DNA of 27,508 nucleotides from a virus. Below the pieces are notes generated by a model. It saw only the letters and a program-made list of their open reading frames with translations, had not been told where the DNA came from and did not search any database. The stretch covers positions 1 through 27,508 of IMG/VR virus record IMGVR_UViG_3300049434_000039, one strand, 5' to 3'. The position numbers and the translations under genes are program-made. How positions within the stretch are numbered: position 1 is the stretch's first letter; every line of letters starts with the position of its first letter. Positions 1 through 27,508 of this stretch are shown one piece after another.

Positions 1-966
1 CTATTCAATGAAACTACAGCGCGGCTGCATATTGTATATGTTACTTTCCTCCTTGTTTTAATTACTTCTGATAGCTTTAATAGAAATGGCAATCCCTTCG
101 ATTGGTTAATTCCCATAGCTATATCCATCTTACTTATATTACCTGCCTCTCTTATAGCATCAGGGCGAACGATGAGAAACATACAAAACCTCAAAGATAA
201 GGGAGGTCATAAGCAGCATGAATGCGAGAATAATTCGGACAATGTGTGCATAAAATCACTTGGATGGAAACTATTCTGGAAGGTTTGTTTTATAAATGGT
301 TTTCTATCACTAGTCGCTGGACTGTTCTGTTTGTGGATAACGATTAACCCGTCATTTATCAAACATGGTCAAGCACTGCCTGTCCAAAGCAACTTGATAC
401 CAATCTATCAAACAGATGTTTATGCATCCTTTCAAACAACTTATAAGCAGATAGCACAAGAAACAGTGGATGAATTTGAAGAGGATATTTTGATGTTTAC
501 GGAAGATCAGATGAAGGACGCTGACTTAGATGCATCTTATTGGTTTAATTATAATGGAAACATTCATCTATTAAGTTCGACAGAAAATCAACCAATTCGG
601 AATATATTCCCTAACGATAGATCGTCAATTATTGGTTGTGGATTTGCTTATTCAAATCATTCTGTACGATGGGATGATAAAAGCAATCATGTTTTAATCA
701 TGCCTTTTAATGGAGACCCGCCATTTGAAGATAAAGGATGTGGTTATACTAAAGAGCCTCAAAGAAAAATCAAATCAATTGTTTGTGCTTCATATAATTC
801 TGAAAAAACCGCCGAGATGACCGTTGGTATCTGTATTTTCACGAGAAGCCAAGGAAAGATTTTCGTAAATCAATACAATGATTTTTTAAAGAAAAAAACT
901 GAAGAATTCTATTACTCTATACACCCGCTAATTAAAGATAAAATTCTAACGCCTCCGGCCCAATAA
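1..966 (+). CDS. Partial membrane protein, N-terminus outside window
   Basis: The frame is open from base 1, so the first ATG at 172 is probably not the true start; 321 codons are visible. At least two hydrophobic segments precede that ATG (about residues 11-20 and 38-52) and another follows near residues 96-114, so this is a multi-pass or membrane-anchored protein. The C-terminal ~200 residues are soluble; the stretch around IIGCGFAYSN and KSIVCASYN recalls a GAF-type sensory fold, but this is only an impression. The DNA is AT-rich, unlike the phage core. Function is not recognised; it could be host DNA or an accessory gene. Confidence 0.6.
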   Translation, partial: LFNETTARLHIVYVTFLLVLITSDSFNRNGNPFDWLIPIAISILLILPASLIASGRTMRNIQNLKDKGGHKQHECENNSDNVCIKSLGWKLFWKVCFINGFLSLVAGLFCLWITINPSFIKHGQALPVQSNLIPIYQTDVYASFQTTYKQIAQETVDEFEEDILMFTEDQMKDADLDASYWFNYNGNIHLLSSTENQPIRNIFPNDRSSIIGCGFAYSNHSVRWDDKSNHVLIMPFNGDPPFEDKGCGYTKEPQRKIKSIVCASYNSEKTAEMTVGICIFTRSQGKIFVNQYNDFLKKKTEEFYYSIHPLIKDKILTPPAQ

Positions 967-1317
967 GAATATAGATATGTGCGTGCTCTCAGCAGGCTTG
1001 TAGGCCACTTGTGCGCGATCTGCGGAACTATCACTAATCCTACGTTAAGAATTCTCTGCAATCGCGTAAAGGTCAACCTTCGCTCATTCCGCAATTCGGC
1101 ACAATAGATTTATCTTTTGGTCGTTAGTCTCAACTACAGAAATCGTCTTTCCCTTTTCATCAGTGAAGCGATACTTAACAAGTTTGCTCGCCGGAAGACT
1201 GGAGCGGAGCAATCAATCAGTTTGCTATTCTGTTTGAAGGCGAGTGCCGATTGCCGGACTCAATCAAAACTCACTTACACAGTCTGCTTAGAACGTCCCG
1301 CCGCTCTCACTTTTGCT
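967..1317. other. Gene-poor stretch with a possible gene remnant
   Basis: No convincing complete gene lies here. On the minus strand about 42 codons (1212 down to the TGA at 1084-1086) read as protein-like sequence including KYRFTDEKGKTI and LLCRIAE. There is no ribosome binding site or plausible start, and a stop lies directly upstream. It may be the tail of a decayed gene; chance cannot be excluded. Confidence 0.2.
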
Positions 1318-1788
1318 TCACCGTCTCCGAGGGGTGCGCCGAATGATTCTTATTATGCTGACTGGATGAATCTCCGTCCAGCCATGCCCGCCTTCACTAT
1401 CCAGTACGTAGTCGCCAGTGATAACAACGCGGTCGCCGATGGCGGGAATGGTTACGTTTTGTCGCCATCTCCGGCAGACTCCCATCGCGCTTGGTTGCGA
1501 GACCCTATTGATGCACATCGGCTCAACAACCAGATTGCCGCCTTGGATGTCTATGTTCTTCTGGTTGATTAGGTTCTGAAACTGCCGATCCAGTCGCACC
1601 CGCATGTGAAAGTCTCCGTCCTTTTCCGTTGGCATTTCAACCACCGTCCCGCTGACAGAGATGCACCATCTTTGCACCTATAGCCTTTGCGGGTTATAGA
1701 CGTGCCGCCATAGGGTAGGGTCACATTGGGCTTTAGCAATAATGGGGAGGCAGAGAATAAGGAGTGTGAAGAGGATTAGTTTTCTCAT
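1318..1788 (-). pseudogene. Secreted protein gene interrupted by an in-frame TAG
   Basis: On the minus strand an ATG at 1786-1788 opens a classic signal peptide (MRKLILFTLLILCLPIIAKA) followed by CDPTLWRHVYNPQRL. An in-frame TAG at 1678-1680 interrupts it, and the same frame then continues for 119 codons (CISVSGTVVEMP, later GDRVVITGDYVLDS and HGWTEIHPV). The two halves look like one family of small exported proteins with a DGD-type segment and a C-terminal W-x-EIHPV motif, which I recognise only as uncharacterised. A single substitution (for example AAG or CAG to TAG) explains the break. The downstream part could restart at the GTG right after the stop but would lack its signal peptide. Overlapping plus-strand ORFs are shadows. 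Confidence 0.6.
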
Positions 1789-2023
1789 GCGGCGGCTTAT
1801 ATCACAAGCCGTTTTGAGGGGCAATACTTTTACACCACCGTCTTAACACACCGAAAGTTAGACGGTTGTAATTAGAGAGCTTCATAATGAATTAAAGATG
1901 ATGAGATGTTGAGCGTTGAGATGGTTGTCTAAGAAACATGCATAGAGGTAGGAAGTAAGCTGTCGAGGCGTCGGGTTGAATAATGGGTTGTTAGATGCAC
2001 TAATCGTTAAATATTCCGACATC
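1789..2023. other. Intergenic, no gene seen
   Basis: AT-rich spacer between two minus-strand genes. I see no convincing ORF, tRNA or strong hairpin; a promoter for the interrupted gene would be expected here but none stands out. Confidence 0.3.
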
Positions 2024-2428
2024 TCACCGATACTTGAGGGGGTAATGTCTCCTACCTATAAGCGTCCCATCATTATTAGTTGCCGATACATTGACCGAAC
2101 CACGTCCGGGACCATAACTTGTATACTCTACACTGACAACACCATCTGCGGTAGAATAAAGTTCAACATTATGTCCTTCATTTTTATGAGTTGTGAAAGT
2201 CTTGAATTCTTCATCCCTATTAACTATGGAAGGTGTAAAAATTATTAAGGGCATATATAAGACAATAGATAAGATGATGGGAGACAAGAAGGGTTTTCTT
2301 ACAAGAGAACATCTATCCAGCTTTACTAAGGCGAGGAAACGAATATGACGAACATACTTCAAGATACCACAGATGATTGCTGCGAAAAGCGAAGCTAATA
2401 CACCGAGGGCGAAATCTTGCCAACTCAT
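2024..2428 (-). CDS. Small two-helix membrane protein, unknown
   Basis: 134 residues. Two hydrophobic helices are visible: about residues 6-24 (ALGVLASLFAAIICGIL) and 50-66 (SPIILSIVLYMPLIIF), joined by a basic loop (KYVRHIR, KLDR, LVRKP). A polar C-terminal domain of about 65 residues rich in T, S, N and G follows (VEYTSYGPG, NVSATNNDG). Given the basic loop, the C-terminal domain is probably outside. The minus strand was chosen over the overlapping plus-strand ORF (1976-2248) because it makes a coherent membrane topology and matches the orientation of the next two genes. No family recognised. Confidence 0.55.
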   Translation of the reverse strand: MSWQDFALGVLASLFAAIICGILKYVRHIRFLALVKLDRCSLVRKPFLSPIILSIVLYMPLIIFTPSIVNRDEEFKTFTTHKNEGHNVELYSTADGVVSVEYTSYGPGRGSVNVSATNNDGTLIGRRHYPLKYR

Positions 2429-2476
2429 ACGACCTCAATATAATCCTCACTTTATAGGAAAACAAGCATGAGATTG

Positions 2477-2508
2477 TTTGAATGATTTTTGCAGCGTTGG
2501 AAGGCTAT
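2477..2508 (+). repeat. 32-nt dispersed direct repeat, copy 1
   Basis: The stretch TTTGAATGATTTTTGCAGCG continuing through TTGGAAGGCTAT matches 21527-21558 at 30 of 32 positions in the same orientation. It lies in the gap between two minus-strand genes. A shorter resemblance (TTGCAGCGTT then AAAGCTAT) occurs at 3945-3962. Role unknown. Confidence 0.6.
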
Positions 2509-2543
2509 CTAATGATAGTCAAGATTGGTTTTTTCTGTATATT

Positions 2544-2996
2544 CTATTCAGGAGTGTTCCCGCTATCGTTAGAGAGACTTTCCAGGCGGTGAATCTTTTC
2601 CCTGGTATCTTTATCAAGCACGATTTGGGCTAATACCCTTTCATATAAACCTAAATACATTATCCGAGCCTGTGCGCTGGAAATATTATGCTCCCTTTTG
2701 GCTTTTTTTATTGAGTCCAGAGCCGATTCAATTTGTGGGTCTAAACTATGCCGACGAAATGCTGAAGGTAGATTGAAAACGAAGACTCCAAAGAGTAAAT
2801 AATATATCGTACCTATCCTAGTAAAATCGAGAGCTTTTTGAGCCTTTAACAATGGGTTGAAGATTTCAACCAGTCCATTAATGACAATACCGGAAAGAAC
2901 TCCCATGCTCGTACCTTTGGGGTTCATAATAAATAGGATGTCCGTAGCTCTTTTTACAACGTTAGTAGCAGAATCCTTACTTAGTAAATCGCTCAT
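2544..2996 (-). CDS. Membrane-associated protein, unknown, coupled to upstream gene
   Basis: 150 residues. The start ATG (2994-2996) overlaps the TGA of the upstream gene as ATGA, so the two are almost certainly translated together. Residues about 25-45 and 62-80 (IGTIYYLLFGVFVFNLPSA) are hydrophobic. The remainder is a charged helical tail (ALDSIKKAKREHN, QIVLDKDTREKIHRLE) that could form a coiled coil. It probably works with the 276-residue membrane protein encoded just before it. Family not recognised. Confidence 0.65.
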   Translation of the reverse strand: MSDLLSKDSATNVVKRATDILFIMNPKGTSMGVLSGIVINGLVEIFNPLLKAQKALDFTRIGTIYYLLFGVFVFNLPSAFRRHSLDPQIESALDSIKKAKREHNISSAQARIMYLGLYERVLAQIVLDKDTREKIHRLESLSNDSGNTPE

Positions 2997-3823
2997 GCCT
3001 CTGCCCCCCTTATCCCCTCAACAGGCTCATATTCATGCAAGTCGTCGATTCCAGGCACGGGCAGTATTTCCTTCAGACCTTGACCTCCCGAAAAATTCGA
3101 TTTATCTGCATGGCTCAATATAAACCCAAGAATCTCCCGTGCTTCATATTCATTAGTACCGTAAAGTCCTTTTCTAATCCGATATTCCAATATTTTCTGA
3201 TTAATAAACAATGCAAGAATAAGCCCTAAAATTAATAGAACTACTTCAGGTCTTATTTCTAAGTGAGAGAGTCGTGCGATGATGGTGTAAGTGATTAGAG
3301 AAATAAATAGGGAAAGGTACGCAACAAAATTCTGTTTAGCTTTGCGGCTTATTAATATGCCAACTATGGTAACGCCCAATGTATCTTTCTGCTTTTCGTG
3401 TCCTCCTCTTTGTTTTCGAGCGAATTCCAAAAAAGATGTAAACAATTTCAGATTTAGAATGATTGTGGCGTGTGTTGATATTTCTACAACTAACTGAATT
3501 ACCTTATCGAGCAAGCTATCGACAGACGGATACTTACTAAGTATTTCGTCGCTGATGTTTCGCATATCGGGCGGGCCAACATACTCTAATATCTTCAATA
3601 TAATTGATAAGTCGCTAGAACCTCTATATGTACGACCGATTTGAAATATTATCAGTATTATTATCAACAGAGTGACTATGGAGACAAATGCCAAACCTCT
3701 ATATGTCGTTGGCCTTTCTATTATCAAAGCACTCAGTAAAAACATCAATAAGCCTATTAGAACCGACATTACGATTTTAATCACTAAATATGAATACTTT
3801 GATATTTGTGAGCTGATACCCAT
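2993..3823 (-). CDS. Multi-pass membrane protein, unknown
   Basis: 276 residues with four evident transmembrane helices in two pairs: about residues 12-35 and 43-62 (the second ending TLLIIILIIFQIG), then about 165-185 (FVAYLSLFISLITYTII) and 193-208 (VVLLILGLILALFI). Between the pairs is a soluble helical region of about 90 residues with a basic stretch (FARKQRGGHEKQKD). The C-terminus is soluble and acidic. It is the first gene of a minus-strand pair, divergent from the phage early operon. AT-rich DNA suggests acquisition separate from the phage core. A two-component membrane exclusion or defence function is possible but not shown. Confidence 0.65.
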   Translation of the reverse strand: MGISSQISKYSYLVIKIVMSVLIGLLMFLLSALIIERPTTYRGLAFVSIVTLLIIILIIFQIGRTYRGSSDLSIILKILEYVGPPDMRNISDEILSKYPSVDSLLDKVIQLVVEISTHATIILNLKLFTSFLEFARKQRGGHEKQKDTLGVTIVGILISRKAKQNFVAYLSLFISLITYTIIARLSHLEIRPEVVLLILGLILALFINQKILEYRIRKGLYGTNEYEAREILGFILSHADKSNFSGGQGLKEILPVPGIDDLHEYEPVEGIRGAEA

Positions 3824-3864
3824 CTTATGAAGACCTCTAGAGGATAAAAAGGATAGTGCAAAGG

Positions 3865-3924
3865 GCTAACTTAAGTAAGGCTCAAGTTAGCAGGAATAAT
3901 GAGAACGAAGGCAAGATATTCCTG
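3865..3924. promoter_or_regulatory. Paired inverted repeats in divergent control region
   Basis: Two perfect 8-bp inverted repeats lie back to back: GCTAACTT (3865-3872) with AAGTTAGC (3884-3891), and CAGGAATA (3891-3898) with TATTCCTG (3917-3924). The loop of the first contains AAGGCTCA, echoing the conserved segment of the phage leaders. The position between divergent units suits an operator, but no binding protein is implied by sequence. Confidence 0.35.
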
Positions 3925-3961
3925 TAAAGGATGGCTGTCAATGCTTGCAGCGTTAAAGCTA

Positions 3962-3990
3962 TTGTAATCCCGTTCAGAGAGGACTATTAT
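3962..3990 (+). promoter_or_regulatory. Sigma70-like promoter of the early operon
   Basis: TTGTAA (3962-3967), a 17-bp spacer and TATTAT (3985-3990) form a good -35/-10 pair. The predicted start near 3997 puts the whole hairpin leader at 4021-4087 in the transcript ahead of the MuB-like gene. Confidence 0.5.
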
Positions 3991-4020
3991 CCTACCTACA
4001 GATTGAACCCCGCCAGAGGG

Positions 4021-4087
4021 TCTAAATAAAGTTTAGAGACTCGTAAAGAAGTCCGCTTACTCCGTGAAGGAGTCGGCGGGCTTTTTT
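4021..4087 (+). promoter_or_regulatory. Two-hairpin attenuator-like leader, copy A
   Basis: First hairpin: TCTAAA (4021-4026) with TTTAGA (4032-4037). Next comes GACT (4038-4041), CGTAAAGA and AGTC (4050-4053), which can pair with each other. Then a strong hairpin spans 4051-4081 (13 positions, one mismatch) followed by six T. A ribosome binding site (AGGAG) and the GTG start at 4140 follow. The genes upstream run the other way, so this terminator shape is not needed to end an upstream gene. Confidence 0.5.
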
Positions 4088-4139
4088 CGTTAATCCCGCC
4101 CGCCAAATCGTCAACTTCAAAACACATAGGAGAATTGCA

Positions 4140-5156
4140 GTGAGCATAGACCAGAAATTAAAGATTGTCGGTGGTGGCCCGCCCTGGGATGAAGACCTGC
4201 GGCAATGGCTCATCAAGCACATGAAAGAACACCAGCATTTGACGACGCTGGTGTTGTCGCGCTCTGACAGCATCGGCGTCTCGCGCACGGCTCTCGATTA
4301 TTACCTCGAAGGAACATATTTTCTGCCGAGGGAGTCAGGCGGGCAGGGCGTCAAGCCCGGCTCATCAAAGATTGAGAAGCAGATTCGCGCCTATCGTGAA
4401 CGCGTGGAGGGCACTGTGCGTCACGGCTATGCGAATACGTTTGTCGAAAGCCGAAGCTGGGTTCAACTTCAGCAGGCATGTGCGACGGCCATCGCTGAAA
4501 ATGTGATCGTTGTCGTTTACGGCAAACCCGGCGTGGGCAAGACGCGCGAGTTGACTGAATACGCGGTCAAGAAAATGACCACATCTCCGGTCATGATTCT
4601 CTGCTCGCCTAACATCACGTCGCGCTACTTCGTTCAGAAGCTTGCGCGCGAGCTTGGTCTCGATGACACACCAGTGACGGCCCGGCTCGAAGACAACATC
4701 GCTGAGAAGCTGAAGAAAAATCCGCGCCCCATCTTCGTTGACCAGGCGAATTTTCTTAACGAGAAATCGCTTGGCTCAATCTGCTATCTCTGGGATAAGG
4801 CGCGGATGCCTGTTGTGCTCGCGGGCACGACTCTTCTCTACGAACGCTTCACGACTTCGACGCTGACCGAAGATGTTCGGGCGCAACTCTCGTCCCGCGT
4901 CGCCATGCACTACCCGCTCGCAGAGCTTTCCATTGCAGAAGTGAAAGCAATCATCAAGCGAGCGTTGGGCGACGAAGCGACGGAAGAGGCGATCTCGCTA
5001 ATCTACAACGTGACGGGCGGCATCCATCGCCACGTTGACATGATCCTGCCCCGCATCAACGAACTCAAACAGCGCAACCGAGACAAATTGGAGCGGGGCG
5101 AAGTGTCATTGCTGGACGTGATTAACGCAGCCGGTCGCAGGCTGATGGCGGGGTGA
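4140..5156 (+). CDS. MuB/TniB-like AAA+ ATPase (transposition target-DNA protein)
   Basis: 338 residues. The N-terminal ~70 form an HTH-like domain (VSRTALDYYLEG), as in phage Mu B. The AAA+ core has Walker A GKPGVGKT (about 128-135), a Walker B-type segment PRPIFVDQANFL (about 195-206), sensor-1-like VVLAGTT and a C-terminal helical domain. In Mu, B binds DNA in an ATP-dependent way, selects the target and activates the MuA transposase. The start is GTG at 4140 with AGGAG eight bases upstream. It is the first gene of the early operon and overlaps the next by GTGA. A MuA-type transposase would normally lie directly upstream, but none is in this window; the partner may lie elsewhere in the genome. 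Confidence 0.85.
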   Translation: MSIDQKLKIVGGGPPWDEDLRQWLIKHMKEHQHLTTLVLSRSDSIGVSRTALDYYLEGTYFLPRESGGQGVKPGSSKIEKQIRAYRERVEGTVRHGYANTFVESRSWVQLQQACATAIAENVIVVVYGKPGVGKTRELTEYAVKKMTTSPVMILCSPNITSRYFVQKLARELGLDDTPVTARLEDNIAEKLKKNPRPIFVDQANFLNEKSLGSICYLWDKARMPVVLAGTTLLYERFTTSTLTEDVRAQLSSRVAMHYPLAELSIAEVKAIIKRALGDEATEEAISLIYNVTGGIHRHVDMILPRINELKQRNRDKLERGEVSLLDVINAAGRRLMAG

Positions 5157-5419
5157 AGCTTATGTCCGAATCAATTAACCAGATACGCCCTGTTGAAGAT
5201 GAAATCAAGGGGATTCGCTTTTACGACCTGGCGAGCAGTAGAGAAATGCTTTTGAGAGTCATGCCGAACTTGGAGCTTTGGCTTCTCTATAAGCATCCGG
5301 GCGGCGATTGGGTTTATCTGCGGCAAGCCACTGACGAAGACCTTCAGCGACTTAGGAAAGTGCTTGAAGAAGCTCAAAAGGCAATTCTCTCGCTATCCGT
5401 AACGCTGGCAAAAGTCTGA
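5153..5419 (+). CDS. Small early phage protein, unknown
   Basis: 88 residues from a GTG that overlaps the MuB-like stop (GTGA); an ATG at 5162 is an alternative start. Mixed alpha/beta composition with a C-terminal helix (DEDLQRLRKVLEEAQKAIL). No motif recognised. It is tightly packed in the early operon, and the next gene starts inside its stop codon (TGATG), which supports it being real. Confidence 0.65.
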   Translation: MKLMSESINQIRPVEDEIKGIRFYDLASSREMLLRVMPNLELWLLYKHPGGDWVYLRQATDEDLQRLRKVLEEAQKAILSLSVTLAKV

Positions 5420-5640
5420 TGAAAACAACAACGACAACAGTTCGCAAGTCCTCAGTCCCGGCAGTTACCGCGACACAGATTGTCTGCGGTGACTGTTCCG
5501 GCGAGGACTTCTTACCTATCAAGACGTTTCTGATGGCCGATGGCACTTGCTCCCGATGCGGAGGCCGCAATCACGTCCTGGCATCAACCCTATGTAGCGC
5601 GCTCTCGCGTTATATAACTATGGAGAAAATCGCATCATGA
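5419..5640 (+). CDS. Small zinc-ribbon protein
   Basis: 73 residues with two Cys pairs, CGDC (about 23-26) and CSRCGG (about 44-49), spaced C-x2-C-x17-C-x2-C, a standard zinc ribbon likely to bind nucleic acid or protein. The N-terminus is Thr/Lys-rich. The start overlaps the upstream stop by one base and its stop overlaps the next ATG (ATGA), so it is translationally coupled on both sides. Specific role unknown. Confidence 0.65.
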   Translation: MKTTTTTVRKSSVPAVTATQIVCGDCSGEDFLPIKTFLMADGTCSRCGGRNHVLASTLCSALSRYITMEKIAS

Positions 5641-6302
5641 ATAGAACACTCAAGCAGCAAGAAATCGCAAACAGGCTCGCGTCTGAGTTCGATATAGACG
5701 GAGAGCGCATACTTTTCCTTAACGATGATAAGCCTGAAGAGGCGTGGCTGAACGCCGAGGCTTTAACCACTATCGCTCGCCAATCTGGAAATTTTCAGGA
5801 GCTTGACGAAGGGTTTAATCAATACGTCCCGGCTCTCAACCAAATTATTCACGCGGCTACAGTAGTGGATGGAAATGGACGGCGATATACGCGAATCGGC
5901 GTCGCCACAATGGGCGAGAGCAAAGAAGTCAGTGAACACGATCTGGCAGCCGGTCGTGCGATGAGTGCGGCACTAACGGCTGCCGGTTTCAACCCGTTGC
6001 GTCCGGGCGGACTTGTAACGCTCGATCTGACTCTTTCACAGGACAACAATCTCTCCGCGCGGGTTGATGAAGCCCGATCTCGGACAACGGACTTGAAACG
6101 AATCCATGCCCTTGCTGTTGAAAAGGGTTTGATTACTTTCCCAGGCGGCGTCAAGGACTTGTCCAAGTATAGGGCAGAGTTAAAGAAAAACTACGGCGTG
6201 GCAACCGCAGGCAGTTTCGATGCAAACCAACGCGCCTCTCTCATTAACTTCCTTGAACGGATGTCAGACATTGAAGTTGATGAATTCGCTGACGTGGCTT
6301 GA
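5637..6302 (+). CDS. Early phage protein, unknown (possible DNA-annealing type)
   Basis: 221 residues, coupled to the zinc-ribbon gene by ATGA. The middle region, RRYTRIGVATMGES followed by HDLAAGRAMSAALTAAGF and NPL, loosely resembles the core of Rad52/ERF-type annealing proteins (Gly-rich strand, then a helix ending in a Gly). Lack of other motifs makes this a weak impression. The slot between MuB and GemA in Mu-like phages usually holds Gam and small early genes; it does not look like Gam. The C-terminus is acidic (DIEVDEFADVA). Confidence 0.6.
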   Translation: MNRTLKQQEIANRLASEFDIDGERILFLNDDKPEEAWLNAEALTTIARQSGNFQELDEGFNQYVPALNQIIHAATVVDGNGRRYTRIGVATMGESKEVSEHDLAAGRAMSAALTAAGFNPLRPGGLVTLDLTLSQDNNLSARVDEARSRTTDLKRIHALAVEKGLITFPGGVKDLSKYRAELKKNYGVATAGSFDANQRASLINFLERMSDIEVDEFADVA

Positions 6303-6334
6303 AAGTAAGTTATCAGTAGCCAGAGGGGTTGTAG

Positions 6335-6745
6335 ATGAGCGGTCAATTGAAATTTGAGCTTTACGAACAGGAGTTGCTGAATCCGCTTCGCGGGCATGAG
6401 CTATCCGAGATGGAGAGTTTTATTGCCAGCCTGTTATTGACGGCTTCAACGCACAGGCCGACGAGCATTAATGAGATCGTCCTGGCCGTCAAAGAACAGA
6501 AGGGCATGCGGCTCTCGCAGCGAGCAGTCAAACGCATCATCCGCGAGCTTCGTCAGGATCACAAATTTCCAATTCTCTCGCGCAAAGCTTCCCCTCCCGG
6601 CTATTGGTGGTGCGCGTCATCAGACGAAATGAAAGCGTTCATCGAGAGCTTTCGCAGGCAAGCTCTCGATGAACTTCATACCCTCTCAACCATGATTAAG
6701 CACAACTATCCGGCTCTTCAGGGTCAATTGAGATTTGAGGGTTGA
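6335..6745 (+). CDS. Winged-helix DNA-binding-like early protein
   Basis: 136 residues. Residues about 40-90 read as a winged helix: SINEIVLAVKEQKG, then the recognition-like helix SQRAVKRIIRELRQDHKFPI and a wing RKASPPGYWWC. A C-terminal helix (FIESFRRQALDELHTLS) may serve for dimerisation. Short wHTH proteins of this shape, with a PPGYWW-like wing, are common in phage early regions. Likely a DNA-binding regulator or replication accessory protein. Its stop overlaps the region where the next gene begins. Confidence 0.6.
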   Translation: MSGQLKFELYEQELLNPLRGHELSEMESFIASLLLTASTHRPTSINEIVLAVKEQKGMRLSQRAVKRIIRELRQDHKFPILSRKASPPGYWWCASSDEMKAFIESFRRQALDELHTLSTMIKHNYPALQGQLRFEG

Positions 6746-6747
6746 AT

Positions 6748-6996
6748 ATGGAATCCGAGCAAAAGAAATACTTTGCAGCGCGCAGTGAAACGCCGGAAGA
6801 AACAGCGCGAGTCCTACGCATGCGTAGAAGAAATGCGAACGTTTATCAACACCATTTCATTATCGTTGGTCCTGAAGCTCAGAATCCTTTTCTGCCTCAC
6901 ATGACAGTCTATGCAGCTACTTATTACGAAGATTGTTTAATGGCGCTACTCAAAGGAGAGAACCACACGGTTCCGCCGCCGCCACCAAGTTTTTAA
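6748..6996 (+). CDS. Small early phage protein, unknown
   Basis: About 82 residues from ATG 6748; a TTG at 6742 overlapping the previous stop is an alternative start. Basic N-terminal half (RVLRMRRRNANV), a hydrophobic strand (HHFIIVGPEA) and a poly-Pro tail (VPPPPPSF). No family recognised. It sits tightly in the early operon. Confidence 0.55.
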   Translation: MESEQKKYFAARSETPEETARVLRMRRRNANVYQHHFIIVGPEAQNPFLPHMTVYAATYYEDCLMALLKGENHTVPPPPPSF

Positions 6997-7016
6997 CTCT
7001 CAAAAGGAGGCACAAG

Positions 7017-7619
7017 ATGCCAGCAACAGCACGCCAAAACTCACAGGCCCAACAATCATCCCGTAACCGGATGCTCGCGGCCATCAATATCAAATTCAGA
7101 CAGGCAAGGCCGGATTTACGCCACGCGACCGATGAAGAGATTCGTGATGAGCGTCTCGCTTTTATCACCGACGCGCTGCACTTCAAGCGACCGCTCGCTT
7201 CCATGCGCAACCTGACGGATCGTCAACTCGGACTCGTGCTCGATGCGCTCAGGCGACTCGAAACGCAGCCCGCGCTGCCGAACAGCGAAGCCACGCCAGC
7301 GCCGAAGCCTGAGAACACAGGCGGCGCAAAAGTCATACATCTGGCAAGCGCCGAGCAGGTCCACACGATTAACAAGCTTCTGGATCACCTAAATTGGGAT
7401 TTGGACGTGCGCGCTGACTTCATCAGGAAGCGGTACAAGCGCAACGTTCCCACGATGCTCACTCCAAAGGATGCTAACTCCTGCATCATGGTCCTCCTGA
7501 CAATCGCGGCGTCACGAGCCGTCCGAAGTCGCGGCGTGTCTCGTGTCTCTCGCCTGATGATTCGACAGGAGATTCCTGACCTGAAGGCTCGGCTCGGCAT
7601 TGATCGGAAGGAGGGATGA
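7017..7619 (+). CDS. GemA/gp16-like regulatory protein (DUF1018-like)
   Basis: About 200 residues. The start at 7017 is preferred over an in-frame ATG at 6933 because AAAAGGAGG lies a few bases upstream. Two features match Mu gp16 (GemA): an N-terminal segment with ASMRNLTDRQLGLVLDALRR, and a C-terminal segment beginning EQVHTINKLLDHLNWD, FIRKRYKRN and LTPKDANSCIMVLLTIA. The linker is Pro/Ala-rich. In Mu, GemA modulates host gene expression and DNA supercoiling. The position in the late part of the early operon fits. Confidence 0.65.
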   Translation: MPATARQNSQAQQSSRNRMLAAINIKFRQARPDLRHATDEEIRDERLAFITDALHFKRPLASMRNLTDRQLGLVLDALRRLETQPALPNSEATPAPKPENTGGAKVIHLASAEQVHTINKLLDHLNWDLDVRADFIRKRYKRNVPTMLTPKDANSCIMVLLTIAASRAVRSRGVSRVSRLMIRQEIPDLKARLGIDRKEG

Positions 7620-7622
7620 GTG

Positions 7623-7946
7623 ATGGAACGATACAACCCTCCGCAACCTCGCAAATTCACTCCCGCGCAGGAATCGTCACACCGCGCTCATGAGACGCGC
7701 ATTGATTACGTGGTCGAGCATCGCGGCGATTTTCTTCAACTCGTGACGCTGGCGAGCGATCAGTGCTTGCAGGAGACAGTTGAAGAGACTGGCGTTGGCG
7801 CAGAGATCATGGGCCTCAGCTTTGACGAGTTCTTATACAAGCGTTGGCGCGCTCTTTATCACCCGGATGCGGCACACATAAATTTCAGCGTCAGGCCGAT
7901 CAACTTCGAGGCTTATCAATCTGTGATGGCCTCTGCATCAGCTTGA
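7623..7946 (+). CDS. Early phage protein, unknown
   Basis: 107 residues from ATG 7623 (GTG at 7620 is also possible) with a GGAAGGAGGG ribosome site overlapping the end of the GemA-like gene. Predominantly helical (YVVEHRGDFLQLVTLAS, GLSFDEFLYKRWRALYHP). The Mor activator normally found in this slot in Mu has an HTH, which I do not see here. Function not recognised. Confidence 0.6.
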   Translation: MERYNPPQPRKFTPAQESSHRAHETRIDYVVEHRGDFLQLVTLASDQCLQETVEETGVGAEIMGLSFDEFLYKRWRALYHPDAAHINFSVRPINFEAYQSVMASASA

Positions 7947-7970
7947 TTGAGTAGTTACGAAAGGAGACTT

Positions 7971-8324
7971 GTGGAAATCATTGAGAGGTTAGAAGTAGGC
8001 GAGAACGACTATGGCTATCGTTTCGCTGTTGGCTCAATTCCAGACGAAGGCGGCGGTGTGCGCTGGATTGGTTTCGCTGATAGCGACGTTGGAGCATTCG
8101 TTTTTCCTGCCATCTGCGAAGGCCACATGATGGGGATTAAAGACCGTGACCGTGCCATTAAGTTGACCGGAGCAATAGCGCAAAGTTCCGAGCATGGCTA
8201 TGGAGGCGTTAAGCGTTGGTTCGTTGAGGAAGCCTTGCGTGGGAAGCCAGAGGATTTTACTTGCTCAGAGTGTGGAGCAATCAACTGCTCTGGCGACTGT
8301 TGCGATAGTTATGAAGATTATTGA
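7971..8324 (+). CDS. Cys-rich C-terminus small protein, unknown
   Basis: About 117 residues. GTG 7971 is preferred as start because AAGGAG sits at 7961-7966; a TTG at 7947, directly after the previous stop, is in frame but has no ribosome site of its own. The last 25 residues hold a Cys cluster (FTCSECGAINCSGDCCD), possibly a metal site. The central part is mixed alpha/beta (RWIGFADSDVGAFVFPAI). No family recognised. Confidence 0.55.
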   Translation: MEIIERLEVGENDYGYRFAVGSIPDEGGGVRWIGFADSDVGAFVFPAICEGHMMGIKDRDRAIKLTGAIAQSSEHGYGGVKRWFVEEALRGKPEDFTCSECGAINCSGDCCDSYEDY

Positions 8325-8359
8325 GTTTTAGGATGCAAAGAATACTGATGGGGTGATGT

Positions 8360-9424
8360 ATGTCAGATAAGACAAACATTGAGTGGACTGACGCAACTTG
8401 GAATCCGATACGCGGTTGCTCCGTTGTTTCGGAAGGCTGTCGCAACTGCTATGCGATGCAAGTGGCTGCGAGATTCAGTGGAAAAGATCAGGCTTATGCA
8501 GGGCTGGCTTATCGAAATAGATCAGGCGCGCATTGGACAGGCAAAGCACGACTCATCGAGGAACATCTTGCCGATCCTTTGCGTTGGCAGAAGCCACGCC
8601 GCGTGTTCGTGAACTCAATGAGCGACCTTTTTCACGAGTCAATCAGCAATGAGACTATAGCTTCCATCTTCGCGGTGATGGCTCTTGCCGAGCAGCACAC
8701 CTTTCAGATTTTGACAAAGAGACCGGAACGCATGCTCGATTGGTTTCAATGGGTAGTTAAGTCATGGCCCGAACTGGAGCCAATGCATGAGAGCATCCCG
8801 CCAGATGCGAATGTTGTTCATGTTCATGGCCCGCACAACGATGCGACCTACATAAGTCGCTTGCGTACATGTGAGGATGATTTCGCGGCTGCGTGGCCTC
8901 TTCCAAACGTCTGGCTCGGCGTCTCAGTTGAAGACCAGAAGACCGCAGACAAGCGCATACCCTTATTACTCCAGACTCCTGCTGCTGTTAGATGGATTAG
9001 TGCAGAGCCGTTGCTTGGGGCAATCAATCTTGACAAAGGCTATTACCTGATACCAGGCGTTGGTTGCTTCCCGCTTAAACTAGAGAAGCATTATGTCAAT
9101 GGATTGGGCAATATCGGTGGCCTTGATTGGATAGTAGTCGGGGGTGAGTCAGGTCTAGGCGCACGTCCTATGCATCCAGATTGGGCGCGCGGCCTCAGAG
9201 ATCAATGTGTTGCTGCTGGCATAAAATTCTTTTTCAAACAATGGGGAGGGTTCGTACCGTGTGAATGGGACACGCCAGGCGGAATTATTGCAATGGCTTT
9301 GGATGATATTTCGCTGCTCAACAATGAAGGAATTGCGAAGTATGGTGCGCCCATGAAGCCTATGAACAAGAAAGACGCTGGCCGGATGCTCGATGGCCGG
9401 AAATGGGATGAGTATCCAGAGTGA
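8360..9424 (+). CDS. Phage Gp37/Gp68 family protein (DUF5131)
   Basis: 354 residues. The N-terminus NIEWTDATWNPIRGCS followed by EGCRNCYAM is diagnostic of the Gp37/Gp68 (DUF5131) family; the cysteine pattern C-x7-C-x2-C recalls a radical-SAM-like cluster site. Further family motifs are RVFVNSMSDLFHE, FQILTKRPERM, NVWLGVSVEDQ, RWISAEPLLG and IVVGGESG. The length is normal for the family. The biochemical role is not established; members occur widely in phages and mobile elements. It is the last gene of the early operon, preceding the minus-strand cassette. Confidence 0.85.
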   Translation: MSDKTNIEWTDATWNPIRGCSVVSEGCRNCYAMQVAARFSGKDQAYAGLAYRNRSGAHWTGKARLIEEHLADPLRWQKPRRVFVNSMSDLFHESISNETIASIFAVMALAEQHTFQILTKRPERMLDWFQWVVKSWPELEPMHESIPPDANVVHVHGPHNDATYISRLRTCEDDFAAAWPLPNVWLGVSVEDQKTADKRIPLLLQTPAAVRWISAEPLLGAINLDKGYYLIPGVGCFPLKLEKHYVNGLGNIGGLDWIVVGGESGLGARPMHPDWARGLRDQCVAAGIKFFFKQWGGFVPCEWDTPGGIIAMALDDISLLNNEGIAKYGAPMKPMNKKDAGRMLDGRKWDEYPE

Positions 9425-9628
9425 GGTAAAAGGTGCGGCGATTTCTTCGACAATATTCCGGCAAGCTGCTTTGCTTGATTTGCGCGCGTGATATGACAGA
9501 TCGGCTGGCACGCTTCCACATTCTGCACTGCAAATCCAAAACCAGCACTGGCGGGATTATAGATGGTCACCGGCAGCGAATTGAGCACTCCCAGTAGAAA
9601 AAATTGTTAATTAATGCTCTGCGCTAGA
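9425..9628. other. Convergent intergenic spacer
   Basis: Between the plus early operon and the minus cassette. I see no GC-rich terminator; an AT-rich tract (9599-9614) follows the minus gene stop. A minus ORF (9202-9588) overlaps the DUF5131 gene and is treated as a shadow. Confidence 0.3.
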
Positions 9629-11185
9629 TTAAGCAGGTGAAGTACTATCATCAACTGCTTCTATTTTCTGCCTTTTACTTTGCCTAGATTCTAATATGAC
9701 TTCCTCTACTTTCTTTTCCTCTTCTTTGAGACTTTTTATATAGTCTGCCAACCGCCCATGAGAATAGTCTGAATCAGGCTCCAATTCGATAGCTTTTTTC
9801 AAATAGTCTATAGCTTTTGGGTAGAATCCCTTCTGGCCCAAAATGTTCCCCATGTTCGAAACAATCCAAGACTGTTTCCCTTCCGTTAGACTATTTGCTG
9901 TTTCATAAGCTTCCAGAGAGAGGCCATAAAAATTAAGGTTAAGATAGGCGTTGCCGAGATAGCCAAAGTGATCTGAATTCTTAGGGTTTAGCTTAATGAG
10001 TTTTCTAAAGACTTCTAACGCTGCTTTATTATCACCTTGATCAATAAGAAGAACACCATGACCAAAAAGAAGCTCCTGATTATTCGGGATAGATTTCAAC
10101 CCGGCTTCATACACCTTTTGGGCTTCATCCTTTTTCCCCTGTCCGGTAAGCCATTCAGCTGCCAGAGTGTATGCAGGAGTATATTTTGGCGACTCTCTCA
10201 TCACTTGGTTCAGCAAATTCAAAGCAGTATCTATATCACCGGAATCCTCAATATAACTAGCCTTCATATATTTCAAAGTTTCTGACCTCTCTTTAACTAC
10301 TCCTATTCCGTGATCAAGGATTGCTATCGCTTCATCTAAAAAACCTGCGCTAGAGTAAGTCATGGCGAGTCCCATAAAAGATTCATATCGCTCCGGGTTT
10401 TCGTCTTTAAGTTTTTGGAGATAAGCCAAACCAGCCGCTAAATTCTTTTTCCCCATTGTTTGACCTATCCACATTTTAAGATTTAGAACTTTATCTGGCT
10501 CAGCCGTTTCAACCTTCTTTTCAAGTATAGAGATAGCCTTGTCGTATTCATTATTATTGTAAGCTTCTAGCCATGTACGCTTTTCTTCTTCTATTTTTTG
10601 TTTCCTATCGGTAATCGTGCTTTGAGAGGTTTCACCGACTTCTCCTCGTGAAGCTGACCCAGAATCGGCTTCGATTACTTTTCCGCTGCCTTGTGGGTTT
10701 TGTGGAGAAGCATAGTCATTGTTGGATAGTGATCCAAGTTTATTCATGACTGCTCGGATTTGATGGCAGACTGGCCCTGTCGCTGCCTGATAATTCTTAT
10801 CAAGCCTATCAGCGTCATATTCTCCCGGCGCAACTCCAATAAGGTCTGTAGGCAGATGGAAATCCTTTTCCCCGCGCGGGAGGAGTACGAATGAGCGTTC
10901 TTTACCTAACCGCCCAACAAAGAGACCTAACTCAAAAAGAACATTATCGCGGACTGCTTTATTTTGCTCACCGCGCATGGTGACAATATCGTCAGGAGTA
11001 AAAACGAATATGCCGAAATCTGTTCGGTTTAAGACTTCTATCAAAGAGTCAAGAGCGGAGTTCGAGAGGTGAAAAATCCCCTGCGACCAAACAGTAACTT
11101 CTGCATTAAACTCTAGGTTTTGTTGGACAGCATAAGCGACGCTCAAGCCCTCGACAGATGAACCTATAAACATATTAGATTTCAT
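9629..11185 (-). CDS. TIR-like domain fused to TPR repeats, putative NADase effector
   Basis: 518 residues from the ATG at 11183-11185, chosen because it overlaps the upstream stop as ATGA and has GGGAG before it; a longer start at 11197 is possible. Residues 1-150 match the TIR-like nucleotide-binding family seen in CBASS Cap12 and Pycsar TIR effectors: NMFIGSSVEGL, FGIFVFTPDD, and DNVLFELGLFVGRLG with the expected catalytic Glu. A low-complexity linker (about 150-200) leads to seven or eight TPRs (for example GFLDEAIAILDHG, GDNKAALEVFRKLIKLNPK, GFYPKAIDYLKKAIELEP) and a charged tail. The family is known for NAD+ cleavage in immunity; a defence or exclusion role here is inference. Last gene of a three-gene cassette. 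Confidence 0.75.
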   Translation of the reverse strand: MKSNMFIGSSVEGLSVAYAVQQNLEFNAEVTVWSQGIFHLSNSALDSLIEVLNRTDFGIFVFTPDDIVTMRGEQNKAVRDNVLFELGLFVGRLGKERSFVLLPRGEKDFHLPTDLIGVAPGEYDADRLDKNYQAATGPVCHQIRAVMNKLGSLSNNDYASPQNPQGSGKVIEADSGSASRGEVGETSQSTITDRKQKIEEEKRTWLEAYNNNEYDKAISILEKKVETAEPDKVLNLKMWIGQTMGKKNLAAGLAYLQKLKDENPERYESFMGLAMTYSSAGFLDEAIAILDHGIGVVKERSETLKYMKASYIEDSGDIDTALNLLNQVMRESPKYTPAYTLAAEWLTGQGKKDEAQKVYEAGLKSIPNNQELLFGHGVLLIDQGDNKAALEVFRKLIKLNPKNSDHFGYLGNAYLNLNFYGLSLEAYETANSLTEGKQSWIVSNMGNILGQKGFYPKAIDYLKKAIELEPDSDYSHGRLADYIKSLKEEEKKVEEVILESRQSKRQKIEAVDDSTSPA

Positions 11186-11409
11186 TGCATCTCCCATTGA
11201 TGGCTTCTTTGTCTAAACCGCTCTAGTTCATAAACAACTCTGTAGGGAACCTTGCCGCGCACGAACTTTATCAGATCAGCCCGTTTTATCAGATACTTGC
11301 CCTTCCAAGTAGCCGCCAGCCGCCCCTCTCTGATCGCTTCCTTCAGGTCATGTATTTTCAATCCTGAAAGCGATGAAGCCTCGCATAGCGTTAATTCTGA
11401 TTCGCTCAT
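11182..11409 (-). CDS. Small excisionase/MerR-type HTH protein
   Basis: 75 residues. LTLCEASSLSGLKIHDLKEA followed by IREGRLAATWKGKYLIKRADLIKFV matches the HTH_17/excisionase-type winged helix (EA-x-G...GRL...G-x-x-I-x-x-x-D-L). The start lies six bases after the upstream gene's stop, and its stop overlaps the TIR-TPR start, so it is translationally coupled. It may regulate the cassette or act as a DNA-targeting partner. Confidence 0.65.
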   Translation of the reverse strand: MSESELTLCEASSLSGLKIHDLKEAIREGRLAATWKGKYLIKRADLIKFVRGKVPYRVVYELERFRQRSHQWEMQ

Positions 11410-11415
11410 GATGAA

Positions 11416-11817
11416 TCACTTTGCCTGGGCAGTTTCACGCATGTGTTGTATATCTTCCTCAGATAGCGGGTAGTGCTTATTGGCTTCCTTTGCGGCTTCA
11501 AGACCAGCTTCTTCGTCGCTTTTCCCCTTAGCTCTTAGCTCTAACAGCTTGGCACCAAATATTCTCATGTGAAGTTGGAGATTGTCGGGGCCGGGTCCGT
11601 GGCCGTAGCTTCTCAACCATTCTTTGCTGAAAGCCTTCTCTTCTTTCGTCATGCCTGGCAGAGCCATTCGCATCTTATGAACCGCAGACCAAAACACTTC
11701 ATCGCTTGAAGGGGTTGGAATATTGTGCTTTTGAAAGAAGGCTAAAATCTCGTCTTTATCGAAAGCGCGAAGAACTTCAGCTAATTCACTTTGATATTGT
11801 TCAAGATGAGTAGGCAT
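11416..11817 (-). CDS. Helical protein, unknown, first gene of TIR-TPR cassette
   Basis: 133 residues, nearly all helical and charged (EQYQSELAEVLRAFDKDEIL, GMTKEEKAFSKEWL, SDEEAGLEAAKEANKHYPLS). No membrane segment, signal or metal motif. The start at 11817 has a GGGAG ribosome site six bases upstream, which is itself part of an inverted repeat. No family recognised. Position suggests a sensor, inhibitor or accessory for the TIR-TPR protein. Confidence 0.6.
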   Translation of the reverse strand: MPTHLEQYQSELAEVLRAFDKDEILAFFQKHNIPTPSSDEVFWSAVHKMRMALPGMTKEEKAFSKEWLRSYGHGPGPDNLQLHMRIFGAKLLELRAKGKSDEEAGLEAAKEANKHYPLSEEDIQHMRETAQAK

Positions 11818-11823
11818 AGGATT

Positions 11824-11860
11824 CTCCCGGAAATTAGTGTGGACTATTAGCTATCGGGAG
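11824..11860 (-). promoter_or_regulatory. Hairpin that would sequester the cassette ribosome binding site
   Basis: In the minus-strand transcript CTCCCG (from 11855-11860) can pair with CGGGAG (from 11824-11829), with a loop of about 25 bases. The second arm is the Shine-Dalgarno of the gene starting at 11817. Six GC-rich pairs would hide it; opening would allow translation. Confidence 0.4.
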
Positions 11861-11904
11861 TTAGCTGCCAGAATTATAGCACCATCTCGCCAGGATGAAA
11901 TCTC

Positions 11905-11933
11905 TTGCCCTTAAATCATTCCTGGTTTACGCT
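11905..11933 (+). promoter_or_regulatory. Weak sigma70-like promoter before leader B
   Basis: TTGCCC (11905-11910), a 17-bp spacer and TACGCT (11928-11933). The fit is modest, but the predicted start near 11940 places leader B at the 5' end of the transcript. Confidence 0.25.
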
Positions 11934-11949
11934 GCAATCCGACAGCAAC

Positions 11950-12031
11950 GTCCTTTTAAGGACTTGCACAGCATCGAGAGGCTCACAAGCAGCCCGCCAT
12001 TCCAACGGAGAATGGCGGGCTGTCCGTTTTT
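11950..12031 (+). promoter_or_regulatory. Two-hairpin attenuator-like leader, copy B
   Basis: First hairpin GTCCTT (11950-11955) with AAGGAC (11958-11963). Conserved segment GAGGCTCACAAGCAGCC (11978-11994), in which GGCT and AGCC can pair. Second hairpin: perfect 12-bp stem, AGCCCGCCATTC (11991-12002) with GAATGGCGGGCT (12010-12021), then T5 at 12027-12031. It lies between divergent genes, so no upstream plus-strand gene needs terminating here; the last one ends at 9424. Confidence 0.55.
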
Positions 12032-12077
12032 GATGAGCACTCGCGCGGATTAACTTTAAACCTATGGAGATACACTC

Positions 12078-12302
12078 ATGAGTGAACGTACAAGTAATTT
12101 GACTGAGAGGGTTGAAGGCGCGGCGGATCAAGCAATCGGCGCGCAGAAGGAAGACCTCGGCAAAACTACCGGCGATGCCAATCTAGTGGAGGAGGGCCGA
12201 GTCCAGCAAGCCGCAGGCGAGATGCGCGAAGGCGTAGCTGAAGCAGAGACCGCAGTGGATAGCGCGGCAACGGAAGCGAATAAGGCGCTGGACGGCCAGT
12301 AG
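12078..12302 (+). CDS. CsbD-like stress-response protein
   Basis: 74 residues, highly charged and Ala/Glu/Gly-rich, with the CsbD-type phrases LTERVEGAADQAIGAQKEDLG and GRVQQAAGEMREG. CsbD proteins are small general-stress proteins of unknown biochemical function, normally host genes. The start ATG follows a GGAG site. It forms a monocistronic unit between leader B and the terminator at 12335-12375, apparently a host-type accessory gene carried by the phage. Confidence 0.75.
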   Translation: MSERTSNLTERVEGAADQAIGAQKEDLGKTTGDANLVEEGRVQQAAGEMREGVAEAETAVDSAATEANKALDGQ

Positions 12303-12334
12303 TTAGTCCATCACGATAGTTTAGTTTGGGAAAC

Positions 12335-12375
12335 GAAAGAGCCGACGCCTGAGAAAATCGGGCGTCGGCTCTTTC
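12335..12375 (+). terminator. Intrinsic terminator after the CsbD-like gene
   Basis: Perfect 15-bp inverted repeat, GAAAGAGCCGACGCC (12335-12349) with GGCGTCGGCTCTTTC (12361-12375), around an 11-base loop. The T's fall within the 3' arm and no long T-run follows; on either strand A/T pairs close the stem. Confidence 0.7.
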
Positions 12376-12448
12376 ATTAGGAGTCACTGTCGAAATAACG
12401 CTTGCGGCTAATCCTCTTTTGCTTTAATCTCAAGCGCGACATTACAGC

Positions 12449-12523
12449 AGCCTTCAAAGGCTCTTTATCATCATTGAGGCTTATTAGCAGCCCTCCGGTC
12501 CACAACTGAACCGGAGGGCTTTT
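12449..12523 (+). promoter_or_regulatory. Two-hairpin attenuator-like leader, copy C
   Basis: First hairpin AGCCTT (12449-12454) with AAGGCT (12457-12462). Conserved segment GAGGCTTATTAGCAGCC (12476-12492). Second hairpin: perfect 11-bp stem, AGCCCTCCGGT (12489-12499) with ACCGGAGGGCT (12510-12520), then only four T. A poor promoter pair is visible upstream (TTGCGG 12402-12407; TTTAAT 12423-12428, spacer only 15). The previous gene already has its own terminator. Confidence 0.5.
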
Positions 12524-12546
12524 CCATTCACCAAAGGAGAAAAACC

Positions 12547-12864
12547 TTGAAAATTCTAAGTTCACTTGCTCTCGCAGTGCTGTTCTTTGTAGTAGCCATC
12601 GCCGGACTCTCACCGCCGCCTGCACAGAAAGGCAATCAGATGGTCGCCGCTTCTGCCCACATCACGCCACAGGCGGACTTTCAGCAGACAGAGGTAGCCA
12701 CAGAGGTTGCTTTCCATCACATGAATAAAAAGATCGTCACGGAACCTGTCGCCGTTTTGACAGAAACAAATGCCGGAAAGAATGAGGTGGCCGCCCGCGC
12801 TCGCAACGGCTCGCAGAGCAGGAGGCGTGCTGAACCAGACGTTGGCATGGTGCTTCTGCTTTAA
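12547..12864 (+). CDS. Small exported protein, unknown
   Basis: 105 residues from a TTG start with AAAGGAG seven bases upstream. A clear signal peptide (ILSSLALAVLFFVVAIAGLS, about residues 3-22) with no lipobox Cys. The mature part is polar and probably disordered, ending in a basic segment (RARNGSQSRRRAEP). No homologue recognised. It has its own leader (copy C), so it is expressed as a separate unit. Confidence 0.5.
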   Translation: MKILSSLALAVLFFVVAIAGLSPPPAQKGNQMVAASAHITPQADFQQTEVATEVAFHHMNKKIVTEPVAVLTETNAGKNEVAARARNGSQSRRRAEPDVGMVLLL

Positions 12865-12912
12865 CGCTCTGGCCGCAGTGAAACATCTCTAAAGAAAGGA
12901 GTCTGACGTTTT

Positions 12913-13158
12913 ATGAACAAGAAGCTTATATGTCTCATCGCTGGCAGTCAGTTGCAGGGAGTGGGACAGACGATTCGCTCTATGGATACTGATGCCAAAG
13001 GCGTTGATGATGCAATTGGCCTGGTGGCTCAGCTTGGCGGTCAAGCTCTCGTGGCTTTCGGCAACGACCAGCTAAAAAACGCAGAGAGCATTTTGCTCAA
13101 TGCTGCCGACAGTATTTATACAGCACTCGGACGAACACCACCGTCCACAGGCGGCTAA
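12913..13158 (+). CDS. Small helical protein, unknown
   Basis: 81 residues, ATG preceded by AAAGGAG at a somewhat long spacing. A mildly hydrophobic N-terminus (KLICLIAGSQLQG) and helices rich in Ala, Asp and Gly (GVDDAIGLVAQLGGQALVAF, AESILLNAADSIYTALG). No motif recognised. It follows the exported protein by 48 bases and probably shares its transcript. Confidence 0.55.
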   Translation: MNKKLICLIAGSQLQGVGQTIRSMDTDAKGVDDAIGLVAQLGGQALVAFGNDQLKNAESILLNAADSIYTALGRTPPSTGG

Positions 13159-13165
13159 ACGAGAG

Positions 13166-13180
13166 GTTCTAGATTAGAAC
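13166..13180. promoter_or_regulatory. Palindrome upstream of the receiver gene
   Basis: GTTCTA (13166-13171) and TAGAAC (13175-13180) form a perfect inverted repeat around GAT. It could be an operator; as RNA it would be only a tight small hairpin. The AGAGG at 13185-13189 that follows is the likely ribosome binding site for the GTG at 13199. Confidence 0.3.
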
Positions 13181-13198
13181 TTCAAGAGGTCTAGAGAG

Positions 13199-13576
13199 GT
13201 GGCAGACAAAGACCCCCACGTTCTAATCGTGGAAGATTACGCTGATACGGCAGAGATGCTCGCGTTCATCTTGCGGCGCGCGGGCTATGATGCAACCATA
13301 GCCCTCTCTGCCGTTGAAGCTATCAAGCTTGCCGAAGCCACACAATTCGATCTGGTCTTGTCCGATATTGCCATGCCTGTCATGAACGGATATGAGTTGG
13401 TCGAGGCACTGCGCAAGATGCCGGGCTATCGCCTGACACCAATCGTCGCCATCACAGGCTTTGCGATGCATGATGACCGCGAGCGTTCGATTCGAGCAGG
13501 GTTTAATGCTCATCTCACCAAGCCGATCAACCCGGCGACGCTGACTCACCAAGTGGAGCGCCTGCTAAGAAAATGA
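13199..13576 (+). CDS. Single-domain CheY-like response regulator receiver
   Basis: 125 residues, only a receiver domain. All key positions are present: acidic pair in LIVEDYAD (about 10-17), phospho-acceptor Asp in LVLSDIAMPVMNGYEL (about 57), Thr in IVAITGF (about 86) and Lys in LTKPINP (about 108). It should therefore be phosphorylatable. No output domain is attached and no histidine kinase is in the window, so it must use a host kinase or bind a host partner. The start is GTG; the stop overlaps the next ATG (ATGA), tying it to the lysis/terminase operon. A receiver gene is unusual in a phage late operon. Confidence 0.9.
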   Translation: MADKDPHVLIVEDYADTAEMLAFILRRAGYDATIALSAVEAIKLAEATQFDLVLSDIAMPVMNGYELVEALRKMPGYRLTPIVAITGFAMHDDRERSIRAGFNAHLTKPINPATLTHQVERLLRK

Positions 13577-13815
13577 CGAGACTTCAAATCATCGGTTGGA
13601 AGACTTACGCGGTTGGCGTCGTCTCGCTCATTCTGGGTGGCATCGCTCTCGCCAGAGGAAATGTTAGTGATGGATTGAAGGGCATCGTCTTCGGGCTTGC
13701 CCTGATCTCATTACGTGACGCGGTGGGAAAAATCCTACGAGCGATTGATGATAATCGGAAATCGTTTAATAACATGCGCGCTGTAGTTGAAGCCGTTATG
13801 CCTAAAAAGAGATAA
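13573..13815 (+). CDS. Small membrane protein, holin candidate
   Basis: 80 residues with two hydrophobic segments, about 9-27 (TYAVGVVSLILGGIALARG) and 31-48 (GLKGIVFGLALISLRDAV), and a basic C-terminal tail ending MPKKR. Size, topology and position before the terminases resemble class II holins, but no specific family is recognised. Coupled by ATGA to the receiver gene. Confidence 0.6.
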   Translation: MTRLQIIGWKTYAVGVVSLILGGIALARGNVSDGLKGIVFGLALISLRDAVGKILRAIDDNRKSFNNMRAVVEAVMPKKR

Positions 13816-13818
13816 GCG

Positions 13819-14214
13819 ATGACTTCTCAATTATTCGCCTTCATTTTGCAAGACGCATTGGCGTGGTCTCAACTCATTCAGTTCGGCCCGACAGTTGTGT
13901 TGCTGGCGTTGATTCTCTGGTTTCTTGCCAGAGCACTGCCGGTATGGAAAGAGCTTCGGCTCAAAGAGATGGAGTTACGATCCGAAGAGAGTGTCGTCAA
14001 AGGCCAGCAGGCGGTGGCGCTCGGCCAACTCGCCGGAGCACTGACAGATATTGCGGTTGAGCAGCGACGGGCGACTGAAGAAGTGAAAATCTTGCAGCGC
14101 GTGAATGCAGATTCCGCCGATGACCTTACTCATAGCGTAAGAGCGTTAACCCAGCGTGTGGATGGGATTCAACAGCGTATCGAAGTTCCCTCTCACCAAT
14201 CAGAACAAACTTAG
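13819..14214 (+). CDS. Membrane-anchored coiled-coil protein, possible spanin/lysis accessory
   Basis: 131 residues. One transmembrane helix (about 25-43, PTVVLLALILWFLARALP) followed by a long charged helical region (KELRLKEMELRSEES, QRRATEEVKILQRVNADSADD) that should form a coiled coil. The N-in or N-out topology is unclear. This shape fits an inner-membrane spanin or a similar structural lysis protein. No endolysin is visible nearby, so the assignment is tentative. Confidence 0.55.
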   Translation: MTSQLFAFILQDALAWSQLIQFGPTVVLLALILWFLARALPVWKELRLKEMELRSEESVVKGQQAVALGQLAGALTDIAVEQRRATEEVKILQRVNADSADDLTHSVRALTQRVDGIQQRIEVPSHQSEQT

Positions 14215-14231
14215 AAACAACGGCAGGTATC

Positions 14232-14612
14232 ATGACTTTCGATTATAAAGCACAGGAACGCGCCCGCACCGAAAGGCTGCGTGGATGGATCATTTATCTG
14301 ATTTACAAGACTCGCCCGAATCATCTTGAGCTAGACACCCTCATGCGGCTGCTCGACTCGCGCAACTTGCCTGTTACACGCCGCCGTTTAGCTGGAGAGG
14401 TTGATTACCTGCGCGGGCTTCGCCTTCTGGAGATTTCTCTGGGGAGCGCGCAGCCAAACCTTGATGAGTCGCGGCAAGCGAGGCTGATACAACGCTATGC
14501 CGACGCGGATCGTGACGAGGTTGATGCCGTGTGCGCGACGTTGACGGCGGCTGGCATCAACTTCCACGAAGGCTTCGAGCAGACTTTGATGGGGATCGCG
14601 CGGGTTGAATAA
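14232..14612 (+). CDS. Winged-helix-like phage protein upstream of terminase
   Basis: 126 residues. RGWIIYLIYKTRPNHLELDT, then MRLLDSRNLPVTRRRLAGEVDYLRGLRLLEI, reads as a winged helix with the recognition helix around VTRRRLAGEVDYL. Transposable phages commonly carry a short wHTH protein in this slot (gp25/gp26 region). The C-terminal half is helical (EVDAVCATLTAAGINFHEGF). Function unknown. Confidence 0.6.
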   Translation: MTFDYKAQERARTERLRGWIIYLIYKTRPNHLELDTLMRLLDSRNLPVTRRRLAGEVDYLRGLRLLEISLGSAQPNLDESRQARLIQRYADADRDEVDAVCATLTAAGINFHEGFEQTLMGIARVE

Positions 14613-14614
14613 TC

Positions 14615-15229
14615 ATGCCTAGACCGCACAAAGTTGCACAGCTTCCTCCTGAAGAGTTGGAGTTTGTCATTCAATGCATCCTCGGCACGAATCAGCGTGG
14701 CCCTCTTACTGACAGAGAAATCTCAGCAGCTTACAAAGAGAAATTTGGAAAGCGACTTGCGAAGAGCAGCTTGGCCCGCTGGCGTTTGGCAGCCGGTGAT
14801 GAGCTGGCTGATCGCTACCGGATGGCACGAGTTCAAGCGCAGCAATTGATTGAAAGTCTTAAAGAGGAACCGGACGCAGATAAATATCAAGTGCTGATGC
14901 GTAACCTCGAAGATCGGATGCTGACCGTCACACATGAAGCCATCGCGCTTGACCCGATCAAGATGTTACGCCTTCGTATCGAAGAGGGTAAGCGACGGCT
15001 GAAGGAACGACAACTTGATCTACACGAAAAGAAGCTAGTGTTTGAACAGGAACGCGCCGAGCGCGAAGCAAACCTTCACGGCGATAGATTCAAGATCGCC
15101 GCTGACACCTGGCAATTTATTCTCATCTGGTTCGCTCAGAAAAACGCGCAAGCGGCAGACCTTTTGACCGGCAACAGCGAGGAGCTATTGAATGCCCTTG
15201 AAACGCACCTCGAAGATCAAACTGCCTAA
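14615..15229 (+). CDS. Small terminase subunit (Mu gp27-like, DUF3486)
   Basis: 204 residues. The start MPRPHKVAQLPPEELEF is the typical opening of the DUF3486 family. An HTH follows (LTDREISAAYKEKFGKRLAK, SLARWRLAAG), then a long charged helical region (RLRIEEGKRRLKERQLDLHEKK). In Mu the homologous protein recognises phage DNA ends for packaging. The next gene starts 38 bases before this one ends. The length agrees with the family. Confidence 0.75.
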   Translation: MPRPHKVAQLPPEELEFVIQCILGTNQRGPLTDREISAAYKEKFGKRLAKSSLARWRLAAGDELADRYRMARVQAQQLIESLKEEPDADKYQVLMRNLEDRMLTVTHEAIALDPIKMLRLRIEEGKRRLKERQLDLHEKKLVFEQERAEREANLHGDRFKIAADTWQFILIWFAQKNAQAADLLTGNSEELLNALETHLEDQTA

Positions 15230-16943
15230 GCGCCCCGTCTCTCGTAAAGAGTTCCGCGATCTAGCACAGAAGGCGACTGAAGCCGTCCAGCAGTACCGCG
15301 CTGCCGCGCAGGTCGCTGCTGAATCAATCGCGTATGGTCGCGCAGAGTTCACTGAAGAAGACGGCACGCGCGAAGAGCGATTAGAGCGCACGCGCGATTC
15401 CGCTCTGGAGTTCGGTCGCACATATCTATCTCACTATTTCGAGGAAGCCTCTGCTCCTTTTCATAAAGCCCTTGATAAAGTCTTGACCGGCAATTTCACA
15501 GACGCAGATGTTGAAGAGTGGCGTGAGGAGTTCGGCATAGAGGTTCATCGCGGCGACCCTCTGCTGCGACTCACAGCCATTGAAATCTTTCGCGGCGGTG
15601 GTAAGTCTGTTATCGCTAACTTATGTGATTCTCTCAGGCGTATCTGTCATGGACTAGACCCTTACATCATCATCGCCAGCGATACATTTGCTCAGGCTGG
15701 CGCTCAACTTGAAGACATCAAGGATGAGTTAGCAAGCAATGAAAAGATTAAAGCTGACTTTGGTAACCTGAAACCGGATCGCGGGTTGTGGCGAGAGGTC
15801 GAGCTAATCCAGCGGCCCGATGGCCGTGTCACCTGGCGCGAAGGCCAGATTGTCACAACTAACAACGTCCGGGCAGATGCGATAGGGCGCGGTGGCAAGA
15901 TGCGCGGGCGCAGGCATGGGCCGCAGCGTCCGACCTGTTTCAAAGGTGACGATCTTGATAATGACGAGAACGTAGTCACTAAAGAGCAGCGCGATAAAGC
16001 CTGGAATTGGGTGATGTCTGCTGTGATCCCCGCGATGGACCCAAAGCGCGGCGAAGTCACCATCATCGGCACTACAATTCACTTCGACGCTGTTATCACG
16101 CGAGCATCCAGAAAGACTGACTCTGAAGGTCATCGCCTCTTCACCTCGATCAAGTTCACAGCGATGAAGCGGGATGAAGATGGGGAGTGGGTATCCAACT
16201 GGCCGGAGCGTTTCTCTGTTGAAAGATTGCTACGCACAAGAGACTTGCTGGGGCCGACAAAGTTCGGCGCTGAATACATGGGCGATCCCCGCGACCCGGA
16301 GAGCCAACTCTTTGACCCTGATAAGTTCTATTATTATTCATCGTTAGAGCTACAGGGCAGAGAGCTAAAGCACATCTGCTACGTTGACCCGTCGAAAGGT
16401 AAAAAGGGGAAAGGAAGAAAGAAATCTGACTTTTCAGGTTTTGCCCACGTCACTTCTGACATCACGGAGCGCATTAGCTGGTTGCAAAACGCATTTCGTA
16501 AGCGGCTTAGCCCGGCAGCGGCAAAGACTGAGGTGATCGAATGGTTTCTTGAGATATATAAAGCACATCCGAATGCGGAGCTTTGGATTGAAGAGAACTC
16601 CTTCGGCGACATCCTGGGCGAGAACTTTCAGAACGAGCTGCGGCGGCGCGGTGTTGACATCGTAGTCAATACGAAGCTGCACTCCGAAGAGAAAGATGCG
16701 CGCCTTCGCAGGCATTCAGTGCGCGTTGAAAACAACAGTATTAGATTTCCGCAACGATGGGAATCGGAAGATCGTCGGCCTGAGTGGTTCGGCGAATATG
16801 TAGACTATCCGGCAGGCTCATTTGACGACACGATTGACGCCATCGAAACCGCAGACGATATAGCGATGAACGACTCGGCTGGAAAAGCCGGATTCAAATC
16901 AAGTGGAGAAAAGCAAGGCAGTGCAATGGCAGGAGCTTACTGA
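15192..16943 (+). CDS. Large terminase subunit (Mu gp28-like)
   Basis: 583 residues. The ATPase domain has a Walker A-type segment EIFRGGGKSV (about 131-140) and a Walker B-like segment FKGDDLDNDE (about 251-260) with motif III IIGTTIHF. The RNaseH-like nuclease domain shows HICYVDPSKGKKG (about 396-408, first Asp), ELWIEENSFGD (Glu) and FDDTIDAIETADD (C-terminal acidic pair). The protein threads DNA into the prohead and cuts it. Start ATG 15192 has GAGGAG upstream. The Walker A has R-G-G-G-K-S, a variant form seen in Mu-type terminases. Confidence 0.9.
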   Translation: MPLKRTSKIKLPKRPVSRKEFRDLAQKATEAVQQYRAAAQVAAESIAYGRAEFTEEDGTREERLERTRDSALEFGRTYLSHYFEEASAPFHKALDKVLTGNFTDADVEEWREEFGIEVHRGDPLLRLTAIEIFRGGGKSVIANLCDSLRRICHGLDPYIIIASDTFAQAGAQLEDIKDELASNEKIKADFGNLKPDRGLWREVELIQRPDGRVTWREGQIVTTNNVRADAIGRGGKMRGRRHGPQRPTCFKGDDLDNDENVVTKEQRDKAWNWVMSAVIPAMDPKRGEVTIIGTTIHFDAVITRASRKTDSEGHRLFTSIKFTAMKRDEDGEWVSNWPERFSVERLLRTRDLLGPTKFGAEYMGDPRDPESQLFDPDKFYYYSSLELQGRELKHICYVDPSKGKKGKGRKKSDFSGFAHVTSDITERISWLQNAFRKRLSPAAAKTEVIEWFLEIYKAHPNAELWIEENSFGDILGENFQNELRRRGVDIVVNTKLHSEEKDARLRRHSVRVENNSIRFPQRWESEDRRPEWFGEYVDYPAGSFDDTIDAIETADDIAMNDSAGKAGFKSSGEKQGSAMAGAY

Positions 16944-16949
16944 AGAATC

Positions 16950-17693
16950 ATGAAACCATACTACGAAGAGAAGAACGTTACGCTCTATCACGGAAGTTTT
17001 GAAGACGTGTTGCCGACGCTCAAACCAAACAGCGTTGACCTGCTGTGCAGTGATCCTCCATACAATAACACTTGCCTCGCGTGGGATAAGGCTGTTGACT
17101 GGCTTTTGTTCTGGGGAATAATAGAGCAGCTTTGCAAAGTCTATGCGACGATGGCGATGTTCAGTTCTGGTCTCTTTGTGCCGCTCCTGCTTAACTCGAA
17201 TCGAAAGCATTACCGTTATGAGTTGATCTGGGAGAAGAATAATCCGACAGGCTTTCTCAGCGCCAAGCGTCGCCCTCTACGTGCACATGAGATGATTCTG
17301 ATCTTTACGCGGAAGCCGAAGGTCAGCATCTATAATCCACAGATGATTACAGGGAAGATTCATAAGCGCGGCAACTCAGGGCCAGGCATGGCCCACTATA
17401 CTACGACCGGCTCCTACCCCGGCATAGTCACGAACAAATACTACCCGCGAAGCATCCTGCGTTTCCCTAACTCTCGCCAGGGCAAATCTCTACATCCGAC
17501 TCAGAAGCCAGTGGATTTAATGATGTGGCTCGTGCGGACGTATTCAAAGCGTGGTCAAATGGTGCTCGATCCATTTATCGGCTCAGGAACTACACTTGTG
17601 GCGGCGAGGAAAACAGGGCGGCGCGCAATTGGTGTCGAGCGTGAAGAGAAGTTTTGTGAGATTGCAGCAAATCGCTTACGGCTGGAGGCTTGA
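16950..17693 (+). CDS. DNA methyltransferase (N6-Ade/N4-Cyt, DPPY type)
   Basis: 247 residues. DLLCSDPPYNNT carries the catalytic DPPY, and VLDPFIGSGTTLVAARKTGR carries the AdoMet-binding FxGxG near the C-terminus. The order DPPY then FxGxG marks the beta class (N6_N4_Mtase). A HPTQKPVDLM motif precedes the AdoMet site, typical of the family. No restriction enzyme gene is adjacent, so it is probably an orphan enzyme protecting phage DNA. It follows the terminase gene by six bases in the same orientation. Confidence 0.9.
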   Translation: MKPYYEEKNVTLYHGSFEDVLPTLKPNSVDLLCSDPPYNNTCLAWDKAVDWLLFWGIIEQLCKVYATMAMFSSGLFVPLLLNSNRKHYRYELIWEKNNPTGFLSAKRRPLRAHEMILIFTRKPKVSIYNPQMITGKIHKRGNSGPGMAHYTTTGSYPGIVTNKYYPRSILRFPNSRQGKSLHPTQKPVDLMMWLVRTYSKRGQMVLDPFIGSGTTLVAARKTGRRAIGVEREEKFCEIAANRLRLEA

Positions 17694-17701
17694 GATAGTT
17701 G

Positions 17702-17926
17702 TTAATTTATATTTAGATCAACCTTCTCTCTCAGCTTTCGCACAGTCTCTCTTGTCGCATTACTCAATAATCGGTTGAGAAGCGTCGGCCAGATCAGTTC
17801 AAAGCTCTCGTAAGATGTTGCCGAGTAATATTGTAGCCATAACTCCAGAGTCTGAAACTTCATATAGCTCATCAACATCCAGAACCAATCCGTGCTCTCT
17901 TCTTTTGTTTGAGTTGAAATTCCCAT
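17702..17926 (-). CDS. Small protein paired with the repressor, unknown
   Basis: 74 residues, aromatic-rich (DWFWMLMSYMKF, LWLQYYSATSYESF) and helical, ending in a charged segment (NATRETVRKLREKVD). The ATG lies two bases after the stop of the upstream HTH gene, so the two form a unit. No family is recognised; toxin-antitoxin or repressor/co-regulator pairing are both possible. It is convergent with the methyltransferase gene. Confidence 0.55.
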   Translation of the reverse strand: MGISTQTKEESTDWFWMLMSYMKFQTLELWLQYYSATSYESFELIWPTLLNRLLSNATRETVRKLREKVDLNIN

Positions 17927-17928
17927 GA

Positions 17929-18147
17929 TTAATGCTTGTCTGTCTTATCATCAGCATACGAAAACACATCTCCAGGCTGACACTTCAATTCTCTACAAAT
18001 CAGATTTAATGTCGTAAATTCAATGCGCTGTGTTTTCTTTTTACAGAGCCTGGTAATGGCTGCATAACTTATCCCGGTTTGTTTTGCTAACCAGTATCGT
18101 GACCTTCCACGATCTTTAAGAGTTTTTGTTAGTTTAATCTCTATCAC
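17929..18147 (-). CDS. Cro/C1-type HTH repressor, small
   Basis: 72 residues from a GTG start. Typical XRE-type helix-turn-helix of the YozG/HTH_26 kind: RSRYWLAKQTGISYAAITRL followed by CKKK, FTTLNLICRELKCQPGDVF. It is a single-domain DNA-binding protein without a peptidase or oligomerisation domain. It is divergent from the head operon, and the intervening region holds two inverted repeats plus a strong promoter, so it likely regulates its own gene and perhaps the portal operon. Confidence 0.8.
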   Translation of the reverse strand: MIEIKLTKTLKDRGRSRYWLAKQTGISYAAITRLCKKKTQRIEFTTLNLICRELKCQPGDVFSYADDKTDKH

Positions 18148-18170
18148 GCACGGCTATATATCATAGAGGC

Positions 18171-18249
18171 AATATCCCAAGATATTCTATCTATATGTGT
18201 CCTATGCAGGCTTATTATATGTTGGAGTATAGTATTTAGAGATACTATA
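18171..18249. promoter_or_regulatory. Two inverted-repeat operator candidates
   Basis: AATATC (18171-18176) with GATATT (18181-18186), and the better TATAGTAT (18228-18235) with ATACTATA (18242-18249), both perfect. A TATAAT on the minus strand (18214-18219) lies between them and could be the -10 of the repressor gene; the longer repeat overlaps where its -35 would be. Autoregulation is the simplest reading. Confidence 0.5.
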
Positions 18250-18269
18250 GCGTTGCTACAAAATCGTGA

Positions 18270-18298
18270 TTGTCACTAAATGAAATCTCGTTTATAGT
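18270..18298 (+). promoter_or_regulatory. Sigma70-like promoter of the portal operon
   Basis: TTGTCA (18270-18275), a 17-bp spacer and TATAGT (18293-18298). The small palindrome GTGATTGTCAC (18266-18276) overlaps the -35. The predicted start near 18305 leads directly into leader D. Confidence 0.6.
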
Positions 18299-18304
18299 CT
18301 CGGC

Positions 18305-18386
18305 GACACCGAGCGGCCATTCAGTGGCCTACAATAATTCAGGCTCACAAGCAGCCCGCCGTCCCTAATGGGATGGGCGGGTTTTT
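18305..18386 (+). promoter_or_regulatory. Two-hairpin attenuator-like leader, copy D
   Basis: First hairpin GGCCA (18315-18319) with TGGCC (18325-18329). Conserved segment CAGGCTCACAAGCAGCC (18340-18356), the core identical to copy B. The second hairpin spans about 18355-18381 (CCCGCC with GGGCGGG, one bulge; TCCC with GGGA), then T5 at 18382-18386. Only 12 bases separate the T-run from the portal ATG. The neighbouring upstream genes run the other way, so it is a leader, not an end-of-gene terminator. Confidence 0.6.
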
Positions 18387-18398
18387 CGCTGGTTCAAA

Positions 18399-19856
18399 AT
18401 GGATTCAACTTCAAAAGAGAGAGACGAGCTTACCGGAGAAATTCTTTCAAGCGAAAGAATGGGCAGTTTCATGTCGTTCGCTTACGGGCTGTCGCAGGGG
18501 ATACCGGATAATCCTTCGTGGATATGGGAGCAACTGCGCTGGAATCCCTGGCTGGCGATGACTGTTTATGACGACCTCGAATTGAAGGACGACATGATTT
18601 CTTCCTCTCTTGAGACACGCAAGGAGAGTGTGCTGTCGAAATCGCGTCGCGTCGCACCGGCCAGTAAAAAGCGCCAGGATACAAAGCTCGCGGAATTCGT
18701 TGACGAATCGTTGGAAGGGTATTTCGACCAAACGGACGGCGTGAGACTTGGCCTTGATAGCTTTTTGTGGGAAGCGATGGATGCTCTGTTCAAAGGCGTT
18801 TCCATCGGCGAGAAGATTTTTGCGGAATCCTCAGATCGAATCTTCATTAAAGAAGTAAAATTCAAACCACAACACCTCTTCACGTTCGGCGAAGGGATGA
18901 TGGCCGCTTATTCGACCAGCACTTATCCTTATCCTCAAACCGGCCCGCTGCGCCTGCGACCCGGAATCTTTGTTGAAGGGTTGAGCAGTGAGAAACCACT
19001 CCCTGAAAAGAAATTCTTTGTCTTCTCATTTCGTCCGAAGCAGGGCAACCGCTGGGGATCGCCCATAGGTCAGAGAGTGTTCTGGCCGAGTTGGTTAAAG
19101 CGAGCTAATACAAAGAACTGGCTACGCTATGGTGAGAAAGGCGCGGGCACTGCAAAGACAACTTATAAAGGTGGAGCTACAGAGAGGGAGCAACAAATTG
19201 CGCTCGAAGCTGCTCGCGCAATCGTAGAAGAGAATGCTGTAGCGGTGTCGGATGGTATTCAAGCTGAAATCCTGAATGTACGCGGAGGCATGGGTTCAGT
19301 TTTTCAAGCTCTGTCGGACGACTTTTGCAACAACGGAATAGCGCGCGTGATCCTGGGACAAACGCTGACCAGTCGCGGCAGCGAGGGGGGCGGTTCACGC
19401 GCGCTTGGCGAGGTTCACGAGCGAGTTGCAGGGCGTAAAACTGAGGTTGATGCAAAGGGCTTGATGCTGGCCGTCAACACGCAGATCGTCTGGCCGCTCG
19501 TGCTTTTGAACAAAGGGCCGGTCGAACAGCCGCCCGTTTGGACGATTGATTATGAGCCTGGTAATGACCTCAACGAGATGTCAGCCTGGCTTCAACGTCT
19601 CTGGCAGATGCATGTGCCAATTCCGACCGCATTCGTCTATAACAATTTTCAGGTAAATGAGCCTGGCGAAGATGAAGAAGTCTTGCCACCACCCTCTAAG
19701 GATCAGGAAGACTTAAGCCCAAGTGCAGCCGGATTCTCCGAGGGTCAAAAAAAAAAGCCCGGAGCGTCGAGCGGAAGATTGAACAGGCAGTCGAACTCGA
19801 AGATGGCGCGCTTTCAAAGGCTGCGCCCCTCTACGATGAATGGCTCGGCGAGATAA
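18399..19856 (+). CDS. Portal protein (Mu gp29-like, DUF935)
   Basis: 485 residues in the zero frame. DUF935-type features include WEQLRWNPWLAMTVYDDLEL, DDMISSSLETRKESVL, FVFSFRPKQGNRWGSP, GLMLAVNTQIVWPLV and WTIDYEPGNDLNEMSAWL. The portal forms the dodecameric DNA gateway of the head. The zero-frame C-terminus after residue ~453 is low-complexity and basic and does not look like family sequence. The -1 frame from 19757 instead gives the helical C-terminal region expected (QAVELEDGALSKAAPLYDEW). There is no clear ribosome site before the ATG. See the frameshift entry at 19740-19757. Confidence 0.85.
   Translation: MDSTSKERDELTGEILSSERMGSFMSFAYGLSQGIPDNPSWIWEQLRWNPWLAMTVYDDLELKDDMISSSLETRKESVLSKSRRVAPASKKRQDTKLAEFVDESLEGYFDQTDGVRLGLDSFLWEAMDALFKGVSIGEKIFAESSDRIFIKEVKFKPQHLFTFGEGMMAAYSTSTYPYPQTGPLRLRPGIFVEGLSSEKPLPEKKFFVFSFRPKQGNRWGSPIGQRVFWPSWLKRANTKNWLRYGEKGAGTAKTTYKGGATEREQQIALEAARAIVEENAVAVSDGIQAEILNVRGGMGSVFQALSDDFCNNGIARVILGQTLTSRGSEGGGSRALGEVHERVAGRKTEVDAKGLMLAVNTQIVWPLVLLNKGPVEQPPVWTIDYEPGNDLNEMSAWLQRLWQMHVPIPTAFVYNNFQVNEPGEDEEVLPPPSKDQEDLSPSAAGFSEGQKKKPGASSGRLNRQSNSKMARFQRLRPSTMNGSAR
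19740..19757 (+). other. Candidate programmed -1 ribosomal frameshift site
   Basis: Ten A's (19747-19756) followed by G. In the portal frame the codons are AAA (19752-19754) and AAG (19755-19757), so A AAA AAG at 19751-19757 is the dnaX-type slippery heptamer in register. GAGGG at 19740-19744, six bases upstream, resembles the stimulatory Shine-Dalgarno of dnaX. A -1 slip enters a frame open to 20755 and would give a portal-F fusion of about 785 residues. A miscounted homopolymer (11 A's in truth) would also fuse the frames. Confidence 0.6.
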
Positions 19857-19891
19857 TCACGGAACTTGAAAAGTTCAATGATCTGGCAAAA

Positions 19892-20755
19892 GTGCCAGCG
19901 ATGTTCTTTGAAATAAAATTTACAGGCCAGTTTGACGCAATCGCGCTAGTGCTCGGCGATGCTCTGCTCGCTTCATATTTGCTTGCGCTTGACCAGGTGA
20001 GCGGAGAAATTCAGAGCGGTGAGTTTGCCGAAGGCGATGATGAATTGTTCAACTTCGATCTGCCGCCAGAGGAAGCGATTAAATATTTCCGGGATAAGCG
20101 CGTAGTCACAAGCAAAAAGTTTAATGACCTCAGAGAAGAAGCGCGGTCAGCAGCTTTCACAGTCGGCGGCATCTATGAACAAGAAGTGCTCGAAGGCTTC
20201 AAGGAAGAGATCGCCCGTTCGCTCGAAGAGGGCATACCACAGCGCGAGACTATCAAGCGGTTTCGTGAAATCCTCGACGGCGCGGGACATAAGCAACTCG
20301 GCGCGTTTCACCTGGAGACAATATTCAGGACGAACATGCAAATGGCTTACGGCGTAGGCCGTCGCCAGGCGCTTGAAGGCGTCGCGGATGATTTATCACT
20401 TTGGGAATACCACGCGGTACTCGATGACCGCACACGACCAACACATGCCGCTCTCGATGGTTTGATTCTTCCTGCCACTCACGAATTTTGGAACGACCAT
20501 TATCCGCCCTGGGGATTCAATTGCAGATGCACCGTCACGGCGAGGCCGACGATGCCGGATAGTTATGACCATTCAAATCCGTCCGGTTCGGCTGAGATTG
20601 CCTATGACAAAAAGGGCAACCCGGCGAAGGCTGAGGTCGGGACTTCAGTCGTTGATCTGAACGTCGGAAAGTTCAAAGGAGTGCCGCCACAGGGCGGGTT
20701 AAAGAGTACCATCGAAGATGCGGTAGGGCGGGCGAAAGCGAGTAGAAAGAAGTGA
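19892..20755 (+). CDS. Phage head morphogenesis protein (Mu gpF-like)
   Basis: 287 residues from ATG 19892, but the same frame is open upstream to at least 19757 and the ATG has no ribosome binding site. The F domain runs from NFDLPPEEAIKYFRDKRVVT through EEARSAAFTVGG to the C-terminal signature (TIFRTNMQMAYGVGRRQALE, LDDRTRPTHAALDG, PPWGFNCRCTVTARP), shared with SPP1 gp7. The first ~50 residues (FDAIALVLGDALLASYLLAL) instead match the C-terminal helices of DUF935 portals. So the portal end and F are joined in this frame, most simply by frameshifting from the portal gene. F-type proteins act in capsid assembly and enter the head in small numbers. Confidence 0.85.
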   Translation: MPAMFFEIKFTGQFDAIALVLGDALLASYLLALDQVSGEIQSGEFAEGDDELFNFDLPPEEAIKYFRDKRVVTSKKFNDLREEARSAAFTVGGIYEQEVLEGFKEEIARSLEEGIPQRETIKRFREILDGAGHKQLGAFHLETIFRTNMQMAYGVGRRQALEGVADDLSLWEYHAVLDDRTRPTHAALDGLILPATHEFWNDHYPPWGFNCRCTVTARPTMPDSYDHSNPSGSAEIAYDKKGNPAKAEVGTSVVDLNVGKFKGVPPQGGLKSTIEDAVGRAKASRKK

Positions 20756-20952
20756 GCGAAGAAATTATCGAAGTTCGTTCGGACGTGGATAGCTTCAGAA
20801 CTGTTGGTGAGGCTTTAGCCGAAGCGTTACTGCGTGCCGATGGCGCTTCGGTCTTTATCCACTCGACAGATGATTCTCAGAAGCACAATTTTGAGAATGG
20901 AGCAGCTTGCTTTTGCAATCCTCCAAGGATTGAGAGCGAGAAGCTAAAATGA
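20752..20952 (+). CDS. Small phage protein, unknown
   Basis: 66 residues, GTG start overlapping the F stop (GTGA). The fold looks alpha/beta (SFRTVGEALAEALLRADGAS, VFIHSTDD); the C-terminus has two Cys (CFCNPPR). Not recognised. Its stop overlaps the next ATG (ATGA), one of three coupled short genes. Confidence 0.55.
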   Translation: MSEEIIEVRSDVDSFRTVGEALAEALLRADGASVFIHSTDDSQKHNFENGAACFCNPPRIESEKLK

Positions 20953-21077
20953 TCTGGCGTTTCGTTTGGAAGAAGGTGTGGTTTTTGAGTGAGCGCACCG
21001 GAGTATCACTAGGTCGCTTCGCTCCGTTTGTGTTCAATCAGATGATGGAACTTCATAAGCCGAGGTGTTTGAAATGA
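20949..21077 (+). CDS. 42-residue phage micro-protein
   Basis: ATG 20949 to TGA 21077, too short for ordinary calling. It begins MIWRFVWKKVWFLSERTGVS and ends KPRCLK. ATGA overlaps at both ends (with 20752-20952 and 21074-21253) are the main evidence. Basic and aromatic-rich; an amphipathic, possibly membrane-active helix is conceivable. Confidence 0.4.
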   Translation: MIWRFVWKKVWFLSERTGVSLGRFAPFVFNQMMELHKPRCLK

Positions 21078-21253
21078 AGATCACAGATTCATATCCAGCA
21101 AGACAAGCATTGGCTAGAGCTATTGCAGATATACAGAGCGCGGCAAGTGAATTGAGTAGGCCAGAGCTATCCGACAAGGAAAAATTCGAGATTGCGTGGA
21201 AGCTAGGACACGTTGAATTACAGGGTTTAGAAGAGTATCGGTTGCCGGACTAA
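21074..21253 (+). CDS. Small helical phage protein, unknown
   Basis: 59 residues. ATG 21074 is preferred to the in-frame GTG at 21065 because it overlaps the previous stop as ATGA and has GAGG eight bases before. Helical and charged (ARQALARAIADIQSAASELS, KEKFEIAWKLGHVELQGLEE). Not recognised. Confidence 0.5.
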   Translation: MKITDSYPARQALARAIADIQSAASELSRPELSDKEKFEIAWKLGHVELQGLEEYRLPD

Positions 21254-21636
21254 GGAATGCTTCTAATATTTTTCAGTTGCGCTTAAATGATTTCCGTTTT
21301 ATGTTGACGTTCCGTGCTGGTTGGGCGCAGGCTCAGGTCGTAAGTCGGAATGTAAAATGGGGAGTGGCTTAAACCTTCTCATCTCAGATCGTATACTGTT
21401 GTTCTGATCTATCGAACACCCTGCGCCTTTCATAGATGCCTTGAAATAAAAAATCGCGTTTAGAGGCTCTGTGGCGCGTTAAGCAAAGCGTAAATCCATT
21501 TTCCCGAACGCGACCGGAAAAGCTGTTTTGGATGATTTTTGCAACGTTGGAAGGCTATTGGCGGGAAATCCGAGAGACGTTTAATGGCTGAGCCGGTTGA
21601 AAGGCATTCCAAGGCCAATTTTTTGAGAATTCAGAT
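21254..21636. other. 383-base gene-poor stretch with promoter candidate
   Basis: No convincing gene. A promoter-like pair TTAAAC (21369-21374), 17 bp, TATACT (21392-21397) points towards the zinc-finger gene. The second copy of the 32-nt repeat lies at 21527-21558. A short ORF fragment ending DDFCNVGRLLAGNPRDV (stop near 21577) passes through the repeat but has no start signal. Confidence 0.35.
21527..21558 (+). repeat. 32-nt dispersed direct repeat, copy 2
   Basis: Matches 2477-2508 at 30 of 32 positions, same orientation (mismatches at 21531 and 21544). Located in a non-coding gap 79 bases before the Com-like gene. It is not a prophage end, because head genes continue on its right. Confidence 0.6.
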
Positions 21637-21903
21637 ATGGGTTTGCACTCAACAGAGACCAGTAATAATAATCGGCAGGCGGTAAGCAGTCGTCTCGACA
21701 TACCCATGCTGCCCGTCATCAAATGCAATAATTGTTTACGCCCTCAAGTGTCCGTTAGTCAGAGGACAAGCGGTGACATTAAATTCAAATGCAAGGCTTG
21801 TCGTCATTGGAACATTTACGAAGTTTTCCCGGAGACCTCCAACCTTAGAGACAAGTTGAGGTTCAAGCTTATCCGTTGCTGGCATGACGCTCCCAGCAGT
21901 TGA
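21637..21903 (+). CDS. Com-like zinc-finger protein
   Basis: 88 residues. IKCNNC (about 28-33) and FKCKAC (about 50-55), C-x2-C-x18-C-x2-C, followed by RHWNIYEV, resemble the Mu Com zinc finger, which binds mom mRNA and activates its translation. The N-terminal 20 residues are polar and may be extra; an internal ATG (MLPVIKCNNC) would give a Com-sized protein. No mom-like gene is in the window. No strong ribosome site. Confidence 0.5.
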   Translation: MGLHSTETSNNNRQAVSSRLDIPMLPVIKCNNCLRPQVSVSQRTSGDIKFKCKACRHWNIYEVFPETSNLRDKLRFKLIRCWHDAPSS

Positions 21904-21912
21904 TGTTATTCC

Positions 21913-21942
21913 TTGACTCACTCAGCGAGTCTCCCCTATTCT
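21913..21942 (+). promoter_or_regulatory. Sigma70-like promoter before leader E
   Basis: TTGACT (21913-21918), an 18-bp spacer and TATTCT (21937-21942). Transcription would start near 21949, at the base of the first leader hairpin. Confidence 0.45.
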
Positions 21943-21948
21943 GAAGTG

Positions 21949-22026
21949 CCTCGATAGCGAGGTCTAAAACCCAAAGGCTCAGCAGCAGCCGCTGGTTCAA
22001 CCGAACCAGCGGGCTGCTTATTTTTT
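21949..22026 (+). promoter_or_regulatory. Two-hairpin attenuator-like leader, copy E
   Basis: First hairpin CCTCG (21949-21953) with CGAGG (21958-21962). Conserved segment AAGGCTCAGCAGCAGCC (21974-21990). Second hairpin: AGCAGCCGCTGGTTC (21984-21998) with GAACCAGCGGGCTGCT (22003-22018), one bulge, then TTATTTTTT (22018-22026). The protease ATG follows with no gap, so that gene has no room for an ordinary ribosome binding site after the hairpin. Confidence 0.6.
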
Positions 22027-23091
22027 ATGGACAAGACAAAAAAAGGATTCAGCGGCCAGTGGGTTGACCTGCTCTCCACAGGCACTCATACGGACGATGC
22101 AGGTAATAAGCACATCATTGATGCGAATTTCCTGGAAGCCATCGCAGGCAACTTACAGCCTGATCTCCACGAGCCGCCCGCCGTCATCGGCCATCCAGAG
22201 AAGGACGCTCCCGCCTATGGCTGGGTTTGCGACCTACAAGTAGATGGTCAATTGCTCCAAGCGCAGTTCTGCGACGTTGACCCGACATTCGCAGAGATGG
22301 TGCGTAAGGGGTATTTCAAAAAGCGGTCTGTGCGTCTCTACATGAACGAAGAGGATGCTCCGGGAGGAAAAGCTCCTGCGCTTCGCCACGTTGGATTCCT
22401 GGGCGCACAACCTCCAGCGGTGAAAGGTCTCAGGAACATTCATTTCAACGAAGGTGAATCTATCACTTTCGAGTTCACAAATTTTTCTGAAGGAGAAGGT
22501 ATGGATGACGAGAAAGTGAAATCCACCATTGTAGAGTCAATCAAAGAATATTTTACGAAACTCTTTGCTGGCTCGAAGGATGCTACACAACCAAGCTTCG
22601 CTGAAGCTGATGTGAAGCGTATAGCAGAGGAAGCTGTGAAAGCGGCCACAGCTAGCTTTACTGAAGAGAATAAAACTCTGAAGGCTCAAGTCGAAGAGTT
22701 GTCGAAGCAGGTTGCTAATCAATCTGGCGTGACGACGCGCGCAGAGATAGTCTCCTTCTGTGAGAGCCTCGGCAAAGCGAAGTTTCCCCCAGCTTTCAAA
22801 AACATGGGCGTAGTCGAGTTCATGGAAACGTTGGCTGCGGTTCCCGGCGACGTGAGAGTTTCTGTTATCAGCTTTGAAGAAAAGGATGGCTCGAAGAAGG
22901 AGATCAAGACTGAGAGCGCACCGCTTACTTGGTTCAAGAATTTCCTGACGGGCATCGGGCCAATCGTTCAGTTCGGCGAGCAGTTTGGGACGCTGCGCGG
23001 CGATGCCGAAATTCCGACCGATACGGCAGGGCTGGACAAGATGCGCGAAGGCATGGGTCTCACGAAGAAATCTGAAGGAGGTGCGAAGTAA
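22027..23091 (+). CDS. Prohead protease with scaffold domain (Mu gpI-like)
   Basis: 354 residues. The N-terminal ~155 form the protease: conserved His in VIGHPEKDAPAYGWV (H56) and Ser in GYFKKRSVRLY (S101), as in Mu I-type proteases. A linker (EFTNFSEGEG) leads to a helical, acidic scaffold region (VKRIAEEAVKAATA, ENKTLKAQVEELSKQVANQS) and a C-terminal tail. It processes head proteins during assembly. ATG 22027 sits directly after the T-run of leader E. An internal start at 22501 probably makes scaffold alone. Its stop overlaps the decoration gene start (TAATG). Confidence 0.8.
   Translation: MDKTKKGFSGQWVDLLSTGTHTDDAGNKHIIDANFLEAIAGNLQPDLHEPPAVIGHPEKDAPAYGWVCDLQVDGQLLQAQFCDVDPTFAEMVRKGYFKKRSVRLYMNEEDAPGGKAPALRHVGFLGAQPPAVKGLRNIHFNEGESITFEFTNFSEGEGMDDEKVKSTIVESIKEYFTKLFAGSKDATQPSFAEADVKRIAEEAVKAATASFTEENKTLKAQVEELSKQVANQSGVTTRAEIVSFCESLGKAKFPPAFKNMGVVEFMETLAAVPGDVRVSVISFEEKDGSKKEIKTESAPLTWFKNFLTGIGPIVQFGEQFGTLRGDAEIPTDTAGLDKMREGMGLTKKSEGGAK
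22501..23091 (+). CDS. Nested in-frame scaffold protein (Mu gpZ-like)
   Basis: ATG 22501 is in frame within the protease gene (codon 159) and has AAGGAG at 22490-22495 with five bases between. The product of 196 residues begins MDDEKVKSTIVESIKEYF and comprises the helical scaffold part. Mu gpZ is made in the same way from within gene I, and lambda Nu3 from within C. The ribosome site here is much better than that of the full-length gene, suggesting more scaffold than protease. Confidence 0.6.
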   Translation: MDDEKVKSTIVESIKEYFTKLFAGSKDATQPSFAEADVKRIAEEAVKAATASFTEENKTLKAQVEELSKQVANQSGVTTRAEIVSFCESLGKAKFPPAFKNMGVVEFMETLAAVPGDVRVSVISFEEKDGSKKEIKTESAPLTWFKNFLTGIGPIVQFGEQFGTLRGDAEIPTDTAGLDKMREGMGLTKKSEGGAK

Positions 23092-23642
23092 TGCCGACCA
23101 GAACAACTCAAACTTTCGCAGAGCGTGATGCGCTGGAAGCGGTGCGCGTTGATTTAACCATTCTTGTCGGCGCAACGGTCGCAAACGGCTTCAAGGTCAA
23201 ACGCGGTTCTGTGTGCGGCGAGATCATCGCGTCTAAAAAGATTCGCCGCCGCTCCAGGACAAATGCGGCGGGTGCGGGCTTCGCCGTTGACTCGCCGGTC
23301 GGCCACGTCGAAGACGCATCGGTGTTTGTCGCTGGAGACGTGTTGAAGAATGCGGCGGGAACGACCGTCGGCACTGTCCAGTCAGTCGATGCCGTAGCGA
23401 ACACGGTGACTTTGACAGGAAATGCTGGGGTTGCTGTTGCTTCCGGCGCTGCTGTACTCGGCTCGGATGGCTCGCAAGTAGCGAAGGCCATCTCTTTTGA
23501 AGAGAGCGACGGCGTTGGCGATACGCAGGTCAGCGTTTGCATCGGTGGTCCTTTGAAAGAAGCAAAGCTGCTTGGTCTTGATGCTTCGGCGAAAGCTGAG
23601 CTTGGTGGTGTAAGCACCATCGGGGGCATCTTCAAATTCTGA
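23091..23642 (+). CDS. Head decoration protein (lambda gpD-like)
   Basis: 183 residues, beta-rich and poor in aromatics, with Gly/Ala/Val/Thr-rich strands (NAAGTTVGTVQSVDAVANTV, TLTGNAGVAVASGAAVLG). Between protease and major capsid, this is where capsid-stabilising decoration proteins lie. The C-terminus ends STIGGIFKF. No specific diagnostic motif; assignment by position, size and composition. Start overlaps the protease stop; the GAAGGAGG upstream is a good ribosome site. Confidence 0.6.
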   Translation: MPTRTTQTFAERDALEAVRVDLTILVGATVANGFKVKRGSVCGEIIASKKIRRRSRTNAAGAGFAVDSPVGHVEDASVFVAGDVLKNAAGTTVGTVQSVDAVANTVTLTGNAGVAVASGAAVLGSDGSQVAKAISFEESDGVGDTQVSVCIGGPLKEAKLLGLDASAKAELGGVSTIGGIFKF

Positions 23643-23655
23643 AGGAGAGAATCCA

Positions 23656-24726
23656 ATGTCACTGATTTATAGATTCCCCAATAATTTTGTAGTGGACACG
23701 GCCACGCAGGAATACTTTGTCGAGCGCGAAAAGTTCGTTGGCGACAAAATCATGCCCTTCACGCCGGTAATGGCTCAGAAGGTCATTTGGGACGTGCGCG
23801 ACAACGAGCGCGGCATGACTGCGCCTCACGTTCTCGGCACTGATCCGAAGGTTGGCACTCGTCAGAGTTCCAAGCTGAAGGAATACGATCCGATCTACTT
23901 CAAGGAAACAGACCCCATCCGCGAAGACGAGTTGCTGCGCGCTCGCGCACTCGGCACTATCGCTGGCGTGGTTGACCTCCACCAGTTGATTGGACAGGTG
24001 ATTAGAGATCGTGAAGATAAGAACTTCATTCGCGCAGAGTCTCTCCGCTGGCAGGCGGCGCAGGGCGAACTACACATCAATGAAAATGGCGTAGTTGTTG
24101 ACGAGGTATTCCCTGTCCAGCATTTCTATACGCTCATCGACTACGACGATCTTCCTAACGCAACCCCGCTCAAAGACGATAACGCAGCCGCTTTAATGTT
24201 TCGTGGCACAGGGGCGTCGGCCAAAGGCGCAGTTTGTTACCTCAATCAAACAACCCTCAACTGGAGACTTGAGAACACAAACGATGAAGACCTGCGAGGC
24301 TACCGCAACCAGAACTTTCTCTCCGTCACGTTCAGCTTGGAAGAACTGAACAAAATCCAGATAGCGCGTGGGCTGTGGACATTCGAGCTTTACGATGAGG
24401 GCCGCATTAATGAGGACGGAGATTTCGAGACCTTCATCCCGGACGGCGTTGAAATCATCTTCGGCAAGCGCCCTGCCGGACAGCTGATTATGGATGTCGT
24501 TATGACTCCCTCGATGCATCGCCAGACGAAAGAGGGACTGCCCGCGCCCGGCATGTTCACCATTGTCGAAGTCAACGGCCAGCCTAATCCCGGCGTGGTT
24601 GAGGTTTCGTCTGCTGCCCTGGGCGCGCATAAGAATCCGGTTGTCGAGATAACGGGCGGCTGGTACGGCGGGCCACGTCCGCGATACCCGCGCTCAATCA
24701 TCGTCAAGCACGTCAAGCTAAGCTAG
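23656..24726 (+). CDS. Major capsid protein
   Basis: 356 residues with GAAGGAGAG upstream of the ATG. The N-terminus (YRFPNNFVVDTATQEYFVER) and the body (FVGDKIMPFTPV, DPKVGTRQSSKLKEYDPI, RGTGASAKGAVCYLNQTT) look like an HK97-fold major capsid of the type found downstream of decoration proteins in transposable and lambda-like phages. Size, position and good translation signals agree. I cannot place it confidently in the Mu gpT or lambda gpE subfamily. Confidence 0.75.
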   Translation: MSLIYRFPNNFVVDTATQEYFVEREKFVGDKIMPFTPVMAQKVIWDVRDNERGMTAPHVLGTDPKVGTRQSSKLKEYDPIYFKETDPIREDELLRARALGTIAGVVDLHQLIGQVIRDREDKNFIRAESLRWQAAQGELHINENGVVVDEVFPVQHFYTLIDYDDLPNATPLKDDNAAALMFRGTGASAKGAVCYLNQTTLNWRLENTNDEDLRGYRNQNFLSVTFSLEELNKIQIARGLWTFELYDEGRINEDGDFETFIPDGVEIIFGKRPAGQLIMDVVMTPSMHRQTKEGLPAPGMFTIVEVNGQPNPGVVEVSSAALGAHKNPVVEITGGWYGGPRPRYPRSIIVKHVKLS

Positions 24727-24736
24727 GAGGTTAATA

Positions 24737-24931
24737 ATGGTAGACCCAATCAATGATCCAAAAGGCCCGCAAGGGCCACCCAACGTAACGCGCTCAGCCA
24801 AGCGCGTTGAAGTGCTCGTTGATAATCTCGGCCACATGCGTTTGATGAAAGGCGCAGTCACAGATGATCCACGAGTCGTAGCACTGCTGAGGACGCAGGG
24901 CAAACACAAGCTCGTGCGCGAAGTGAAATAG
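24737..24931 (+). CDS. Small head-region protein, unknown
   Basis: 64 residues, AGGAGG seven bases before the ATG. Basic (VTRSAKRVEVLVDNLGHMRL, RTQGKHKLVREVK) with a Pro-rich N-terminus (INDPKGPQGPPN). Mu-like phages have a small protein between capsid and gp36; no specific motif seen. Confidence 0.6.
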   Translation: MVDPINDPKGPQGPPNVTRSAKRVEVLVDNLGHMRLMKGAVTDDPRVVALLRTQGKHKLVREVK

Positions 24932-24948
24932 AGAGAAGGTGCTAATCA

Positions 24949-25398
24949 GTGGCGTACATCACGCAACAGGATTTGGAAGATGCGCTGGGCGGGACGAAGA
25001 AACTTCTTCAGCTAACGACGGAGAGTCGCAGCGAGACGGAAGTTAATTCGACCACCGTTTCCAAGGCTATCTCCTATGCGTGCGGCGTGATTGATTCTTA
25101 CGCGCGCACGCGCTATACGCTCCCGATTCCGGCAACGGAGATGGTCAAGTCGCTCGCGTGCGACCTTGCGATTTACAAGCTCTACCGGGGGCGCGTCACT
25201 TCTGAGGAAGGTGTTTACAAGCCGGTGCGCGATGCTTTCGAGGATGCGATCAAGCTGCTCAAGTCAATCAACAAAGGCGAGGCCGCGCTCGACGTGCCTG
25301 CGTTGGAAGAGACGGCGACGAATCCGGGTAGCCCGGATCGCGTGCTGTCCGGCAACACTCGGCCCGTCATGACTGATGAAAATCTAAAGGGTTACTGA
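24949..25398 (+). CDS. Head-tail connector gp36-like (DUF1320)
   Basis: 149 residues, GTG start with GAGAAGG upstream. AYITQQDLEDALGG, KAISYACGVIDSYARTRYTL and LACDLAIYKLYRGRV are characteristic of DUF1320 (Mu gp36), an adaptor at the head-tail junction. The C-terminal 40 residues are variable and Pro/Thr-rich. The stop overlaps the next ATG by one base. Confidence 0.85.
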   Translation: MAYITQQDLEDALGGTKKLLQLTTESRSETEVNSTTVSKAISYACGVIDSYARTRYTLPIPATEMVKSLACDLAIYKLYRGRVTSEEGVYKPVRDAFEDAIKLLKSINKGEAALDVPALEETATNPGSPDRVLSGNTRPVMTDENLKGY

Positions 25399-25883
25399 TG
25401 GCTGAAGATGAGGTTCAGGGATTACAGAATCTGATTCGCCGCATTCATCAGTTGAAGTCGGACATGCGGAACACGGAGCGAGCGTTGGCCGCAGCAGGCG
25501 CGTACATGCTCGGCTCGATTGAAAAGAATTTCCGGGAGCAGGGCAGGCCCATCAAGTGGCAGGGGCTGGCAGCCAGCACATTGGCCGCACGCGCGAAGAG
25601 AGGCAGCAGGCGGCGCAAAGCCAACAGGCCGACAGGCAGCCCACAGATTTTGATTGACACAGCCCGGTTGAAAAACTCTATCGCGTTCAAAGTGGTCGGA
25701 GGCGGCGTCGGCGTCGAGATCGGAACAAACGTGAAATACGCGAAGCGCCAACAGTTCGGTTATCCGAAGGGCGAGGGACGTGGGCATTCGGCGACTCCGG
25801 CGCGAGCGTTCCTGTTAGTCCAGCCGGAGGACGTAGACGTGATTGGCAGTTTCTTTAAGCGACACATTGCGAGAGAGAGATAA
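25398..25883 (+). CDS. Phage virion morphogenesis protein (Mu gpG-like)
   Basis: 161 residues. Family hallmarks are a helical N-terminus (RIHQLKSDMRNTERAL), IEKNFREQGRPIKWQGLAAS, the basic segment RAKRGSRRRKANRPTG, then ILIDTARLKNSIAFKV, YAKRQQFGYPKGEGRG and PARAFL. It corresponds to Mu gpG/virion morphogenesis (tail completion) proteins. Translationally coupled to the gp36-like gene. Confidence 0.85.
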   Translation: MAEDEVQGLQNLIRRIHQLKSDMRNTERALAAAGAYMLGSIEKNFREQGRPIKWQGLAASTLAARAKRGSRRRKANRPTGSPQILIDTARLKNSIAFKVVGGGVGVEIGTNVKYAKRQQFGYPKGEGRGHSATPARAFLLVQPEDVDVIGSFFKRHIARER

Positions 25884-25892
25884 CGACTAACA

Positions 25893-26285
25893 ATGCCACG
25901 CGCAACACGCGAGTATTATGTGAGCCACTTGACTCTGAGTTCTGCAACTGCTGATGCAGCGCGCAGGCTGTTGCATGCGATTACGACGCTTGCTACTGGT
26001 GTGAATCCCGATGGAACTCCATTCCACTTTGACAGCGGAACGCCGATGTTAATGGAAGTTGTGCCGGATGTTGATGGCGAGAGGTTGCCTGATCTTCCGT
26101 GTAAGTATGTCGTTCTAAAAAACCAGACTGGCCTTCAAGTGCAATACGGTTTTGCAGCAGGCATTCCGAAGTTCAACCTCGACAATGGGCTTGACGAGCG
26201 GGTCAACGTGGATAATGCGAACAAGCTGTGGATTTTCGATGCAACTGCTTCAGGCCAGACGTTCAGAGCCTATGCCATCATTTAA
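25893..26285 (+). CDS. Virion-region protein, unknown
   Basis: 130 residues, Ala-rich helix near the N-terminus (ATADAARRLLHAITTLATG) then beta-rich (PCKYVVLKNQTGLQVQYGF, KLWIFDATASGQTFRAYAII). It sits between gpG and the fibre gene. The beta-rich half resembles a small virion structural protein, but no family is recognised. Confidence 0.55.
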   Translation: MPRATREYYVSHLTLSSATADAARRLLHAITTLATGVNPDGTPFHFDSGTPMLMEVVPDVDGERLPDLPCKYVVLKNQTGLQVQYGFAAGIPKFNLDNGLDERVNVDNANKLWIFDATASGQTFRAYAII

Positions 26286-26295
26286 GGAGTAAGAA

Positions 26296-27508
26296 GTGAG
26301 ACGGACCCTTTTTCTTGCGCTGTTCATTCTGCTAAGTGCAGCCTCTGCTTTTGGACAGGCCAATAATTTCACGGCTTATAAAATTCAAAGTGGGACTGCG
26401 CTTCCGTCCAAGTGTAATGCCATTCCTCCGTCGCCGGTAGATGTCTTCGTGCTCCGCACGGGCGGCGTGAATGTAATCAAAATCTGTGGTGATAGTAATA
26501 ACGGGTGGAAAGACCCTGTAAGTTCAACTGGCGGCGTCGTCACTTTTAACACGAGATCAGGCGCAGTCACTCTCACTCTGGCTGATATTCCGTCTGGCGT
26601 TGATGCTGTCAAGATTGGCGCAGGAACGGTCAGCAATACGAAGTGGGGATATTTAGCCAATCTTTCTAGCGATGTCCAGACACAGTTGGATGCGAAGCAA
26701 GCGGGTGATTCCGACCTGACCGCAATCGCAGGGCTTATTCCAACCAACGACGACATCATTCAAAGAAAATCCGGCGCTTGGGTGAACAGGACTCTGGCGC
26801 AGTTGAAGTCAGACCTTGCTATTTCCAGTACCGACGTATCGGGTTTAGGCACGGCTGCGATTAAGAATGTCGCGGCGAGCGGAAACGCTGCGGCAGGAGA
26901 AGTCGTCAAGGGTGATGATACTCGTTTGTCGGACGCGCGCACGCCTCTAACGCACACGCATACGGCTTCGCAAATCACTGACTTTAACGGGGCTGCTGAT
27001 GCGCGTGTCGCGGCGGCTGTCGGGGTTTCGGTGGAGGCGTTTGACTCAGACCTCGCGGTGATCGCCGCGCTGACCCCAACTAATGATGATTTAATTCAGC
27101 GCAAAGCTGGAGTGTGGACTAATCGAACTCCTGCACAGGTAAAGACTGATCTTGCCTTGACAAAATCTGATGTTGGTCTAGGGAATGTAGATAACACAAG
27201 TGATGCGAATAAGCCTGTCTCGACCACACAGCAAACAGCACTTGATTCTAAAGCTAATAACGCCTCTCCTGCTTTCTCAGGAACACCGTCAGGGCCGTCA
27301 TTCAAAGCAAACGGCACTGGAGGTCTAGGCTTCTTTGAAGGAGTAAATCAATCATCGAATCCTTCTACTCCGACAAGTGCAGGGAGATTGTTTTGGGATT
27401 CCAGCAATAGATTCTCGTGGATAGGTGCTAACGGATTTATAAGAACCTTCGATGGAACTGCTAACACTGCGTCTCGAATTTATGTCTTACCGGATGCGCC
27501 GGGAACTG
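26296..27508 (+). CDS. Tail-fibre-like protein with signal peptide, partial at right edge
   Basis: 404 codons, open at the right edge; GTG start with AAGGAG at 26284-26289. The N-terminus RRTLFLALFILLSAASAFGQ is a textbook signal peptide. The rest is fibre-like: VVTFNTRSGAVTLTLADIPS, DVQTQLDAKQAGDSDLTAIA, HTHTASQITDFNG, DVGLGNVDNTSDANKPVS, all standard phage fibre phrases. Two related blocks begin DLTAIAGLIPTNDDIIQRK and DLAVIAALTPTNDDLIQRK, an internal duplication of about 100 residues. Phage fibres are not normally exported, so the signal peptide is odd; a cleaved or envelope-displayed form, or a misread start, are alternatives. Confidence 0.75.
   Translation, partial: MRRTLFLALFILLSAASAFGQANNFTAYKIQSGTALPSKCNAIPPSPVDVFVLRTGGVNVIKICGDSNNGWKDPVSSTGGVVTFNTRSGAVTLTLADIPSGVDAVKIGAGTVSNTKWGYLANLSSDVQTQLDAKQAGDSDLTAIAGLIPTNDDIIQRKSGAWVNRTLAQLKSDLAISSTDVSGLGTAAIKNVAASGNAAAGEVVKGDDTRLSDARTPLTHTHTASQITDFNGAADARVAAAVGVSVEAFDSDLAVIAALTPTNDDLIQRKAGVWTNRTPAQVKTDLALTKSDVGLGNVDNTSDANKPVSTTQQTALDSKANNASPAFSGTPSGPSFKANGTGGLGFFEGVNQSSNPSTPTSAGRLFWDSSNRFSWIGANGFIRTFDGTANTASRIYVLPDAPGT

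Follow-up and report, generated by a model that had tools for sequence, protein, structure and literature searches.

A conserved run of nine or ten A's as a probable recoding site between portal and F protein in two lineages of Mu-like phages

The dnaX gene of Thermus thermophilus contains an A9 run at which transcriptional slippage gives rise to tau and gamma, i.e. to short and long forms of one gene (PMC1088944, PMC5009743), with about half of the product made via slippage at such a run (PMC5009743). In vivo, slippage is efficient at nine A's, and the transcription hybrid measures 9-10 bp (PMC5009743); selection against slippage appears at a run length of nine in many bacterial genomes (PMC1088944), and A9 is a common bacterial threshold for transcriptional slippage (PMC1088944; PMC5009743). 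Recoding in phage structural genes (tail chaperones, coat extensions) is well known; no account of portal-F recoding was found in the open-access papers searched, apart from the annotation of the RcapMu record, and no experimental work on these phages turned up. Portal rings are usually regarded as twelve identical subunits, and the placement of just one or two F/gp7 proteins at the portal is an unsettled question.

The DNA analysed here, referred to as the window, is a stretch of 27.5 kb from an IMG/VR virus record. It carries an A10 tract near the end of its portal gene, and related loci carry A9 or A10 at the same junction. We consider it probable (about 0.74) that this run is a functional recoding site in two Mu-like lineages, at which RNA polymerase, or less likely the ribosome, slips to yield a short portal and a portal-F protein.

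Portal and F reading frames in the window

The phage is Mu-like, as Pfam searches of the window identified a Mu-type portal, Phage_Mu_F, a capsid-E type major capsid protein and a tail morphogenesis gene. The portal match lies in the 0 frame (Portal_Mu, PF06074; 227 bits, E 5e-67; curated cut-off 23.9) and the F match in the -1 frame (Phage_Mu_F, PF04233; 68.4 bits, E 1e-18; curated cut-off 29.6), both above cut-off. The features of the locus are as follows.

18399-19856, + strand: portal gene, Mu gp29-like (Portal_Mu), ATG start, 0-frame product of 485 aa
19740-19744, + strand: GAGGG, Shine-Dalgarno-like, not conserved in relatives and probably incidental
19747-19756, + strand: A10 tract, candidate slippage site, with 0-frame codons GGT CAA AAA AAA AAG CCC
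19751-19757, + strand: heptamer A AAA AAG, in the register of the portal 0 frame
19757-20048, + strand: segment of ~97 aa in the -1 frame, a homologue of the helical domain with which canonical Mu-like portals end (profile comparison, codon-position constraint)
19757-20755, + strand: -1-frame ORF past the A10 tract, comprising the portal C-terminal domain and F (Phage_Mu_F)
19854-19856, + strand: TAA that ends the short portal in the 0 frame, 32 codons past the A10 tract
19892-19903, + strand: first candidate F starts in the -1 frame, GTG at 19892 and ATG at 19901, without ribosome-binding site and at a position that varies among relatives

The 0-frame product consists of the portal core, which matches the solved portals of Mu and JBD30, and of 32 non-conserved residues past the A10 tract. 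The open stretch of the -1 frame extends from 19700 to 20752, with the F domain inside it, and the predicted portal-F fusion would comprise about 784 aa. The initial annotation had read the heptamer as lying in the correct register, the -1 frame as continuing the portal and then the whole F domain, and the zero-frame tail as noise; all three points were confirmed, the second through profile comparison for the C-terminal domain and Pfam for F, the third by the lack of coding constraint on the tail.

Other genes predicted in the window include one for an N6/N4 DNA methylase (16950-17693, +) located between a probable terminase gene and the portal gene; a DNA methyltransferase gene likewise lies between terminase and portal in Mushu. 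A DUF5131 (phage Gp37/Gp68-like) protein is encoded at 8360-9424 (+; E 3e-96), and the product of 9629-11197 (-) combines a CAP12/Pycsar-type TIR domain at its N-terminus with TPR repeats further on and matches PADLOC TIR effector models; by its domains, the phage may carry here a gene for defence or exclusion.

The canonical Mu-like arrangement, i.e. C-terminal domain in the portal frame and F separate, was not found in the window, where the domain lies in the -1 frame and is joined to F. In Mu, Mushu, B3, HS6, SuMu, the Meiothermus and Thermus phages and a Helicobacter prophage, the C-terminal helical domain is encoded in the portal's own frame, F starts separately, and the junction is free of long A runs. 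Profile comparison (hhalign) of the ~97 residues that open the -1 frame past the run with the canonical portal C-termini gave P 84.5 (Blastocatellia) and 97.8 (RcapMu-like); the segment thus corresponds to the portal C-terminal domain, which places the run in the linker that connects this domain to the portal core. The modelled chain of the solved portals is shorter than the protein (405 of 526 residues in JBD30; 369-383 of 512 in Mu), so that the ordered part of the ring is the core, and the unmodelled part presumably represents this C-terminal domain. In an AlphaFold2 model of the fusion of locus L031, of low confidence (mean pLDDT 58), the portal core was recognisable and the segment past the run was predicted to be helical.

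The A10 tract is the sole A/T run of eight or more in the window, for which a first-order model predicts about 0.6 runs of at least nine. For 54 related loci (402,866 bp; median G+C 61%) the same type of model predicts 4.4 A/T runs of at least nine anywhere, and all 52 such runs observed are at the junction; the junction runs are far above chance, relatives included. Lysine codons elsewhere in the portal and F genes favour AAG over AAA by 1681:781, and the few other KKK tripeptides in these genes are AAG-rich.

The A run in related loci

Comparison with related phages, as proposed in the initial annotation, yielded 71 loci with at least eight A's at the portal-F junction (61 A9, 8 A10, 2 A8), which share ancestry and include near-copies and so do not represent 71 independent observations. 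F is offset by -1 in 54 of these loci and in frame with the portal in 13; the remaining four were unusable for the frame question, i.e. L003 (A10 kept, but F displaced and in pieces, hence counted in neither state), L077 (A8, with F in the +1 frame), and L076 and L093 (sequence ends too early). The run-bearing loci belong to two lineages, one from Blastocatellia (Acidobacteriota) and one comprising RcapMu-like phages of Rhodobacter and Rhizobium.

The Blastocatellia-type relatives were found with the portal and F of the window as queries in IMG/VR and in three Blastocatellia metagenome-assembled genomes (MAGs), at 44-80% protein identity. The Acidobacteriota set comprises ten loci, including the window, with A9 or A10 at the same place and F in the -1 frame, and L003 as an eleventh run locus with its A10 and displaced F; in L031, from a Pyrinomonadaceae MAG, portal and F share one frame with an A10 run, and L012 has neither run nor F. 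This portal was present in three of the 162 Blastocatellia genomes searched. A first scan of genome contigs for relatives gave no match, nor did a search of viral contigs with the L031 portal.

RcapMu is an inducible Rhodobacter phage whose short portal ends CAA AAA AAA GCC TGA (A8), with the missing portal domain and F in the -1 frame; its GenBank annotation states that a 'possible +1 frameshift would allow readthrough' and describes F as being without a good ribosome-binding site. A scan with the RcapMu portal returned 80 loci, and A9 is present in the sequenced phage records RcWaterboi, RR1-B and EBPR siphovirus 4. The RcapMu-like lineage comprises 44 offset loci, most commonly with CTC AAA AAA AAA NNN TGA or GTA AAA AAA AAC, and 12 loci with one continuous ORF and A9 in frame (e.g. 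CCT AAA AAA AAA CTC); L102, L103 and L112 are in-frame fusions. Five relatives (L117, L119, L120, L121 and L140) have no run, and encode a short portal and a separate gene for C-terminal domain and F, with an ATGA/GTGA overlap or similar at the portal stop. Judged by sequence, these five have the same protein in a naturally split form, and the fusion is therefore not obligatory. Same-frame separate genes without a run were found in L135, L141 and L142.

Several loci have further peculiarities. The RcapMu record (L064) annotates another 'potential -1 frameshift' at position 2261, in a small gene that directly precedes the portal. In L032 the portal core is split over two frames upstream of the junction (5064-5170), possibly through an error in the MAG assembly, and the F frame of L015 (4624-7803) is enlarged by about 290 in-frame residues, which are inserted into the F domain at a conserved site and have a weak intein-splicing match. 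On the contig of L003 and L157-L158 (16400-37500), F lies in displaced, partly permuted pieces kilobases off the portal, in the vicinity of HTH/LAGLIDADG-like genes and two tail-gene copies, which indicates rearrangement or misassembly. The F frames of L009, L013 and L032 run well past the F domain (about 490-540 aa), perhaps as variable C-terminal domains like those of MuF proteins.

Over the first 32 codons past the run, the differences per codon position in the -1 frame were 0.26/0.18/0.43 among 42 distinct RcapMu-like sequences and 0.35/0.30/0.49 among nine Blastocatellia sequences, which is the pattern of a coding -1 frame under constraint. A conserved independent F start was sought in the run-bearing loci and none was found; the first ATG, GTG or TTG of the -1 frame lies 20-133 codons downstream of the run, at a position that is not conserved, with the exception of L116 (GTG at codon 4). 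At the level of sequence, conservation of the run, of both frames and of coding in the -1 frame, without an independent start of F, is demonstrated.

The 13 in-frame loci retain the A9/A10 run, and a -1 slip in these meets a stop within 1-9 codons, for most of these ORFs a shorter distance than is typical; in the RcapMu-like offset loci, the 0-frame stop lies 1-7 codons past the run. Retention of the run together with the close -1 stop implies that the run persists under either default product, a situation also seen in dnaX, and from these sequences both the short and the long product seem to be wanted. Both refuting conditions named in the initial annotation, one continuous gene and relatives without a slippery site, were checked. 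The run is present in relatives; some of these have one continuous gene (L031, L100 and others), yet they keep the A run with a nearby -1 stop, and the case is strengthened by them.

A quick portal tree, with long branches, indicated at least six exchanges between the offset and the in-frame state. The members of the close pairs L103/L104 and L095/L097 differ in frame via indels outside the run, which is exactly A9 in both members. The Blastocatellia and RcapMu-like clades each had a support of 100, and the canonical phages branch between them; hence, there were either two gains of the run or repeated losses. Judging from the in-frame lineages, a higher share of the fusion seems to be tolerated.

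Slippage mechanism and alternative explanations

Run length is A9-A10 in 69 of the 71 loci, while the run varies in register and in the nucleotides that follow it. The loci have a conserved coding run of at least nine A/T, and a long conserved protein in one frame with a close stop in another, which are the criteria for transcriptional slippage taken from the Thermus dnaX class, with Shigella mxiE as a further gene of this class; RcapMu, with only A8, is below the A9 length. The alternative that deserves most attention is programmed -1 ribosomal frameshifting at A AAA AAG or A AAA AAA, as in E. coli dnaX, with RNA polymerase slippage as a secondary contribution. One of these heptamers is in register in nearly every case, and the 0-frame stop close past the run in RcapMu-like offset loci can favour -1 shifts. 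A ribosomal slippery heptamer requires 7 nt only; A7-A8 would thus suffice, yet the run is held at nine or ten. Furthermore, Shine-Dalgarno-like tetramers just upstream of the run are depleted (4 of 63 loci, against 7-22 of 63 at control positions), and the GAGGG noted in the initial annotation, though present in the window, is not kept in relatives. No common downstream structure was detected either: the 60 nt past the run in the window fold no better than shuffles (z +0.3), the mean z across 62 loci was -0.73 versus -0.23 for a control region, with z < -3 in some members only, and a search of Rfam gave no match.

The lack of the E. coli dnaX signals, together with a length held at 9-10, favours RNA polymerase slippage, which we would place over ribosomal slippage at about two to one; ribosomal frameshifting as the main source of the fusion appears unlikely. 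The dnaX-type frameshift proposed in the initial annotation is retained as a conserved site, probably of recoding, that joins the portal to its C-terminal domain and F, whereas the mechanism of E. coli dnaX is unsupported. Mechanism, product ratio and virion role are inferred.

It is very unlikely that F is a separate gene, translated from a start of its own or through reinitiation past the short-portal stop, with no fusion made. Canonical Mu-like phages do have separate genes, and the five split relatives use the overlapping start described above; the run loci, however, are without a start near the 0-frame stop, and their first start codons (except in L116) are inside conserved sequence. For the window, the initial annotation had placed the F start at an 'ATG' at 19892 within the portal C-terminus; this codon is a GTG (the ATG is at 19901), and it does lack a recognisable ribosome-binding site and sits 45 codons into conserved sequence. 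A separate F would also leave the A9 run, and its retention in in-frame loci, unexplained.

Phase variation, i.e. replication slippage at the run that toggles expression of F or of the fusion between phage generations, has only a slight chance: A9-A10 runs are mutable in replication, and the A8 locus L077 has its F in +1, but run length is nearly constant and the frame changes between relatives occur via flanking indels.

That the offset is an error of assembly or sequencing, or a frameshift by which one phage has recently inactivated the gene, with portal and F simply one gene (11 A's) or a decaying one, is a negligible prospect and was rejected for the group. Homopolymers are prone to errors and in-frame relatives are known, but 54 loci, phage records among them, share this offset at 50-60% protein divergence and with the 0-frame stop close, the in-frame relatives differ through indels outside a retained A9, and the -1 frame is still under coding constraint.

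Proposed products and comparison with known systems

With RNA polymerase slippage as the preferred reading, one gene would give rise to two proteins with a common portal core: a short portal, for which translation would end soon after the run, and a long product in which the portal C-terminal domain would be fused to F, the minor head protein. The portal ring has 12 subunits, and short portal and portal-F might co-assemble in it, which would tether a few F domains inside the head. A bolder proposal, to which we give somewhat less than even chances, is that of a mixed portal ring with two isoforms made by RNA polymerase slippage, in which the slippage rate of the host would set the number of F domains (pilot-like) inside the head at the DNA gate, and in which lineages would repeatedly switch the default isoform and keep A9/A10. 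Were portal and portal-F both made from one gene through a slippage site, their ratio would be set genetically and the symmetry of the portal broken, and a two-frame logic kept through repeated exchange of the default would be a clean natural case to separate transcriptional from ribosomal slippage. A practical effect is that portal and F are split or truncated by gene callers, e.g. in the RcapMu and RR1-B records.

Among described recoding genes, E. coli dnaX resembles the window in its A AAA AAG heptamer in register, but the portal loci are without a conserved Shine-Dalgarno-like stimulator or downstream stem-loop, and their run is lengthened to 9-10. The tail chaperone G/GT frameshift of lambda, Mu and many phages is likewise recoding of a morphogenesis gene, with a short and a C-terminally extended protein (PMC5009743, PMC2628397); the gene here is portal-F, the signal is another one, and the products are components of the head vertex. 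Lactobacillus phage A2, Listeria PSA and gp10 of T3/T7 provide capsid or tail proteins with a minor frameshift-extended form in the virion (PMC5009743), but no portal was found among such extended proteins in the open-access papers searched. Phage Mu (gp29/gp30(F)) and SPP1 (gp6/gp7) also have a portal followed by an F-like minor head protein; in Mu and other canonical phages, unlike here, these are separate genes with their own starts, and the C-terminal domain is in the portal frame.

The Thermus thermophilus dnaX gene shares with the portal-F loci, besides the A9 run and the two forms of one product, the other-frame stops near the run, a long form that adds C-terminal domains, and subunits of a ring-like assembly. 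It differs in that the product there is a polymerase clamp loader and here a phage portal with F, for which slippage is predicted, and in that most of the portal loci need a slip for the long form.
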